Shown piece after piece: positions 1 to 64,000 of a DNA stretch of 64,000 nt (positions are counted from its first letter, which is position 1; every line of letters starts with the position of its first letter). A model generated the notes under the pieces. It did no database searches. It was not told where the DNA came from and saw only the letters and a list, made by a program, of their open reading frames with translations. Where the stretch lies: positions 2,578,338 to 2,642,337 of the forward strand of contig NZ_CP042913.1 of NCBI RefSeq assembly GCF_008065115.1. The letters run 5' to 3'. Origin of the DNA: Bythopirellula goksoeyrii. GTDB taxonomy: Bacteria > Planctomycetota > Planctomycetia > Pirellulales > Lacipirellulaceae. A program made the translations under genes and the position numbers.

Positions 1-1
1 G

Positions 2-1585
2 ATGCTCTACCGCAGCGACGATCTCCCGCTTGGCCTTCCACCATCGGTGGACTCCGCACATATTGTCGACGAACCGAGCTATCCCGGTGACCGTATTCTG
101 GTCAACAAATACAGCTTTGGCTTCCGCGATCCGAAGCGTTGGGAAGTCGTCGTATTCAAGTTCCCCGGTAACGGTGAAATGAACTACATCAAGCGACTCG
201 TTGGCTTACCGGGAGAAGTTCTGCAAGTCTATCAAGGAGATATCTTTATCCGCCCCGAAGAGGAGGGTTCAGAATTTCACATCGAGCGTAAACCACCGCA
301 CAAGGTGAAGGCAATGCTCCAGCCAGTGCATGATACGGACTACGATCCTTCGATCCTCTATGATGCCGGCTGGCCCTTGCGGTGGAGCGATGCGAACGGA
401 GGCTGGCAAACCGAAGTAGAAAAGGACGATTCCAACATCGTGCAACGACACAAGTTTGTTTCTACCGATTCCCCAGCAGACGCGCCCGTGGCATGGCTCC
501 GGTATCAACACCTGCTGCCGGACGACAATGATTGGACCGTCGCCCGCCGCTATGCCGACCAGGGTAAGTTTGTGGGAACCACGAAGGAGCAGTGGATCGA
601 GGGCGTTCGACCACAACTCATCAGCGATTTTAACCCCTATAATGCCCGCATCCTGCGAGCTCAGCTCATGAATCGTGGACCCCTGCAGATGGAACCCCAT
701 TTGTTGGGAATGGAGTGGGTCATGGACCTCGGGGTCTTGTTCGACGTAGACATTCATGAGGCCCAGGGTGAATTGCTGTTGGACCTCGTCGAGGCAGGAA
801 AGCATTTTACTTGCCAGATCGATCTCAAGACGGGCATAGCGACTCTAAGCATCGACGGGCTTTCAGAATTTACGGCGACTGCCCAAACGCCACTCTCCAG
901 AGCAGGCAATTTTCGAGTGCAGTTTGCCAATGTCGATGATCAACTCATGCTGTGGGTCGATGACAAGCTTATTTTGTTCGGGGATGGCGAGGGCGCAGCG
1001 ACGTACGATGCCGACAAGCTTTTTGGCGGCCGCGAGAATGCCATTCCACAGACCTCAGAGGATGACCCCGGCGATCTTTCTCCGATCGGTATCGGTGCCC
1101 GAGGTGCTTCGCTCACCATCAACCATATCGAAGTGCTGCGAGACATTTATTACATTTCTGCGCGAGCCAGCGATAAACCGGTTCGAGCCAAGTGGAGCGG
1201 AATGGGCTATCACCTCGACTACGATCATCCCGACGATGAGGCCCAACTAGCGGACGGAACGGTCCTTCCGCCGCTGAGTTATGAGCGTCAGATGTTCTCT
1301 GACCCCGACACGTGGCCCCGCTTCCTCACGCGTCACAAACGCACATTCCCCGTGGAGAAGGGGCAATATTTTGTCATGGGAGACAACAGCCCCGAAAGCC
1401 TCGACTGCCGCCTTTGGAAACACGGGAATGATCCAAACGCCGTTCCGGGGGGAGCTTATCTAGATGCACGATTGATGACCGGCGATGCCGTCTGCGTATT
1501 TTGGCCCCATTCGTGGGGAAACATTCCTGGGTTGAAAAAGCTACCTGGATTCCCCAACTTTTGGGATATGAGAATTGTGAGGTGA
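2..1585 (+). CDS. lepB: Type I signal peptidase (S26), 5' end outside window
   Basis: This enzyme cleaves signal peptides from exported proteins at the outer face of the inner membrane. The readable part shows the substrate-binding and general-base region (GDRILVNKYSF at about 30-40, then NYIKRLVGLPGE with the catalytic Lys at about 64) and the C-terminal box GDNSPESLDCR at about 460-470. The membrane anchor and catalytic Ser of the family lie before the Lys box and are not visible, so the true start is upstream of the window and the Met at base 2 is internal. About 390 residues separate the Lys box from the GDNS box, far more than in E. coli-type enzymes. This insertion contains a beta-rich stretch (about 225-390) that may fold like a laminin-G/concanavalin domain; that fold is inferred. 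lptB follows 99 bp downstream. Confidence 0.9.
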   Translation: MLYRSDDLPLGLPPSVDSAHIVDEPSYPGDRILVNKYSFGFRDPKRWEVVVFKFPGNGEMNYIKRLVGLPGEVLQVYQGDIFIRPEEEGSEFHIERKPPHKVKAMLQPVHDTDYDPSILYDAGWPLRWSDANGGWQTEVEKDDSNIVQRHKFVSTDSPADAPVAWLRYQHLLPDDNDWTVARRYADQGKFVGTTKEQWIEGVRPQLISDFNPYNARILRAQLMNRGPLQMEPHLLGMEWVMDLGVLFDVDIHEAQGELLLDLVEAGKHFTCQIDLKTGIATLSIDGLSEFTATAQTPLSRAGNFRVQFANVDDQLMLWVDDKLILFGDGEGAATYDADKLFGGRENAIPQTSEDDPGDLSPIGIGARGASLTINHIEVLRDIYYISARASDKPVRAKWSGMGYHLDYDHPDDEAQLADGTVLPPLSYERQMFSDPDTWPRFLTRHKRTFPVEKGQYFVMGDNSPESLDCRLWKHGNDPNAVPGGAYLDARLMTGDAVCVFWPHSWGNIPGLKKLPGFPNFWDMRIVR

Positions 1586-1618
1586 GTAGGTGACGGGTGA
1601 GTAAGTCGGACATCCCAA

Positions 1619-1658
1619 CACTTACTCACTTACTCACTTACTCACTTACTCACCTACT
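1619..1658. repeat. Tandem 8-bp repeat downstream of signal peptidase
   Basis: Four perfect copies of CACTTACT (1619-1650) are followed by a degenerate fifth, CACCTACT. Sequence just after the lepB stop (about 1580-1606, GTGAGTAGGTG and GAGTAAG) is the reverse complement of these units, so the transcript can fold into alternative hairpins between lepB and lptB. The array looks like a slippage-prone microsatellite. A terminator role is possible, but there is no U-tract. Confidence 0.8.
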
Positions 1659-1684
1659 AACTCCCCCCGTCATGGAGGACGAAC

Positions 1685-2518
1685 GTGTCACTACTGCGAG
1701 CAAGTGGATTGGTAAAAAGCTACGGCCGGCGCCGCGTGGTTGATGGTGTCGACTTTGCTGTCGAGCGGGGCGAGATCGTGGGACTTCTGGGTCCCAATGG
1801 TGCAGGTAAAACGACTTCTTTCCGCATGACTTGCGGTATGGTTGAGCCCGATTCAGGCCAAGTCATGCTGGGCGGGCACGAAGTGACCGAATGGCCCATG
1901 TATCGCCGCGCCCGCGACGGAGGAATGGGCTACTTGGCGCAAGAATCGAGTGTCTTCCGCAAACTCTCGGTTCAGAACAACCTCCTGGGCGTGATGGAAA
2001 TGCTCGGCATCGACCGCAAGACACGCCGCAAGAGGTGTGAGGAGCTGCTCGAACAGTTCGGCATCACTAAACTACGCCGCAGCAAGGCCCACCAACTCTC
2101 CGGTGGTGAACGTCGCCGCCTGGAGATCGCGCGCTCGCTGGTTTCCGATCCTCAGATTATCCTCCTTGATGAACCTTTCACTGGTATCGACCCGGTTACG
2201 ATTGCCAGTATTCAAGAAATCATCCGCGACTTGCGGTCGCGGGGCATATCGATCCTTATCACCGACCATCAGGTGCGCGAGACACTGCAAATCACCGACC
2301 GGAGCTATGTCATCCGCGCTGGCCAGGTCCTCTGCCATGGCACACCCAATGAAGTTTTGCAAAATCCCGAGGCACGCAAACATTACTTTGGCGAAGGTAT
2401 GGAAATGAGCCTCGCTGGTCCTCATTCCGTGCCTGAGACATCCGCTGAAACCAGACTCGCTGCCCTTCGTGAGCGAATTTCGCATCGCTTCAACGATCCC
2501 CACGAAGGTGCCGCCTAG
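1685..2518 (+). CDS. lptB: LPS export ABC transporter ATP-binding protein LptB
   Basis: This is the cytoplasmic ATPase that powers lipopolysaccharide extraction from the inner membrane through LptF/G. The 277-residue protein has Walker A GPNGAGKTT (36-44), signature LSGGE (138-142), Walker B IILLDE (158-163) and an H-loop ITDHQ near 196. The spacing and the GMGYLAQ and LDEPFTGIDP stretches are typical of LptB rather than of generic ABC ATPases. The start is a GTG at 1685, chosen because GGAGG lies at 1675-1679. A C-terminal tail of about 35 residues extends past the usual end of the family. lptF, lptG and lptC are not nearby. The lpxD-lpxI pair at 10.6-12.6 kb belongs to the same envelope pathway. 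Confidence 0.93.
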   Translation: MSLLRASGLVKSYGRRRVVDGVDFAVERGEIVGLLGPNGAGKTTSFRMTCGMVEPDSGQVMLGGHEVTEWPMYRRARDGGMGYLAQESSVFRKLSVQNNLLGVMEMLGIDRKTRRKRCEELLEQFGITKLRRSKAHQLSGGERRRLEIARSLVSDPQIILLDEPFTGIDPVTIASIQEIIRDLRSRGISILITDHQVRETLQITDRSYVIRAGQVLCHGTPNEVLQNPEARKHYFGEGMEMSLAGPHSVPETSAETRLAALRERISHRFNDPHEGAA

Positions 2519-2544
2519 AGTTCGAGGCAAATGAGGATTCCTTC

Positions 2545-2608
2545 CTAGCCGTTGGCGGAAGCCGATGGTTCGTCGGAAATTCAACCATTGGCTTCCGCCA
2601 ACGGCTAG
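2545..2608. repeat. Large perfect palindrome, 19-bp arms
   Basis: The arms at 2545-2563 and 2590-2608 are exact inverse complements (CTAGCCGTTGGCGGAAGCC), separated by 26 bp that themselves contain a short inner inverted repeat (GATGGTT/AACCATT). The palindrome sits between lptB and the TIGR03032-like gene. It resembles in design the palindrome at 34544-34605, which also begins TAGCC and contains CGGAAGGC. It could act as a transcription punctuation hairpin or be a REP-like mobile palindrome. Confidence 0.85.
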
Positions 2609-2652
2609 AAAGTAAGTTCGCCGCGAGTTGAATTGCTTGCTACAATGTCGCC

Positions 2653-3807
2653 ATGAGTGACACTTCTAATACGAACGGCGCCATCGAACCTGAGACCGCA
2701 CCGGATGCCCCGCCACCGTTGCGTAGCGTTCACACATCGAACCTTCCTCAGATCTTTTCGGAAGGGGCCTTCTCGCTATTGGTTACCACCTACCAGGCGG
2801 GCAAACTCGTGCTATTGCGCAACGACAAGGGAGTGCTCAACACTCACTTCCGCAATTTCCTCAAACCGATGGGCTTGGCGGTTCACGGCGGGAAGCTGGC
2901 CATTGGTTGCAGCATCGACATTTGGGAATTTCACAATGTGCCTGCTGTTTGCCAGCGACTTGATGATCACGAAGAGAACAAAGAAACCGGCTTTCAGCAC
3001 GACGCCTGCTTCCTGCCCCGCCGCAGTCATACCACCGGTGACATGCAGATTCATGAAATGGCCTGGGTGGATGATGAACTCTGGTTTGTGAATACGGCTT
3101 TTAGTTGTCTCGCCACACGCAGCGAGCTCAACAGTTTCGAGCCTCGCTGGCGGCCCAAGTTTATCACGGAACTTGTCCCCGGCGATTATTGCCACCTCAA
3201 TGGGCTGGCCACCCGCGATGGACGGATTCGCTATGTCACCGCTCTGGGTGAAACCAATACCCCCGGCGGTTGGCGCGATAACAAACGCGACGGCGGGCTC
3301 TTGATCGATGTCGACTCGAACGAGATCATCGTACGTGGCCTTTCGATGCCCCATTCCCCTCGCTGGTATCGCGACAAACTCTGGCTGCTAGAATCGGGCA
3401 ATGGCACTTTTGGCACCGTCGACTTGGACACGGGCAAGTACGAACAGGTTGCTGAACTCCCCGGCTTTACACGCGGCATCTCCTTTCTCGGACCACTGGC
3501 ATTTATCGGACTCTCACAGGTTCGCGAGTCGGCCGTTTTCAGTGGCATCCCCTTGGTAGAGCGATTGGAAGAACGCACCTGCGGCGTCTGGGTGATCAAC
3601 ATCGAAACGGGCCAAACGGTCGCTTTCTGTCGATTCGAAGACGCCGTGCAGGAAATCTTTGCTGTCGAAGTGCTGCTCGGAAGTCGCTTTCCCGATCTTG
3701 TGAATCACGACGTGGAACTCATCGGCAGATCCTACGTACTAGGCGACGAAGCCCTCGCCCAAGTCCCCGCCGATCTGCGAGCGGGAACACCTAAACGCAG
3801 AGAATAG
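2653..3807 (+). CDS. TIGR03032 family protein (function unknown)
   Basis: A 384-residue protein resembling the TIGR03032/DUF4915 family of conserved proteins with no assigned reaction. Recognisable stretches are the early LVTTYQAGKLVLLR, the HDACFLPRRSHTTGDMQIHE block and a downstream WFVNTAFSCLA segment. The repeated short beta-like blocks suggest a propeller-type fold, which is inference. No signal peptide or membrane segment is visible, so it is probably cytoplasmic. The first 24 residues are low complexity (Thr, Pro, Ala rich) and look unstructured. The gene lies alone between a palindrome and the SDR gene, with only 91 bp to the preferred SDR start. Confidence 0.8.
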   Translation: MSDTSNTNGAIEPETAPDAPPPLRSVHTSNLPQIFSEGAFSLLVTTYQAGKLVLLRNDKGVLNTHFRNFLKPMGLAVHGGKLAIGCSIDIWEFHNVPAVCQRLDDHEENKETGFQHDACFLPRRSHTTGDMQIHEMAWVDDELWFVNTAFSCLATRSELNSFEPRWRPKFITELVPGDYCHLNGLATRDGRIRYVTALGETNTPGGWRDNKRDGGLLIDVDSNEIIVRGLSMPHSPRWYRDKLWLLESGNGTFGTVDLDTGKYEQVAELPGFTRGISFLGPLAFIGLSQVRESAVFSGIPLVERLEERTCGVWVINIETGQTVAFCRFEDAVQEIFAVEVLLGSRFPDLVNHDVELIGRSYVLGDEALAQVPADLRAGTPKRRE

Positions 3808-3898
3808 CGCATCTGGTTTTTTGCCCAGCCTTTGCTACACTACTCTCCTGGAACAGCGTCTTTCTTACCCTTCGTATTGGCATCTCCTCACGGTGTAC

Positions 3899-4762
3899 AT
3901 GAACACCCCTGCTCGCACCGTTTTCGTTACAGGTTGCTCTACAGGCATTGGCAGAGCGACTGCCCTTTTGCTTGCCGAGAAAGGTTTCCGCGTTTTCGCG
4001 GGACTCCGTGGTGAGCAGCAGGCCGCCGAGCTAGAGAACGCATCGAAGGGGAGTCTCACCACAATACTTTTGGATGTCACCCAGGAAGACCAAATCGCCA
4101 GTGCTGTTGCCACGATTCAAGCAGCCTGTCCAGAGGGACTCTATGCCCTGGTCAACAATGCAGGCGTCGCCTTAGCTGCAGCCACCGAGCTAACCACTGC
4201 CGACGAACTGCGAAAGGTTCTCGAGGTCAACGTAGTCGCACCACTGCGAATGATCCAGCACTGTCTACCGATGCTTCGGCAAACCCACGGCCGCATCATC
4301 AATGTCTCCTCGATGAACGGTACGCAAGCCTTGCCCATGGTGGGCGCCTACTCAGCAAGCAAGCACGCTCTTGAAGCAATTAACGACACGCTGCGCGTGG
4401 AACTGCGCCCCTGGCGGATCAAGCTGAGCCTCATTCGCCCTGGCCAGGTTCGAACGCCGATTTTCCACAAGTCGCATCAGCAAATCGAAGAACGCCGCGA
4501 CAAGATCCCCCCGGAATTGTGCCCCACTTATAGCGAATTCTACACGCGCGCTGCAGAATTCAACGAACGCGGCGCTAAATCGCGGACCTCCCCAGAGGAC
4601 GTCGCCCGTGTGATACACCGCGTGCTCAAGGCACGTTGGCCAAGAGTCCACTACCACGTCGGACTCGATGCCCACGGCATGAATCTCTTGCGCTACGTAC
4701 ACCCCAAACTCGTAGACCGCGTCCTGGCGCGAGTGATGGGACTGTTTCACCCTGTGGATTGA
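3899..4762 (+). CDS. Short-chain dehydrogenase/reductase (SDR)
   Basis: A classical SDR oxidoreductase of 287 residues that uses NAD(P)(H); the substrate cannot be read from sequence. It has the nucleotide-binding TGCSTGIG (11-18), NNAGV, the catalytic Tyr-Lys pair in YSASK (Tyr151, Lys155) and the post-catalytic RPGQVRTPI segment. A C-terminal extension after about residue 190 with a Pro/Arg-rich region resembles the retinol dehydrogenase-like or YbbO-like SDR subgroup. The ATG at 3899 is preferred over an upstream in-frame Met at 3821 because the cofactor motif then starts at residue 11, as is normal. The gene converges on the peroxiredoxin, with a hairpin between them. Confidence 0.88.
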   Translation: MNTPARTVFVTGCSTGIGRATALLLAEKGFRVFAGLRGEQQAAELENASKGSLTTILLDVTQEDQIASAVATIQAACPEGLYALVNNAGVALAAATELTTADELRKVLEVNVVAPLRMIQHCLPMLRQTHGRIINVSSMNGTQALPMVGAYSASKHALEAINDTLRVELRPWRIKLSLIRPGQVRTPIFHKSHQQIEERRDKIPPELCPTYSEFYTRAAEFNERGAKSRTSPEDVARVIHRVLKARWPRVHYHVGLDAHGMNLLRYVHPKLVDRVLARVMGLFHPVD

Positions 4763-4792
4763 AACGTAGAGATTTCGATAAAGTAGCCAACT

Positions 4793-4817
4793 CGTCACTA
4801 GGCTCTGCCTAGTGACG
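4793..4817. terminator. Hairpin between convergent genes
   Basis: A perfect 11-bp stem (CGTCACTAGGC / GCCTAGTGACG) with a 3-nt loop lies 30 bp after the SDR stop, in the convergent gap with the peroxiredoxin gene. There is no T-run on either strand, so it would be a stabilising or punctuation hairpin rather than a canonical intrinsic terminator. Confidence 0.55.
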
Positions 4818-4910
4818 CAATGAATTCCAGGCACCGCCTGCTCGTGCGCTGCCTCGCAACTCTCAATTATGAATTCAAGAAAAAAGAAGCGCAGCCTTGG
4901 AACGAGTTAC

Positions 4911-5508
4911 CTACTCCTCTCCCCCCTCCAGTTTCTCCACCACTGCCATCACTTCTTCGCTATCCGCTGTTGGATTGACCGAAGTGTTCTTGTAGACGAT
5001 CTTTCCATCTCTATCGATCACAAAGGTCCAACGGTTTGCTGTCACACCACGATCGAGCGTGATTTCCTTGCCGCCAATATTGGTGGTGAACGAACCCCCA
5101 TCGCCCGTTTTCACGCCAAACGACTTAGCGATACTGCCATCGGGGTCGGCAAGCAGTGTGAAGTTAAGATTGTGTGCTTCTTTGAAATGCCGATGGTTTT
5201 CGGCCGAGTCGCCGCTAACGCCGAGCACCCCGCACATCGTGGTCTCGAAAACTCTGCATTGAGTCGCGGTAGCTGCACGCCTGCTTCGTACAACCACTAG
5301 TCATGTCGGCAGGGTAGAAATAGACTACCAGTATTTTCTGGCCCACAACATCGGTCGACTTAAACTCAGAATCGTCATCCGCGGCGCCGGAGAAATCGGG
5401 TGCTGAATCACCGACATTCAAATCCACGGGTTGGTCAGCAGCCCAGGTAGTTCCCAAACCGCAAACCAATGTGAAATAAGCAAATAGGACGAATACGTAG
5501 CATTTCAT
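4911..5508 (-). pseudogene. Exported BCP/PrxQ-like peroxiredoxin with a +1 frameshift
   Basis: Two overlapping minus-strand frames together make one thioredoxin-fold peroxiredoxin that reduces peroxides. The first frame gives a signal peptide (MKCYVFVLFAYFTLVCGLG) and the peroxidatic/resolving Cys pair in SGCTKQAC; the second gives LGVSGDSAENH and the C-terminal half. The frames meet at a CCCC run (5228-5231, GGGG on the coding strand). Removing one base there joins them as HDVRVLGVSGDS, and the span of 598 bp is exactly one base more than 199 codons. The start at 5508 follows a GGAGAGAG ribosome site. The frameshift is either a real inactivation, phase variation at a homopolymer, or a sequencing error. 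The envelope location is unusual for PrxQ, which is normally cytoplasmic. Confidence 0.8.
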
Positions 5509-5839
5509 GGCAACTCTCTCCGCATAATTGTGAAAATAAGTTTGCATTCTTACGACAATTAGATTACAACCTTAAGCGTCTGCTCAAACGCGTTTTGACG
5601 CAAGGGGCGAGCGGCATGGAACTTGAGGCGACGATGGTCTTTTTTGCTCTCTTCCTCCAGGCAAGTAGAGTCGTTCCCGTCATTCCGGCGAGAACCTGCC
5701 TTGTTGATTGTTGCATTCTGAGCAACACACAGCCCCCACTCATTCTTCCGATACCTCGGTACGCAGTATTTCATTCCCCTGCGACCATCATTTTATTTTT
5801 CATTTCTGTTATCTTCTTTTTCCCTCGGAGGAACTTCTC
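5509..5839. other. Divergent intergenic region, no gene seen
   Basis: This 331-bp space separates the start of the minus-strand peroxiredoxin from the start of the plus-strand beta-helix protein, so it should hold both promoters. Open frames here have no supported coding character. A GGAGG at 5827-5831 serves the downstream gene. Confidence 0.5.
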
Positions 5840-8800
5840 ATGGCACTCTTTCAGAAGACCTGCCGCGCGCGGCAGACCAGCAGCTTCATTCGCTCCCCCT
5901 ATGCGCGCTCACTGCACTGCGAACAACTAGAAGACCGTCGCCTGCTCGCTTTGCTCACCGTCACGACCGACCAGGACGTAGTTGACTTCAACGACGGCGT
6001 CACATCACTGCGCGAAGCAATCTTCGCAGTCAACACGGTCCCCGGCGCAGACGAAATCCAATTCGACTTCGGCCACGACGGACCCGCGACGATCCTGCTG
6101 ACTCAGGGAGAACTGGAGATCACCGATTCGCTGACTATCACGGGGTCAGGGGCGGAGTTGTTGACGATTGATGCCCAGCAGCAGTCGCGGATTTTCAGTG
6201 TGAACGGTTTGGCCGGTGATGTGGCTTTCGTTGGCATGACAATGACGAATGGAAAAACTACTCTTGCCCAAGAAGGAGGCGGAGCGATTAGTGCCCTTCG
6301 GGGAATGAGAGTCTTTATCGATAACAGCATACTTCAAGACAACTCAACTTCAGGCTTTCGTTCCCGAGGTGGGGCAATTATTTCTAATAATGAGCTGCAG
6401 ATTCGCGAAAGTATCATTAGCGGAAACTTTACTACTGGCTTAAATGCCAGTGGTGGAGGAATCTATGCCACTTCAATAACTCTGGTTGACTCACTTGTAG
6501 AAGGAAATCGCACCCACGGAAATGATGCTCGCGGCGGGGGTATAGCTTCTTTGAGCAGTAGTCAAAAAGAAACATTCTTTGAGAGAAGTCACATAATTAA
6601 TAATGAGACTGTTGGAAATTTCTCACTAGGTGGTGGAATTGCCCACTGGATAGGCAATCTCACCATTCATGATTCTTTGATCTCTGGGAATAAGACATCG
6701 GGGGACCGTGCTTCAGGTGGTGGCGTTTACTTTGACCATGGAAGTCTGTCTATCAGTTCAAGCTCGATAATTGACAACAGTACAACTGGTACCCACTCCA
6801 GAGGCGGCGGTCTCTTCTCTCATGGAAGTCTAAATACAATCGAGTCGAGCACAATCAGTGGGAACAGCACTATTGCATCTGGAGGCGGCATCTATTCCCT
6901 AGGAAATCTAGATCTTTTTTATAGTGCTGTTTCCAATAACTCAGTTTATGGAATGTTTGTTTATGGTGGAGGTCTGGCACTTCATTCATTTTCAACTATT
7001 GTTAATAGTACGATAAGCGGCAACAAAGCCACAGGCCAATCTGCTGCTGGGGGTGGGATAGATGCCAGGGGTTCTCTTCAGATTAGCAATACGACTATCT
7101 CTGAGAATAAAGCGCAAGGATACAGCAGTCGGGGAGGCGGTGTTTTCGCTTCGTCTCTCACGCTTTCGCACAGTACAATCACTGGCAATCGAGTAGTTGG
7201 TGATGATTCTCGTGGAGGAGGTGTCGTGGGTATTCACACTTCGATTCAACATTCCATTATCGCCAACAACGAAGCAACTTATGCTGATTCTGATCTGCAT
7301 TGGCCAACGCAATCACGCAACATCTCATTCAGTCTCATCGGCACCAACGCAGGAAACAATCTCACCGAAACCCCCATTGGTTCACCCGATGCCAACGGCA
7401 ACCTCATCGGCGGCCCCATCCACGGTGTGATCGATCCCCTCCTCGGCCCGTTGGCCGATAATGGCGGCCCAACCCTGACCCACGCCCTCCTCCCCGGCAG
7501 CCCGGCCATCAATGCCGGCGAGCCTGCTTTAGTGGGCTGGGATGTCCCCGCCTTCGACCAACGCGGCGAACCATTTACTCGCGTCTTTGGCGGGCGGATA
7601 GACATCGGTGCCTTTGAGGCCCAGTCGTTTGTCGTCGACACACTCGTCGACGAAAGCGATGGCGACTATTCCCCAGGCGATTTCTCACTTCGCGAAGCCA
7701 TTGAATTGGCTAATCAAATTGCAGGCGCGAACACGATCGAGTTTGATCCCCTCCTCACCGCCACCGCTGGACCATTACCCGCAACGATTCTTCTCACTAT
7801 GGGCCAATTAGAGATCACCGATTCGCTCACGATCAACGGACCGGGGGCGGAGTTGCTGACCATTGATACGAGTGGTTTGCCAGGGAGCATCTTCGAAATT
7901 AACGATACGATCTCAGCAAATCTGATAGATACGAAGATTGCCGGCGTCACCCTTACTGGCGCTACCGATTCGGCGATTCATTTGAGCGAGAACTTGACTG
8001 TCAGTGAAACTGTTTTTCATAATAATCGCGCTACGCAAGGTGGGGCAATCCGGGTCGACAACTCTTCTCGTCGAATCCCTGGAATCAACTTGACTGTGCA
8101 TGATTCTCTATTCGTCGACAATCACGCGGACGTAAACTCTAAAAGCCAAGGTGGCGCGATTTACTTCGTTCCGTGGGATGGAGAACTATCAATCAATACG
8201 AGTAGCTTTCACGAAAACTCGGCTGTTCTCCATGGTGGGGCAATCTATTCTGGCACGTTCACAAGCGTTTCTATTGAGCAGTCCAGCTTCGAAAATAATC
8301 AGGCCGACTATGGTGGGGGAATTAGTCTCGGAGGCAATAGCTTGCATTCGGCCACGATCAAAAACTCTAGCTTTCTCGGCAATATCGCTACATTATCGGG
8401 AGGAGGCATCTATTCCGGCAAGGACTTGACGATTGGCGATAGCAAGATTACCGGCAATCGTACACTCAAGGAGAATATTCTGTCTTTCGATAAACATGGT
8501 GGAGGTGGCTTATTGCAATTATACGGAAGATTAACGGTCGATAATTCTACGATCAGTGGCAACTCATCTAAAGGGGATGGTGGCGGCATAGGAGCTGGAG
8601 GGCACAGTTTTTTGACAAACACATCGATATTCAACAATGCCGCAATAGGTAAAGGAGGTGGGATCAACATTAGAAACGGGCTATTGGAACTTCAAACCAC
8701 TGTCATAGTAGAAAACACTTCGGGACTACTGGGAGGAGGAGGCATCTATGCTGAAACCTCGTTACAAGGTACTTCTTCCATCCGAAACTCGACCATCAGC

Positions 8801-9835
8801 AACAATCTTACTCATGGTGATGGGGGCGGCATATCAGGAATAAATGTCTCTGTAGCCAATTCAACGATAAGTGGAAATAAGGCCTTCGGCTCAGGAGGGG
8901 GATTATTCATACACTTTGGATACCATCAAGAGCTAGCACACAGCACCGTCACGAACAACATCTCCGATGCCGATGGCGATGAAATTGGAAGTGGCGGTGG
9001 ATTATTTAGCAAGAATCTCTATGAACTTAATCATTCGATTATTGCCGGAAATTTCGACAAGAGTAACACGGCAAGAGATGTGTATGGGATCGTCTCAGCG
9101 CAGTTCAGTATCATCGGCTTAGGCGCAGAATTCCTAGGCCCTCTTGCATACAATGGTGGGCCAACTTTGCCCGACGGAAGAATGATATTGACCCACGAGC
9201 TCCTGCCGGACAGTCCTGCGATTAATGCAGGGCTGTATATTTTGGTTCCCGGCCAGAATGGTCTCCCCGAGTTCGATCAACGCGGAGCCCCCTTCGCCCG
9301 GGTTGTCGGGAGCCGCATCGACATCGGTGCCTACGAATCACAACCCGCCGCAGGATCCCTCAACGGTGATTTCGATGCCGATGGCGACGTCGATGGTCGT
9401 GATTTTCTCAGTTGGCTGCGTGGCTACGGCAAGACGGGGGATGTACAGCAAAGTGACGGCGATGCCACGAGTAATCATGCTGTCGACGGCAATGATCTCG
9501 CAGTCTGGCAGGCAACGTACGGAGAGAATCAATTGGCTGTTAGCTCTCAGCAGTTAGCCAACGACGCGGCGATCGAATCCATTGCCAATCTCTCCGCTGG
9601 CCTGCCTGCATTGTTTGCTGATCGCCCAATTTCCGGGCCTGATGTGGTTCTCAAAGATGAATTTACAGTAGCTCCTATCCCAAGCTCACTGAAGAGCGAA
9701 TCGAATCTGCAACGGTTGGTTCGAAATACTCAGCCTAGATATTCCTCGTGGAACTGTTCCCCCAGCGACGAAACTCAGACAACGGAATCAGTCGATCTAG
9801 CAGCGTTCGACGAAGTCTATGCAGCCTTGGTATGA
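5840..9835 (+). CDS. Giant exported beta-helix protein with dockerin-like C-terminus
   Basis: A surface or secreted protein of about 1331 residues. The start at ATG 5840 is set by GGAGG at 5827-5831, although the frame is open upstream. The N-terminus has the planctomycete motif CEQLEDRRLLA (about 31-41), usual for exported giant proteins. Two homologous modules follow. Each opens with an SLREAI block, runs through dozens of short parallel beta-helix turns (patterns like GGGI, ISGN, STISGNS), and closes with LADNGGPTLTHALLPGSPAINAG and DQRG-PF-R-RIDIGAFE, which is the choice-of-anchor Q pattern. Calcium-binding dockerin-like repeats (DFDADGDVDGRDF and SNHAVDGNDLAVW) occupy about 1172-1230. 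No enzymatic site is visible; adhesion or polysaccharide binding is inferred. Confidence 0.88.
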   Translation: MALFQKTCRARQTSSFIRSPYARSLHCEQLEDRRLLALLTVTTDQDVVDFNDGVTSLREAIFAVNTVPGADEIQFDFGHDGPATILLTQGELEITDSLTITGSGAELLTIDAQQQSRIFSVNGLAGDVAFVGMTMTNGKTTLAQEGGGAISALRGMRVFIDNSILQDNSTSGFRSRGGAIISNNELQIRESIISGNFTTGLNASGGGIYATSITLVDSLVEGNRTHGNDARGGGIASLSSSQKETFFERSHIINNETVGNFSLGGGIAHWIGNLTIHDSLISGNKTSGDRASGGGVYFDHGSLSISSSSIIDNSTTGTHSRGGGLFSHGSLNTIESSTISGNSTIASGGGIYSLGNLDLFYSAVSNNSVYGMFVYGGGLALHSFSTIVNSTISGNKATGQSAAGGGIDARGSLQISNTTISENKAQGYSSRGGGVFASSLTLSHSTITGNRVVGDDSRGGGVVGIHTSIQHSIIANNEATYADSDLHWPTQSRNISFSLIGTNAGNNLTETPIGSPDANGNLIGGPIHGVIDPLLGPLADNGGPTLTHALLPGSPAINAGEPALVGWDVPAFDQRGEPFTRVFGGRIDIGAFEAQSFVVDTLVDESDGDYSPGDFSLREAIELANQIAGANTIEFDPLLTATAGPLPATILLTMGQLEITDSLTINGPGAELLTIDTSGLPGSIFEINDTISANLIDTKIAGVTLTGATDSAIHLSENLTVSETVFHNNRATQGGAIRVDNSSRRIPGINLTVHDSLFVDNHADVNSKSQGGAIYFVPWDGELSINTSSFHENSAVLHGGAIYSGTFTSVSIEQSSFENNQADYGGGISLGGNSLHSATIKNSSFLGNIATLSGGGIYSGKDLTIGDSKITGNRTLKENILSFDKHGGGGLLQLYGRLTVDNSTISGNSSKGDGGGIGAGGHSFLTNTSIFNNAAIGKGGGINIRNGLLELQTTVIVENTSGLLGGGGIYAETSLQGTSSIRNSTISNNLTHGDGGGISGINVSVANSTISGNKAFGSGGGLFIHFGYHQELAHSTVTNNISDADGDEIGSGGGLFSKNLYELNHSIIAGNFDKSNTARDVYGIVSAQFSIIGLGAEFLGPLAYNGGPTLPDGRMILTHELLPDSPAINAGLYILVPGQNGLPEFDQRGAPFARVVGSRIDIGAYESQPAAGSLNGDFDADGDVDGRDFLSWLRGYGKTGDVQQSDGDATSNHAVDGNDLAVWQATYGENQLAVSSQQLANDAAIESIANLSAGLPALFADRPISGPDVVLKDEFTVAPIPSSLKSESNLQRLVRNTQPRYSSWNCSPSDETQTTESVDLAAFDEVYAALV

Positions 9836-10040
9836 CACAGTGCTACCAATTGCATAGCAGATTCACAGTTCCTTTGGACACGACTTGAAGGCCAGCATTC
9901 CGACCTATTCCATGTTTTACCTTGGTTATCCGTGGCTCGATTTAGTCGCATCCTGACGCTACTTGTGATGGGCCATAGACAAATCTCCCCTCGTTGGGCA
10001 AATTAGAAGGACTAACTTCTTCCCAACAGCTCATTGGCCT

Positions 10041-10466
10041 ATGTCCCACTTCGCTGCACTAATGCTGTCTGCCACGAGCACCACGCGGTGGCCTGACAGC
10101 ATTGATGCCACGATCACGGCCAGTTATCTGGCAGTGATTCTGGGAATACCGATCTTGGGTTATGTGGTGATGGTTCTAGATTTCCGCCGCTGGCTCCGCT
10201 CACTGCGGCGTTCTCTGGTCATTGTCTCGAGAGCTGTGACAACAGTCCCCTACTGGGCTCTGCTTGAGAGACCTGCCTGTTTGCGAGCCTTCGATCTGAA
10301 AATGCCGTGCACTGAGGCGGAGGTGCTGGCCGCCTATCGCGAGAAAGCGAAAACGATGCATCCCGACCGTGGAGGGGATCTGAAGTCGTTCTTGCGACTG
10401 CAAAAAAACGTCGATAAGGCGCTCAAACTAGTGCGAGGCAATGAAGGTGATTCGAGCGGAAGCTAG
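10041..10466 (+). CDS. Membrane-anchored J-domain protein
   Basis: A 141-residue protein with one predicted membrane segment (about 28-50) and a C-terminal J-like domain. AAYREKAKTMHPDRGGD contains the HPD tripeptide (107-109) that J proteins use to stimulate the ATPase of Hsp70/DnaK. The J domain is short and lacks DnaJ's Gly/Phe and zinc regions. This is the layout of class III J proteins that recruit DnaK to the membrane. No client can be deduced. It lies alone, 146 bp before lpxD. The ATG at 10041 is the first Met; no strong ribosome site is visible. Confidence 0.78.
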   Translation: MSHFAALMLSATSTTRWPDSIDATITASYLAVILGIPILGYVVMVLDFRRWLRSLRRSLVIVSRAVTTVPYWALLERPACLRAFDLKMPCTEAEVLAAYREKAKTMHPDRGGDLKSFLRLQKNVDKALKLVRGNEGDSSGS

Positions 10467-10612
10467 TGAGCGAAAGTTCAAAGCCGGCTTGTCGTGCTAG
10501 CGTACGATCTGCTCTTGCTAGTAACGGCGAAAACTGACTACTATTCCAGCCCCTTGTTGTTGATTTGCCGACAGAGTAGCACGCGAGATAAACTCCAGGA
10601 AAGGATTCCAAT

Positions 10613-11680
10613 ATGCCGACCCCCTTGGCCGAATTGGCGCAGCTGGTGTCCGGTCAGCTCCGTGGCGTTGGCACCACGCCGATACACGGCTTTGCAACGC
10701 TCGACGTTGCCCAAGCTGGCGAGATCACTTTGGTCGACAATTCAGATCGGGCTGCAGCACTTGAGGATTCACCTGCTGTTGCAGCTATCGTCCCCGCCGT
10801 TTTCCCGGAGAGTACCAAACCAACGATCGTCGTCTCCGACGTCCATGCGGCTTTTGCCCAGATTGTTACTTACTTTCGGCCTCTGCGTAAGCGTAGCAAT
10901 TGTGGGATGAGCCCCTCAGCCTGGATCAGTCCCACCGCACGTTTGGCAGGCGATGTGCAAATCCATCCGGGAGCTACCATTGGCGACGAGGTGATAATCG
11001 GTAGCGGATCGATAGTTCACTCGGGCGCACGGATCATGGCCGGTTGCGTCATCGGCAAAGGCACCACCCTATTTCCCAATGTCGTCCTCTACGAAGACAC
11101 TCACGTGGGAGATCGAGTCATCCTTCACGCGGGTGCGGTTCTTGGTGCCTACGGGTTCGGCTATCGCGAAATTGATGGCCAGCACACCCTCGCCTCGCAA
11201 CTCGGCAATGTGGTAATCGAAGATGACGTCGAAATCGGCGCCTGTGCCACCATCGACCGCGGGACCTACGGAGCCACCACCATTGGCGCGGGCACAAAAA
11301 TTGACAATCTTGTCCAGATTGCCCATAACTGTCGCCTTGGCCAGCACAATCTTATTTGCAGTCAGGTAGGCATCGCAGGCAGCACCACCACGGGAGATCG
11401 TGTGGTGATGGCGGGCCAAGTCGGGGTGCGCGATCATGTCCACATTGGCGATGGGGCAGTACTCTGCTCCAAAGCTGGCGTTCCCAATAGCGTCTCCGCC
11501 GGCGAAGTGATGCTTGGTCAACCCGCAACTCCGTTGCGTCGACAGAAACTCCAAATGGCTGCCATCGCTAAGCTACCCGAAATGCGACGCGATTTCCGCC
11601 AACTGCAACACCAACTGGCCAAGCTACAAGAGCAACTCGTAGCGGACAACGAGGAGCAACTAGGCGAACAAGCCGCATAG
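10613..11680 (+). CDS. lpxD: UDP-3-O-acylglucosamine N-acyltransferase LpxD
   Basis: LpxD transfers a hydroxyacyl chain from acyl-ACP to the 2-amino group of UDP-3-O-acylglucosamine, the third step of lipid A synthesis. The 355-residue protein has the N-terminal uridine-binding domain (1-100) and then a left-handed beta-helix of hexapeptide repeats (about 105-310). The catalytic His is His238 in QIAHNCRLG, and the neighbouring ATIDRG and KIDNLVQ stretches are typical. A charged coiled-coil-like tail (about 320-350) ends the protein. An AGGAAAG ribosome site precedes the ATG. It is followed by lpxI, so two nonconsecutive lipid A enzymes are encoded together. Confidence 0.95.
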   Translation: MPTPLAELAQLVSGQLRGVGTTPIHGFATLDVAQAGEITLVDNSDRAAALEDSPAVAAIVPAVFPESTKPTIVVSDVHAAFAQIVTYFRPLRKRSNCGMSPSAWISPTARLAGDVQIHPGATIGDEVIIGSGSIVHSGARIMAGCVIGKGTTLFPNVVLYEDTHVGDRVILHAGAVLGAYGFGYREIDGQHTLASQLGNVVIEDDVEIGACATIDRGTYGATTIGAGTKIDNLVQIAHNCRLGQHNLICSQVGIAGSTTTGDRVVMAGQVGVRDHVHIGDGAVLCSKAGVPNSVSAGEVMLGQPATPLRRQKLQMAAIAKLPEMRRDFRQLQHQLAKLQEQLVADNEEQLGEQAA

Positions 11681-11684
11681 AGTA

Positions 11685-11705
11685 GCACGACTCGGCGAGT
11701 CGTGC
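11685..11705. repeat. Short palindrome GCACGACTC/GAGTCGTGC
   Basis: A perfect 9-bp stem with a 3-base GGC loop, right after the lpxD stop. A close relative with a GGA loop occurs at 47381-47397. Both copies lie in noncoding DNA, which suggests a small dispersed palindrome. Its position argues for the later lpxI start. Confidence 0.75.
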
Positions 11706-11734
11706 GACAATGGCCAGATTGCTTATCACTCAAC

Positions 11735-12643
11735 ATGCGATTATCCCTCAACAAGAAAGCCGACTCACTGAACGATTCGGATCGACCCATCGGCCTGCTG
11801 GCTGGTTGGGGTAGTTATCCGCGTGCCGTTGCTGAGGCATTGCAATCCCAAGGTCACCACGTTGCTGGCGTTGGAATTCACGATCACGCCGATCCTCGCC
11901 TGGCCGACCTTTGTCAACACTTCGACTGGATCGGATTGGGTGGCATTGGCCGCGCGATCCGCCTCTTCAAACGTTGGGGAGTCCGCGAGGCGATCATGGC
12001 CGGCAAGGTACATAAGGTACTTCTCTACCAACCAGGTTGGTGGCTCAAGCATCGTCCCGACTGGACATGCATCAAGGCATTTTCTCCGCAACTGATTTGG
12101 GGCAAGTCGGATCGCAAAGATGACACGCTACTTTCTACAATCGTCGAAGCCTTTGCCAGATACGGAATCGACTTCCAACCCACCACGAAATTTGCACCGG
12201 AGCTACTTGTGAAGTCCGGACATGTCGCAGGAAAACCGCTTACGAGCAAACAACTCAAAGATGTCTCATTCGGTTGGCAAATCGCCAAGACGATGGGAGG
12301 TCTCGACGTTGGTCAGACCATTTGCATCAAGAACCAAACCGTCATTGCCGTGGAGGCGATCGAAGGAACCGATCTTTGTATTCGCCGCGCCGGTGAATTG
12401 TGCGGTGGGGGTGGGATTACGGTCGTGAAAGTCGCTAAGCCCCACCAAGATATGCGATTTGACGTTCCCACCGTGGGAATCAAGACACTCGAGTCGATCG
12501 CTGCGGCGGGGGGAGGTGTCTTGGCCATCGAGTCCGAGAAAACAATCTTGCTCGAACGCCCCGAATTCTTACGATCAGCCCGCCGCATGGGCATCTCCGT
12601 AATCGCTCAGGCGGACGCAACTTTGGCCAGCGCGGCAGCTTGA
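11735..12643 (+). CDS. lpxI: UDP-2,3-diacylglucosamine pyrophosphatase LpxI (DUF1009)
   Basis: LpxI hydrolyses UDP-2,3-diacylglucosamine to lipid X and UMP and replaces LpxH in many Gram-negatives. The 302-residue protein carries the N-terminal IGLLAGWGSYPRAVAEALQ dinucleotide-like region, the AGKVHK segment, then the C-terminal domain with GLDVGQTICIKN, AVEAIEGTD, GGITVVKVAKPHQDMRFDVPTVG and a LAIESEKTILL end, all typical of the DUF1009/LpxI family. The Met at 11735 is preferred because the longer start at 11702 would begin inside or at the edge of the palindrome. It is co-oriented with lpxD and probably co-transcribed. Confidence 0.92.
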   Translation: MRLSLNKKADSLNDSDRPIGLLAGWGSYPRAVAEALQSQGHHVAGVGIHDHADPRLADLCQHFDWIGLGGIGRAIRLFKRWGVREAIMAGKVHKVLLYQPGWWLKHRPDWTCIKAFSPQLIWGKSDRKDDTLLSTIVEAFARYGIDFQPTTKFAPELLVKSGHVAGKPLTSKQLKDVSFGWQIAKTMGGLDVGQTICIKNQTVIAVEAIEGTDLCIRRAGELCGGGGITVVKVAKPHQDMRFDVPTVGIKTLESIAAAGGGVLAIESEKTILLERPEFLRSARRMGISVIAQADATLASAAA

Positions 12644-13074
12644 ATGTTGTCACTAGGGCAAACAGACAAGAGTGACCGATTCTGCGGCAATTCTTGATTG
12701 ATACGGTTGTTCCTGTCAAAAGGTCTGGAGACCTTTCTCGGCAAGAATTCTAAGTGCTTAGACAAAAAGGGGTTACGTCTCTTGGAGCACTGACTTGCCA
12801 GCCCTGCTTCTTTCCTAACTAATTTCAATTCTCGGAAGAAAAATCTTTGTGCAATCGTCCTAATGAGCTTATAATGACGGGATGAGATCTGGGAGAGCGA
12901 TATCTCCTGACTTCTCCTAAATAGTGTTCGAGTATCTACTTCCTCTAACGTTTCATGGGCTGGGTCGCCAGTGACTTGACTTTACAAACGGAATTTCTTT
13001 GCAAGAACAGCGGGGAAAATCCGTGGGGCAAATTCTGAGGCGGACGTCGCAAAACGTCTGTCCTGGAGCGAGAA
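12644..13074. other. 431-bp leader region upstream of the sigma-54 activator
   Basis: No gene is supported here. The space holds one good sigma-70-type promoter (12847-12875) and a long leader of roughly 190 nt before the next start codon, with a weak GGACGT...ACGTC hairpin just before the ribosome site. Confidence 0.5.
12847..12875 (+). promoter_or_regulatory. Sigma-70-type promoter candidate
   Basis: TTGTGC at 12847-12852 and a perfect TATAAT at 12870-12875 are separated by 17 bp. It faces the sigma-54 activator gene, about 200 bp downstream. No start-site data are available. Confidence 0.5.
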
Positions 13075-14046
13075 ATGGCAATTACGTATTCTTCTACTTC
13101 TTTGGAGTCTTTGGCTGCACTTTCGCCTGAGAATCCAGACAGCCTCCTCTTGGGGCAAGATCCTTCTATCAATCGCATTGCACATCACACCGAGCGCGCT
13201 GCGCAGGTGGAATGCACTGTCTTAATTACCGGTGAAACAGGTACTGGTAAAGAAGTCTGGGCGCGGATGCTACACCGCCTGGGCCCTAGAAGCCAAAAAC
13301 CCTTCCTCCCTGTCAACTGCGCTGCACTGACGCCCACGTTGGCAGAGAGCCAACTGTTCGGTCATGAAAAGGGTGCGTTTACTGGCGCTGCTGGCGAAAG
13401 CTTAGGTGTCTTTCGTTCCGCTCACGGCGGCGTCGTATTTCTAGACGAAGTCGGCGACATGCCGCTGGAGCTTCAACCCAAATTGCTCCGCGTGTTGCAA
13501 GAGGGAGAGGTCACGCCGGTGGGTTCTTCGCGTCCCCAAAATGTCGACGTGCAAGTCGTCACAGCCACCAACCGAAACCTGGAACGCGACGTCGAAGAAG
13601 GCCGCTTCCGTGAAGATCTCTATTATCGACTCAACTTGGTCGAATTACGGATGCCACCTTTGCGAGACCGCGTCGAAGACATCCCTAGCTTTATTGACTA
13701 CTTCTCCAAGAAGTACGCCGCGCGCTACGACCAGCCCGTCTGGGAGCCGAGTCCAGAAACGCTCCGCAAATTTTGCGAATATCGCTGGCCCGGCAACGTG
13801 CGGCAACTCGGCTACGTGATCGAACAGAGCTACGTCTTGCAGTGCGAACCAATACTGCCAGGCACGCCTGAAATCCCAGGTCGCAACCTGAACCTCCCCT
13901 TCACCAACTTGGGAAGACTTCGCGAGGTTGCCGTAGAACAAGCACTTCGAACGACCAGCGGTCACAAAGGCCGTGCCGCTGAACTTCTGGGTGTCCACCC
14001 CAACACGTTGACCCGAATTCTGGCCCAACTCGACGAAGGCGAATAA
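13075..14046 (+). CDS. Sigma-54 interacting transcriptional activator, no sensory domain
   Basis: An AAA+ activator that remodels RNA polymerase-sigma54 to open promoters. The 323-residue protein has Walker A GETGTGKE (53-60), the sigma-54 contact loop GAFTGA (100-105), Walker B VVFLDE (near 120-125), the arginine-finger region RFREDLYYRLN, and a C-terminal Fis-type helix-turn-helix (about 283-318, GHKGRAAELLGVHPNTL). The first 25 residues contain no receiver, GAF or PAS domain, so control must come from a partner, from expression level or from a missing upstream domain. It is solitary and ends at a direct-repeat element. Its targets are unknown. Confidence 0.9.
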   Translation: MAITYSSTSLESLAALSPENPDSLLLGQDPSINRIAHHTERAAQVECTVLITGETGTGKEVWARMLHRLGPRSQKPFLPVNCAALTPTLAESQLFGHEKGAFTGAAGESLGVFRSAHGGVVFLDEVGDMPLELQPKLLRVLQEGEVTPVGSSRPQNVDVQVVTATNRNLERDVEEGRFREDLYYRLNLVELRMPPLRDRVEDIPSFIDYFSKKYAARYDQPVWEPSPETLRKFCEYRWPGNVRQLGYVIEQSYVLQCEPILPGTPEIPGRNLNLPFTNLGRLREVAVEQALRTTSGHKGRAAELLGVHPNTLTRILAQLDEGE

Positions 14047-14057
14047 CCCGCATCACT

Positions 14058-14101
14058 TTGTTAGCCGCGATGCGGATCCTCAGCGCAGCAGAGCGCGTCC
14101 T
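14058..14101 (+). repeat. Dispersed element copy A, GTTAGCCGC type
   Basis: A segment of about 44 bp beginning TTGTTAGCCGC and containing CAGCGCAGCAGAGCGCGTC. Related copies lie at 14623-14670 and 45058-45106 in the same orientation. Copy A lies just after the stop of the sigma-54 activator. It contains short internal inverted repeats (CCGC/GCGG and GCGC). Confidence 0.8.
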
Positions 14102-14141
14102 CTCTAATGCGTCTGCGTTGCCGCTCTCAGTTCCCGCGTCG

Positions 14142-14612
14142 CTATTGGACTCTGATCGCCATCCGATAATTGAGGAACTCCACACCGCGAAGTTCGACCG
14201 TTTGCGCTCGCACATTCACAAACCCACTTGCCTCAAAGAACGGCTTCGCCGTGATACTCGCCTCGGTAATGATTTCGGAGAGACTGGACTCGCTCGCATC
14301 AGCCTTCAGTTTTGCCAGCAACGCCTTCGCAATCCCTTGCCGCTGGTGTTGAGATGAAACGAAAAGGCGATCCAAATATCCCTCGGTAGTCATATCCGCG
14401 AATCCGACAATTTGGTCATCCAAGTACGCAACATAGGCAAATCGCCCGACGAACCGCTGCTGCCACTGCTGAAACTCGATCTCCTCTGACGCCCAAGCAC
14501 TAATTTGGACTGGATCGTAATCCGCAGAATTAATCTCACGGACGGTATGCAGAAATAGATCGAACAACGCAACCGCGTCATTCGGATTGTAGTGACGTAG
14601 TACCAGCATCAC
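14142..14612 (-). CDS. GNAT family N-acetyltransferase
   Basis: A 156-residue acyl-CoA-dependent acetyltransferase; the acceptor is not predictable. The fold is shown by the N-terminal LRHYNPNDAVALFDLF helix, FAYVAYLDDQIVGFADM, and motif A (YLDRLFVSSQHQRQGIAKALL, with the Q/R-x-x-G-x-A pyrophosphate-binding turn), then the FFEASGF motif B region. It is reminiscent of the ElaA/YafP group. It lies between two direct copies of a dispersed repeat (14058-14101 and 14623-14670), which suggests insertion as a unit. An in-frame second ATG lies at 14609. Confidence 0.85.
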   Translation of the reverse strand: MMLVLRHYNPNDAVALFDLFLHTVREINSADYDPVQISAWASEEIEFQQWQQRFVGRFAYVAYLDDQIVGFADMTTEGYLDRLFVSSQHQRQGIAKALLAKLKADASESSLSEIITEASITAKPFFEASGFVNVRAQTVELRGVEFLNYRMAIRVQ

Positions 14613-14622
14613 ATAAAACTTC

Positions 14623-14670
14623 TTGTTAGCGGCGTCTACGGAGCGCCAGCATAGCAGAGCGCGTTCCTCC
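14623..14670 (+). repeat. Dispersed element copy B, GTTAGC type
   Basis: A divergent copy of the element at 14058-14101: TTGTTAGCGGCG start, then CGGAGCGCCAGC and AGCAGAGCGCGT. It lies between the GNAT start and the MacB-type permease stop, in the same orientation as copy A, so the GNAT gene is bracketed by direct repeats. Confidence 0.7.
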
Positions 14671-14672
14671 GC

Positions 14673-15983
14673 TCACTCATGCCGCAGCGCTTCAATTGGA
14701 TCCAGTTGCGCTGCCCGCAACGCCGGATAGACGCCGAACACGATTCCGACTCCTAGCGAGATCACAAACGCCAGTGGTATCGACCAGCTCACCAATTGGG
14801 GCTCCATCGTGCGGATCAAATCTGGCAAAGTTGACATTTGCTCAGGAAACCAACGCTCCAATTGGTCACGCATAAAGAGCGTCAGCGGTCGGCAGAAAAG
14901 TCCGCCGATCACGCCTGAAAGACCTCCTGCCAACGAGAGTACGGTGCTCTCGATCAGGAACTGGCGCGTGATATCCTGTCGCTTGGCCCCCAGCGCACGG
15001 CGGATGCCGATTTCATGGGTTCGCTCGGTCACCGTGGCAAGCATGATATTCATGATGCCGATGCCACCCACGATCAGTGAAATTGCTGCGATCAAACCGA
15101 GAAAAAGTATAAACATTAAGCGGGTTGTTTCTGCCTGTTGTAACAGTTCCAGTGGTACTGTCACGCCATAGTCAGCAAACGTATGTTCATTCTCGATGGT
15201 TGTGCGGACCAGATCGGCTGTTCTTAGCACGTCGTCTCGATTCTCGACCTGTAAGGTAATTTGGGAGACCTCCACCCAATCGCGTTGGAACTGGCCCGGT
15301 TTGGTGACAACGATCATGTCGCCGATTCGCCGCCAAAGGGTTGTGATCGGCACATACACATCGCGCGAATAATCTTCCGCCGCCAATGAACCGCCGATTC
15401 CCGCTGATGGCGCCCGTGGTTTCATGACTCCCACCACGGTGTAGAACTGATCGTCGACCATGATATCGTTGCCAACTGCATTGCCGGAAGGGAACAAACG
15501 GTCGGCGGACTCGTGTGACAAGGCACAATAGTTGCGTTCCCGATCGAGATCCGCATCAGAAAGAAATCGCCCATGATCGAGTCTCAATCGTGTGACTTCA
15601 GCATAGTCGGGGGTGCAGCCCACCAGCCTCCCCTCAAAACTGCGGGTATGGTTGCGGAACTCCTGCGCTAACACCCGGATTGGCAAGGCTTTGGTGATCG
15701 TGGGAATCGTTGCCACAAGTCGAACATAGTCACTGCGGGTGAGGCCGTAGCTGCCGTCCTCAACATCGTCGGTCGAGGGTTTGACGGTACGCACGATGAT
15801 GTTTAGGGCTCCCAAACTGGCGATTTGCTCTTGTGCCGCCTTGCCGATTCCCTCCCCCATTGCGAGCAACCAAATAACGCTCGCCACGCCGATGAAGATA
15901 CCCAGCACGGTCAATGCCGATCGCAGCGGATGCAAAAGTACGCTTTTGATGCTGAGCTGAATTGTCCGCCACCACATCGACAT
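14673..15983 (-). CDS. MacB-type ABC transporter permease (FtsX family)
   Basis: A 436-residue inner-membrane protein of the MacB/FtsX superfamily, which transmits ATP hydrolysis as mechanical motion to a periplasmic partner. The order is an N-terminal membrane helix (about 18-40), a large periplasmic MacB-like core (about 50-275), then three helices with the conserved IGGIGIMNIMLATVTERTHEIGIRRALGA loop in the FtsX domain. It starts 2 bp after the ATPase stop, so the two are translationally linked. Together with the adaptor and TolC-like lipoprotein it forms a tripartite efflux or secretion pump. Unlike E. coli MacB, permease and ATPase are separate polypeptides. Substrate unknown. Confidence 0.9.
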   Translation of the reverse strand: MSMWWRTIQLSIKSVLLHPLRSALTVLGIFIGVASVIWLLAMGEGIGKAAQEQIASLGALNIIVRTVKPSTDDVEDGSYGLTRSDYVRLVATIPTITKALPIRVLAQEFRNHTRSFEGRLVGCTPDYAEVTRLRLDHGRFLSDADLDRERNYCALSHESADRLFPSGNAVGNDIMVDDQFYTVVGVMKPRAPSAGIGGSLAAEDYSRDVYVPITTLWRRIGDMIVVTKPGQFQRDWVEVSQITLQVENRDDVLRTADLVRTTIENEHTFADYGVTVPLELLQQAETTRLMFILFLGLIAAISLIVGGIGIMNIMLATVTERTHEIGIRRALGAKRQDITRQFLIESTVLSLAGGLSGVIGGLFCRPLTLFMRDQLERWFPEQMSTLPDLIRTMEPQLVSWSIPLAFVISLGVGIVFGVYPALRAAQLDPIEALRHE

Positions 15984-15985
15984 GA

Positions 15986-16690
15986 CTAGCGCCTCTCATC
16001 CGATTGCAGCTCACCATCGTGCAGCACGATCGTCCGCCGGGTCAACTCGGCGACGTCGGGCTCGTGGGTCACCATGATAATAGTGCGGCCTTCGTCGTTG
16101 AGACGCTGCAGCAGATCGAGAATCTCCTCGGTCGTTTTGGAATCAAGATTCCCCGTCGGCTCGTCAGCCAGAATGAATTTGGGATCATTCACCAAACTGC
16201 GGGCAATCGCGACGCGTTGCTGTTGTCCACCGGAGAGCTGCGCAGGCCTGTGTCCCAAGCGAGACTCCAGCCCCACCATGTGGGCTAGTTCCAATGACCT
16301 GGCCCGTGTCTCGGCATTGAGTTGCCCACCGTAATAGAGTGGCACCTCGATATTCTCGACTACGGAGAGGGCCGGGAGCAAATTATAGGATTGAAACACA
16401 AAACCGATCCGGCGGGCGCGAGTCTCGGCCAGTTGATCGTCATTCATTTTCGCAACATCGTCACCGCCGAGCAAGAAGTTGCCTGAAGTAGGACGGTCGA
16501 GACAACCTAGTAAATTCAGGAGCGTACTCTTCCCTGATCCTGATGGCCCCATGATCGAGACGAAGTCCCCCTCGGGAACGTCGAACGATACGCCCCGCAA
16601 GGCGTGGACCGTTTCGCCGCTGAGCACATAGTCTTTGCGGAGCGAGGAGATACTGGCAGCGAGTGAATTTCCCGCGAACACGGTGGGCAA
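15986..16690 (-). CDS. MacB/LolD-type ABC transporter ATPase
   Basis: A 234-residue cytoplasmic ATPase that drives the adjacent permease. It shows Walker A GPSGSGKST (about 49-57), the Q-loop RIGFVFQSYNLLP typical of the LolD/MacB/FtsE group, signature LSGGQQQRVAIARSL, Walker B FILADEPTGNLDS and the H-loop MVTHEPD. It lies in a minus-strand operon after the adaptor gene (37-bp gap) and before the permease. Confidence 0.93.
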   Translation of the reverse strand: MPTVFAGNSLAASISSLRKDYVLSGETVHALRGVSFDVPEGDFVSIMGPSGSGKSTLLNLLGCLDRPTSGNFLLGGDDVAKMNDDQLAETRARRIGFVFQSYNLLPALSVVENIEVPLYYGGQLNAETRARSLELAHMVGLESRLGHRPAQLSGGQQQRVAIARSLVNDPKFILADEPTGNLDSKTTEEILDLLQRLNDEGRTIIMVTHEPDVAELTRRTIVLHDGELQSDERR

Positions 16691-16726
16691 ACCTGGGAGG
16701 GGTGAATTACGAAGGCGAGGGTTGAA

Positions 16727-18313
16727 TCAACTTCCCGCGGAGGGTGTGGTTTTGGTCTCAGGCTGGGATTCGCTGGAGTCCGTCGCCAAGGTTTCGTCGG
16801 ATTCAACCGGCGGACCTTGGGCAACAGCCCGTTGTTCGCGCTCAGGCGCGATCTTCGGCAATGCCACCTGCTCCAGATATCTGCGAGGATTCATGGCGAC
16901 TTGCTCCCCTTCATCTAATCCCTGTTCGATCACGTAAAACTTATCGTTGGTGGGACCACAGACCACAGGACGCACTTGCCATTTGCCCCCATCAAAAGTA
17001 AAGCAGTAATTCTTGTCGCCGTGGGCATAAACCGATTGCACTGGGACCTGTAAGGCATCGTCGATTTCCTTACATTTAATCGTGACAGATGCCGTCATTC
17101 CAGACCTCAATCCAGTTTGTGGCGACAATATTTCGACCGTGGCTTTGTAGTCTTTGACGTTTGCCTTACGCCAGCCTGTGGGTTCCGCAAACTGGTTGAT
17201 CTTTTTCACTTCCCCCTTCAGGACACGGTCTCCAAATCCGACAGGAGTGATCCGGGCAGGCATTCCAACTTCCATGAATTGAATGAGCGATTCGTTAATT
17301 GTCAGCTCAACCTCCATCGAGTCGGGAATCGGCAGATTGATAATCGTTTGTCGTTCACGAATGATGGCACCTTCTTGGACAATAAACGAGCTATCGCCAC
17401 CGCGATCCCGCTCGTGAGCATAAACCACTGTCCCTTCGCGTGGCGAAATGATCGTGCACTTAGCAATCTGGTCCTGGACATCTGCTAACTTGGTCACCTC
17501 CAGATCGAAGCTATTTTGGGCAGAGTCCCATTTGGCTTCATTCGTGGCGATGTCACTCTCGAGTTGTTTGACCATCTTGGCCTTGGTGAACTCGTCGATT
17601 ACGTTTAGCTTGGTTTTGGCAGCGTCTAGTTCCTTTTGCGATTTTTCGACTGCAAACCGATCCGCCTCAAGTTGCAGATCGTTGACATACCCCTTGGTAG
17701 CCAGTTTCTTGCTGTAAGCAAAGTACTCTCGCGCACGATTAAGATTCTCTTCCGCGACGAATACTTCGCTTTCGATGACCTGACGTTCCTGGACATAAGT
17801 CCCTTCCAGGTATTCACGCAAGGCAATCACGGAAGTCTCGTAGAGGTTCTTGGCCTCGACCAATGCTGCTTTGGCTGTGTTGTAGTTGATTTTCTGGACG
17901 GTTAGCTCTTCCTGGAGAATCGAAGAATCGAGTTCCACCAGAAAATCGCCTTCCTTGACTTGGGTACCCTCGGGAACAATTTTCAAAATTGCAATACCGG
18001 CTGCATTCTTGGCTTTGACTTCTGATTTGACCTCTGTGACTCCCCCTGCTTTGATCTCACCCCGTTCGGTGATATCCAGAGTAAAGTTGCGTCGATCGAC
18101 ATTGTGGAGAATCGCATCCGTCGTTGCCTCTTGAACACCGTGTACCTTCCACCACCAAGTTCCTCCAGCTCCAGCCGCTCCCAGCAACAAAACAAATAAG
18201 AACAGGAAAGGAATGCCACCTTGACGAATGGGATTGGAAAGTGGTTCCGCTGATAGTCGTCCCGTCGTTTGTCGAGTAGTCGGTAATTTGACATGCGAGA
18301 ACATGTATCTCAT
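16727..18313 (-). CDS. HlyD/MacA-family periplasmic adaptor protein
   Basis: A 528-residue membrane fusion protein linking the ABC permease to the outer-membrane channel. It has an N-terminal membrane anchor (about 35-53, rich in Leu and Ala), a lipoyl/barrel-sandwich half (EIKAGGVTEVKSEV, VPEGTQVKEGDFLVELDS), a long coiled-coil hairpin (about 135-265), the second lipoyl half (IISPREGTVVYAHERDRGG), then beta-barrel and membrane-proximal domains ending near 480. The C-terminal 45 residues are Glu/Ser/Thr-rich and probably disordered. The start could be the Met at 18313 or at 18304. Second gene of the efflux operon, 116 bp after the TolC-like gene. Confidence 0.9.
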   Translation of the reverse strand: MRYMFSHVKLPTTRQTTGRLSAEPLSNPIRQGGIPFLFLFVLLLGAAGAGGTWWWKVHGVQEATTDAILHNVDRRNFTLDITERGEIKAGGVTEVKSEVKAKNAAGIAILKIVPEGTQVKEGDFLVELDSSILQEELTVQKINYNTAKAALVEAKNLYETSVIALREYLEGTYVQERQVIESEVFVAEENLNRAREYFAYSKKLATKGYVNDLQLEADRFAVEKSQKELDAAKTKLNVIDEFTKAKMVKQLESDIATNEAKWDSAQNSFDLEVTKLADVQDQIAKCTIISPREGTVVYAHERDRGGDSSFIVQEGAIIRERQTIINLPIPDSMEVELTINESLIQFMEVGMPARITPVGFGDRVLKGEVKKINQFAEPTGWRKANVKDYKATVEILSPQTGLRSGMTASVTIKCKEIDDALQVPVQSVYAHGDKNYCFTFDGGKWQVRPVVCGPTNDKFYVIEQGLDEGEQVAMNPRRYLEQVALPKIAPEREQRAVAQGPPVESDETLATDSSESQPETKTTPSAGS

Positions 18314-18428
18314 GTGTCACCAAACCTATTGCAGAAGTTATCGGAAGGGAATCTCTGGCGGGGGAAAGGCGAAGGGCCTGCGCACTGGAGCTTTCATTAT
18401 AGAGGTGGCCGGGCCTGAAAACAGGGCA

Positions 18429-21239
18429 CTATCGTGGAATTGATTCTTGGACGTTGGGAATGGGTAACGGCTCCACGTGGGGATATCCACTTTCCTCGCT
18501 GATTTCTTCGGAAAGTGGCTCGACGGGTGGCAGACTTTCCCCATCCATCGACTCAAAAGTCCCAAACCACTCATTCCCCTCAGCAGCTAATCCCATATCC
18601 GTGGTATTGCACGGCAAGCCGATTAAATAGGTCTCCAGCGGCACTGGATTCTCTATCCGCAAGCCGGAAGAATCGACTTCCATCACCCCCAGATCGAGTT
18701 CGAGGTTGAGTCGCTGAACTTCGTAATTGATCCAGACACTTAAGAAATCGTTCTGCACGTTCAAGAGGTCTCCCAAGGCCTGAACCAAGTCTCGCGCAGT
18801 TGTATTCGCAAACTCAGCGGTTTCGCCCGGCTTGGGAGGTTCAGAGAGTCGCAATTGGGTCAACTCTACCTGCGAGATGGCAACATGGACCGCCGCCCGG
18901 CGAAGCTCAAAATTGAGTTCGTTCAAATGGATCTGACGTAGGATATTTCTCAGATTCAGATAGACACCATCGCGATACTGGTAATAACTTCGCCGTGCCT
19001 GCTGGTACTCGATCAGCGACTGACGATAGATATTGCGTTCTGCGAGTCTCGTGAGCGGGCTGTCGAATTGAAATCCAGCACGTAGCCTCCCATTCGTACC
19101 GCGCAAACGAAATGGGTTGTCTCCGACATTGGAAAGGTCACCGCTAAAAAACACATTCAGATCGCTTCTCAAATCGTTGGCATTGAAATAGATGAGTCGC
19201 CAAGAATCCACCAGATTGGCCCGCGCATTCTTCCAGTCAAGTCGATATTCAGCTGCGATCGCAAGTGCCTGCTCCATCGTGAGTTCAACTGGTTCGAAGC
19301 TGATCGTTTCCAGTCGGGCACCCGCTTGGGCTAGAGAGAGTTCTAAGAGTTGGCTCGACAACTCCGTAAGAACATTCGAAAACTGCACCAGCATTTCTCG
19401 ATCCACGGGGCGATCTTCTTCGACAAACTTGGCCAAATCATCGCTGACCTTTAGGAGTCGTGCTTCCAGATCGTCCAAATCTTCGACCTGCTTCGTTACG
19501 CGTTCGTCGAGTTTCTTGACACTGAACATATCGATCTCGACACTGGCTTCCACCAATTCCGGTCGAGTCGCTAGCCGTTCTAGAGCCTGACGACGTTCGG
19601 GAAGGATCTCGGAGAGCTTGGCAAAGTCCTCTCGAACAACTGCCAGACGCTCGGTGGTAGTTTTTTCGATGTGGCGAATCTCTTCCATGATAGGCACCAA
19701 TCGTGCCTCAAGTTTGGCTGCGGTATCGTTGGCCGGATCATCGAAAAGATTGGGAACCACGAGTTCTTCGTCGGGATCAGCGGCGATCAATTCAGGGGCG
19801 TCCCGCAAGAGTCGCAATTCGTCGAGCACTTCGCTCACACGACCTCGTAGCGTTTCTAATTCGGGATCTAACAACCTAAGGTGATCGATCATGGGATCAT
19901 CAATCTTTACCCTGAGCTCTGGGGGTAATCCGAGTCCCGTAAGGAAACTCTCCAAGAATGACTGGTATTGTGTTTGTCCAGTTAGCAATTGGCTTTGGGC
20001 ATTGAAGAGAGCCTGGCGAGCAAGGTCCACTTGAAATCGATCAATCCGACCCGCTTCGTAGGTGGCTTCCAACTGGCGCACACTGTCGTTGAGTGATACG
20101 GCATTGGCGTATTGATTGCTCAGGACCTGTTCGTTCTGCAACAACCCCAAGTAGCCACCAGATCCTTGTGCACCCGCACCCCCAGTAAATCCACCTCCTC
20201 CGCCTCCGCCGCCAAATCCACCGCCGACGCGACCGAATCCGCCACCACCAACACCCGTAAATCCTTGAAGTCCACTCCCACCAAAAAACCCACCACGACG
20301 TGACGGACCTTGCCCTGGATCACCGCCCGTGACGACGCTTACATAGAAAGCTTTGCGAAATCGAGCCATCTCCCGGACATTTCCCAGCAAGTTCCGCTCG
20401 GAAATCGTGAGACGCTCCAACACCCTGGTTCGTCCCCCGGCGCGGAGCAGTGGCTGCACAAAAGTGAAGTCTAGCAGGGTATTCCCGGAATAGTCATCGT
20501 TGCCTGCAAACTGCCAGACGAGAGAATTGGCAAGCCCCGCCACCAACTGGCCTCCGGTGGCTGTAAGTCGTTCGACATGCAAGCTGTTTCCTGGCCTAAG
20601 TGGAGACACCTCAAAGATTGTTGATGGACTGCCTGTCCCAGATCGCCTTTCACCGTCAGCTGTGATAAACACGCTCGACCCTTGAAAGAATTGGCAATCA
20701 AACCGAAACCGTTCGAAACTCACGTCCAGAGCCGAGAGATAGAGTTCCTCTATTTCCGATTGGTAGCGGGGTGAATCGATGAGCGCCATTTCCACCGCTC
20801 CCTTCAGATCCAAGACAACTTGTCCTTCTTCATTGGTTGGTACCGATTCGAGCCAGCCGGGATTTTCCACGAATAGCGTTTTCGGCAGCCGCTTCCATTT
20901 CGGTGATCCTTTTTTGCCATCAATACACTGCATGAGCAGATTGGCCGTAGGGTCATCCGGGGGCATGGGTTCATTATCAGGATTATTCGGATCGAACATC
21001 CGAGAACGAGGATCGGCATAAACGCCGTAGTGGGGGGGCAAGAGACCAGCCATGGCCGATTTTTCATCTTCTAAACAGTAGGCATCCCGATCTGCCATCT
21101 GCCGATACTTCGAAGGCTTGCATCCTGGAAACACGATTACTGATATCAGAAGTCCGACCGTGAGCGCGCACCACGAAACGGGGCCGATCTGCGATCGGCG
21201 ACGTTCTCGCTGGATTATCTCAGCGGATCTGAAATGCAT
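18429..21239 (-). CDS. TolC-family outer-membrane efflux lipoprotein with Gly-rich insert
   Basis: The outer-membrane exit duct of the tripartite system. After a hydrophobic segment a lipobox-like LISVIVFPGC suggests lipid anchoring at Cys. TolC-type coiled-coil repeats cover about 270-470 and 650-850, with NLLG, YEAGRIDRFQVDLARQAL and LLNVQNDFLSVWINYEVQRLNLELDLGVM being typical. The protein is about 935 residues, roughly twice the usual length. A long Glu/Arg-rich segment (about 470-640) and a glycine-rich stretch with runs of up to eight Gly (about 330-385) are inserted. An upstream GTG at 21278 is an alternative start; neither has a strong ribosome site. First gene of the efflux operon. 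Confidence 0.85.
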   Translation of the reverse strand: MHFRSAEIIQRERRRSQIGPVSWCALTVGLLISVIVFPGCKPSKYRQMADRDAYCLEDEKSAMAGLLPPHYGVYADPRSRMFDPNNPDNEPMPPDDPTANLLMQCIDGKKGSPKWKRLPKTLFVENPGWLESVPTNEEGQVVLDLKGAVEMALIDSPRYQSEIEELYLSALDVSFERFRFDCQFFQGSSVFITADGERRSGTGSPSTIFEVSPLRPGNSLHVERLTATGGQLVAGLANSLVWQFAGNDDYSGNTLLDFTFVQPLLRAGGRTRVLERLTISERNLLGNVREMARFRKAFYVSVVTGGDPGQGPSRRGGFFGGSGLQGFTGVGGGGFGRVGGGFGGGGGGGGFTGGAGAQGSGGYLGLLQNEQVLSNQYANAVSLNDSVRQLEATYEAGRIDRFQVDLARQALFNAQSQLLTGQTQYQSFLESFLTGLGLPPELRVKIDDPMIDHLRLLDPELETLRGRVSEVLDELRLLRDAPELIAADPDEELVVPNLFDDPANDTAAKLEARLVPIMEEIRHIEKTTTERLAVVREDFAKLSEILPERRQALERLATRPELVEASVEIDMFSVKKLDERVTKQVEDLDDLEARLLKVSDDLAKFVEEDRPVDREMLVQFSNVLTELSSQLLELSLAQAGARLETISFEPVELTMEQALAIAAEYRLDWKNARANLVDSWRLIYFNANDLRSDLNVFFSGDLSNVGDNPFRLRGTNGRLRAGFQFDSPLTRLAERNIYRQSLIEYQQARRSYYQYRDGVYLNLRNILRQIHLNELNFELRRAAVHVAISQVELTQLRLSEPPKPGETAEFANTTARDLVQALGDLLNVQNDFLSVWINYEVQRLNLELDLGVMEVDSSGLRIENPVPLETYLIGLPCNTTDMGLAAEGNEWFGTFESMDGESLPPVEPLSEEISEESGYPHVEPLPIPNVQESIPR

Positions 21240-21441
21240 GGCTAGTAAAGAGCGAAAAGTGGGCGATTGGAACTGCACCCAATCGACTTGGGAAAAGCGT
21301 GAGCGAGAGACTTCGCAAACTGCGCAGAGCGGCAGTCAGACGATGGCGTATCGCTATAAGAGAGTTCGGAACGCGTGGCGGAGCGACTTCAAAGAAAGGC
21401 AGAATTACAGCCTTGCTAGCAGGTAGACAAATGCTAGCGTA

Positions 21442-21460
21442 GGGTGGGCAGTGCCCACCC
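21442..21460. repeat. Palindrome GGGTGGGCA/TGCCCACCC
   Basis: A perfect 9-bp inverted repeat with a 1-base centre, 12 bp beyond the 3' end of tRNA-Ser on its coding strand, so it could punctuate that transcript. A related GGTGGGC/GCCCACC hairpin lies at 47448-47464, both preceded by CGTAG. Confidence 0.7.
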
Positions 21461-21472
21461 TTTGGCAGAAAG

Positions 21473-21561
21473 CGGAGAGGACAGGATTTGAACCTGCGGA
21501 CCAGCGTAAACCGGTCACCGATTTAGCAAACCGGCGCATTCGACCACTCTGCCACCTCTCC
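21473..21561 (-). tRNA. tRNA-Ser (GCT)
   Basis: An 89-nt cloverleaf on the minus strand. The 7-bp acceptor stem GGAGAGG/CCTCTCC, TGG at positions 8-10, anticodon GCT within TTTGCTAAA, a long class II variable arm (GGTGACCGGTTTACGCTGGTCC) cut short here to 'GGTGACC...GGTCC', the T-arm GCAGGTTCAAATCCTG and discriminator G all fit serine tRNA. CCA is not encoded. It reads AGC/AGU codons. It is a single gene between the efflux operon and hppA. Confidence 0.93.
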
Positions 21562-21680
21562 CGATGGCCTATCCGCAAAGCGGAAAGTCTCTATTTATTC
21601 TATGAGTTTGGCCCAATACTGCAAGGCCGGCAGGCTGGGTTTGCCGAGTCGAATTTGAGAGGATTAGCTGCAAAAACAGA

Positions 21681-23897
21681 TCAACCAAAATGAAATGCAT
21701 AGAGCACAGGGGCAATAATCATTGCCACCACGCTGATCAGTTTGATGAGAATGTTCAGCGAGGGACCAGCGGTGTCTTTGAACGGATCGCCCACAGTATC
21801 GCCAGTGACCGTTGCCTTGTGCATCTCATCATGTTCATGACCCCATTTTTCGTGGCCCTCATCTTTGACCTGTTTCTTGGCATTGTCCCAGGCTCCGCCT
21901 GAATTCGACAAGAAAATGGCGAGACATACGCCTGAAATCGTGACTCCCACGAGCAGTCCACCGAGCATGTCCGGCGAGATAAAACCGATAACGATCGGAG
22001 CCAGCACAGCCATAATGCCGGGGGCCATCATTTTCTTGATGGCGGCCCCGGTGGCAATCTCGACACAATGGGAATAGTCTGCTTTGCCATCGGCAGCGCG
22101 AATAATCTTGGCCTCTTCGGGAGTTGGATCGCGCTCTTCGCTTTCTGCACGATTAGCTGCAGCGAGTGCCGGGCGAAGTTCGGGAATCTCGTTGAATTGG
22201 CGGCGAACTTCCTGAATCATGTCCTGAGCAGCGTTTCCAACGGCGAGCATTGCCATCGCGGAAAACCGAAACGGCAGCATGCAACCGATCAACAACCCCA
22301 CCAACACGTAGGGGTTCGCGGCATCGATGTTGACCTCGCCTTGCATCTTCGTGAGAAACGCGGCGGTGAGACTCAATGCCGTCAACGCAGCCGAGCCGAT
22401 GGCAAAACCCTTGCCGATGGCAGCGGTAGTATTGCCTACCGCATCGAGCTTGTCGGTGCGGGCACGCACGTCACGTCCCAGTCGAGACATCTCGGCGACG
22501 CCGCCAGCGTTATCAGCAATCGGGCCATAAGCGTCGGTCGCCAATTGAATCGCGATCGTGGAAAGCATCCCCAGGGCGGCCATCGCGATTCCATAGAGAC
22601 CTGCAAAATGGAAAGCGATCAGAATTGCACCGCTGATAACCAGCACGGGAAGCGTCGTCGAGTTCATGCCAACGGCGATCCCTTGAATAATGGTCGTTGC
22701 ATGGCCAGTTCGCGAGGAATTGACGATCGTCTCGACGGGCGAGCGCTCTGTGGCGGTGTACCATTCGGTTATCATCCCAATCACAATACCCGAAATCAAG
22801 CCAGAAATAACCGCCGCGGCGATACCCCACCATTGGTAAGTTCTCTCGCCAGAGATGATGTCGATCACGGTGACGCCGGCGGCCGGCACCATCATTTTGA
22901 TGGCCCCAATCATGCCGATCACCATGAGAATCCCTGCTGCAAAAGTTCCCCGATTGAGCCCTTTTTGGGGATCCCCACCTTCTTTCGTCGTGACAAAGAA
23001 GAAACCCAAGATCGAAGCAATAACTCCAATGACAGCCACCAAGAGAGGTAGCAAAATTGCGTTGAGTCCTGCCCCTTCCTTTGCAGCTTCTAAACCCACA
23101 AACCAAGCCGAACCCAAGATCATCGAGGAGACAATGGCACCAATATAAGATTCAAAAAGGTCGGCCCCCATCCCGGCCACGTCTCCGACGTTGTCGCCCA
23201 CATTGTCGGCAATGGTTGCTGGATTGAGGGGATGATCCTCAGGGATGCCCTCTTCAACTTTGCCTACAAGGTCTGCACCGACATCTGCAGCCTTGGTAAA
23301 GATGCCACCACCTACTCGAGCAAATAAGGCAATTGAAGAAGCACCCAGCGAAAAACCGGAGAGCAAATTCAACACCAGCATCGTAGGATCACCGCCATGA
23401 ACCGCCTCGGGGTACATGCGGAGAAAGAGGATCAACAGAGAGCCGAGCCCCAACAGTGCCAGCCCTACTACGGACAGTCCCATCACCGAACCACCGGCGA
23501 ACGCTACTTGCAACGCTTCGTTCAAGCCAGTTCGGGCAGCAGCAGCCGTGCGCATATTGGCGGCTGTGGCCGACTTCATCCCAATGTAGCCAGCCAGAGC
23601 CGAACAGAATGCTCCTAGGACAAATGACAAGGAAATGAGCCCGTTGGTATTCTGGGACTCCCCCACCTGAGCATTGGAAAAACCCAATAGAATCGCCACC
23701 AGGATTACAAAGATAGCAAGACTCTTATATTCACGAGACAGGAACGCCATCGCTCCATCAGAAATCCATTTCCCGATCACCTGCATACGTTCGGTGCCTG
23801 GATCCTGCGATAGGACCCAACGGATGCGGATCAATCCATAGATCAACGCACAAATGGCCACGCCGGGAACCATATAGACAATTGCATTTGTAGACAC
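21681..23897 (-). CDS. hppA: Membrane-bound ion-pumping pyrophosphatase, K+-dependent type
   Basis: A 738-residue, about 16-helix inner-membrane enzyme that hydrolyses pyrophosphate and exports H+ and/or Na+. The catalytic motif [13 protein letters not shown], the following [30 protein letters not shown], and a C-terminal half with [12 protein letters not shown] are diagnostic. At the K+-dependence site it reads [14 protein letters not shown], with Ala rather than Lys, which the family pattern associates with K+-stimulated enzymes, many of which pump Na+. Start is GTG at 23897 after AAGGA. Monocistronic; neighbours unrelated. Confidence 0.95.
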
Positions 23898-24154
23898 GAC
23901 ATCAATCCTTAGGTGTTCTCGACCAGACCGCCATTGCTGGGACTCAAAGAAACCTTAGCACACGCTTGAACAGCCGATTTGGCCTGAAAAACCAGTGGTT
24001 TTTTCATTCCTCAAGGTTCTATATTGTGTACTGAGTTAATATCCGAAGTCCGAAAGATACTGGTTTTTGCTAAATCAATCTCTGATTTTCTCGAACCAGA
24101 CGGGCCAAGTTTAAGTCACCAATGCCATTTTGAAAACAGCGGAAATGACCAATT

Positions 24155-25174
24155 TTAGATTTTAGTGCCTGCCGGTGTCAGAATCTGATCCAGATCATCG
24201 ATCCAGCATTCGATGAGGGTTGATTGATTGGCGTTACGGTCGAGTTGCACTTCGGCCTGCTGACAGCGGTCCAGCGCCGCAAGCACCCTAGCTACCTGGT
24301 CGGGATCGTTCGCCGCATCTGCCACGTTGGCTCGCATATGATCACCCAGCGCTTGAATTGCCGTGCCAAAGACTGCCCTTAACCTCTGGCGGCGAGACTC
24401 AGCCTCCGAACCTGCGTCGGTGACAAACTCAGTGATCATCGAGGCCAAACGTGACCCATCCAACGACTCAATCGAAAATTGTCGATGAAAACGCTCTTGA
24501 AACTCCTCTAGCCCCATTTCGGCCTGAGCAGTCGCCAACGTCAAGCTACCTCCACTCTCGACGGCCAGCCTTTGGGCATCTTGAGAATTCTCGACATGCC
24601 CTTGTTCCAGGAGCAGGCGACTCAAGTTATCGACCCCTAAGGGCTGAAAGCGAACAATTTGAGCACGTGAGAGAATCGTTGGTAGCTGCCGACTGCGGTT
24701 TGTACCTACCAGGATCAAGAGGGTCCCGGCAGGAGGCTCTTCGAGTGTCTTAAGTAGGCAATTGGCACTGTATTGATTGAAAAAGTCGGCGTCGTCAATA
24801 ATCGCAGCCCGCCGCCGCCCAATCATCGGCCTCAAGGAAAGGTCGTGGCACAACCCTTCCTTGTGCCGATTTTCCTTTCGACCCACAAAAAGTTCTATCG
24901 GAAGTATGCGCTTACCCTCAGGAGCTTGAACCAAGTCAATATCAGGGTGGTTGCCGGCATCCGCCAGCCGACAACTCTCGCACTGACCACAAGCTGCGAG
25001 TTCGTTTTCAGCTGTTCCCGTGCAAAGGAGGGCTTTTGCCAGCTGGAGGCCAAAAGTGCGTTTGCCAATCCCCTCGGGACCCAGAAAGAGAAAACTCGAA
25101 GCCAAGCGCCCGCAGGCAAGGCTGCGGCGAAAACGATCAACAACGTCGTCGTGTCCGTAGATTCCTTGCCACAT
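24155..25174 (-). CDS. holB: DNA polymerase III delta' subunit (clamp loader)
   Basis: A 339-residue AAA+ subunit of the clamp loader that opens and loads the sliding clamp. It shows the P-loop-like GPEGIGKRT (about 33-41), a four-Cys zinc module (CGQCESCRLADAGNHPD), the DADFFNQYSANCLLKTLEEPP sensor/Walker B-like region and SRAQIVRFQPL. The catalytic P-loop is degenerate, as is normal for delta'. The C-terminal collar domain is weakly conserved. Solitary; divergent from the zinc-ribbon gene to the right. Confidence 0.92.
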   Translation of the reverse strand: MWQGIYGHDDVVDRFRRSLACGRLASSFLFLGPEGIGKRTFGLQLAKALLCTGTAENELAACGQCESCRLADAGNHPDIDLVQAPEGKRILPIELFVGRKENRHKEGLCHDLSLRPMIGRRRAAIIDDADFFNQYSANCLLKTLEEPPAGTLLILVGTNRSRQLPTILSRAQIVRFQPLGVDNLSRLLLEQGHVENSQDAQRLAVESGGSLTLATAQAEMGLEEFQERFHRQFSIESLDGSRLASMITEFVTDAGSEAESRRQRLRAVFGTAIQALGDHMRANVADAANDPDQVARVLAALDRCQQAEVQLDRNANQSTLIECWIDDLDQILTPAGTKI

Positions 25175-25342
25175 GGATCAACCTGCTCGGTTAGAATTTA
25201 GCCTCCTCCGATCCTACCAATAGGCTGAGCCCCGTGGCAAGCTGCGAATTTCTTCGCTTCAGGTACTCACCTTGGGAACTGCCTCCGACTAGAATAGTCT
25301 CAATCGACTGCCTATCGCAGTCCGACCTACTCTGGGATTACG

Positions 25343-26746
25343 ATGTCCACGCCACTTTCACCGACACGATTATTCCAATGTGATGGCTGCCGGGCCACAT
25401 TGCCTTACGATCCAGCTAAGGCAGGCAAAAAGGTGCGCTGTGGTGGCTGCGGCAGGATTTTGCTTATCCCCAATCTGGCCGATTTCGAATCTCCTCCGGA
25501 GAAGGCCACTCCCAATGTCCCTCGGCATATTGAATTCTGGTGCCGAGTTTGCGACACCCGACTGGTGGCCCGATCCATCGATGCAGGGAAACGGGCCAAG
25601 TGCCCCGACTGTGGAGCCAAGAACCAAGTCCCCCAGCCAGTCGTGCCGAAGGCTCGAGAGGAACCTCCGGCGATGCACGGCCAGCAGTACGGCGTCTGGG
25701 AAGTTAACAAAGCGCCCCTTTCGGAAGATTTGCGAGCCAAACAGCCACAGCTATTTCCCGTCTATTGCCGGGTTTGCGACACTCTGATGTACGCCCAGCC
25801 GAAGCACGCGGGCGCTTCACTCAAATGCCCTGATTGCGGCGGACTGACTGTTGTGAAAGCGCCACCCCCACCGGAAGTGAAGAAATCGGTGTTGGTCCCC
25901 GATGGCGAAGAGTACCAACTCATCCCAGAAGAAGTGGTTAGAGAACGGCCGATCCGCGACGATCTTGTAAGGATACAGGAGAAAGCGCGCCTCGACGCCG
26001 AGACTGCCGCTCGCAAACGGGAAGAAGAACGTCCCAAGATGCCCCAATGGCCAACCTTTCAGGGGGTCTCGCCGATGCTCGTAAGAGACCCGGTGCCAAC
26101 CTGGTGGGTAGGTCTCTCCGCAGGTTCCATGGCAACACTAGGCCTCTTGCTTGCTTCGTTTACATCAGGTGTTGGAGTCACACAGATATTTGCATTGATG
26201 TGCCGAATCTTTGCCTGCATAGGACTATTGCTCGTTTCCGGTCCCCTCTCGGCAATCTGCTGTGCGATTGTCGCAGAGAGTTCCGATGGCCATAAAAAGC
26301 TACATGCTCAGCCCAGCTTTTTCTTCATCAACTGCTTCCCGGAGTTGTTCCACATCATTGTCCCCTTGGCGGTCAGCCTCACCCCCGCCATGGCAATGTT
26401 GGCGTTACTCCCCTGGCAAATCGGAGCCGTGGCAGCAGCCGGCTCCTTGCTAGTGGTGTACCCCGTGCTCCTGCTCTCCACATTCCAGGAAGGAACGCCC
26501 ATGGGAGTGATATCACCAAGGATTTGGGGCAGCGTATTCAAACGCCCACTCCACTGGTTGCTCTTCTGGGGTGAATCGACGTTTCTTTGGGCCTTGGTGG
26601 GGGTCACGGTCGTGCTGATGCTGCGTCAGGCCCCCAATTGGCCGTTGGCTACAGTACCCATCGCCCTGGCCGGTGCTTTAGTCTACTTCCGAGTATTGGG
26701 CCGTTTTGCCTGGTGGCTGGCGGAGTCGCTGCCGGAGGAAGATTGA
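25343..26746 (+). CDS. Membrane protein with three N-terminal zinc ribbons
   Basis: A 467-residue protein of unknown function. Three CxxC...CxxC ribbons follow in tandem: FQCDGC...VRCGGC (Cys13,16,33,36), FWCRVC...AKCPDC and VYCRVC...LKCPDC, each with a central K/DAGK or HAGA block as in MJ0042-type ribbons. A charged linker (about 180-235) leads to about six hydrophobic segments (about 255-455) resembling a membrane domain. The layout is common in planctomycetes as a conserved hypothetical. The ribbons might bind nucleic acid or protein, which is not provable here. It is the last core gene before the mobile element. Confidence 0.75.
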   Translation: MSTPLSPTRLFQCDGCRATLPYDPAKAGKKVRCGGCGRILLIPNLADFESPPEKATPNVPRHIEFWCRVCDTRLVARSIDAGKRAKCPDCGAKNQVPQPVVPKAREEPPAMHGQQYGVWEVNKAPLSEDLRAKQPQLFPVYCRVCDTLMYAQPKHAGASLKCPDCGGLTVVKAPPPPEVKKSVLVPDGEEYQLIPEEVVRERPIRDDLVRIQEKARLDAETAARKREEERPKMPQWPTFQGVSPMLVRDPVPTWWVGLSAGSMATLGLLLASFTSGVGVTQIFALMCRIFACIGLLLVSGPLSAICCAIVAESSDGHKKLHAQPSFFFINCFPELFHIIVPLAVSLTPAMAMLALLPWQIGAVAAAGSLLVVYPVLLLSTFQEGTPMGVISPRIWGSVFKRPLHWLLFWGESTFLWALVGVTVVLMLRQAPNWPLATVPIALAGALVYFRVLGRFAWWLAESLPEED

Positions 26747-26859
26747 GCGTTGTGTTTGGGATCTGCCGGCAAAAGCGTCTGCCGGACAAGCGCGCGGTTG
26801 CGAGCAAGCCAGCCATCGAAGCTCGATCTTGCGCACCGTGGCGTGAGTTTTGTCATGGC

Positions 26860-26867
26860 CACTTTTA
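26860..26867. repeat. Target-site duplication, left copy
   Basis: CACTTTTA lies immediately outside the left terminal inverted repeat and is repeated exactly at 30284-30291 outside the right one. Confidence 0.85.
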
Positions 26868-26892
26868 GGTACTGATCCCCTAAAACCACACA
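26868..26892 (+). repeat. Left terminal inverted repeat
   Basis: 25 bp starting GGTACTGATCCCCTA and ending CCACACA. It matches the reverse complement of 30259-30283 at 23 of 25 positions. IS1-family ends characteristically begin GGT. Confidence 0.88.
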
Positions 26893-26939
26893 GCAATCGA
26901 ACCCGTTGACCACCCATTCCATCCATTTATTATCGTGGC

Positions 26940-27326
26940 ATGGGAGACCTCAAGCAACTCATCAAAGCGGCTAGATCACGCCGCAACGCCACCATTCAGC
27001 AAGCCCGCGAACACTACGCCCAAACGGTTCGCGCTCTCCAGAAAGCAGCTCGCAAGACTTCAACACGACGCAAGCGACACTATCGGCCAAACCCAGACCA
27101 GGGCGGCGACTTCTCAAAGCTGAATACCCGCGAAGCTGCTGAGTCGGTGCTGCGGGAACTAGGGCCGCTAACTCTGGTGGAGATTACCGTCGAAGTGATG
27201 CGACGGGGGTGCCGGTCTGGCGAGAATCCACGGGTCGTAGCAAATGCTATATTCTGCGCTCTTCGGTATCACGAGGAGCGGGGGCGGTTTTCTAGGGATG
27301 GGGAGGGGCGGTGGTCGATCCAATAG
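26940..27326 (+). CDS. Small basic protein with winged-helix-like C-terminus
   Basis: A 128-residue protein, not firmly recognised. The N-terminal half is very basic and helical (AARSRRNATIQQAREHY, STRRKRHY). The C-terminal half (about 62-126) reads AAESVLRELGPLTLVEITVEVMRRG...NPRVVANAIFCALRYHEERGRFSRDGEGRWSI, a pattern resembling HARE-HTH/winged-helix domains of chromatin and restriction-associated proteins. DNA binding is therefore likely but inferred. It starts 47 bp inside the left end of the transposon and is the only cargo gene on the transposase strand. It may regulate or assist transposition, or be passenger DNA. Confidence 0.65.
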   Translation: MGDLKQLIKAARSRRNATIQQAREHYAQTVRALQKAARKTSTRRKRHYRPNPDQGGDFSKLNTREAAESVLRELGPLTLVEITVEVMRRGCRSGENPRVVANAIFCALRYHEERGRFSRDGEGRWSIQ

Positions 27327-27459
27327 ACCGCTGGCGGTTCGCGGGGAGAAGGGCGATAGGGGGAGGATAGCCAGTTAGGCCGCAATAGTGTAGCGATTAC
27401 GACACACCACTTGCGATTTCCCCTGTATTTACGGAATTATCACTATTGACGGGTTTGGC

Positions 27460-27502
27460 ACTTTTTTAGTATTCTCTACTCCGTAGAGAATACTAAAAAA
27501 GT
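27460..27502. repeat. Perfect 20-bp inverted repeat with 3-nt loop
   Basis: ACTTTTTTAGTATTCTCTAC at 27460-27479 is perfectly inverted at 27483-27502 around TCC. The A/T-rich outer parts give U-tracts on both strands, so it could be a bidirectional terminator. A TTGACG (27447-27452) lies 18 bp before a TATTCT in the left arm, so it could also overlap a promoter as an operator. Confidence 0.85.
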
Positions 27503-27555
27503 ATTTTTCGACTTTTCTGGTTGTCATGATGACTACAAATCTTGTCAGAATTCCC

Positions 27556-27584
27556 TTGACTTTGGCTCCGGCCTAACCGATACT
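27556..27584 (+). promoter_or_regulatory. Promoter-like pair before a short terminated unit
   Basis: TTGACT (27556-27561), a 17-bp spacer and GATACT (27579-27584). Transcription would start near 27591 and meet the terminator at 27630-27665, giving an RNA of about 75 nt with no open frame of note. Confidence 0.35.
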
Positions 27585-27629
27585 TAATTGCGTTCTCTGC
27601 CTAGTGCAGTAGAATCTACAAAGGCTTTT

Positions 27630-27665
27630 ACCGCTGAGCCAGCCTGGCAAATCAGCGGTTTTTTT
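27630..27665 (+). terminator. Intrinsic terminator
   Basis: An 8-bp stem ACCGCTGA/TCAGCGGT with a 14-nt loop, followed by seven T on the plus strand. It overlaps the stop codon of the convergent minus-strand gene. Confidence 0.75.
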
Positions 27666-28086
27666 ATGCCCATTTCGGGCCTTTTTTGACAAGATTTATG
27701 GCATATTGCTCTGCTGGATATGCCGTGATGAAATTGGCTTTGGTGTCAGAAATCATTGCAATTACGACTATGTAGTTTCCCTCTAAGGCCACTCTCCGAT
27801 CTGGGTCGTGGCACCTTTTCTTCTTGTTCCATCCCTGGTACTTGGGGGCATCTCGATTTTGAAGTACAAAACGTATCCAGTCCAAGCGAATTGCTCGGGG
27901 GATGGAAAATGTGTCTTTATCCGAATTTCTAAGGGAGCTTTGAAAACAGCAGTGGTCAAAATCCTTTTTCCTGAACCGGACTGCAATTCCGTCATAGGTC
28001 ATGATCGGAGCCTTGCAATAGTTATTTTCAAAGTGAGTGCGATAACAAGTTTCATCAGTCAGATTCAAGAAGCATGGCACTGCCAT
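27664..28086 (-). CDS. Small cargo protein resembling BECR-fold (PBECR-like) ribonuclease
   Basis: A 140-residue protein, second in a tight pair with the DUF3800 gene. Readable features are FDHCCFQSSLRNSDKDTFSI, DWIRFVLQNRDAPKYQGWNKKKR and a C-terminal RRVALEGNYIVVIAMISDT then ANFITAYPAE. A beta-strand ending in TAYP after a basic RR segment is a pattern I associate with the barnase/EndoU/colicin-D/RelE (BECR) nucleases found in phages and toxins. That assignment is inference from pattern only. The ATG at 28086 comes one base after the DUF3800 stop with a G-rich ribosome site inside the upstream gene, so translation is coupled. Five Cys residues occur in the first half. It could instead be an antitoxin-like partner. 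Confidence 0.5.
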   Translation of the reverse strand: MAVPCFLNLTDETCYRTHFENNYCKAPIMTYDGIAVRFRKKDFDHCCFQSSLRNSDKDTFSIPRAIRLDWIRFVLQNRDAPKYQGWNKKKRCHDPDRRVALEGNYIVVIAMISDTKANFITAYPAEQYAINLVKKGPKWA

Positions 28087-28087
28087 A

Positions 28088-28789
28088 TCACCATCCCCCC
28101 TGAAGGTTTATTACAAAGACATTGAACTTTTCCTCACTGGCTGGCGTGTGGGATATTTGGTTGCCGAGACGTGATTCAAAGTAGTCAATTAGTTCCGATT
28201 TTGCACCTGCCTGCTTTGCAGAGCGGTTCACTTTCGATGAGACAAGACCGGTTAAAATATCTGATAGCTGTATAAGCACAGATTCGATAGACCTTACCGG
28301 CTGAACGCGAGCAATGTCAGAAAACAAGTTGGAGTGATCTAAACATTTTTGTAGATCCGATAGCCTAGTTCTCGATCTATTGCTCTTGAAATCACAAAAC
28401 ACAGAGTAAGTATTAAAATCATATATCCAGTGATGAAGGAGCTGGTAGTAGAACTTATAGAAGGCCAGCTCGCAGTCGCTGTCGTGGAACTTCACGCGAT
28501 CTACTTTTTCTCGATCTATTACAATAGACCTGAAACGAACAGCGGTGTCTTTTGAAAAAAACCAATCGATAATGTCCCGGTAAAATGCCATCTTTGGGTG
28601 AGAAACTTTCTGCCACTTTGCTTCACCACCAATATCGTGTGTTTGCTTTATTTCTTTCAATTCTTGCTTGAACGCCTCTCGTGCAGCACTAGGAATCCAT
28701 AGGCTACCCAGCACCATATATTGATATTTCGTACTCTGGGATGCGAACAGATCTGGCCTGCTCTCATCACAATACACTTCGATTTTCAT
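28088..28789 (-). CDS. DUF3800 domain protein
   Basis: A 233-residue protein with the features of DUF3800: N-terminal acidic strand IEVYCDESRPDLF, then YMVLGSLWIP, a central YYQLLHHWI helix, the second acidic strand VFCDFKSNRSRTRL, and the C-terminal ESVLIQLSDILTGLV segment with a further Asp. The family is thought to adopt an RNase H-like fold with metal-binding acidic residues and is common in phages, mobile elements and defence-rich loci; the reaction is unknown. It is the first gene of a two-gene unit with the BECR-like gene, downstream of the small RHH-like gene on the same strand (156-bp gap). Confidence 0.85.
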   Translation of the reverse strand: MKIEVYCDESRPDLFASQSTKYQYMVLGSLWIPSAAREAFKQELKEIKQTHDIGGEAKWQKVSHPKMAFYRDIIDWFFSKDTAVRFRSIVIDREKVDRVKFHDSDCELAFYKFYYQLLHHWIYDFNTYSVFCDFKSNRSRTRLSDLQKCLDHSNLFSDIARVQPVRSIESVLIQLSDILTGLVSSKVNRSAKQAGAKSELIDYFESRLGNQISHTPASEEKFNVFVINLQGGW

Positions 28790-28945
28790 GAGGTGAACCT
28801 ATTACCCTTAGTTGAGTCTGCATTGTGCCGCTATTTCCATCTTGCGATAACTGGAGAGCGGCCCGCGCCTTGGTGGCGCAGCAGACTTATATCCTGCCGG
28901 AGGGGTCCGTAAATCACGGATGGGATCGTAACCCCCTTTCTCCGC

Positions 28946-29122
28946 TTACTTGCGGCTGCGCCGCTTGGCAGCCCTCAGAAGCACATCCCTGGCCCACGTA
29001 GAAGCCTTTCCGTCAGCAGCAGCCTCAATCTCGGCTCTTTCTGCTTCGGTTAGCCTGATGGGCAACAGGACCGTTCTGCGCTCTTCTGGGGGTTTCTGTG
29101 GCGCTCCACGTTTTGCTTTCAT
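28946..29122 (-). CDS. Ribbon-helix-helix-like regulator, 58 residues
   Basis: A short gene read directly from the sequence. The N-terminus is basic (MKAKRGAPQKPPEERR), followed by a strand-helix-helix pattern: RTVLLPIRLTEAERAEIEAA, then ASTWARDVLLRAAKRR. This is typical of CopG/Arc-type or mobilisation-accessory RHH proteins, which bind DNA as dimers. A strong promoter ends only 6 bp upstream of the start codon, so the mRNA is leaderless or nearly so. Two GTATTACAA direct repeats flank that promoter and would suit autoregulation. It is upstream of, and may be co-transcribed with, the DUF3800 pair. Confidence 0.75.
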   Translation of the reverse strand: MKAKRGAPQKPPEERRTVLLPIRLTEAERAEIEAAADGKASTWARDVLLRAAKRRSRK

Positions 29123-29128
29123 TTCTGG

Positions 29129-29157
29129 ATTATCGTATTACAAAAAACTTTCGTCAA
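29129..29157 (-). promoter_or_regulatory. Strong sigma-70-type promoter for the RHH-like gene
   Basis: On the minus strand TTGACG (29157-29152), a 17-bp spacer and GATAAT (29134-29129) lie directly before the ATG at 29122. One operator-like repeat overlaps the spacer. Confidence 0.7.
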
Positions 29158-29189
29158 CCCTATTGCATGGTAGATTAATTGTATTACAA
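29135..29189. promoter_or_regulatory. Pair of GTATTACAA direct repeats (operator candidate)
   Basis: Identical 9-bp repeats at 29135-29143 and 29181-29189, 46 bp apart centre to centre. One lies inside the promoter spacer and one upstream of the -35 box. The AT-rich spacing of about four and a half helical turns suits cooperative binding by a small dimeric repressor. Confidence 0.5.
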
Positions 29190-29200
29190 TAAATACAGGC

Positions 29201-29240
29201 AAAGAAAAACCCGGTAAAGCCTTGCAGGGCCTCACCGGGC
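29201..29240 (-). terminator. Intrinsic terminator facing the RHH-like gene
   Basis: On the minus strand, CCCGGTGAGGCC pairs with GGCTTTACCGGG, followed by TTTTTCTTT. It would stop transcription antisense to the transposase gene before it reaches the cargo promoter, insulating the cassette. Confidence 0.7.
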
Positions 29241-29313
29241 AACTAAACCAGCTTTCGCTAGAGTAGCCTGAACACCTTCATTCTAGCAGGAAGCCCAACC
29301 GGGAGCTACTAGA

Positions 29314-30258
29314 ATGATCGCAGCCTGCAATCACAGCGAACGAACCAAACACGGAAAAGACCGCCTTGGAAATCAGCGTTACAAGTGCAAGAGCTGCCGA
29401 ACCACGTTCGTCAGCGACGAAACCCGCCCTTTGGGAGATATGCGAATCGACCTGGACAAGGCGGTAGTTGCCCTGAACCTGTTGCTAGAGGGAATGTCAG
29501 TTCGGGCCACTTCCCGCATGACCGGCATGAAGATCGGCACAATCTGCGACTTGATTCTCCACGTTGGCGAGAACTGCCAGCGTTACCTGGACACTAAGAT
29601 TCAGGGCGTCAAAGTCGAAGATGTCGAAGTCGATGAAATCTGGTCGTTTGTCGGTTGCAAGAATCGCACCGCAGCCGACAAGGGCTACAACGAGGACAGC
29701 GGCGACTCTTGGACCGCAGTTGCTATCGAGAGAAACACTAAGCTGGTCATCGCTCACCAAGTCGGCGAACGTGACAATACGACAATCTGCATCCTATTGC
29801 AAAAGTTGGCCGACAACACGGTAGGCCGGTTTCAGTTGTCGAGCGACGGTCTGGCAAGCTACAAGTTGAATGTTCCTTACATGCTCCGGGACCGCGTTGA
29901 TTTTGGTATCATCATCAAGCAGTACCAATCGACTCAGAAGTCAGGGCGATACTCTCCAGCGGCTATAATAGGCATCAAGAAACGATCTGAATTTGGAAGA
30001 CCTGACCGTGACCGAATCGGTACTTCAATCGTAGAGCGATTCAACCTCACCATGCGTATGCAGAACCGCCGATTCACTCGCCTAACCAACGCCCATAGCA
30101 AGAGTCGTAAACACCACGCTGCCATGCAAGCCATCTTCGTTATGTGGTATAACTACGCTAGAAAGCACGAAACCATCAAGCAGACCCCTGCTATGGCCAG
30201 CGGATTGGCAGAAAAAAAGTGGAGCGTCAAAGACCTTGTTTTACAGGTTGCGAATTAG
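29314..30258 (+). CDS. IS1-family transposase
   Basis: A 314-residue DDE transposase. The N-terminus has a partial zinc finger and helix region (RTKHGKDRLGNQRYKCKSCRTTF), followed by an HTH (LLEGMSVRATSRMTGMKIGTICDLI). The catalytic core shows VDEIWSF (first Asp), LSSDGLASY (second Asp) and SIVERFNLTMRMQNRRFTRLTNAHSK (Glu). MASGLAEKKWSVKDLV near the end is typical of IS1-like enzymes. A GGGAG ribosome site lies at 29301-29305. The stop is directly followed by the right terminal repeat. It is a single continuous frame with no programmed frameshift, unlike classical IS1 InsA/InsB. Confidence 0.92.
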   Translation: MIAACNHSERTKHGKDRLGNQRYKCKSCRTTFVSDETRPLGDMRIDLDKAVVALNLLLEGMSVRATSRMTGMKIGTICDLILHVGENCQRYLDTKIQGVKVEDVEVDEIWSFVGCKNRTAADKGYNEDSGDSWTAVAIERNTKLVIAHQVGERDNTTICILLQKLADNTVGRFQLSSDGLASYKLNVPYMLRDRVDFGIIIKQYQSTQKSGRYSPAAIIGIKKRSEFGRPDRDRIGTSIVERFNLTMRMQNRRFTRLTNAHSKSRKHHAAMQAIFVMWYNYARKHETIKQTPAMASGLAEKKWSVKDLVLQVAN

Positions 30259-30283
30259 TGTGTGGGTCTAGGGGATCAGTACC
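30259..30283 (-). repeat. Right terminal inverted repeat
   Basis: Inverse of the left end with mismatches at two positions. It begins at the base after the transposase stop. Confidence 0.88.
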
Positions 30284-30291
30284 CACTTTTA
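30284..30291. repeat. Target-site duplication, right copy
   Basis: CACTTTTA, identical to 26860-26867. Confidence 0.85.
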
Positions 30292-30661
30292 TGAGAGCTG
30301 AAAAACAAAATACAAAACTCGGTGGCGAAATGAAGTTTTCTAGGGGTTTCAGAAAGATTTCCAAATAGTTTTTAAAACAAAACCTCGACTCCCCGTGACA
30401 AAACTCCAACCGCTTCGAGCCCCTCGCCGCCTCCGGCCAACCACCCTCCCGCTTGCGGGAGGGTCGCGAGCTATCGAGCGCGCGAGGGCCTGTGCTGTCT
30501 CGCGCCAGGAAGCTGCTGATGCCAGTTAGAAAATAAATCAATTGCCAAGGAACGTCTGCTCTGGTGAGCAACGACCATTCTCCCTACTAGAGTGGCCAAT
30601 TTCTACAAGAAATTTTGTGCCACTTTGGAAAAGTCGAGGGCTGAGAGTCAAGAGACGAGAG
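30292..30661. other. Noncoding spacer between transposon and integron remnant
   Basis: 370 bp with no supported gene. It contains a small hairpin CCCTCCCGC TT GCGGGAGGG at about 30447-30466. It may include decayed 3' integrase sequence, but none is recognisable. Confidence 0.5.
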
Positions 30662-30865
30662 CCGGAATTGTAGAAGCGCCGGACGAAGCTTCTCTGGGAG
30701 TGGAACCGCACGATCTTTGTCGCCCTTCGCTTCGCGTAGGAGGAACTGACCTCGGTCAATGTCGATGTCTTTCGCTCGTAGTCGACAACACTCCATCAAT
30801 CGCATTCCGAACCCGTACATAATTCCTGCCATCACGCGATGTACGCCATGCCCACGTAGGCTTGT
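30662..30865 (-). pseudogene. Tyrosine recombinase (integron-integrase-like) fragment
   Basis: About 68 residues match the central catalytic region of IntI-type recombinases: VHRVMAGIMYGFGMRLMECC, RLRAKDIDIDRGQFLLREAKGDKDR and VPLPEKLRPALL. The first catalytic Arg is in GMRLMEC and the conserved Lys in GKGDKDR-like AKGDKDR. The HxxR and Tyr motifs are absent downstream and no N-terminal core-binding domain is readable, so the gene is broken. It points away from the attI-like site and cassettes on the plus strand, the standard integron arrangement. Confidence 0.75.
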
Positions 30866-31069
30866 TCGGTCCGTTACGAGTAGTGTTTGGCGCGCAGAAC
30901 CTCGCGGACTTGATCCAAGAGTTTGCGTGGTGGGCACGATCCGTTTGTTGCACCGTGCTGTACGGGCGGGTAAACTTGGGGCATCGCAGAAGTCTCCTTG
31001 GTTTCCGCCTGGGAAAGTGAACATATGCATACACTCTACGATCAGGCTATTAAGGGACTTTTTTACACT

Positions 31070-31136
31070 TTGTGTGGATAAGCAGTCCCTGCAGCGTCTT
31101 ATCCCACATTTTTTGTGTCGAATAACAAGTTATGCA
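31070..31136 (+). other. attI-like recombination site
   Basis: ACAAGTTATGCAG contains a GTTATGC core at 31129-31135, 8 bp before the first cassette start codon and about 260 bp from the integrase fragment. This is the position expected for attI. Exact outer boundaries are not determinable. Confidence 0.5.
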
Positions 31137-31142
31137 GTAAAG

Positions 31143-31883
31143 ATGCCGCTTCCATGTCCATCATGTGGATTCCTCACCGTCGATGAGGACTGCTACGGCA
31201 CTTACAACATCTGCCCAATCTGCGGTTGGGAAGACGACGCCGTTCAACTTGCCAACCCAGCCTGTGGTGGTGGCGCCAACGGGGACTCGTTAATCGACGC
31301 TCAACTCGCAGCATTGGCCGAACACCCGCTCAACATCACCGTCGCAGACGAAATTGTACGCGACAAGCAATGGCGTCCTCTCAACGCCAGCGAACTCGAA
31401 AAGGCAAACACAGAAAAGCAAACCAAATACTGGATGAACAAGGCAATCTACGATCCGGCAACCGCCTACTGGAATAACTCCAAACCGATTTACTTGGTCG
31501 ATGGCGACGATTTTACGACGCTCGAAGGGTTCTACGATGTCGTCAGCCGCGTCCTGATCCCGAATGTTGAATGGGGCAAGAACCTCGACGCCTTCAATGA
31601 CATTCTCCGTGGCGGGTTCGGCACACCTGATGGCGGGTTCGTCATTCGCTGGCTGAACTCCCGCAAATCACAAGAATGCCTTGGCTATCCGGAAACGGTA
31701 CGGCAACTCAACTTTCGTTTGAATCGCTGCCATCCTTCCAATGTCCCGCATGTCCACGAGCAGCTTGTTGCCGCAGAATCTGGCAATGGCCCAACCGTGT
31801 ATGATTGGTTGCTGGAAATCATCCGTGTACACTGTGCCGACGGCGAAGAATCCGAAGATGGCGTTGAACTGTTACTCGAATAA
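31143..31883 (+). CDS. CPCC zinc-ribbon fused to a barstar-like domain (cassette gene 1)
   Basis: A 246-residue protein. Residues 1-55 form a CPCC-type cysteine-rich domain (Cys5, 8, 24, 27; LPCPSCGFLT, NICPICGWED). From about 118 the sequence reads IYLVDGDDFTTLEGFYDVVSRVL, EWGKNLDAFNDILRGGFGTP and HVHEQLVAAESGNGPTVYDWLLEII, characteristic of the barstar (barnase inhibitor) family. Barstar proteins bind and block RNases of the barnase type. No barnase is adjacent, so it may protect against incoming toxins or be an orphan immunity gene. The frame is open upstream; 31143 is chosen because it follows the attI-like core and starts the CPCC domain. Confidence 0.85.
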   Translation: MPLPCPSCGFLTVDEDCYGTYNICPICGWEDDAVQLANPACGGGANGDSLIDAQLAALAEHPLNITVADEIVRDKQWRPLNASELEKANTEKQTKYWMNKAIYDPATAYWNNSKPIYLVDGDDFTTLEGFYDVVSRVLIPNVEWGKNLDAFNDILRGGFGTPDGGFVIRWLNSRKSQECLGYPETVRQLNFRLNRCHPSNVPHVHEQLVAAESGNGPTVYDWLLEIIRVHCADGEESEDGVELLLE

Positions 31884-31896
31884 ACTGCATAGCAAT

Positions 31897-31965
31897 GGCA
31901 TGAACGCGGAGCCGCCGACATCGCGTTTTCAAGTGGAGCATGAACTGCGGCGGCCCGGTTATGCC
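31897..31965 (+). other. attC-like site 1
   Basis: An imperfect inverted repeat runs from GGCATGAAC (31897) to GGTTATGCC (ending 31965). Inner arms GAGCCGCCG and CGGCGGCCC pair with an extra unpaired A, the kind of bulge integrases use to choose the attC strand. It begins 13 bp after the stop of cassette gene 1. GTTATGC at 31958-31964 is the core. Confidence 0.7.
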
Positions 31966-31988
31966 TGACGTTTTGCCTGAGGACAAGT

Positions 31989-32588
31989 GTGGACCAAATC
32001 AATTGGGACGATCGTTATTCTGACGACGACTTCATCTACGGTACGGAGCCAAACACGTTTCTCGTCGAGAATTCGTCAATACTTTTGGGGCCGGTACTGT
32101 CACTAGCCGAAGGCGAAGGAAGGAATGCGGTATATTTGGCCACGCGCGGCATACAAGTTATTGGCGTAGACGCATCTTCGGTGGGGCTCGCAAAAGCACG
32201 TAGATTTGCACTCACCAAGGGGGTTGAAATCCAAACTCAAGTTGCGGACCTGGCGACATTTCAACCGGAACCAATCAGCTACATGTCTGTGATCTCCATC
32301 TCAGCACATCTTCCGAGTGCCGTACGGAATAGACTCTACCCATTAATCGAACGATGCCTTATGCCAAATGGGATTTTCCTGCTCGAAGCGTACTCAGAAG
32401 CCCAACTCAATCGAAACACTGGTGGCCCCAAAGACCTCGACATGCTGATGACAGTGTCGAAGATTGAGCACGAGTTGCCGAATCTACAGCCCATCCTCTT
32501 GCATGAAATTGAACGTGAAGTCTACGAAGGAAAGCACCACACAGGCATAGCATCTGTCGTCCAGTTCATCGGCAGAAAGCAGGCATAA
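31989..32588 (+). CDS. Class I SAM-dependent methyltransferase (cassette gene 2)
   Basis: A 199-residue methyltransferase of the TehB/thiopurine-like group. It has the N-terminal [20 protein letters not shown] entry motif, motif I as [16 protein letters not shown] (Glu-Gly-Glu-Gly), motif II VIGVDAS and a QVADLATF acidic region. The methyl acceptor is unknown; relatives act on small molecules such as tellurite, thiols or halides. The start is GTG at 31989. The stop codon lies inside the first core of the next attC-like site, and the gene starts 24 bp after attC 1, the compact layout of a gene cassette. Confidence 0.85.
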
Positions 32589-32674
32589 CATTTCGTTGTA
32601 CCGGAGCCGCGGGACGCGCGGATCCTGAAATCGTGTCATTTGCCGCGGCCCGGTGAACGGGATCGTTAGCTGCC
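32582..32674 (+). other. attC-like site 2
   Basis: Starts GGCATAACATTTCGTTGTACC, overlapping the methyltransferase stop, and ends CGTTAGCTGCC with core GTTAGCT at 32665-32671. The arms ACCGGAGCCGCGG and CCGCGGCCCGGT pair except for one unpaired A. The TAAC...TTCGTT spacing resembles well-known integron attC sites such as that of aadA. Confidence 0.8.
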
Positions 32675-33226
32675 CGGAGCATGTCTCCTAATATCGCGCT
32701 CGACGCTGCTGATGCCCGCCCACACCGCTGCAAGTATGGGCGGTGTGAGAAGGAACCTGACCAAGTATTTTCGCCCTTTTCTGACGAAAGCAAACCCAGG
32801 GTGGCGGCCGAGTTCGTGGAACTCACTTGGACTGATCCTGGGCTGTGCAGTCCAACATCTTAGGCGTATAGAAAGATATTCGCGAAATAGTTGGGCTGGT
32901 TGGTGGTTCGCCACGGCGAATCCGCGATTGGTAGTATGAGAAGAAGACGCACATCGCTCCGCTGGCGCGGCTAAGAGTCCAGTAGTTGACACCACCGCTG
33001 AAATCACTTTACTCAAACTGAATAGGAGAACCACGGATTGCACGAATTTCACGGATAAGTTGAGACGAAACCGTACATTTATTCATCGGGTAGGTTTGAG
33101 CAGATGGTGGGTGTGATTTTGAACAATCGAATGAGTTTCGTCCCGTTTTCGTGGGACTTGCTCTATCCGAGAAATCCGTGCTACTAACAATTAAAGTTTT
33201 CGCAGCTTGCAAACAAATATTTTGAA

Positions 33227-33307
33227 AACGCAGAGTACGCGGAGGCGCAGAGGAAGAAAACAATGGGAATTCTCTGCGAATCTCTGCGTCTTGGCGTCCT
33301 CTGCGTT
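33227..33307. repeat. Imperfect inverted repeat of CGCAGAG type
   Basis: AACGCAGAGTACGCGGAGG at the left end is mirrored by CCTCTGCGTT at the right, with about 30-bp arms that match imperfectly around a central AATTC. Internal direct repeats of CGCAGAG/CTCTGCG occur at least five times. Possibly a miniature inverted-repeat element. Confidence 0.7.
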
Positions 33308-33580
33308 TCAACGGTTTGTTTTGAACAAAAGAACACAGCGGAAACGGAGGGCGAGAAAATCGCACTCCACTCAACAATGTCCCTTCTTCTCTGTTTTCTT
33401 GGTTTCCTCCTGTTCCAATTATTGGTTGTGGCTAGTGGCCGCGCTGGGCTATCCGTGGTTACTGTAGTCTTGCTTTTCAGTTTGAGCACTTTTTCATAGC
33501 GAGCGAGGTTTCGGTCTCGTCAGCGGTTCTCCGTTACACTTCGTTTTCTTGCTCGACCGAAGAATATTAACACTTTTACA

Positions 33581-33629
33581 CCCTGGGCGACGGCCTTACT
33601 CGCTGAGGCTCGCAAGGCCTTGCCCAGGG
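33581..33629. repeat. Palindrome CCCTGGGC...GCCCAGGG
   Basis: Outer arms CCCTGGGC/GCCCAGGG and inner arms GGCCTT/AAGGCC around a 16-base loop. It is followed by GTCCCGGTGGGAC. The cluster resembles REP-type palindromes. Confidence 0.65.
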
Positions 33630-33707
33630 CTGTCATAGCGCCGTCCCGGTGGGACTTTCGGTCACCGGACGATAGCAGTTGCTTTGCACGATGCACACTT
33701 GCTGAAT

Positions 33708-33734
33708 GTCGCCTTTCGCGGAGCGAAAGACGAC
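33708..33734. terminator. Hairpin after purQ
   Basis: A 12-bp stem GTCGCCTTTCGC/GCGAAAGACGAC with one mismatch and a 3-base loop, 17 bp beyond the purQ stop. It probably marks the end of the minus-strand tyrA-purL-purQ transcript. It has no T-run. Confidence 0.5.
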
Positions 33735-33750
33735 ATAAAGTGATCGGCCC

Positions 33751-34515
33751 TCAGTTAAAATACCGCACCGCATTGCGGAAAAGCGCTAGCCCAGCCCCCT
33801 CGCCGCGAACTTCGCGACGGGTCCAGCTGGGGTGCTGCGTGAAGTCGACAAAGCGCTCCGGGTGGGGCATTAGGCCGAAGACGCGACCCGTTGTGTCACA
33901 CATGCCGGCGACGTCGTGCATGGCTCCGTTGGGATTGAACGGCGGGATCGATCCCTCCACGTCGGCATAGCGAAGTACTAGCTGACCAGCCTGGTCTAAT
34001 CGTTCAAGGGCTGCAGCATCGCGGGTGACGAATTTGCCTTCGGCGTGGGCGATGGGAAGGTACAACTCGTTCATGCCTGAGAGAAACACGCATTTGTCAC
34101 CTGCCGCTTTTAGACCCACCCAACGATCCATGAAGCAGCCAGAGTCGTTCCAGGTGAGCGATGCCGCCGGGCCGGTTTCGTCGTCGGTATCTAACAGGCC
34201 TGATTTGATGAGGACCTGAAATCCATTGCAAATACCTAGCAACAGCTTCCCCGCAGTGCGGAACTCTTGGAGAACCTCGCTTAGATGGTGGCGGATCTCG
34301 TTGGCAAAGATCCGGCCGGCGGCAATGTCGTCGCCGTAGCTAAACCCGCCAGGGATGCACAGCACTTGATACTCGGCGACCAATTGGGGTGCTTCGAGCA
34401 GCCGATTCAGGTGCAGTACGTCGGGCTGTCCCCCCGCCAGTTGGAAGGCATGCGCGGTCTCGACGTCGCAATTCGTGCCGGGCGCCCGCAGGATGAGAAT
34501 TCGAGGTTGAGCCAT
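33751..34515 (-). CDS. purQ: FGAM synthase glutaminase subunit PurQ
   Basis: PurQ supplies ammonia from glutamine to PurL for conversion of FGAR to FGAM in purine synthesis. The 254-residue class I glutamine amidotransferase has ILRAPGTNCDVETAHAF at its N-terminus, the nucleophile-elbow region LLLGICNGFQVL with the catalytic Cys, and GRVFGLMPHPERFVD with the catalytic His. An FSYGDDIAAGRIFA segment is typical of PurQ. It ends the minus-strand operon after purL, with a large palindrome in the 106-bp gap. Confidence 0.95.
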   Translation of the reverse strand: MAQPRILILRAPGTNCDVETAHAFQLAGGQPDVLHLNRLLEAPQLVAEYQVLCIPGGFSYGDDIAAGRIFANEIRHHLSEVLQEFRTAGKLLLGICNGFQVLIKSGLLDTDDETGPAASLTWNDSGCFMDRWVGLKAAGDKCVFLSGMNELYLPIAHAEGKFVTRDAAALERLDQAGQLVLRYADVEGSIPPFNPNGAMHDVAGMCDTTGRVFGLMPHPERFVDFTQHPSWTRREVRGEGAGLALFRNAVRYFN

Positions 34516-34543
34516 GGCGTCTAGGTTTGTTTTCTTGCTTTTC

Positions 34544-34605
34544 TAGCCCTCGCCGGAAGGCGGGGGTTGTTGTTCGGTGAAACCCTCGCCTTCCGGCGAG
34601 GGCTA
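34544..34605. repeat. Large palindrome between purL and purQ
   Basis: 25-bp arms (34544-34568 and 34581-34605) with one mismatch and a 12-base loop, beginning TAGCCCTCGCCGGAAGGC. It shares TAGCC and the CGGAAG core with the palindrome at 2545-2608. Lying inside the purine operon, it could reduce or process transcription into purQ. Confidence 0.85.
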
Positions 34606-34621
34606 CTATTATCTAAGGTGC

Positions 34622-37561
34622 CTACCAAGCGAGTGGTTTTTTCCAAGCTGCTTTCAAATCAGCCAGGCTGGCTGATATCACAGGCGCGGAATCCGTTCTT
34701 TCAGTAATACGCAGTTCAGTGTCTGGCATCGTCCGACCCACGCAGGCGTGTGGCACCCCACTTAATTGCTGCTCGAAGACTTCGGCATCTTCACTGCGCA
34801 CTTCACATAGAAATCGGGTGTTCGATTCGCTGAACAAGCGGGTTGCCGATGGCATCTTGATCTCTTTCACGGGAAGCTTCGCGATTTCAATCTCCGCACC
34901 AATCCCCCCGGCAAAGCACATCTCTGCTGCGGCGACTGCAAGGCCACCCTCGCTCAAGTCGTGGCAAGAGGCCACAAGTCCCTGTGATATCGCTTGATGC
35001 ATCGCTGCAAAAGTCCGCTTGGCAATGGCCGTGTCCACCGTGGGAACATCGCCTCCCTCAAGATCGTGAATCAAGGCAAAATGCGAACCGCCAAGTTCGT
35101 CCTTCGTTTCGCCTACCAGGTATAGAAAACTATCGCAGTGCTTGAGGTCCATCGTCACGGCCGTTGCGACATCGGCGATTTGCCCCAGGGCACTAATGAG
35201 CAGCGTCGCTGGAATCGCGATGGTTTGTTTTTTGCCGTCGTCTCCCACGAAACTGAATTCGTTATTGAGACTATCTTTGCCACTAATGAAGGGGGCTTCC
35301 AGGGCCAGCGAAAGGTCGTGACAAGCCTGTGCCGCTCGGACCAGCGAACCGAGGGTTTCGCTCTTCTCACAATCTCCCCAACAGAAATTGTCGAGCAATG
35401 CAATGCGTACCGGATCGGCACCAACCGCGACGCAATTGCGAATCGCTTCATCAATCGCGCTGGCGGCCATGTGATAAGAATCCAGGTCGCCGTAGCGTGG
35501 ATTAATGCCACACGAGATCACCAGGCCCCGCCGGGAAGTTAGCACAGGCCGGACTATAGCGGCATCGCTGGGACCGTCTTGCTCAACCCCCACCAGAGGT
35601 TTTACGACGCTCCCCCCTTGTACTTCGTGGTCATATTGCCGAATGATCCACTCCTTGCTTGCCACATTGTAGGAGCCGAGGATCTGGAGAAGGTCGGCAG
35701 TCAGATCGCCACTCGCTGTGGGGATCTTTAGCGGTTTCGTTGGAGTAGAAGAATAGCTAGCGGAGCGAATCACGGGAGGCCGGCCATTGTGCAATAAGTC
35801 CATCGCTAAGTCGCCGACCACATTGTCGCCATATTTCAGCACCAGCCGACCGGTGGGGGCAAATTTTCCTATGACCGTGGCCTCGACTCCCTCGGCGGCA
35901 CAAAGAGAGTGAAGTTCGTCCCAATTGGCCGGTGGCACACTAAGCACCATCCGCTCCTGGGCCTCGGAAATCCAAATCTCTGTGTAGGTCAGGCCGGCAT
36001 ATTTCACTGGAGCCCGATCAAGCCACACTTCGGCCCCGATCTCCTCACCCATTTCGCCAACCGCACTGCTAAACCCGCCGGCACCACAGTCCGTAATTGC
36101 AGTAAAAAGGTCCCGGTCGCGAATATCCAACAATACGTCAAGCACTTTCTTCTCTTCGACGGCGTTGCCAATCTGCACCGCTCCGCCGGAAAGCGATTCG
36201 CTCTCGTGCGTTAGCTCGGCACTAGAAAAGGTCGCGCCATGGATTCCATCACGTCCCGTGCGCCCACCGACGCTGACAATCAAGTCATCTGGCTGGGGTT
36301 CCTTGAACGATTTGTCGACGGGAATGATGCCCACGTTGCCGCAGTAGACCAGCGGATTGCCCAAGTAACGCTCGTCAAAACAGACAGCCCCATTTACCGT
36401 GGGAATCCCCATGCGGTTGCCGTAATCGCGGACCCCGCTCACTACGCCTCGCATCACCCGTTTGGGATTCAGCACTCCGCTGGGCAACTCGTCCGCGGGT
36501 GTATCCGGCGGAGCAAAGCAAAAAACATCCGTATTGCAAACCGGTTTGGCCCCCATCCCGGTGCCAATCGTATCGCGAATCACCCCGCCAATGCCCGTGT
36601 TCGCACCGCCGTAAGGCTCCAAGGCGGAGGGGTGATTGTGGGTCTCTACTTTGAAGGCTACGTTAAAATCGCCGTCAAACTTCACGATGCCCGCATTGTC
36701 CTTGAATACGCTCACGCACCAGTCATCCTTACCCCACAGCGAACGCAATTCGGTCGTGGCAGCAAAGATGGTCTCTTTGAGCATATTCTCGAATTGCCGT
36801 ACGCCTGAATCGTCGCTAGCGGCAATGCGGCCGGCCAGCGTCTTGTGACTACAGTGCTCGCTCCAGGTTTGCGCAAGGGTTTCCAGCTCGATGTCGGTCG
36901 GTTCCCGGCCCAACTCAGCAAAATACTGTTGAATCGTTTGCATTTCAGCCAATTGCAAATAGAGCTGTCCTTCGCGACTCAATTGCATCAGCCCCACATC
37001 ATCGAGCCCACTCAAGGTGACCGTGCGAAGCTCGAACTCGTAGTCGCTACCGTGTTGAAGCTGATTGAACGGCAATGGCCCTTCGACGGTTTGCTCGATC
37101 GCGTCGTTAGCCAGAATTCTCTCGGATATCGAGGCAAGCTGATCCTGGCTGGCCCCACTGATCCAGTATTTTCGCAACGTGCGAACTGCTGAAACGCTGT
37201 AGCCAAAATCTCGGATGGCCCCCTCTGCACTCTGGGCGACCGGATCCATGACGCCCGGCTTGAGCAACACTTGCAGGAGCGAGGGACTTTCGCCATTCCC
37301 CTGCCCGGTCGGTGCTGTGGCCAAACGGGAATCTCCAACCTTAGCGACAACCGAGCTTTCCACGGTATTGTCGGCAAAGAGTTCTTCCGCAAGGCGATTG
37401 GCCTGAGATTCGTCGAGCGATTCACTCTCGACCAGAAACCCGCGGGCAGCACGAACCGACAAGCTCGGGTTGATGCCAGATTCAGCCGCCAGTAATGCGA
37501 TTCGCTCAGCTTCCTGGTCTGGCTGGTCAGAAAGCGGGTGAATATCAATTTCCCAAAGCAT
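34622..37561 (-). CDS. purL: FGAM synthase, PurS-PurL fusion
   Basis: ATP-dependent FGAM synthase of the purine pathway, 979 residues from the Met at 37561. The frame is open for 30 more codons, but that would overlap tyrA by over 100 bp. The N-terminal part (about 1-190) has a PurS-like region ([22 protein letters not shown]...VRTLRKY), normally a separate subunit. The catalytic region then follows with [39 protein letters not shown] and [17 protein letters not shown]; a second half carries [11 protein letters not shown] and SCHDLSEGG. The glutaminase is separate (PurQ), so this is intermediate between PurSLQ and the large fused PurL. It overlaps the tyrA end by 17 bp. Confidence 0.93.
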
Positions 37562-38390
37562 CTCGAACCTGTTTTGCTCTTTCCAAAGTTTCTTGAAGTG
37601 GTCGCCACTCAGAGTTTGCCAGTTCAGTGCGTAGTTTGGCAAGCTGCTCAATCAAGCGATCAAGCTCTTCCAGCACTGCCGGGGCGTTTTGGGCGAATAT
37701 CTGGGTCCACAATTCGGGGTCCCCCGCCGCGATACGTGTCGTGTCAGCCCATCCGGTTGCCGCCAGTGGCAAATATTCTGCAGGGGTATTGGCTGCCAAG
37801 GCCGACGCAACCAAATGTGGCAAGTGGCTGGTCGCTCCCACCGCACGATCGTGCTGCTCGGGATCCATTTCCAGAACATGGGCGCCCAACGACTTCCAAA
37901 ACTCTCTTGCCAGCCGAGTCAGCTCAGCCGGCGTTGCATCGGTAGGTGTAACGACCACAGTGCGGTCGGCGAATAAATCAGCCCGTGCGTTCTCCGGCCC
38001 CGTGCGATGATCGCCCGCTAGCGGATGGCTTCCGACAAATTGCGCCTTCGAACTTGAGAGTTTCTCCTCGATCTGTCGGCAAATCAGGGTTTTGGTGCTA
38101 CCGACGTCGGTTATCAGTTCTGCCTTGGTAGCAGCAACTATTTGACAGACGTGTTCCACCACAGACGCCACCGGGGTGGCTACAATCACAATCTGGGCAT
38201 CCGCCACCGACGCGGCAAGGTCGGTCGATCCTTTGTCGATCGCTCCCACAGCCAATGCTTTGTCGAGTGATTCCTGGCGACGTCCGCAGCCGACGACCCT
38301 TGTAGCCAACTTTCGCTCCCGCAGTGCCAAGCCAATCGATCCTCCGATTAGACCAACCCCGACAATAGTTACATTCGTGGCTACTGACAT
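37545..38390 (-). CDS. tyrA: Prephenate dehydrogenase
   Basis: An NAD(P)-dependent dehydrogenase of tyrosine synthesis that decarboxylates prephenate to 4-hydroxyphenylpyruvate. The 281-residue protein has the Rossmann start [20 protein letters not shown] (8-27), [26 protein letters not shown], the [18 protein letters not shown] active-site segment with its His, and the C-terminal helical dimerisation domain. ATG at 38390 is chosen because the Rossmann motif then starts near residue 8; the frame is open upstream. First gene of the tyrA-purL-purQ operon. Confidence 0.93.
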
Positions 38391-38938
38391 GCGAAGGTGG
38401 GCTAACTGGATTATTTGGCTCGGTTGGGGTGAGACTTCACTAGGTCCCACGCCTGGCAACGTGGCAGAAAGATATCGAAGTGGGCATTCTAGCAAAGTAC
38501 GTCCACTTTGCAGGGGGGATAGTCAGCAATTCTTAGTGCGACAGTTCGTCACTTTAGAAATCAGGCGGGAAAATCAGTGGTCTCCATGTTGCACTTCACG
38601 GAATGCCCAATTTCCAATGACCAGCGAGCTTCGATTGCTCCTCTGAACTGGTCATTGGGATTTGCTCATTGGCCATTTTGAGTCCTTGGGCGTTAGACTC
38701 GGCACAATATGACCAATTTTCGCGTTCGGAAGGGGCGTATGCAAAAGGACCAAAAAAAGAGAAAAATTCTGACTTTCGCTAGAGGATATCTCTCACGAGT
38801 CCCCCCTATCGCGGTAAAATACCCTACGGTTAAGAACACAGTTAGGACTGCTTGCTAGCAGGGAAAGTTTGTCGGAAAATGCTAAGTGCGAAGGGATTTG
38901 TGCAATCAGGCCGTTCACTTTTATTGGGGACATTTGCC
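38391..38938. other. Divergent intergenic region
   Basis: 548 bp between tyrA (minus) and the DUF1573 gene (plus). No gene is supported. It contains an inverted repeat (38614-38658) and probably both promoters. Confidence 0.5.
38614..38658. repeat. Inverted repeat CCAATGACCAG
   Basis: Perfect 11-bp arms (38614-38624, 38648-38658) with a weaker outer extension (CAATTT/GGATTTG). It lies between divergent genes. Confidence 0.7.
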
Positions 38939-40018
38939 ATGTTGCGCGTTGGGTTTCTGAATCTGTTGGTGTTGGGGAGTTTCGCTCTCGGCCAGGCCTC
39001 TGCTCAAGAGTGGGCCGAAAAGATGTTCAACACACTTGAACACGATTTTGGCACAGTCGCCCGGGGTGCCGAGACCGTTTACAAGTTCGAGATCACCAAT
39101 CTCTACAAGCAACCCATGAAGATCTTGGGAGTTCGCTCGAGTTGTGGCTGCACGTCTCCTTCGATCGAGAACAAGGTCATCAACACCTACGAAAAGTCCT
39201 ATCTCGTTGCGAAGTTCAACACGCACACTTTCGTAGGTCGACATGGTGCAACTCTAACCGTCTCTTTCGGCGCACCCTACTCGGCTGAAGTTCAGGTGCG
39301 TGTCCATGGCAATATCCGTGGCGACGTTGTCTTCTCTCCTGGTGCGGTCGAATTTGGCAAGGTCGATGAGGGAGATACCAAGGAGCAGCGGCTTACGGTT
39401 AGCTACGCCGGCCGCGACGACTGGAAAATCACCGACATCACGAACGACAACGACAATTTCGAAGTGGAAATGGATGGAGGGACCCGCACTGCTGGAAAGG
39501 TCACCTACAATCTCGTGGTGCGAATGAAGGACAATGTTTCCTCAGGATTCGTGAAGGATCAACTGACTGTCGTAACCAACGACTCGCGGGCAGAAAGTCA
39601 ACGCATTCCGTTGTTTGTCAGCGGACACGTGGTCCCCGAGATTTCCGTAACTCCTGAAACATTGGTTCTGGGGTCCGTCAATGCTGGCGAGCCCGTCACG
39701 AAGAAAGTCGTCGTGCGTGGCAAGAAGCCCTTTAAGATCCTCGACGTCAATTGCGGCGACAACTGTTTCTCGTTCAACACCGACGAGGACTCCAAGGAAC
39801 TTCACTTGGTAGAAATCACCTATCTTCCTGGCGATCAACCGGGCCCAGTCAAGGTGCCAGTGACGATCACCACCGATCGTCCTAATCGCAACCCGACACT
39901 CACGGTTTCTGCCGACGTCGTCGCGAAACCTGCTGCCGCCGAATCGCAAGCCGAGAACGACAATCAGTCGAAAATATCAACAGGAGCATTGACTGTGGCC
40001 GATTCAGCCAGCAAATAG
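38939..40018 (+). CDS. Exported DUF1573 protein
   Basis: A 359-residue exported protein with tandem immunoglobulin-like (DUF1573/HYDIN-type) domains. A signal peptide MLRVGFLNLLVLGSFALGQ precedes QEWAEKMFNTLEHDFGTVARG. The DUF1573 hallmark SSCGCTSP with a Cys pair is near 63-70, and a second CG-D-N-CF pair lies at about 270. Gly-rich and acidic turns suggest stacked beta-sandwiches. Function is unknown; such proteins are abundant in planctomycetes. ATG at 38939 has GGGGA 8-10 bp upstream; in-frame Mets at 38852 and 38879 are alternatives. Confidence 0.8.
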   Translation: MLRVGFLNLLVLGSFALGQASAQEWAEKMFNTLEHDFGTVARGAETVYKFEITNLYKQPMKILGVRSSCGCTSPSIENKVINTYEKSYLVAKFNTHTFVGRHGATLTVSFGAPYSAEVQVRVHGNIRGDVVFSPGAVEFGKVDEGDTKEQRLTVSYAGRDDWKITDITNDNDNFEVEMDGGTRTAGKVTYNLVVRMKDNVSSGFVKDQLTVVTNDSRAESQRIPLFVSGHVVPEISVTPETLVLGSVNAGEPVTKKVVVRGKKPFKILDVNCGDNCFSFNTDEDSKELHLVEITYLPGDQPGPVKVPVTITTDRPNRNPTLTVSADVVAKPAAAESQAENDNQSKISTGALTVADSASK

Positions 40019-40046
40019 CAGACTCGCGAGAATACAGGAAATGCTA

Positions 40047-41033
40047 CTAGTGCACAGACTCTGACGGAACTTTCTTAGCATCCAAGAGATCCTCTGCTTT
40101 TCCACTTTCCTCAGGCTCTGCGAATTCTTCTGCAGGGGGATGATCTCCCCGCAGCCGCGTATAAACGTGGGTAAATTCTGCTCCGTACAAACAGATTAGT
40201 GCAGAGTAGTAAACCCATACCAGGAACACGACAAACGACCCCGCGGCTCCATACGCACTGGCGAACGTTGCGTGCCCTAAGTAGATCGCAATGATGAACT
40301 TCCCAAAGCTAAAAAGGAGCGAAGTGACCACTGCTCCCAGAATCACATTGCGCCAGGGAAGCCTCACATCTGGCAGGAACTTGTAGATCATCGCAAAAAG
40401 CATTGCAACCAGAAGAATCCAGGTTGCGAAGTTCAAACTGCTCCACAGCCAAGCTCCCGAGGGAATCCATTCATCTAACCGCCTTTGAAAAATCTGCAGG
40501 ATCGTACTGAGCACAAGTGAGATCACCAGTAAGAGCCCGACCATCATTGCAATTCCAAACGAACGGACTCGAGCCATGAGAAATTGCTTCACTATGCTGG
40601 CCTGCAACTTAGGCTTCACTCCCCAGATTTCGTTTAGTCCCGATTGGAGTTCCAGAAACACCATCGTGGACCCAATAAGGATTGTGAACAAACTAACGAG
40701 AAGACCGAACGGAGTTCGAGCAGAGGCACTCGCTTGCTCAAGCACCACTTCGATGGCCTTCGCTCCTTCCGCACCTATTAGAATACCCAACTCATTGGCT
40801 AAGTCTCGCCGAACGGTAAAGTCAATTTCGTCCAAGAGCAAGCTACCGATCCACTCGGTAACGATGAGAACTGGCGCAAGCGAAAAAATCGTATAAAAAG
40901 CAATCGCTGCAGCCATGCGAAAGGTATTGTCTTCCCACCAATCCCAAGAAGTCTCTTTCAAGAGGGTCCAACCGAAGCGAAGTCTATTGTTCCAATCTCT
41001 TGAAAAATGCGATTTCTTTCTATGAACAAACAT
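40047..41033 (-). CDS. YihY/BrkB-family inner-membrane protein
   Basis: A 328-residue integral membrane protein of the YihY (formerly RNase BN, BrkB) family, with about six membrane segments between 40 and 275. Diagnostic stretches are MAAAIAFYTIFSLAPVLIV, GLNEIWGVKP and GAAGSFVVFLVWVYYSALICLYGAEFTHVY. Some relatives have been tied to serum resistance or lipid transport, but the function is open. Acidic C-terminus (PAEEFAEPEESGKAED). It converges on the DUF1573 gene with a 28-bp gap. Confidence 0.88.
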   Translation of the reverse strand: MFVHRKKSHFSRDWNNRLRFGWTLLKETSWDWWEDNTFRMAAAIAFYTIFSLAPVLIVTEWIGSLLLDEIDFTVRRDLANELGILIGAEGAKAIEVVLEQASASARTPFGLLVSLFTILIGSTMVFLELQSGLNEIWGVKPKLQASIVKQFLMARVRSFGIAMMVGLLLVISLVLSTILQIFQRRLDEWIPSGAWLWSSLNFATWILLVAMLFAMIYKFLPDVRLPWRNVILGAVVTSLLFSFGKFIIAIYLGHATFASAYGAAGSFVVFLVWVYYSALICLYGAEFTHVYTRLRGDHPPAEEFAEPEESGKAEDLLDAKKVPSESVH

Positions 41034-41302
41034 GCTTCAGGGAGAAATTGGTTGTTTAAGGCGTTAACTGCGTCATCTTGCACCAACTTGGTCGCTTGGA
41101 AACCAGTTGATGCTGCTCGGTTTCGAGAAAAAATGCAGATCAAGTCACTTAACAATACACACCCTTAAGGCTCCTCACAGAACATGGTAGGCTCTGCAGA
41201 GTATCGAATACCTAGTCCATGCCGTTAAAGGAATAACGAACGAAGTGCCCGCTCAGTGTCTGGGTGCCTCGCACAAGAAGTTAACCCAGAATTAGCAAAA
41301 GC

Positions 41303-42682
41303 ATGATTCATGCCGTAATGATCGCCGATGCCACACCTGAACCTTCTGCTGGCTGGATTATGGCCTTGTTTGGATTGGGGATGCTCATCACCTACATCGG
41401 CGTGGCAGTAGAGAGGTTCCACAAGACAGTAGCTGCTCTCACCGGCGCTGTAGTCTTGCTTGTGCTCGCCCTCTTACTGGGAGTGATTGACGAGTATGAC
41501 ACGATCTACGACATACTATCTCACGACCTAAATATCTTTGGCGTGATCATCGGAACGGGAATCTTGGTGGATGTCACGAGCCGGAGCGGGTTATTTCATT
41601 TTCTGAGCATGCTCCTAGTCAAAGCGACAGGGGGGCGCGCTGCAGCTTTATACTTCGCGATGTGCGGATTGACATTCCTATTCGTTGCCGTGCTTACAAT
41701 CGTGCCAGCAATGCTCATACTCAGTTCGCTGGTACTCGTGATCTGCCGGGCATTGGATTACGATCCCAAGCCTTTTCTGCTCTCCGTGGCAATCTGTGCC
41801 AACAGCGGTGCAATCGTTACTTTTGCAAGTGGGTTGCCAAATATCATGATTGGCACCCAGGTTGGAATTCCTTACGAGCAATTCTTGATGGTCTCAGCGC
41901 CATACGCCTTCATTAGTTTTCTGATGGCCTTGGTCGTGTTGCGAATTGCATTTCGCCATAGCTTGCCATGGCAACAAACAGCGGAGGAACAATTGGCCCT
42001 CCGAGAGCGTATCAATCAATTCGATCCATGGGCATTGGTCGAGAATCGCTGGGTCCTTTATCGCAGCGCTGTGATCTTAGTGGCGACGGTAATTGGCTTT
42101 GCACTTGCCCAGCAATTGGGGGTGGGAATGGATTTCATTGCCATGGCCGGCGGGACGGCCGCCCTGCTATTTGCCGGTCGCAGCGTGGAGGACTCCATCT
42201 CCAAGGTGAATTGGACGGTCATCCTATTCTTCCTCGGCTTGTTCGTGATTATCGGCTGCGTCAAAGCAACCGGGGCACTGGCTTGGCTTGCCGAACAGGT
42301 CGTCCACTTGTCCCAGGGCCAGATTGCGGCATTGGTACCTCTGCTGGCCGCGTTCTCAGCCATTGCCTCGGCATTTGTTGACAATATCCCCGTGGCAGCG
42401 ACCCTCATTCCCGTAGTAAGCCAAATTGGTGCTGGCTCGCTACCCGCCGAACCTCTATGGTGGACGGTAGTCCTCGGCTGCAACTTGGGGGGCAACGGCA
42501 CACCGATTGGTTCGATCTCGTGTGTGATCGCTCTCTACACTCTCAAGAAGGAAGTGCATCAAAACGTCGGCTGGGGAGAGTTTATCAAACTCGGGGGAAG
42601 TATCATGACTATACAAGTCGCTGGAGCTATCGTCTATTTGCTCCTTTTGCACTACATGAACTGGATTCCCGCATTGCCTTAA
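41303..42682 (+). CDS. SLC13/ArsB-type ion transporter
   Basis: A 459-residue membrane protein of the ion transporter superfamily with about 11-12 helices. The paired-repeat architecture and segments GVIIGTGILVDVTSRSGLF, CANSGAIVTFASGLPNIMIG and VDNIPVAATLIPVV, plus CNLGGNGTPIGSISCVIAL, match SLC13/CitM/ArsB-type permeases; the NIMIG and NGTPIG loops are the usual re-entrant ion-binding turns. The substrate is uncertain (dicarboxylate, arsenite, Na+/H+). The coupling to the next gene (about 4 bp) suggests joint regulation. Confidence 0.85.
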   Translation: MIHAVMIADATPEPSAGWIMALFGLGMLITYIGVAVERFHKTVAALTGAVVLLVLALLLGVIDEYDTIYDILSHDLNIFGVIIGTGILVDVTSRSGLFHFLSMLLVKATGGRAAALYFAMCGLTFLFVAVLTIVPAMLILSSLVLVICRALDYDPKPFLLSVAICANSGAIVTFASGLPNIMIGTQVGIPYEQFLMVSAPYAFISFLMALVVLRIAFRHSLPWQQTAEEQLALRERINQFDPWALVENRWVLYRSAVILVATVIGFALAQQLGVGMDFIAMAGGTAALLFAGRSVEDSISKVNWTVILFFLGLFVIIGCVKATGALAWLAEQVVHLSQGQIAALVPLLAAFSAIASAFVDNIPVAATLIPVVSQIGAGSLPAEPLWWTVVLGCNLGGNGTPIGSISCVIALYTLKKEVHQNVGWGEFIKLGGSIMTIQVAGAIVYLLLLHYMNWIPALP

Positions 42683-42686
42683 CTTG

Positions 42687-43661
42687 ATGTCGATGTACCG
42701 GCATCACTTTCCAATTCTACTTATGTTTGAACCAACACAACGCGAAGTCGATAACACACTCGAACAGTCGATGGCTATGTTCCAACGAGCAGAAGTTGGA
42801 GAAGTGCCCGCACTAGAACCTCGAAAGCCTGGACGTATTTTACTCGTCTTGGATGGTTTCGCGCAAGACGAACTGGGGATCGGCATTGTAGACCGACTGC
42901 GTCAACGACTGGGATGCCAAGTAGCCATCTTAGACCTGGGAACCGCTAAATCCACGAGCAAGCACATTTCGATTCCCGATTGGTCAGAGCAATTGGATCC
43001 CGATAGCATTTCACCCGACCAGCCGGAGCCTTACGAAAAGATTCTCGCAGCGGTCTCCGATTGGCAGGCCGAGCTTGCCTTGGTTCCCTGCCCCTTTGGG
43101 AGAGACTTCGAATCCATCGGATCGGATAGCACTGGAACAGTGATCGATGTCTTACTGGCTCGATCGCCAGTGCCGGTGCTGACGACAAGGGCTCCATTTC
43201 ACCCTAAGGGCGACGTCTTCAGTCGGATGAGGATCATGTTGTTCGGTGAAAATGAAGCGGCAGCCATGGCAGCGCGTTGGTCCGTAGGGCTAGTCCATCC
43301 TGAAGGAAGTCTTGAACTGGTCCTCATAGTTGAAGAAGAATTCTATGAGAATGTGCGTGAAGCAATGAACTCGATCAAGCCCGATGTAAAAATCAGTATC
43401 GAGTCGCTAGAAAATGCTTTGGTGCAAACTCATGCCCGTTTGCATGTTGCATTGCAACGCTCCGCCGCAAAGCTAGGATTCGACTATTCACTCAACGTGC
43501 AACCTCCGGGGGAGCGTAAACCCTTGCGCGTGGACGATCCTGCCAGCACTCCCCCACTCTTAGTTCTTGCCCACGAACGCACTGACAGTGCTTCCCAGGG
43601 TCATGTTAGCAGCTACATTCGTAATTCACCCAACCCCGTCTTAATTATTCATGTTGATTGA
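42687..43661 (+). CDS. UspA-like protein paired with the transporter
   Basis: A 324-residue cytoplasmic protein with two weakly conserved universal-stress-like halves. RILLVLDGFAQDELGIGIVDRLRQ opens the first, VIDVLLARSPVPVLTTRAP closes it, MRIMLFGENEAAAMAARWSVGLV opens the second, and SSYIRNSPNPVLIIHVD closes it in the usual Usp manner. The ATP-binding G-2X-G-9X-G(S/T) loop is not intact. USP domains attached to or beside transporters are thought to be regulators. Start at 42687 (or 42723), directly after the transporter stop. Confidence 0.7.
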   Translation: MSMYRHHFPILLMFEPTQREVDNTLEQSMAMFQRAEVGEVPALEPRKPGRILLVLDGFAQDELGIGIVDRLRQRLGCQVAILDLGTAKSTSKHISIPDWSEQLDPDSISPDQPEPYEKILAAVSDWQAELALVPCPFGRDFESIGSDSTGTVIDVLLARSPVPVLTTRAPFHPKGDVFSRMRIMLFGENEAAAMAARWSVGLVHPEGSLELVLIVEEEFYENVREAMNSIKPDVKISIESLENALVQTHARLHVALQRSAAKLGFDYSLNVQPPGERKPLRVDDPASTPPLLVLAHERTDSASQGHVSSYIRNSPNPVLIIHVD

Positions 43662-43784
43662 ATGGCATAAGTATTCTGCAACCACGATGCAAATCATCCG
43701 TGAGATAGCGCACTGAACTTGGGGTATTCAAAACACTAAGGTCACACCCAAACTCGCATTGATACTTTTTTGCTTTAAACTTCT

Positions 43785-45050
43785 ATGAGTACGAAATCCA
43801 TTATCTTCGCTTTACTGGTCATGATCTCGATCAAGCCGGCTTTCGCCGAGCCTGAGGATTTCAATTACGACGAAACAAAGGTCCCTTCCTTCACTCTGCC
43901 CGATCTTTTGACGCTTGAAAATGGCGACCGAGTCTCTGACGCAGAAACTTGGAAGAACAAGCGTCGAGCTGAAATCGTTGAACTCTTGGAGAAACACGTT
44001 TACGGCCGCGCACCTACCGGTGAAAGTGGTCTTCACTTTGGTGAAGTAGAAATTGACGACAACGCGCTCGGTGGCACGGCGGTTCGTAAACAGGTGAAGC
44101 TATGGTTTGACGGCAATGACCAGGAACTAGTTGCCGACTTGCTGATCTATCTGCCCAAGCACGCCGAAGGCCCTGTGCCGATCTTTCTCGGGTTGAACTT
44201 CGCTGGCAATCACGCTGTAGCGGACGACCCCGATATTTGGCTGCCGACTTCTTGGGTGCCTGACCGAGACAATGGCACGGTCGAAGACAACCATGCGACT
44301 GACAAAGGTCGCGGGTCACAAAGCTCACGTTGGCCCATTCAAGAAACCCTCTCTCGCGGTTACGCCGTAGCGACCATCTATTGCGGAGACATCGATCCCG
44401 ACTTTGATGATGGTTTCCAGAACGGCGTCCACGCCTTGTTCGACAACGACGACCAATGGGGGACCATCGCAGCCTGGGCCTGGGGACTCAGTCGGGCCTT
44501 GGACTACTTCGAAGAAGACTCAGACATCGACCATAGCCGGACCGCCGTCCTAGGCCATTCACGCCTGGGCAAGGCAGCACTCTGGGCGGGCGCCCGCGAT
44601 GAACGTTTTGCCTTGGTGATCTCAAACGAATCGGGTTGCGGCGGAGCGGCCCTGAGTCGCCGCCGATTTGGCGAGACGGTCGAACGAATCAACACACGCT
44701 TTCCTCACTGGTTCTGCAAGAACTTCCACAAGTACAACGATAATGAGGACGAACTCCCCGTCGACCAGCACATGCTCTGTGCACTCATCGCCCCGCGACC
44801 GTTGTACATCGCTAGCGCGGAAGGAGACCTTTGGGCCGATCCAAGGGGAGAATTTTTGTCACTCCAATACGCATCGCCAGTCTACGAACTTCTCGGCAAA
44901 AACGGCCTGAGCAATCGAGACATGCCCGCAGTCAACGAGCCGATCTCCACCGACGTCGCCTATCACATCCGCAGCGGCAAACACGATATCACACTCTACG
45001 ACTGGCAGCGCTATCTGGATTTCGCCGACCAACAGCTCCGCGCCCGTTAA
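43785..45050 (+). CDS. Glucuronoyl esterase-like hydrolase (CE15)
   Basis: A 421-residue secreted or periplasmic alpha/beta hydrolase resembling carbohydrate esterase family 15, which cleaves the ester between 4-O-methylglucuronic acid of xylan and lignin alcohols. A signal peptide (MSTKSIIFALLVMISIKPAFA) precedes the mature protein. The nucleophile is Ser in GHSRLGKAALWAGARDERFA, the acid/oxyanion region is ISNESGCGGAALSRR, and RFPHWFC, LPVDQHMLCALIAPRP and SGKHDITLYDW supply conserved loops including the catalytic His. It suits polysaccharide scavenging, common in planctomycetes. No other carbohydrate enzymes adjoin. Confidence 0.88.
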   Translation: MSTKSIIFALLVMISIKPAFAEPEDFNYDETKVPSFTLPDLLTLENGDRVSDAETWKNKRRAEIVELLEKHVYGRAPTGESGLHFGEVEIDDNALGGTAVRKQVKLWFDGNDQELVADLLIYLPKHAEGPVPIFLGLNFAGNHAVADDPDIWLPTSWVPDRDNGTVEDNHATDKGRGSQSSRWPIQETLSRGYAVATIYCGDIDPDFDDGFQNGVHALFDNDDQWGTIAAWAWGLSRALDYFEEDSDIDHSRTAVLGHSRLGKAALWAGARDERFALVISNESGCGGAALSRRRFGETVERINTRFPHWFCKNFHKYNDNEDELPVDQHMLCALIAPRPLYIASAEGDLWADPRGEFLSLQYASPVYELLGKNGLSNRDMPAVNEPISTDVAYHIRSGKHDITLYDWQRYLDFADQQLRAR

Positions 45051-45443
45051 TTCCGACTTGTTAGCCGCAATGCGGAGCCCCAGCGCAGCAGAGCGCGTCT
45101 TCCGCGCTCCGACTCCCCCCCGCCATTCTTCGACAACTCAGCTCTTCGACCTAGCGAGCCACGATAACTCTCACAACGGTTGTAGGAAATCTCACGAATA
45201 CTCTGTCGAGTACTCGCCGGCTACGTTGACTCTAAGCAACATCATTTCTCTTGCAGCGATGGATTTTCGCAGCATGCGTAGCTTCGTCGAAGAGCTACAG
45301 CTTCGCAGCAATCGGCGCAAACTATTATCTGCAATGATGTTACGACTCTTGCCTGTGCCTTTTGGCGGTTCCCGGCACGTCCTCTGCAATCACAACTTGC
45401 CAGCGAATCACTCCCAACGCAGGCAACTCAAGAGGAACGAGCC
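45051..45443. other. Region upstream of rpoD
   Basis: 393 bp without a supported gene. It holds repeat copy C at its left end. A long open frame crosses it into rpoD in another frame but shows no recognisable protein. The rpoD promoter is expected here. Confidence 0.5.
45058..45106 (+). repeat. Dispersed element copy C, GTTAGCCGC type
   Basis: Starts TTGTTAGCCGCAATGCGGAG and contains CAGCGCAGCAGAGCGCGTC. The closest relative is copy A at 14058. Like A it lies just after a stop codon. Confidence 0.8.
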
Positions 45444-47048
45444 GTGGCAACTAGAAACCGCAAGAGTACGACAGCAAAAGTCAAATCCCCCTCAAAAGCA
45501 GCGGCCCGGCAGAACGGCAAACCGACAAGTCCAGCCAAGAATCGATCCTTCAAGGAAGAAGACGAGCAAGACCTCCAAGAAGACGATATCGATGATTCCT
45601 CCGACTCTGAGGAGGAAACCGAAAGCGACGATACCTCGGCAATCGACGACCCCGTGCGCATGTATCTAATGCAGATGGGCGAAATCCCCATGCTTTCGCG
45701 TGACAACGAGGTTTACTCCGCCAGAAAGATTGAAGCAACTCGGACTCGCTTTCGTCGCTCACTGATGGGCAACGACTTCATGCTGCACGGGGCAGTCGAT
45801 CTCTTGCAAAAAGTTTACGACGGCAACCTGCGTCTCGACCGCACGATTGAAATCTCCGTCACCAACACGGCAGAGAAGAAAAGAATTCTCAAACGGATCG
45901 GCCCCAACCTGGTCACGATTCGCCACTTGTTGTCGCAGAACCAAAAAGACTTTCGAATCGCCGTCAATCGACGAGCAACCGATCAGGTAAAACACGCTGC
46001 CTGGCGGCGACTGGTCAACCGACGCAACAAAGCCGTTCGCCTGGTTGAGGAACTGAATATCCGCCTGCAAAAGTTGCTCCCCTTGTGGGAACAGCTGCAA
46101 GAAATCTCTGAGCGGATGTCGTCGATCAAGGATCAACTCCGTCGACCCGAGGAACTATTGCACTCTGTGCTGCAGCGTGAGTTCAGCGAAGAGCTGAAAT
46201 ACTTGATGAAGATATCACTCGAAACACCACAGACGCTCCATCGATTGGTACGCAAGACCTCCGCCCGTAAGAATGCCTATGATGCTGCCAAGCGGGAACT
46301 CTCAGCGGCCAATTTGCGACTGGTCGTCTCGATTGCCAAGCGGTATCGTAATCGCGGCATGAGCTTTTTGGATCTGATTCAGGAAGGCAACACAGGACTG
46401 ATGCGAGCCGTCGATAAATTCGAACATGCTCGTGGCTACAAGTTCTCCACGTACGCCACTTGGTGGATTCGTCAGGCAATCACGCGGGCCATCGCGGATC
46501 AAAGTCGTACGATTCGGCTTCCCGTGCACATGATCGATACGATGAGCAAGATTCGCACGGTGACGGCTGAGTTCGTGCAGGAATTTGGTCGGGAACCCAA
46601 CCCCGAAGAGATCGCCGAACGGGCCAAGATCTCCATCGACGATGCTCGTTGCGTTTACAAGATGACGCGGCATCCCCTGTCACTCGATCAACCGGTGGGT
46701 GACCACGAGGACAACTACTTTGGTGAATTCCTGGAAGAGCAACGCGACGACGATCCGCTATACGACACGAACTTGGAAGCCCTCAAGCTCAAACTCGAAG
46801 AGGTGATGACCGACCTGTCGCACCGTGAAAGGGAAATCCTCCGCCTCCGCTATGGCCTGGCCGACGGCTACACCTACACGCTCGAAGAGGTGGGCAAGAT
46901 TTTCTCGGTCACTCGCGAACGAGTTCGCCAAATCGAGTCCAAAGCGGTCCGCAAACTTCAATCGCCGTATCGTTGCCGCTCCCTCTCAGGCTTTCTCGAT
47001 GGCCCCGAGCCAATACCGATGGAAAGCACCTCATCGCATCCCTCCTGA
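45444..47048 (+). CDS. rpoD: Primary RNA polymerase sigma factor
   Basis: A 534-residue sigma-70 family factor that directs RNA polymerase to housekeeping promoters. After a Lys-rich then very acidic N-terminal tail (1-67), region 1.2 appears as [23 protein letters not shown] nonconserved stretch of about 170 residues precedes region 2 ([38 protein letters not shown]...[17 protein letters not shown]), then region 3, and region 4 with an HTH ([27 protein letters not shown]). Start is GTG at 45444 after AGAGG. Because regions 2.4 and 4.2 match the usual housekeeping pattern, TTGACA/TATAAT-like promoters can be expected in this genome. Confidence 0.95.
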
Positions 47049-47050
47049 GT

Positions 47051-47095
47051 AATGAGCGATGCGTCGGTCTTCCTCCCACCGGCGCATCCTCATTG
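47051..47095 (+). terminator. Hairpin after rpoD
   Basis: AATGAGCGATGCGTCGG pairs with CCGGCGCATCCTCATT (one mismatch and one bulge) three bases after the rpoD stop. It has no long T-run. Confidence 0.5.
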
Positions 47096-47380
47096 CTAAA
47101 GATCGGCAAGCCGATTTATCCCTTCGGGGGTGTGCCACTGGGTTTGCCGGTGCTCTTCTCTTACAGCACGCTCTTGCTCGTTGGCATTGGCCTAGACGTT
47201 TCTACTCCAAGATACAAGAAACGGAGGCTTTGAGACGACATGAAGGGATTTGACTACGTGCCTATCCCAATACTGTAGAACGGTACCCTGTCCCGTTTGG
47301 AGTTACGCTGTAATTCTCGGGTCGGGGACCCAAGCTACTTTTGAGCAAAATTGGTTCTGGGATGGGATAGGTTCTTAGTT

Positions 47381-47397
47381 ACGACTCGGAGAGTCGT
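47381..47397. repeat. Short palindrome ACGACTC/GAGTCGT
   Basis: Related to the lpxD-lpxI palindrome at 11685-11705, differing mainly in the loop (GGA instead of GGC). Confidence 0.65.
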
Positions 47398-47447
47398 GCT
47401 ACAACGGGATGGGGATAGTGGGCGGCGGTAGGTGGGAGAGATCGTAG

Positions 47448-47464
47448 GGTGGGCATCGCCCACC
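47448..47464. repeat. Short palindrome GGTGGGC/GCCCACC
   Basis: Preceded by CGTAG, as is the related copy at 21442-21460. Both are noncoding. Confidence 0.65.
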
Positions 47465-48341
47465 AATTCTCACCCTCGTTCCCATGTTCCGCGTGGGGAC
47501 GCACCTTCTGCGAGGCTCTGCCTCTGAGTCGCCTTTTGCTCCACAAAAGTAGCGGGGACGGGATACGGGGGACGGCGGAAGGGGCAAACTTCTCTTGAGT
47601 AGGAGTAGGATTAGATCGCTCTCGCGATGATTTTAGGTTTGACTTTCTCTTCCCTGTTGTCTCCCTTTGCTACCATTCAAATTGTTTGGTCTTCCCTTTT
47701 GCACGGGGTTGACTTTGGTCAAGCGGTAGAAAACTGATCAGGTTTTGCAGCTTATTTAGCAAGCATTCGTGAAGTCGCTTGTCTGCACAGAAGTTTACGG
47801 CTGTGGCAGGATTATAGTATGAATTTCCCTGCCAGAATGAACCTGTGGCGGGCCACAACTGAACGAAAGATGAAGCATTTGAGAGTGTCACTTATGTGTC
47901 GTCGATATGGCTGCATGGGTTCTTAAGAGAGCACTACGTCTTTCAGTTTCTGCTCTCCGAAATTCACGTTGGGTGGTCCATTTTCAGCGCATAAGTAGGC
48001 AGAACAGGGCTCTCTTGATGTTGATTCGGGGCTGCGTCTGAACACTGTATCGATCATTCAACCACGAACAGAAAGAATGAGAAAGAGTTACCATGTCGTG
48101 TGTTTAACCCATCTCGCTCGTTGTAAGTCGCAATTTCAGGATAGGGTGCGCGCTGATAGGAATTTGCAACCCAATTGGGTGTTTTTGAACTTCTTAGCTG
48201 CCAGAGACGAGAAAAATCTGAAAAAATCGCCTTGCGCTAGATACAGGGGGAGGGGCCGCAGCAGTTACAATGAAAGCCAATTCTGCCGGAAACAGTTCCC
48301 GGCTGAACTATCTGGAGAATTCCTTATAGATTAGACCAGTT

Positions 48342-48362
48342 CGTGCAATTTCGGATTGCACG
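48342..48362 (+). promoter_or_regulatory. Leader hairpin before the PEP-CTERM gene
   Basis: A perfect 8-bp stem CGTGCAAT/ATTGCACG with a TTCGG loop, about 60 bp upstream of the start codon at 48424. It may stabilise the leader or expose the G-rich ribosome site (AAGGGGGGG). Confidence 0.45.
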
Positions 48363-48423
48363 ATTGCAGTCACATGGTTTCATGACTATTTAACCGCACC
48401 ACTGAATTGCAAGGGGGGGACTA

Positions 48424-50076
48424 ATGCATCGAGTACTATTCGCAATTGTGGCAGCTATCGTAGGCGTAATGATTGCCAATTCCGCTGTTGGTCAGGTGGG
48501 CCAGTTTCGTACCGTCGCGCTTAGCGACACTCCGGCACCGGGAATTGCCAGCGGGGTGGACTATGACAGTTTCAGCCCCAGTCTCTTCAAACTTAGCGTC
48601 AACGATGCGGGGGAGGTGGCGTATGTCGGTGCTCTCAGTGGTATCGGTGTCGACGCTACGAACGATCAAGCCCTCTTCAGCGAGGGGGGAGGCTCGGGGG
48701 CGGTTCCACTGGCGCGCCGGGGCGAGCAAACAGCGGGCCTCCCGACTGGTTTGGTGTTTGGCGATCAGATTTCGGAACCGACGGGAACTGTGGAAGTGCT
48801 GCTCAACAACGCAGGACAGACGGCCGGTCGACTCGACATCGAGGGTGGGGCTGCAACCATAAACAGGGCCGTCTTTAGCGACGCAGCCGGGGGAGGTCTA
48901 TTTAAGCTCGCACGATCGAGGGGCACGATCGATGGAAGCGAGACCATTCCGTCAAGTGATTTGCCAAGGTATGTCGACATTGGCCGACTGCAATTCAATG
49001 ATGCCGGCCGCACCGCCTTCTGGGCGTCGATCAATGGCACTGGCATCAATGGGTCAAACAACCAAATCATCCAGAGTGAAAGCGGCGGCAGCGGGCTCGA
49101 GCCGGTGGTTCAGTCTGGCGTTCCGGCGCCGGGAGCTCCCGACGCTCACTTCGCTGGCTTCGGCTCCGTCATTAGCTTGAACAACGTCGGCGATCTGGCT
49201 TTTCTGGCCAATCTGACTGGCAGTGGCGTCACGCCGTCGACTGACTGGGCCATCTACTCCGCAAGCGGCCCGGACCTGTCGCTCATAGCACGTGCCGGCG
49301 ACCAGGCGGCAGACCTGCCGACAGGCGTGGTCTACGGGAGAGCAACCCCCAGCCTCATTTCGATACACCTGAACGATTCCAACCAACTGTCGTTTTCCAG
49401 CCGACTAGAGGGAACCGGTGTCCTCCCCGCAAACGACGAGGCCATCTTCCGCGCGACCGGCGGTGCCATCGAACTCATCGTCCGCGAACGCAGCGAGGTC
49501 GGCGGCCTCCTCTCGGGGGTGTTCTACGACAGTCTTGGGATCGTGCAAATGAACCATTCTGGCGATGTGGCGTTCAACACTTTTTTGCGAGGGATGAACG
49601 TCAATGCCGACAATCACCAGGCGATCTTCCGCACTGCCAGCGGCGGGCCCCCGATGGTTGTCGCCCGCACAGGAGACCAGGCCCCCGGTCTGGCTGATGG
49701 AATCGTGTATTCACAATTTACGGGAGGTCACCATATCAACGACGCGGGACAAGTCGCGTTCCCGGCCGTTCTGACGAATGGCAGCGCCTTATTCAACGGC
49801 CTGTTCGTGACCGACCCGCAGGGCGAGTTGAGGCTGCTGACCGCTGTCGGCGAGCTATTCGATGTGAGCGACAACCCACTCTTGCCGGACTTGCGCATCG
49901 TGTCGGCGTTGAACGCTTTCGATCTGAGCAACGGGCACGTCGCGTTCTGGGCCCACTTCACAGACGGGAGCAGCGGAGTGTTTGTGACGGTCGTCCCCGA
50001 ACCTGGCAGTGGTGTGCTGCTGTTGCTGGGGGGCTCCCTAGCCAGCAGCGTTCGTCGGCCAAGATACTACTGGTAA
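48424..50076 (+). CDS. PEP-CTERM protein with DUF7453-like repeats
   Basis: A 550-residue secreted protein. A signal peptide (about 1-23, ending near SAVGQ) is followed by about seven repeats of roughly 70 residues, each with an LNDAGEVAYVG / INDAGQVAFPA type beta block and an ALFSEGGG/AIFRATGG block, resembling choice-of-anchor NxxGxxxxF repeat proteins (DUF7453). The C-terminus VPEPGSGVLLLLGGSLASS followed by RRPR is the PEP-CTERM sorting tail, processed by an exosortase in the inner membrane during export. No catalytic motif. AAGGGGGGG precedes the ATG. Confidence 0.85.
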   Translation: MHRVLFAIVAAIVGVMIANSAVGQVGQFRTVALSDTPAPGIASGVDYDSFSPSLFKLSVNDAGEVAYVGALSGIGVDATNDQALFSEGGGSGAVPLARRGEQTAGLPTGLVFGDQISEPTGTVEVLLNNAGQTAGRLDIEGGAATINRAVFSDAAGGGLFKLARSRGTIDGSETIPSSDLPRYVDIGRLQFNDAGRTAFWASINGTGINGSNNQIIQSESGGSGLEPVVQSGVPAPGAPDAHFAGFGSVISLNNVGDLAFLANLTGSGVTPSTDWAIYSASGPDLSLIARAGDQAADLPTGVVYGRATPSLISIHLNDSNQLSFSSRLEGTGVLPANDEAIFRATGGAIELIVRERSEVGGLLSGVFYDSLGIVQMNHSGDVAFNTFLRGMNVNADNHQAIFRTASGGPPMVVARTGDQAPGLADGIVYSQFTGGHHINDAGQVAFPAVLTNGSALFNGLFVTDPQGELRLLTAVGELFDVSDNPLLPDLRIVSALNAFDLSNGHVAFWAHFTDGSSGVFVTVVPEPGSGVLLLLGGSLASSVRRPRYYW

Positions 50077-50613
50077 TGCACTATCGCAGGCTCGCTCTGG
50101 CGAACCCTGGGCTACGATATGCAACCGCGTTGCGGTAATACGTTCTACTTGCCCCGTGTCGCCGCTTGGCACAACCAATCTGTTGCTGTAACCGTCCTTG
50201 GTTAGAATAGGCCATCCTGGGCCTCCTTGTGGGTGATGGGGTTGTTGATAAACACCATCTACGCAAGAGAGGCCTTTTTTGCCTAGGTCCTTTCTAAGTA
50301 ACGACTTGCGGAAGATCTAAGTCCCATTCGCTTAATCGACCGCCGCTAGATACGGCTAAGCTGCGCAACCTGCCTCGGAGTTTCACGCTGAACGCAGGAA
50401 GCCTAAAACCGAAAGTGCATTGGCTATGCTCTCCGACGAAGGTTAGGAATTCACAGTTTCCACCCTCGGAGGTTCGCTCCTCATGTCGATACGCGATTTT
50501 GGGGAGGGAAAAGGAAGACACTAGCATTTTGAGAAACGAACTGAGTCGTCTTTCGTAGACTAGGGCCGAGCAGTTAGGAACTGGAAGCGAGTGATGGAAG
50601 TGTGGTCGCGAAG
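50077..50613. other. Intergenic region between two PEP-CTERM genes
   Basis: 537 bp, convergent genes, no gene supported. Contains noncoding GC-rich repeat-like sequence near 50080-50140. Confidence 0.5.
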
Positions 50614-51939
50614 TTAAGTGGTGCTTCTTACCCTGGCGAGCATGCCCCCACAGGTCAGCACGGTCAAGAGTAAGCTGCTTGGTTCCGGGACGTATTTAAA
50701 CTTGAGCAAGTAGATATCTTGGCTGCCATAACTCGCATTACCAAGTATACCGGGAGTCTGACCTGATAGGTAGACGTTGCCAAGTCCATCGGCAGAAAGC
50801 GCATAAAACGAATCGTAGCTACTAGAACCCACTTGTCCACTCCAGATGTGGGTGCCAGTGGAATCGAACTTGGAGACGAAAGTATCGATACTTCCGGCAT
50901 TGGGTGCCGCTAAGCTGCCTGCGGTATTTCCGCCTACATAGACATTTCCCAAGGCATCGGCAGAGGCACTAAAGACCGCCTCGCTTGCACTCGTGCCAAA
51001 CTGCTCGGTCCACAGCTCGGTACCGTTGATGTCGAACTTGCTAACGAACCCATCGCCGAATGAGCCAGCGTTCGTTCTAGCCAAATCGCCCTGCGTAGAT
51101 CCCGCCAAGAAAACGTTGCCCGCACCATCGGCCGAAACACCGTGGCCCAGGTCAGCCTCAGTGGTTCCGAGTTGGCGAGTCCACTGTAAATTCCCAGCTG
51201 CGTCGTACATTATTACATAGGCATCGGTGTCACCTGCATTGATCCCCCCAAGATCGCCGAAAGTGTCGCCTGAGACGTAGACATTGCCCAATGCATCTGC
51301 GGAGACTCCGTAAGCGTAGTCGCTCTCGCTGCTACCGTATTGTCGGGTCCAAAGCAAGTTACCGGCCGCATCGTACTTGCGGAGAAACGCGTCAAACTTT
51401 CCGCTATTTGTTCCATTGAGATCGCCACCGGTGATTCCTGTTGCATAGACGTAGCCCAAGCCGTCGGCATAGACTCCGTAACTGACGTCAGAGGCACTGG
51501 TGCCAAATTGCCGTGACCACAGCAGAGAACCGCTCGAATCGAATTTCGACACAAAGGCATCTGCTGAGCCGGCATTGCTCGTCGCCAAATCGCCATCAGT
51601 TAATCCCGAAACGTACACGTTTCCGAGTCCATCGGCCGAGGCGGCATAAGCGAAATCTGAATCAGTTGAACCGAATTGAGTAGTCCATAGCTCATTCCCT
51701 TGGTCGTCAAAGCGGCTGACGAAGGCGTCACGACTGGTTGAGGTCGTGACTAGGCTTCCATTGGTGAAACCGGCTACGTAGACGCTACCCAAGCCATCAG
51801 CCGAGACGCCTAAGCCGCCGTCGGAAGCCGTTGTCCCATACTGTTCTATCCAGTCGAGCGATTCTGTTTGTGCAACTGCAGTAACGCCCAGTGACACGAT
51901 AAATAAAGTCAGAATTGCTCGAGTACTCATTAGTGGCAT
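50614..51939 (-). CDS. SBBP beta-propeller protein with PEP-CTERM tail
   Basis: A 441-residue exported protein. A signal peptide (MSTRAILTLFIVSLGVTAVA) leads to about eight SBBP-type repeats of some 45 residues, each with W-RQ-GT-SD, GVSADGLGNVYVSG-T-G-L and AFVSKFDSSG-LLW patterns, predicted to form a beta-propeller. C-terminus YVPEPSSLLLTVLTCGGML is a PEP-CTERM sorting tail. The start is set at the Met at 51939, or 51930, next to the signal peptide; the frame continues upstream to 52140 without coding character. Function unknown, probably a surface or matrix protein. Confidence 0.85.
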   Translation of the reverse strand: MPLMSTRAILTLFIVSLGVTAVAQTESLDWIEQYGTTASDGGLGVSADGLGSVYVAGFTNGSLVTTSTSRDAFVSRFDDQGNELWTTQFGSTDSDFAYAASADGLGNVYVSGLTDGDLATSNAGSADAFVSKFDSSGSLLWSRQFGTSASDVSYGVYADGLGYVYATGITGGDLNGTNSGKFDAFLRKYDAAGNLLWTRQYGSSESDYAYGVSADALGNVYVSGDTFGDLGGINAGDTDAYVIMYDAAGNLQWTRQLGTTEADLGHGVSADGAGNVFLAGSTQGDLARTNAGSFGDGFVSKFDINGTELWTEQFGTSASEAVFSASADALGNVYVGGNTAGSLAAPNAGSIDTFVSKFDSTGTHIWSGQVGSSSYDSFYALSADGLGNVYLSGQTPGILGNASYGSQDIYLLKFKYVPEPSSLLLTVLTCGGMLARVRSTT

Positions 51940-52474
51940 CTCGGAATGTTTACGAAAATCACGAACAAGATACAGTATAGTAGAATAATGACTTGTCTGG
52001 CTACGGAAAATGAGGGGAAACGGGTTATTCCAAACGCAGTTCGGTAGAAGTATTTTCACCGAGATAGTGGCGTAGTCCGTAGGGTGCGTGCAGCAATGGC
52101 GTAACACATCCTGTTTGGGCGATGCAACTGTGACTTCCATTGCGATTCACTCAACCTACACTTGACCTGCGTTGCGAAATGCGTTCGGCTTCATCGTCCG
52201 CCGCTTCTATGGAACCGGGTGATACCCTAACCCATGGCAGCAGTTTACGCTCTGACCCATGGGAAACTGTCCCAAATTGTCAACGATCAAAACGGCCAAG
52301 CCGCCCGGTCCCTATCGAGACTTTGATCGACCTTCGTCGGATTTCCAATCCGTGGGTCGTGGGTTCGAGCCCCGCCGGGCTCATATTTGTTTGCCTGGAA
52401 TAATTGAGTTTGCCCCAGTTCGGCCTGATTGGGATCTGTCCTGTTGATGGGCAGCTATTTTTGGAGTCCATTCA
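51940..52474. other. Intergenic region with tRNA-like fragment
   Basis: 535 bp between two minus-strand genes. The only feature seen is the tRNA-like segment at 52337-52383; the rest shows no gene. Confidence 0.5.
52337..52383 (+). other. 3' half of a tRNA-like sequence (possible att remnant)
   Basis: TCGGATTTCCAATCCGT forms an anticodon-like arm (loop TTTCCAA, anticodon TCC, Gly-like, with one U-U mismatch at the stem base). GGGTC follows as a variable loop, then the T-arm GTGGGTTCGAGCCCCGC and an acceptor-like CGGGCTC plus A. No 5' acceptor strand or D-arm can be paired upstream, so this is not a complete tRNA. It could be a relic of an integration into a tRNA gene. Confidence 0.45.
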
Positions 52475-53785
52475 TCAAAGTGACTCGTTTACTTGCTCGC
52501 TCGCGGCGCTATAGGGGTGGTAATCCTGCATGTGAATTCGCCAAGGTCCGTCGATGCGGTATTCGATGCCCCGCCAATTGGTTGCTCGGGTAAACACGGC
52601 CCCGGCCAAGGTTAGGGGATAGACTAGCTGGGTCACTGCCATGCTGGCCAGGCATTTGATTGTTCCCCACGGCGTGAGCCAGTTCGTTGTCTCGCCTCGT
52701 CTTGCTGCAATCCGACGGACTGCTCGCTCCATCGGCCAGAGGGATGTGATCCACGACAAGCCCACCAACACGATAACTGCTCCCATTGTAGTGGCAATAG
52801 GGTAGTTCTGTTGAATGATCGCCACGATAAACAGTATGACCGCAAGCAGTGGAAAGAGAGTGGAAAGAATTCCGTGCAGCAATACCAATGGCCAAGCGGG
52901 GTGGTAGAGTTTGGCCGTAATCAACTGACGCGTCGACCAACTCATGAAGCTTGCCAGTGAGATGTTTTCACGATTGATCATCATCAAGCTCGGAACAAAG
53001 GCGACGCGGAGTCCAATCTTCTTGAGTTGGGCATGCAGCATGGTGTCTTCGCAAAATGACAGAGCCCATTTGTCTAGGAGATCGCTTTCTCGCAGCACCT
53101 TGGTTTTCAAGGCCAACGTTCCTCCCCAGGCGATTTCGTACCAATACATCTGCACGATGGCCGCCGCGTTCCAGGTATAGCGAACCAGCGAACCGATTGA
53201 ATAGCTATTGGGCATGTACCAACGGTTTCCCGTTGCTGCCCCCACATCGGTCGGCGCGAGGCCGGTGGCCAATTCTCGTAGCCAAGTGGGGTGGGCGATC
53301 GTATCGGCATCCAGTTGAGCGACGATTTCACACTCCGGGTCAAGCGACAGCATCACTTGCCGCAGCGAACTGCACTTGAGGCTGCAATGTTCACTTTTCT
53401 CTGCGAGGTTCTCCACGCGGATATTGTTGGCACCGGAACCGCGCATAAACCGTTCGACTATCTGATGTGCGGGATCATCGGGAGAGTCGATGACGATCCG
53501 CACATCGAATTGAGGGTAATCCTGAGTCGCAAGCCCCTGCAGGCAATCGGTAAGAAATGGATCCGTGCCACGCAGGCAGAGCACAATCGTAGCCGTGGGG
53601 GCATCTGAGTCTGCGAGTAAATCGACGGGGGGTTTGCTGAGAGTGCTTACGAAACGCCAGACAAGCAGCGACTGTCCGACGACGAGGCTTACCAGAACGA
53701 CCGCTATGAAAGTTGCTAATGCGGTCACGATGGATCGAAGTAAAGAGGGATTCGGCAGAGAACGCAACTTATACCGGATTGACAC
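52475..53785 (-). CDS. Membrane glycosyltransferase, family 2
   Basis: A 436-residue inner-membrane GT-A glycosyltransferase. One N-terminal membrane segment (about 15-45) precedes the catalytic domain: TATIVLCLRGTDPFLTDCLQGL, VRIVIDSPDDPAH, the metal-binding VAQLDADTI (DxD), AATGNRWYM, LSFCEDTML (general base) and a TRQLI segment after it. Three to four further helices follow (about 290-410). The layout resembles ceramide glucosyltransferase-like and HpnI-type enzymes acting on lipid acceptors; donor and acceptor are unknown. Divergent from the nuo operon. Confidence 0.85.
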   Translation of the reverse strand: MSIRYKLRSLPNPSLLRSIVTALATFIAVVLVSLVVGQSLLVWRFVSTLSKPPVDLLADSDAPTATIVLCLRGTDPFLTDCLQGLATQDYPQFDVRIVIDSPDDPAHQIVERFMRGSGANNIRVENLAEKSEHCSLKCSSLRQVMLSLDPECEIVAQLDADTIAHPTWLRELATGLAPTDVGAATGNRWYMPNSYSIGSLVRYTWNAAAIVQMYWYEIAWGGTLALKTKVLRESDLLDKWALSFCEDTMLHAQLKKIGLRVAFVPSLMMINRENISLASFMSWSTRQLITAKLYHPAWPLVLLHGILSTLFPLLAVILFIVAIIQQNYPIATTMGAVIVLVGLSWITSLWPMERAVRRIAARRGETTNWLTPWGTIKCLASMAVTQLVYPLTLAGAVFTRATNWRGIEYRIDGPWRIHMQDYHPYSAASEQVNESL

Positions 53786-53988
53786 TTAAAGCGTGAAAAT
53801 TGAGGCCAATTCTTGGCCAGGAGCATGATAGGGGCTTGTATAGTCAGGGGGCCTTGTGCCATATTTCACAATCTTAGTTTTGGAGGCTGGTAAGTGCCAG
53901 TCTGGTAACAACTTGAGTTCGTGCTGTCACCCCCCACCGGGCGTGATTTCGGCGGCATTGGCACCGCTGGTTTGAGGAAGAACCATAA

Positions 53989-55239
53989 GTGGCCCCGTTT
54001 CTGTCCCAGTATATATGGACTTGGCTGGCGTACACAATCGCCGGGCTCGTGCATGTCGCGCTGATACTAAACCTCGTGGCGGTTGGTGCGCTCGTTTTTA
54101 TCTGGTTGGAGCGTAAAATCTCCGGCCGCATCCAAGATCGGCTTGGTCCGACCCGCGTTGGTGGTAAGTTTGGCTGGTTGCAGACACTGGCCGACGGCAT
54201 TAAGCTGCTGAGCAAGGAAGATCTGGCACCTGGGGGGGCAGATCACTTTCTGTTCAAGATCGCGCCTTATGTGAGCTTTTGTGCGTCGATCGCGGCATTT
54301 ATCGCCATTCCCTTTGCCGGGGGCGAGTATCCCTGGATCGCTCAGCATTTGAATGTCGGCGTGTTCTTCGTGCTGGCCGTCATGGGGTTGGAAGTTTTTG
54401 GTGTGATTCTCGCAGGATATTCGTCCGCTTCTAAATGGTCGCTCTTCGGGGCGATGCGCGAAGCAGCCCAGGTGGTTAGCTTTGAAGTCCCGCTGGGTAT
54501 GTGCGTGGTGGTGCCGGTGTTGATCGCAGGATCGCTGGATTTAGTTGTCATTGGAGACAGTCAGGCCGGTTGGTTTACTAACTGGATCGTCTTCCACGAC
54601 CCTTTCACCTTTATTATCTTCTGGGTCTACTGCACCTGTGCCACAGCGAGCGTCAATCGGGCTCCCTTCGATTTGGCCGAGGCGGAAAGTGAATTGGTAG
54701 CAGGTTTTCATACGGAATACTCCGGACTCCGCTGGAGCTTTTTCTTCATGGCCGAATACGGCTCAATGTTCGCGGTGGGTCTCTTGGCTTCGATCCTGTT
54801 TCTGGGAGGTTGGCATGGTCCGATTCCAGTAACCGATTTCCTTGGAATCGTCTCCGAGAATGGTCCTTTCGTTGGCTACCTTGGCCAACTTATTGGCGCC
54901 GTGAATGTCATCGGCAAGGGTGTTATTGCCGTATGCGTGATGATGTGGATTCGCTGGACCCTGCCCCGTTTGCGAATTGATCAGGTGATGGCCACCGGCT
55001 TGAAATACTGTACTCCGATTGCCGCAGCAATGTTCCTGGGAGCCACCCTTTGGCAGCTTCAAATGCCTGGCAAGGCTTTCTTTGGGCTAATAGACCTACC
55101 AGCGTCGGTCTATGCCATCGGTGATGGTGGATCCGCCGATAAGAAGCAGCCTGAGGACGCCGTGAAGCCTTCAGAAGAGCAAGATCAGATCGCTCAAGCG
55201 ACTCTAGCTGCCCCTAAACTCACTAGGAAAGGACTCTAG
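53989..55239 (+). CDS. nuoH: NADH-quinone oxidoreductase subunit H
   Basis: The complex I membrane subunit at the junction of the peripheral arm and the quinone chamber. The 416-residue protein shows VFIWLERKISGRIQDRLGPTRVGG, ADGIKLLSKEDL, EVPLGMCVVVPVL, the highly conserved NRAPFDLAEAESELVAGFHTEYSGLRWSFF and IRWTLPRLRIDQ. An unusual charged tail (about 375-416, KKQPEDAVKPSEEQDQ) extends beyond the family. Start is GTG at 53989 after GAGGAAG. First gene of the nuoHJKLMN cluster; nuoJ starts 2 bp later. Confidence 0.95.
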   Translation: MAPFLSQYIWTWLAYTIAGLVHVALILNLVAVGALVFIWLERKISGRIQDRLGPTRVGGKFGWLQTLADGIKLLSKEDLAPGGADHFLFKIAPYVSFCASIAAFIAIPFAGGEYPWIAQHLNVGVFFVLAVMGLEVFGVILAGYSSASKWSLFGAMREAAQVVSFEVPLGMCVVVPVLIAGSLDLVVIGDSQAGWFTNWIVFHDPFTFIIFWVYCTCATASVNRAPFDLAEAESELVAGFHTEYSGLRWSFFFMAEYGSMFAVGLLASILFLGGWHGPIPVTDFLGIVSENGPFVGYLGQLIGAVNVIGKGVIAVCVMMWIRWTLPRLRIDQVMATGLKYCTPIAAAMFLGATLWQLQMPGKAFFGLIDLPASVYAIGDGGSADKKQPEDAVKPSEEQDQIAQATLAAPKLTRKGL

Positions 55240-55241
55240 CG

Positions 55242-55814
55242 ATGGATGCGATCTATTGGCCGTCGTTCTTCTTCTTTCTGTTTAGCGGCTTGGCCTGTGC
55301 GTTTGCGGTTGCCGTGTTGTTGTCGAGCAATATCGTGCGGATGGCCTTTTATCTGGTGTTATCTCTCGGTGCGACTGCGGGACTGATGTTCCTGGCCGGT
55401 GCCGAGTTTGTTGGTGCGATGCAATTGTTGATTTATGTCGGAGGCACGCTCGTGCTGTTGATCTTCGGCGTGATGCTAACTTCACAAGAGCGGTTTGTCG
55501 TAATGAAAACTTGGGCCGGCGATTGGGTGAAGGCTTTTCTCGCCGGTGGGGCACTTTTGTTTATTTTGACCTACGCTGCGTTTAGTATCCCTGAATGGCG
55601 CGGTATCGAACGTGCCGAAGCCGACGCCATTGTTGCTCAGCCCTCGGTGACACCCATCGCCATGGGGCTCTTGGGGGCTCGCACCGATGATCCGAGTCGT
55701 TCTGGATACCTCTTGCCCTTTGAAATCGTCTCGGTTCACTTGCTAGTCGTATTGATCGGAGCAGCTTACTTGGCTCGCGCGAAACGGTCCCGTAGCAACA
55801 TTGAAAAGATTTGA
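55242..55814 (+). CDS. nuoJ: NADH-quinone oxidoreductase subunit J
   Basis: A 190-residue complex I subunit with five membrane helices. NIVRMAFYLVLSLGATAGLMFLAGAEFVGAMQLLIYVGGTLVLLIFGVMLTS is the recognised pi-bulge helix region. ATG at 55242 directly follows the nuoH stop; nuoK overlaps or abuts its end. Confidence 0.93.
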   Translation: MDAIYWPSFFFFLFSGLACAFAVAVLLSSNIVRMAFYLVLSLGATAGLMFLAGAEFVGAMQLLIYVGGTLVLLIFGVMLTSQERFVVMKTWAGDWVKAFLAGGALLFILTYAAFSIPEWRGIERAEADAIVAQPSVTPIAMGLLGARTDDPSRSGYLLPFEIVSVHLLVVLIGAAYLARAKRSRSNIEKI

Positions 55815-55822
55815 CCAAGAAG

Positions 55823-56182
55823 ATGTTTAATCTACCACTTGCCAATATGCTGACCGAACCCGTGGGGGTCGCCCACTATGTGACCGTAGGGGCCATTCTG
55901 TTTATTTGTGGTGCCCTCTGCATGGCCACCAAGCGCAATGCCCTTGGTGTGCTGATGGGAGTTGAACTGGTACTCAACGGGGCCAACCTGAATTTTGTCG
56001 CCTTTGGCAGTCAGTATCTTCGCAATGATGCCAATTCACTTGGGCTTGATGGGCAACTGATGGCCCTGTTCGTGATTGTGCTGGCCGCCGCCGAGGCAGC
56101 GGTAGCTTTGGCAATCGCCTTGAATTTTTACAACAACCATGACTCGATCGACGTGGATCGCGCCGATCAGCTCCGCGGATAA
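55823..56182 (+). CDS. nuoK: NADH-quinone oxidoreductase subunit K
   Basis: A 119-residue, three-helix complex I subunit in the proton path. GVLMGVELVLNGANLNFVAF carries the essential Glu, with LMALFVIVLAAAEAAVALAIALNFY following. The ATG at 55823 is used; a TTG at 55811 overlapping the nuoJ stop, or the ATG at 55847, are alternatives. Confidence 0.93.
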   Translation: MFNLPLANMLTEPVGVAHYVTVGAILFICGALCMATKRNALGVLMGVELVLNGANLNFVAFGSQYLRNDANSLGLDGQLMALFVIVLAAAEAAVALAIALNFYNNHDSIDVDRADQLRG

Positions 56183-56196
56183 GTAAACCTCTGAGT

Positions 56197-58620
56197 ATGG
56201 ATCCTACTACCACATTACCGGTTCTCTTGATGGCCGCCTGGCTTGTGCCGCTGGCGTCCTTCGTGTTGATCGTATTGTTCGGCAAATACATGGGCCCCCG
56301 CGGTATTGGGGCGGGCTATCTCTCCGTGCTGGCGATTGTCACGTCGGCCGTTTTCAGCCTGATCGCGATGTTCGGGGTCTGGTTACCCAACCACGACTTC
56401 CCAACCGCTCACGAACCGGAACATGGCGACGAAGCGGTCGCTTCAGCGACCGTGGAGCACAGCGATGCGAATGAGCACCACGCTGCCGATGAACATGACA
56501 CTGCCCACCACGCCAACAACGACCACCCCGACTATTATGCTGGAGACTGGTATTCACTTGGTGAATTCGGTGATCTGAAGCTCACTATCGGTTACTACAT
56601 CGATTCACTGACCGTAGCCATGTTCTGTATGGTGTCGGTGATTGCTTCCTGCGTGCATATCTATGCCCTGGGCTATATGCATGACGAACTGCACGAGCCG
56701 TATGTCGATCACGAGGTAACCCTCTCGAGCGGTGAGCACTTGCGGCGCAAGGGTCGGTTCTACCGCTTCTTCCAATACCTCTCACTGTTCTGCTTTAGCA
56801 TGTTCGGGATCGTGATCGCGGGCAATGTAGCGATGGTGTTCGTGTTTTGGGAACTGGTCGGCATCTGCTCCTACTTCCTGATTGGCTTCTACATCGAACG
56901 ACACAGCGCTTCGACTGCTGCGAACAAGGCATTCATCGTTAACCGTGTGGGCGACTTTGGCATGCTCATCGGCATGATGGCCCTTTGGGCCAGTGTGGGG
57001 ACCTTCGCCTTCGGCGATATGAAGAACGACGCCGGCGAAGTAGAGCAAGGATTATTCAGCCTGCTTCGCCCCGAGGAAAATGAGTACCACCTCGCGCCAC
57101 CCGCCGGTATGATCGCCGAACAAGAGCGCATGATCGAGGGCGACCCCAACTCAGCCCCAGGCGAGGCCGCATCAGCGGCCGGAGATGAAAAGAGAAACAC
57201 ACAAGGCCAATGGCTTCTGTTCATCGCAGGCGTCGGAATCTTCTGCGGCTGCGTTGGCAAAAGTGCCCAGTTCCCGCTGCATGTCTGGCTCCCCGATGCG
57301 ATGGAAGGCCCGACCCCAGTATCAGCCCTGGTCCACTCGGCCACGATGGTCGCGGCAGGCGTTTACTTGGTGGGTAGATTTTATCCTTGCTTCTCGCCCG
57401 AAGCACTGTTGGTCATCGCTTACATCGGCTGCGTTACTTTGTTTGTAGCTGCAACGATCGCGATCACGGCCACCGACATCAAGCGGGTGCTCGCGTACTC
57501 CACCGTGAGCCAGCTCGGCTACATGATGCTCTCACTGGGCCTGGGGGGATGGGTTGCAGGAATGTTCCACTTGATTACTCACGCCTTCTTCAAAGGCCTG
57601 TTGTTCATGTGCTCCGGCTCGGTGATACACGCCGTACATACGAATGATATGACTTTCATGGGTGGCTTGCGTAAGAAAATGCCGATCACGGCTTACACGA
57701 TGCTCATTGGCTGTTTGGCAATTATCGGGGCCGGGTTTCCCTTGTCGTCTTACGGCTTGAGCGGCTACTACTCCAAGGACGCGATCATTGAGCAGGCCTG
57801 GAGTTTTGCCAGTGTCAATCCGCAACACGCAATTCTGAAGTGGGCCCCTGTTGGCGGCGCATTTATTACTGCGTTCTACATGTTCCGGCTGTGGTATCTG
57901 ACTTTTGCCGGGAAGCCGCGCGATGAACATCGCTACGATCACGCTCATGAATCGCCCCGCGTAATGACCGGGCCGCTCGTTGTGTTGGCCTTCTTCGCAC
58001 TGGGAATTGGCTGGCCCATCTTCCATGTCAACGATTTGCTCGAACAAGGCCGCCCTGTGGGAACGCTTGCCTCCACTCAGGGGGAGTTGCTAACCGGTTT
58101 GACGATTCCCAGTGAGCACGACAGCCATGTCCCCATCATCAAGACACCTGCCGGTATTGCTGCGTTCAGCACGGCGGCGGCTGGTGTACTTTTGGCGAGC
58201 ATCATCTACCTCTGGCGGCTACTGAACCCCGACGAGCTCAAGGAGAGTTTCAAACCTTTGTGGGCTTTCCTGTGGAACAAGTGGTACTTTGACGAACTCT
58301 ATGATTACTTGTTTGTTAAACCCACACTGTTCATCTCAAACTGCGCTTCGTGGTTTGACCGCAACATTATTGATTCGATCCTGCACACTGCCGCAGCGAT
58401 TTGCAAAGCTTGCTCGAAAGTCGTCGACGCCTTATTCGATCAAACGGTCGTCGATGGCACGGTAAACACCTTTGCCAGCGGCACCTGGAATCTGGGGCTC
58501 TGGCTTCGCAAACTGCAAACAGGCAACCTGCGGCAATATGTGATGTTCATCGTCATCGGAACGGTGGCCCTGTTCGTAACGATCAGCATCGTCCAGGCAT
58601 ATTTTATTCCCACTAGTTGA
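56197..58620 (+). CDS. nuoL: NADH-quinone oxidoreductase subunit L
   Basis: The 807-residue antiporter-like subunit at the far end of the membrane arm; its long lateral helix couples proton pumping. VFWELVGICSYFLIGFYI, QFPLHVWLPDAMEGPTPVSALVHSATMVAAGVYL and ITHAFFKGLLFMCSGSVIH are diagnostic. Two lineage-specific insertions stand out: a His/Asp/Glu-rich loop between the second and third helices (about 69-110, 10 or more His), and a Glu/Gly-rich segment (about 278-332). It begins 14 bp after nuoK. Confidence 0.95.
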   Translation: MDPTTTLPVLLMAAWLVPLASFVLIVLFGKYMGPRGIGAGYLSVLAIVTSAVFSLIAMFGVWLPNHDFPTAHEPEHGDEAVASATVEHSDANEHHAADEHDTAHHANNDHPDYYAGDWYSLGEFGDLKLTIGYYIDSLTVAMFCMVSVIASCVHIYALGYMHDELHEPYVDHEVTLSSGEHLRRKGRFYRFFQYLSLFCFSMFGIVIAGNVAMVFVFWELVGICSYFLIGFYIERHSASTAANKAFIVNRVGDFGMLIGMMALWASVGTFAFGDMKNDAGEVEQGLFSLLRPEENEYHLAPPAGMIAEQERMIEGDPNSAPGEAASAAGDEKRNTQGQWLLFIAGVGIFCGCVGKSAQFPLHVWLPDAMEGPTPVSALVHSATMVAAGVYLVGRFYPCFSPEALLVIAYIGCVTLFVAATIAITATDIKRVLAYSTVSQLGYMMLSLGLGGWVAGMFHLITHAFFKGLLFMCSGSVIHAVHTNDMTFMGGLRKKMPITAYTMLIGCLAIIGAGFPLSSYGLSGYYSKDAIIEQAWSFASVNPQHAILKWAPVGGAFITAFYMFRLWYLTFAGKPRDEHRYDHAHESPRVMTGPLVVLAFFALGIGWPIFHVNDLLEQGRPVGTLASTQGELLTGLTIPSEHDSHVPIIKTPAGIAAFSTAAAGVLLASIIYLWRLLNPDELKESFKPLWAFLWNKWYFDELYDYLFVKPTLFISNCASWFDRNIIDSILHTAAAICKACSKVVDALFDQTVVDGTVNTFASGTWNLGLWLRKLQTGNLRQYVMFIVIGTVALFVTISIVQAYFIPTS

Positions 58621-58679
58621 ATTAACCGGGGTCGGGGACGACCCGGCTCACCACTAACCATTAACCACTGACCACTATT

Positions 58680-60494
58680 ATGACCCTCAGCGACCCGAAG
58701 GTTTATCTGAGCCTCTTGGTTTTCTTACCCGCCGTGGCGGCTTTGGTGTTGGCCATCCTGCCACGCTTGGCGGACGAATCGTACAAGCTAATCAGCCTGG
58801 CGGTGACCATTTTTGTGTTCATCCTGACGCTCGGATTTTTCCGTTCCGGGGCTCCCATCGATTTCGAGAAGGGGGTCGCCGAGATGCAGAATTTGTTCAA
58901 TGTCGACTGGATTCCTTCTTTCGGCATTCAGTACTTCATGGCGATGGACGGCATCAGCTTCCCGCTGGTCGTACTCACGGCGTTCTTGTCGATTCTAGCT
59001 ATGGGTGCTAGTTGGCCAATTACAAAGCATGTCAAAGGATATTGCATCCTGTTTCTCCTTTTGGAAACGGGCATGTTGGGCGTGTTCATGGCCCTCGATT
59101 TCTTCCTGTTCTATGTGTTCTGGGAGGTGATGCTGCTGCCGATGTACTTCCTCATCGGCGTATGGGGCGGTCCTCGGCGCGAATATGCGGCGATCAAGTT
59201 TTTCCTTTACACCTTGGTTGGCAGCGTGTTGATGCTAATCGCAATTCTGATGCTGTACTTCAATAGCGATCTGACGACTCTCGACGCTCAACAACTCGCT
59301 GATGCTGGGATTGTATCTGTCGAAAGTGGAGGAGATGTTGCACAGGCATTCTCCAAGTGGAAGTCGAGCGACGCTCCCCTGGCACAAAAATACACCGAGT
59401 ACATCAAAGAAGCAGATCCCACTCAGCGTAAGCAGTTGCATACATTCAATATCTTGGCTCTCCAACAGATGGGCCAACACACGGATCTGTTCGACGGTGA
59501 AGCACTCTGGGGTAAGAGCACCCAATGGTGGGCCTTCTTGCTCTTGTTCATCGGCTTTGTGATCAAGGTCCCCAGTGTGCCACTGCACACTTGGTTGCCC
59601 GACGCGCACGTCGAAGCCCCCACGCCGATCTCCATGATCCTGGCCGGCATCCTGTTGAAAATGGGTGGCTACGGTATTATCCGAATCTGTTATCCCATCT
59701 GTCCCGATGCGGGCTACGAGATGGCTTACTTCGTCTGTTTTGTCGGCGTGCTGAGTATGGTTTACGGTGCCTTTGCCGCCCTCGCTCAAAAAGACTTTAA
59801 GCGGATGGTCGCTTACAGTTCCGTAAGTCACATGGGCTACGTCGTGCTGGGGCTCGGCGTATGGAGTGCCGTCGCGGATACGGGCTACAATCCGGACTAC
59901 TGGAAGATGGGTGCCAATGGTGCCATGTTCCAGATGATTGCCCACGGCATTAGCTCGGCCGGGATGTTCTTTATGGTCGGTGTCATCTACGACCGCGTGC
60001 ATCATCGCGATCTCGATAAGTTTGGCGGGCTGTTTGCTAAGATGCCCGTGTATAGTGGGTTGGCCGTTGGCATTTTCTTCGCTGGTTTGGGGCTACCCGG
60101 ATTGTGTGGCTTTATCGGCGAAGTATTCGTCGTCTTGTCGGTTTGGAAATACAGTTATGCCCTGGCGATTATCTCTGCCGCGGTGGTGATCCTGACCGCC
60201 GGGTACATCCTGTGGGCCATTCAAAGGGTCTACCTGGGTGCAGAGTATAAAGGCCCCCATGGCGAAGCCCTCACCCCGATTACGATGCGGGAACTTTCGA
60301 TCGCCGTACCACTGTTGGTTCTGGCCATCGTTTTTGGAGTCTATCCGACAGCACTTTTGAACTACATGCAGCCCTCAGTAGACATGCAAATAGATCGTTT
60401 GGCAGCCTGGACCGAGGAGCACGACAATCGAGCCACTGCCTCCAAGCCACTTGGCGCGGAAGATGGCCAGGTCGCCGACGCTCGCATACGTTAA
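58680..60494 (+). CDS. nuoM: NADH-quinone oxidoreductase subunit M
   Basis: A 604-residue antiporter-like subunit. FYVFWEVMLLPMYFLIGVWGG, PLHTWLPDAHVEAPTPISMILAGILLKMGGYG and KRMVAYSSVSHMGYVVLGLGVWS are diagnostic. A loop of about 75 residues (about 200-275, LDAQQLADAGIVSV...) is inserted relative to the E. coli protein, and a charged tail (about 570-604) follows the last helix. Preceded by 59 bp of AT-rich spacer with repeated CCACTAACC units. Confidence 0.95.
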   Translation: MTLSDPKVYLSLLVFLPAVAALVLAILPRLADESYKLISLAVTIFVFILTLGFFRSGAPIDFEKGVAEMQNLFNVDWIPSFGIQYFMAMDGISFPLVVLTAFLSILAMGASWPITKHVKGYCILFLLLETGMLGVFMALDFFLFYVFWEVMLLPMYFLIGVWGGPRREYAAIKFFLYTLVGSVLMLIAILMLYFNSDLTTLDAQQLADAGIVSVESGGDVAQAFSKWKSSDAPLAQKYTEYIKEADPTQRKQLHTFNILALQQMGQHTDLFDGEALWGKSTQWWAFLLLFIGFVIKVPSVPLHTWLPDAHVEAPTPISMILAGILLKMGGYGIIRICYPICPDAGYEMAYFVCFVGVLSMVYGAFAALAQKDFKRMVAYSSVSHMGYVVLGLGVWSAVADTGYNPDYWKMGANGAMFQMIAHGISSAGMFFMVGVIYDRVHHRDLDKFGGLFAKMPVYSGLAVGIFFAGLGLPGLCGFIGEVFVVLSVWKYSYALAIISAAVVILTAGYILWAIQRVYLGAEYKGPHGEALTPITMRELSIAVPLLVLAIVFGVYPTALLNYMQPSVDMQIDRLAAWTEEHDNRATASKPLGAEDGQVADARIR

Positions 60495-60549
60495 TTGAAA
60501 TCGCAACGAAATAACCCCATTCAACTTTTTCGAATAGTAGCCAGAAACT

Positions 60550-62283
60550 GTGCAACCTGTGACCCTCCAACACGTCGTTGATTCGCTAGTCGGCAATACG
60601 CTCGAAGGAAGCCTGCCGTTTTTTCGGCCTGAGCTGGCCCTCTGTGTGACGATTGTCCTCTTGCTGTTTGTGCGTATTTTTAAAGGTGGGGAATACATTC
60701 CCTCCTTCTTTATCGCGCTACTGGGGTCGATCACCGCGCTTATTTTGGCGTTTCCTGTCGAGGGGATTGAGTCCTGGACGACCATGCCTCGGCAAGAAAT
60801 CTTCACCGGCATGTTGGTTTACGACTCGCTCACGGCTTTTGTCCGCATTTTCTTGCTATCGTTTGTCGTGCTGTTCGTCATTCTTTCGCGGCTGACAGGG
60901 ATTGCCGACTCCAAAGATGGTCAGGATTATTACGTCCTGGTATTGGGTGCCACGCTTGGCATGTGCATTATGGCCTCGGCCAACCACATGATGATGCTGT
61001 TCATGGGAGTGGAAATGGCGAGTGTGCCGTCCTTTGTGCTTGCGGGGATCGTAAAGGGTCGCCAACGCAGCAGTGAGGCCGCTCTCAAATACGTCATCTA
61101 TGGAGCCGGTACGGCGGGGGTAATGCTCTACGGCATTAGTTTGCTCTGCGGCGTACTGGGCTCAGCACATTTGCCGACCATGGCGGCTAGTTTGACGGAT
61201 CTTGATATCCCCAACCTACTAACCAGCGCCGAAGGTCGGTTGACCGTAATGGTGCTGGTACTGGGGGGATTAATGTTAGGAGTGGGGCTTGCATTTAAGC
61301 TCTCTGCATTCCCTTTTCATTTTTGGTGTCCCGATGTGTTTGAAGGTGCTTCGGCTGAAGTGGATGCTTTCTTGTCGGTAGCATCCAAGGCCGCCGCGTT
61401 AGTGCTGCTTCTGCGGGTAGGTGCCGGTTTGGGACTGACTACGGCAGAGATGCCCGTGGCCGACGGCGTAGATCGTCCCGCAGTGATCGCCGTGGCAACA
61501 GGTTCGAATGCCACTCCAACACATAACGCCGTGCTTGCCACCCAAGTTGCCGAGTCTAGCGATGCCACGCCGGTCGGAGGTGGCCCACTCTCTCCCGTGC
61601 GAAGGTTCTTCGTTGTGCTAGTCTCGATCATTGCCATCGTCACCTGCACTTTTGGCAATTTGGCTGCCTACGGTCAGACGAATATAAAGCGGATGTTGGC
61701 CTATTCCACGATCGCCCACGCGGGATTCATGATGATGGCCGTTGCAGCCGCGATTGCACTGGCGGGGCGCGACGTCGTCGAAGCCCGCACTGCGGTCTCG
61801 GCGTTGCTGTTGTACATCGCCTTGTATTTATTCATGAACCTCTCGGCATTTGCCATCATCGCGTTCTTGCGAAATGAGATGCTCAGCGAAGACATAGCCG
61901 ACTACGCTGGCTTAATTCGCACTTCGCCATTAACGGCCGTGATGATGACCGCCGTCCTGGTAAGCTTAATCGGCCTGCCACCGCTTGCCGGCTTCTGGCC
62001 CAAACTACGAGTGTTACAATCGCTCTATATGGCCGGGGGTCCGTTGATGACCTTCGTTCTGGTTGCCGCTGCCCTCAACACTGCTATCGCGCTGGTGTAT
62101 TATCTTCGCGTGGCTAAAACAATGTGTATTGATCCGGAGCCTGACACCCGTGGAGCGGTCTCACTCGGATTTCTCCCTGCAGCATACATCTTTGTAATTT
62201 CTGTGCCGGTGTTGATCTTTGGTATCCTTCCCGGTCCCCTGGCCGACTGGACCGATCTGGCCGTTTCCCAACTTTTTAGCTAA
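60550..62283 (+). CDS. nuoN: NADH-quinone oxidoreductase subunit N
   Basis: A 577-residue antiporter-like subunit. MLFMGVEMASVPSFVLAGIVKG, AFPFHFWCPDVFEGASAEVDAFLSVASKAAALVLLLR and KRMLAYSTIAHAGFMMMAVA identify it. A 50-residue insertion (about 300-353, rich in Ala, Thr and Pro) lies between helices. Start is GTG at 60550. Last nuo gene; the following small gene is 26 bp away. Confidence 0.94.
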   Translation: MQPVTLQHVVDSLVGNTLEGSLPFFRPELALCVTIVLLLFVRIFKGGEYIPSFFIALLGSITALILAFPVEGIESWTTMPRQEIFTGMLVYDSLTAFVRIFLLSFVVLFVILSRLTGIADSKDGQDYYVLVLGATLGMCIMASANHMMMLFMGVEMASVPSFVLAGIVKGRQRSSEAALKYVIYGAGTAGVMLYGISLLCGVLGSAHLPTMAASLTDLDIPNLLTSAEGRLTVMVLVLGGLMLGVGLAFKLSAFPFHFWCPDVFEGASAEVDAFLSVASKAAALVLLLRVGAGLGLTTAEMPVADGVDRPAVIAVATGSNATPTHNAVLATQVAESSDATPVGGGPLSPVRRFFVVLVSIIAIVTCTFGNLAAYGQTNIKRMLAYSTIAHAGFMMMAVAAAIALAGRDVVEARTAVSALLLYIALYLFMNLSAFAIIAFLRNEMLSEDIADYAGLIRTSPLTAVMMTAVLVSLIGLPPLAGFWPKLRVLQSLYMAGGPLMTFVLVAAALNTAIALVYYLRVAKTMCIDPEPDTRGAVSLGFLPAAYIFVISVPVLIFGILPGPLADWTDLAVSQLFS

Positions 62284-62309
62284 TTGGTTCTCCCTCGGTA
62301 CTCAAACAC

Positions 62310-62747
62310 ATGTCGCAGCTTTCCCTCTATCATCTGCTTAACCAATTGCTGGGCGTCGTGGGAAAATCATTTCCGCAATACATTCGCTACTCGCGACCGT
62401 ATTTGCCCCCTGGGAGTGAAGCAATTAGCGAAACCATCGAGGCAATCGTCCACGATCAGGATGTCCTTGCCGAGCGAATTGGACAATTGTTGATTGATGC
62501 CGAAGCTCCTCTACGTTCAGGTGAATTTCCGATGGAATATACCGACACGCACGACTTGAGTATCGACTATCAACTCAAGGCGGCGATCGGTTATCAAGAG
62601 CAAGATATCGATTCGATTCGCGGTCTCATCGAGCAGTTGCAATCGTACCCTGAAGCAAAAGCTCTTGCGGAGGAAGCCCTCGGCATGGCGAAGGGGCATC
62701 TAGAGTCGCTGCAGGAAGTGGTGCCGGCGGGTAGTTCGGCTACTTGA
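62310..62747 (+). CDS. Conserved small protein after nuoN, function unknown
   Basis: A 145-residue helical protein. Opening LYHLLNQLLGVVGKSFPQYIRYSRPYLPPGSE and repeated acidic/Gln-rich helices suggest a helical bundle of ferritin-like type, which is inferred only. No membrane segment or catalytic motif. The 26-bp spacing to nuoN suggests co-transcription. Confidence 0.65.
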   Translation: MSQLSLYHLLNQLLGVVGKSFPQYIRYSRPYLPPGSEAISETIEAIVHDQDVLAERIGQLLIDAEAPLRSGEFPMEYTDTHDLSIDYQLKAAIGYQEQDIDSIRGLIEQLQSYPEAKALAEEALGMAKGHLESLQEVVPAGSSAT

Positions 62748-63007
62748 TATTCGCTTCTTGAAACACGTGAGATTCTTAGGCGCTGCCGACACTCGCGGGT
62801 GATTCCAAATCCAGACTGCGAGGATTGCGGGTTTTTATGGGGTAGTTCAACTTGCCTACATGAAACTTACCTCGGGTTTCGTTCGGCGCTGTCTTTCGCG
62901 GATCTCTGAAACATTTTTACAAACCTTCGAATGGACTCGCCAATTTCAGACGTGGTAGATAGAATAGAGTATCTCTTCACACCCGTCAGACTTTCGGGAT
63001 CTTTTCG

Positions 63008-64000
63008 ATGGATACTAAACTGCGTCGTTCTAACATTCGCTCGACCCAAGATGGTTTTACCCTTGTTGAACTCTTGGTGGTGATCGCCATCATAGGGGTG
63101 TTGGTGGCACTTCTGTTACCGGCCGTGCAGGCGGCCAGGGAATCTGCCCGCCGTACGCAATGCATCAATAATCTTCGCCAACTCGGACTGGGAATGCTCA
63201 ACTTCGAGTCTGCCAAGGGAGTCTTTCCTACGGCTGGAGGAGCGGTGGAGCAGTTTTCCAATCCGGCCGATCTTGCAAAGGCAGCTTACGGCTACGAAAG
63301 TGCAAGTTGGATGTATCAGGTGCTTCCGTATATCGAACAACAGAACCTAGCTAATATGCGACGGGGAGATGGCAATCTCAACGCGGGCTTCGTCGATACT
63401 GGTCTCTCAGAGATTCCTGTGCCGACCTTTAACTGTCCAACGCGTTCGGGCCGCATCGCGACCATCGGGACCGATGTCTATGCCCTTGGCGACTATGCTG
63501 GCGTGATGGCAAGTTGGAATGATCCTGGGTGGGATGGGTTTCAATGGCAGGATACCGTTGCCCCGAAACCCACGGAGGAAGCTGTCGTGTGGACTGGCAT
63601 CCTAAAGAAGGGTGGCCAAGTGAAAAACAATCAGAATCCTCCCCAGATTTGGAAATTCGGAGAAGTCGATTTTGCAGCGATTGAGGATGGCACTTCCAAT
63701 ACAATTCTCCTCGCCGAAAAATCGGTACAAAGTACTTTCTGGACTGTGCCAAACTCAAGTCCTTGGCCGTTTTGGGAAGTCTATGGTTATTATACCGGGG
63801 CCGATTGGCCTATCATGAGACAGTTCGGAGCATTGACCCAAGGCACTGCGAGTCCTTCTCCTGAAGTGCCTATTCGGGGTGACGACGAAAAACGTGGTGG
63901 CACACAGTCTCAAGAATTCGGATTCGGGTCAGCCCACCCTGGCATCATCAATTCTGTTTACGGCGACGGTTCGACGCATACTATCTCTGCTTCAGCCGAT
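63008..64000 (+). CDS. DUF1559 pseudopilin-like protein, 3' end outside window
   Basis: An exported protein with a type IV pilin/pseudopilin-like N-terminus: GFTLVELLVVIAIIGVLVALL with the prepilin cleavage site before Phe, and then the DUF1559 signature LPAVQAARESARRTQC and NNLRQLGLGMLNFES. The mature domain (FPTAGG, SASWMYQVLPYIEQQNL, DGTSNTILLAEKS, FGSAHPGIINSVYGDGS) is typical of the large planctomycete DUF1559 family. The frame is open to the window edge (331 codons seen). Function unknown; probably assembled or secreted by a type II-like machinery. Confidence 0.92.
   Translation, partial: MDTKLRRSNIRSTQDGFTLVELLVVIAIIGVLVALLLPAVQAARESARRTQCINNLRQLGLGMLNFESAKGVFPTAGGAVEQFSNPADLAKAAYGYESASWMYQVLPYIEQQNLANMRRGDGNLNAGFVDTGLSEIPVPTFNCPTRSGRIATIGTDVYALGDYAGVMASWNDPGWDGFQWQDTVAPKPTEEAVVWTGILKKGGQVKNNQNPPQIWKFGEVDFAAIEDGTSNTILLAEKSVQSTFWTVPNSSPWPFWEVYGYYTGADWPIMRQFGALTQGTASPSPEVPIRGDDEKRGGTQSQEFGFGSAHPGIINSVYGDGSTHTISASAD

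What the first reader, a model, noticed from the sequence alone, without database searches (positions are those of the whole stretch)
26868..30283. IS1-family transposon carrying a cargo cassette, with intact ends
Seen: 25-bp terminal inverted repeats with 2 mismatches, perfect 8-bp direct repeats CACTTTTA outside them, an intact IS1-type transposase ending at the right repeat, and four extra genes inside. Known: IS1-family elements are usually short and carry only the transposase; larger tIS elements with passenger genes exist in other families. Inference: this is a compact transporter IS that spreads the cargo as a unit.
Basis: partly seen in the sequence, partly recalled or inferred. Interest (0 to 1): 0.85.

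Follow-up and report, generated by a model that had tools for sequence, protein, structure and literature searches.

The report
IS1-type transposon with swappable cargo genes
A small jumping DNA element in a bacterium carries a likely antiviral or toxin-type gene set, and related elements in other bacteria keep the same kind of jumping machinery while carrying different gene sets, so the element looks like a compact shuttle for such genes.

Summary
Window 26868-30283 is a 3,416-bp element with near-perfect inverted ends, a perfect 8-bp target duplication, an open IS1-type DDE transposase and four extra genes. It interrupts an intergenic repeat; uninterrupted paralogues of that repeat in the same genome act as empty sites, so the last move carried the whole unit. 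The cargo is a candidate phage-defence pair, PDC-M04: an RNase-H-like DUF3800 protein and a small protein with a weak RelE/colicin-D-like fold. A predicted small RNA lies beside it. The element is not a one-off. I delimited 40 elements with related transposases (35 by strict rules, 5 by looser ones): 36 in 29 genomes of the window's phylum and 4 on alphaproteobacterial plasmids, 2.0-8.5 kb, none bare. Transposases 85-87% identical carry unrelated cargo, and the same cargo occurs with transposases 36% identical. 18 of 40 carry recognisable toxin-antitoxin, restriction or defence genes; most other cargo is of unknown function. The seven elements nearest to the window's all keep a HARE-HTH-like gene at one end. 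No second copy with this cargo was found and no transposition was observed. Reading: a cargo-bearing lineage of IS1-family transporter IS. ISfinder could not be consulted.

The parts
26860..26867 (.). left copy of the 8-bp target-site duplication CACTTTTA
26868..26897 (+). left terminal inverted repeat
   Evidence: 30 nt, 87%
26940..27326 (+). HARE-HTH accessory gene (128 aa); relatives in all of the 7 nearest elements, this one included
   Evidence: PF05066, 1.2e-06, above cut-off
27460..27502 (.). perfect 20-bp hairpin with 3-nt loop, then T run; terminator-like
   Evidence: (z -8.15)
27556..27584 (+). sigma-70-like promoter TTGACT-17-GATACT of the small RNA (predicted)
   Evidence: 7 such sites found in the element, 3.7 expected
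27590..27665 (+). predicted small RNA: 5' hairpin plus terminator, convergent to PDC-M04B
   Evidence: (z -2.54)
27664..28086 (-). PDC-M04B, 140 aa, predicted BECR-like RNase fold (weak)
   Evidence: 1.3e-49
28088..28789 (-). PDC-M04A / DUF3800, 233 aa, predicted RNase H-like protein
   Evidence: 1.6e-74
28946..29122 (-). 58-aa ORF, NikA-like / ribbon-helix-helix-like (weak)
   Evidence: E 0.0046, below cut-off; 49% relative in L086
29314..30258 (+). IS1-type DDE transposase with N-terminal zinc ribbon, 314 aa
30254..30283 (-). right terminal inverted repeat (overlaps the transposase stop)
30284..30291 (.). right copy of the 8-bp target-site duplication
26821..26867 (.). left part of the interrupted intergenic repeat (target)
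30292..30400 (.). right part of the interrupted intergenic repeat (target)

Best explanation
The element is a transporter IS of the IS1 type. A single-ORF DDE transposase recognises ends of about 24 bp (family consensus GGTAGTG...) and moves everything between them, making an 8-bp target duplication. It belongs to a lineage in which every element that I could delimit carries passenger genes. The end modules are conserved among close relatives: left end plus a HARE-HTH-like gene in the nearest clade, and transposase plus right end, in several cases with a small RHH-like gene beside the transposase. The middle differs. The passengers are often toxin-antitoxin, restriction or phage-defence modules. 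In this copy the passenger is PDC-M04: an RNase H-like protein (M04A), a small protein with a weak RelE/colicin-D-like fold (M04B) and a predicted convergent small RNA. Most likely it acts as a nuclease-based, perhaps RNA-containing toxin-antitoxin or abortive-infection system that also helps the element persist. Shown from sequence: ends, duplication, empty-site paralogues, conserved ends with different cargo, conserved acidic residues; folds by prediction. Inferred: that the transposase is active, that the cargo defends, how cargo is exchanged, and the roles of the HARE-HTH gene, the RHH-like gene and the small RNA.
For: Ends and duplication. Empty-site paralogues: flanks joined with one repeat copy align across the junction without a gap at C1:1757199 (71 bp, 80%), and with gaps only away from it at C1:3340839 (158 columns, 71%) and C1:161807 (76 columns, 78%); C1:3056372 (70 columns, 77%) was seen in the table only. 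40 delimited elements, median 3,376 bp, minimum 2,037 bp, none bare; the widened finder does recover the bare 768-bp IS1 of phage P1. Different cargo: L070 and L071 transposases 87% identical, terminal 25-27 bp 96%, left-end gene alignable, middle without similarity; L092 and L094 transposases 85%, cargo XRE-M78 versus PIN. Same cargo, distant transposases: L072 and L107 share four collinear cargo genes (34-47% identity) with transposases 36% identical. Recognised cargo: PD-Lambda-2_B in 8 elements and RmrA in one, PemK and PIN, PDC-M04A in 2, HEC-04-like ATPase with Clp, Vsr, C5 methylase and GmrSD/NsnA. M04A fold: RNase HII by Foldseek (1eke, 3.1e-06), RNase H2 by VIA (3puf_D, Z 12.1, rmsd 3.0 over 160); D8, E56, D133, D177 invariant in 16 rows. 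The small-RNA hairpin covaries.
Against: Only one full copy in the genome and no second copy with this cargo. No transposition seen. PDC-M04 loci also occur without such ends or transposase: none of 13 (L159-L171) had them. More than half of the elements (22 of 40) carry cargo without a recognised defence-type function by my count, and some (L099, L100, L114) do not look like defence. PADLOC hits also occur among flanking genes (86 families from 126 ORFs, against 165 from 139 cargo ORFs), and several of the recurrent cargo families are redundant models of the same few proteins. The M04B fold match is weak (best Foldseek E 0.12; best Z 6.0). Five of the 40 elements rest on looser end criteria without a null of their own.
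Confidence: 0.8

Rival explanations
1. The passengers are selfish addiction modules: toxin-antitoxin genes that stop the element being lost, with no benefit against phages.
For: Most recognised cargo is toxin-antitoxin-like (XRE-M78 regulators in 8 elements, RmrA, PemK, PIN; M04B with a weak RelE/colicin-D-like fold). Toxin-antitoxin pairs are known passengers of Tn3-family transposons (PMC7157771, abstract and passages seen).
Against: Some cargo is of restriction or ATPase type (L113, L096), and PADLOC lists PD-Lambda-2 and PDC-M04 among defence or candidate defence models.
Confidence: 0.4
2. An old, now immobile insertion: the element jumped once and is fixed, with the cargo domesticated.
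For: Single full copy in a 6.47-Mb genome, a transposase fragment elsewhere (C1:1754717), and no copy with this cargo in relatives.
Against: Transposase open with the three DDE residues, perfect 8-bp duplication, outer 15 bp of both ends identical.
Confidence: 0.25
3. The genes are a defence island beside which a bare IS1-like element inserted; the outer ends are coincidental.
For: G395, of the same genus, lacks the whole stretch 26749-33757, so the element lies in a larger variable region.
Against: The duplication flanks the whole unit; empty-site paralogues; 0 of 610 in shuffles; the same architecture recurs.
Confidence: 0.02

Closest known systems
IS1 of E. coli (copy in phage P1)
   Same: Transposase matches Pfam DDE_Tnp_IS1 with zinc ribbon; ends alike (IS1 right end GGTAATGACTCA against family consensus GGTAGTGgCTCA).
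   Different: IS1 is 768 bp, without cargo, with insA and insB as two ORFs and a 9-bp duplication. Here one 314-aa ORF, an 8-bp duplication and 2-8.5 kb with cargo.
Transporter IS (tIS)
   Same: IS derivatives carrying passenger genes, as described in PMC9330008 (passages seen).
   Different: Here cargo is found in every delimited member of a clade, differs between close relatives and is often toxin-antitoxin or defence type. Which other IS families hold tIS I recall only.
Tn7-like transposons with defence cargo (PMC8649781)
   Same: 96% carry cargo; ImmA, PIN and other toxin-antitoxin and defence genes are frequent (abstract and passages seen).
   Different: Another transposition machinery (recalled: several Tns genes); here one small transposase gene and a unit of about 3 kb.
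Tn3-family transposons with toxin-antitoxin pairs (PMC7157771)
   Same: Several kinds of toxin-antitoxin passengers, acquired independently (abstract and passages seen).
   Different: TnpA of about 1,000 aa, 38-40 bp ends, resolvase and res site; here a 314-aa IS1-type transposase and no recombinase match.
PDC-M04 (PADLOC candidate) and DUF3800 proteins
   Same: Two adjacent genes matching PDC-M04A and PDC-M04B; an RNase H fold for DUF3800 and its link to putative ncRNAs are stated in PMC10910872 (passages seen).
   Different: Carried inside a transposon; the predicted small RNA here matches no Rfam family, whereas one relative has Rfam DUF3800-V nearby.

Membership tests
IS1 family | IS1-type DDE transposase domain | tested here: met
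   PF03400 37.8 bits against cut-off 24.1; D107, D178, E241 invariant in 15 rows
IS1 family | NCBIfam IS1 equivalog score | tested here: inconclusive
   NF033558 99.4 bits against cut-off 100, E 2.5e-28; a naming threshold, missed by 0.6 bit
IS1 family | N-terminal IS1/IS1595 zinc ribbon | tested here: met
   NF050000 35.8 against 28; the shorter transposases of other sub-clades lack this part
IS1 family | IS1-like inverted repeats | tested here: met
   consensus of 38 elements GGTAGTGgCTCAgTTTGA against IS1 right end GGTAATGACTCAAACTTATTGA; compared by eye
IS1 family | target duplication length (9 bp in IS1 of P1; range of the family recalled only) | tested here: inconclusive
   8 bp, perfect in 37 of 38, no 9-bp repeat among these (the finder asked for 8 bp); L111 9 bp with at most one mismatch, L091 7 bp
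classical IS1 subgroup | two ORFs, insA and insB (joining by frameshift recalled) | tested here: not met
   single 314-aa ORF; two ORFs in IS1 of P1
transporter IS (tIS) | passenger genes between IS-type ends, moved as a unit | tested here: met
   ends plus 8-bp duplication around four extra genes; empty-site paralogues; movement itself not observed
PDC-M04 candidate defence system | adjacent PDC-M04A and PDC-M04B genes | tested here: met
   1.6e-74 and 1.3e-49, adjacent, same strand
PDC-M04 candidate defence system | phage protection | not testable with these tools
   no assay
RNase H-like superfamily (M04A) | RNase H fold with acidic active site | tested here: met
   Foldseek 1eke 3.1e-06; VIA 3puf_D Z 12.1, rmsd 3.0 over 160; D8, E56, D133, D177 invariant in 16 rows; that these form the active site is inferred and activity untested
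BECR toxins (RelE, colicin D) for M04B | BECR fold | tested here: inconclusive
   best Z 6.0 to colicin D tRNase (1tfo, rmsd 2.6 over 82), nearly all of the 50 listed rows are toxins of RelE/YafQ/YoeB/HigB/ParE/colicin type, but the best Foldseek E is 0.12
Tn3 family | TnpA of about 1,000 aa with resolvase | tested here: not met
   314-aa IS1-type transposase; none of the other four proteins matches a recombinase in Pfam

The most novel reading that the evidence does not exclude
A lineage of IS1-type elements has become a dedicated shuttle for immunity and toxin-antitoxin modules: fixed end modules (left end with a HARE-HTH-like gene; RHH-like gene, transposase and right end) act as a chassis between which whole systems are exchanged, in Planctomycetota and Alphaproteobacteria. 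The unknown recurrent cargo (P63C, SDH/ClpP-like proteases, the L071/L078/L090 family) would then be undescribed defence systems, and PDC-M04 would be a three-part system with an RNase H-like protein, a RelE/colicin-D-like RNase and a small RNA.
Probability: 0.4. Interest if true: 0.85.

Novelty: new variant of a known kind. Interest (0 to 1): 0.72.

Why it matters
Defence and toxin-antitoxin genes are known to ride on large elements; how single modules hop between genomes is less clear. An element of about 3 kb with one transposase gene and exchangeable modules of this kind would be a minimal vehicle, and its end-delimited cargo gives a clean list of candidate systems from an under-studied phylum. 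It also yields a testable three-part PDC-M04 system with a small RNA.

Tried and rejected
Precise orthologous empty site: the best relative (G395) lacks 26749-33757 as a whole, so it shows a 7-kb variable region, not a clean empty site; paralogous sites were used instead.

Second copy of this element: none in the own genome. The second PDC-M04A in the own genome (C1:2929326, 31% identical) has an M04B-like gene and an RHH-like gene beside it, but no transposase match and no ends were found.

Cargo without ends: none of 13 other PDC-M04 loci (L159-L171, several near contig ends) showed a related transposase or paired ends. This weakens any claim that PDC-M04 depends on the element. L095 has a distant PDC-M04A relative inside an element, without M04B at 1e-3.

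Bare relatives: my first finder asked for an 8-bp duplication and missed IS1 itself (9 bp). I widened it to 7-14 bp; it then found IS1 at 768 bp and two more cargo-bearing elements, but no bare relative. Loci without ends found include fragments, contig ends, distant relatives (21-26% identity) and a few full-length ones (e.g. L110, L173); they could hide bare elements. Only 5 of 291 plasmid records were examined, the 5 best; the rest are more distant and include ordinary IS1. A looser search also returned chance pairs; from it I took L099, L100 and L114 by eye because their ends resemble the family.

PADLOC enrichment: any-hit counts are not specific (165 families from 139 cargo ORFs, 86 from 126 flanking ORFs). 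What differs is recurrence: 18 families hit by two or more cargo proteins, 1 among flanks; but many of the 18 are overlapping RmrA, LmuB or PDC-M04A models hitting the same 2-3 proteins. The ORF sets are mechanical, include spurious ORFs and leave out L091 and L111; L091's cargo was never scanned.

Rfam on the window element: two sub-threshold microRNA matches, taken as chance. A motif search for the small RNA over all loci used a faulty pattern and was dropped. Phages: 9 records, 8 of them Escherichia IS1 carriers; IMG/VR: 1 relative, ends not found. Papers: the listings of 10 searches (capped lists, titles and abstract starts) showed none describing IS1-type elements with such cargo; a main IS review was not held and ISfinder is out of reach, so this is no proof of absence. 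PMC7371123 and PMC9252829 (passages seen) added nothing; the latter has no 'PDC' in its main text.
Full report
WHAT IS THERE. The window lies in an unnamed 6.47-Mb single-contig genome. I take it as planctomycete: the best named matches of the transposase are Planctomycetota, and one of these records (L008, 24,486 bases) has the same length and the same mirrored matches as a contig of a genome of the window's own genus (L083). The transposase scores above Pfam's cut-off for DDE_Tnp_IS1 and above NCBI's for the IS1/IS1595 zinc ribbon, and 0.6 bit under NCBI's IS1 equivalog cut-off. The aspartates at 107 and 178 and the glutamate at 241 are invariant among 15 relatives.

IT MOVED AS A UNIT. The flanks belong to intergenic repeats present elsewhere in the genome. 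Joined with one copy of the 8-bp repeat, they align across the junction to uninterrupted copies: C1:1757199 (71 bp, 80%, no gap), C1:3340839 (158 columns, 71%, no gap near the junction), C1:161807 (76 columns, 78%, one gap away from it) and C1:3056372 (70 columns, 77%; table only). These are paralogous empty sites. In G395, of the same genus, the whole stretch 26749-33757 is missing, so the element sits in a larger variable region.

IT BELONGS TO A LARGER FAMILY. I searched the transposase in the own genome (1 full copy, 1 fragment), in 392 genomes spread over the phylum (23 with a match at 1e-10), in 59 relatives (20 with a match), in a named genome collection (16 loci), in plasmids (291 records, 19 covering 80% of the query), in phages (9 records) and in IMG/VR (1). 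I fetched the surroundings of most matches and of the 5 best plasmid records only, and looked for paired ends with a target duplication around the transposase. The strict search delimited 35 elements in 33 of 61 loci, against 0 of 610 shuffles. Five more rest on looser rules without a null of their own: L099, L100 and L114, L091 and L111. Of the 40, 36 lie in 29 of the 42 genomes with a match, and 4 on plasmids of Acidiphilium, Mesorhizobium, Hoeflea and Sphingomonas (the last with weaker ends, 17 of 24). Lengths are 2,037-8,524 bp, median 3,376. None is bare, though the widened search finds the bare 768-bp IS1 of phage P1. The smallest (L087, 2,037 bp) has 1.1 kb beside its transposase, in which I did not verify a gene. 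Of 38 elements, 37 have a perfect 8-bp duplication, with 37 different sequences (the finder favours 8 bp). Some transposases carry a stop codon (in L089, L091, L096 and L114). Loci without ends found are fragments, contig ends, distant relatives and a few full-length ones (L110, L173), and remain unclassified.

CARGO DIFFERS, ENDS STAY. On the transposase tree neighbours carry different cargo (quick method, 11 of 33 inner branches well supported). L070 and L071 have transposases 87% identical, terminal 25-27 bp 96% identical and alignable left-end genes, yet no similarity in the middle; L092 and L094 (85%) carry an XRE-M78 regulator pair and a PIN pair. Conversely L072 and L107 share four collinear cargo genes (34-47%) while their transposases are 36% identical; L074 and L098 share an SDH/ClpP-like protein (38%) with transposases 29% identical. 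Seven recurrent cargo classes among 23 labelled elements need 14 changes on the tree, where 6 is the least possible; no shuffled control was run. In the nearest clade a HARE-HTH-like gene at the left end is kept in 7 of 7 elements, the window's included (Pfam itself recognises it in 2 proteins); in one of them (L073, 11052-15315) it lies at the end opposite to the usual one with respect to the transposase. A small RHH-like gene near the transposase is seen in several. I infer that these belong to the chassis.

WHAT THE CARGO IS. Elements with recognised toxin-antitoxin, restriction or defence genes: PD-Lambda-2_B-like XRE-M78 regulators in 8 (L072; L087, L092, L104, L105, L107, L108, L175), RmrA in L176 (3.2e-191), PemK in L069 and PIN in L070 and L094, PDC-M04A in the window and L095, HEC-04-like ATPase with Clp protease in L096, Vsr, C5 methylase and a GmrSD/NsnA protein in L113, an ABC-three-component annotation in L177, and a DNA methylase plus a 'cll' match in L111. 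That is 18 of 40; L112's STAND-like ATPase may be a nineteenth. The others carry cargo of unknown role, some of it recurrent: P63C-type proteins in 3 elements, SDH-type protease in 4 proteins, and the L071/L078/L090 family; L099, L100 and L114 look unlike known defence. Not every cargo protein was scanned on its own, and L091's not at all. As a control, 126 ORFs flanking the same elements gave 86 PADLOC families, one of them hit by more than one protein; 139 cargo ORFs gave 165 families, 18 hit more than once, many of these being overlapping models of the same proteins.

THE CARGO OF THIS COPY. M04A (DUF3800) is predicted with good confidence (pLDDT 88) and matches RNase HII/H2 (Foldseek 1eke 3.1e-06; VIA 3puf_D Z 12.1, rmsd 3.0 over 160 residues), with D8, E56, D133 and D177 invariant in 16 rows. 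An RNase H fold for DUF3800 is already in print (PMC10910872, passages seen). M04B (pLDDT 88) gives weak but one-sided matches to colicin D, RelE, YafQ, BrnT and similar toxins (best Z 6.0; best Foldseek E 0.12). Beside the window I read 15 further loci with M04A; 12 have M04B next to it, and L095, L170 and L171 do not at 1e-3. Of the 13 loci with both genes, window included, 12 show by eye a short unit convergent to M04B with a hairpin, often with promoter-like boxes and a terminator; L167 is only loosely alike, L161 lacks clear promoter boxes, L166 was cut short, and L169 does not show it. In ten aligned examples (L166, L167 and L169 left out) the hairpin forms in 91% of cells, with changes on both sides at 4 of 7 pairs (9 of 500 shuffles reach that) and a covariation score above all 500 shuffles and above every slid version; the number of pair types is not remarkable (85 of 500). 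The pairs were chosen by eye and the inner helix of L163 is misaligned. The window's RNA folds only moderately better than shuffles (z -2.54). No Rfam family matches it; L163 has DUF3800-V just upstream in the same orientation.

HOW IT PROBABLY WORKS. The transposase binds both ends and moves everything between them. Because close relatives share ends and transposase but not the middle, recombination between related elements, or capture of new DNA between the ends, must replace cargo often; which of the two is unknown. The cargo probably gives the host immunity or makes loss of the element costly; both would favour small, self-sufficient modules such as those seen. PDC-M04 most likely works as a nuclease-based toxin-antitoxin or abortive system with a small RNA, but which part is toxic is a guess.

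NOVELTY. Transporter IS, Tn3 elements with toxin-antitoxin pairs and Tn7-like elements with defence cargo are known (passages seen). The listings of ten searches showed no paper on an IS1-type clade with exchanged cargo of this kind, but ISfinder and most subscription reviews were out of reach. I therefore file it as a new variant of a known kind. That some IS1-family elements lack the insA-insB frameshift, and that other IS families contain tIS, I recall and did not look up.

Noticed in passing
window 27556-27665 and downstream of M04B in L086, L159-L168: A convergent small RNA unit (promoter-like boxes, covarying hairpin, often a terminator) sits beside PDC-M04 in 12 of 13 loci by eye and matches no Rfam family in the window; possibly a new DUF3800-associated RNA.
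   Followed up: partly
L163 5381-5476: Rfam DUF3800-V RNA lies just upstream of the short hairpin unit in a PDC-M04 locus, as if both were one transcript.
   Followed up: partly
L086 (own genome C1:2924000-2937000): A second, diverged PDC-M04 pair with an RHH-like gene (74% DNA identity over 241 bp to the window's) but no ends or transposase found; perhaps a relic of such an element.
   Followed up: partly
L077 6721-7161 (own genome C1:1754717-1755157): 147-residue fragment of a related transposase (about 53% identical).
   Followed up: no
window 26749-33757: G395 of the same genus lacks this whole 7-kb stretch, so the element lies inside a larger variable region that continues to the right of it.
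   Followed up: partly
window 30292-30400, with about 10 similar places in the genome: A family of short intergenic repeats, one of which is interrupted by the element; a different short repeat near 30442-30488 has about 6 further places.
   Followed up: partly
L087 6123-8159 and 8168-12442: Two related elements lie end to end with the same 8-bp repeat TGTAATGG at all three borders, as if one inserted beside the other at a shared target.
   Followed up: no
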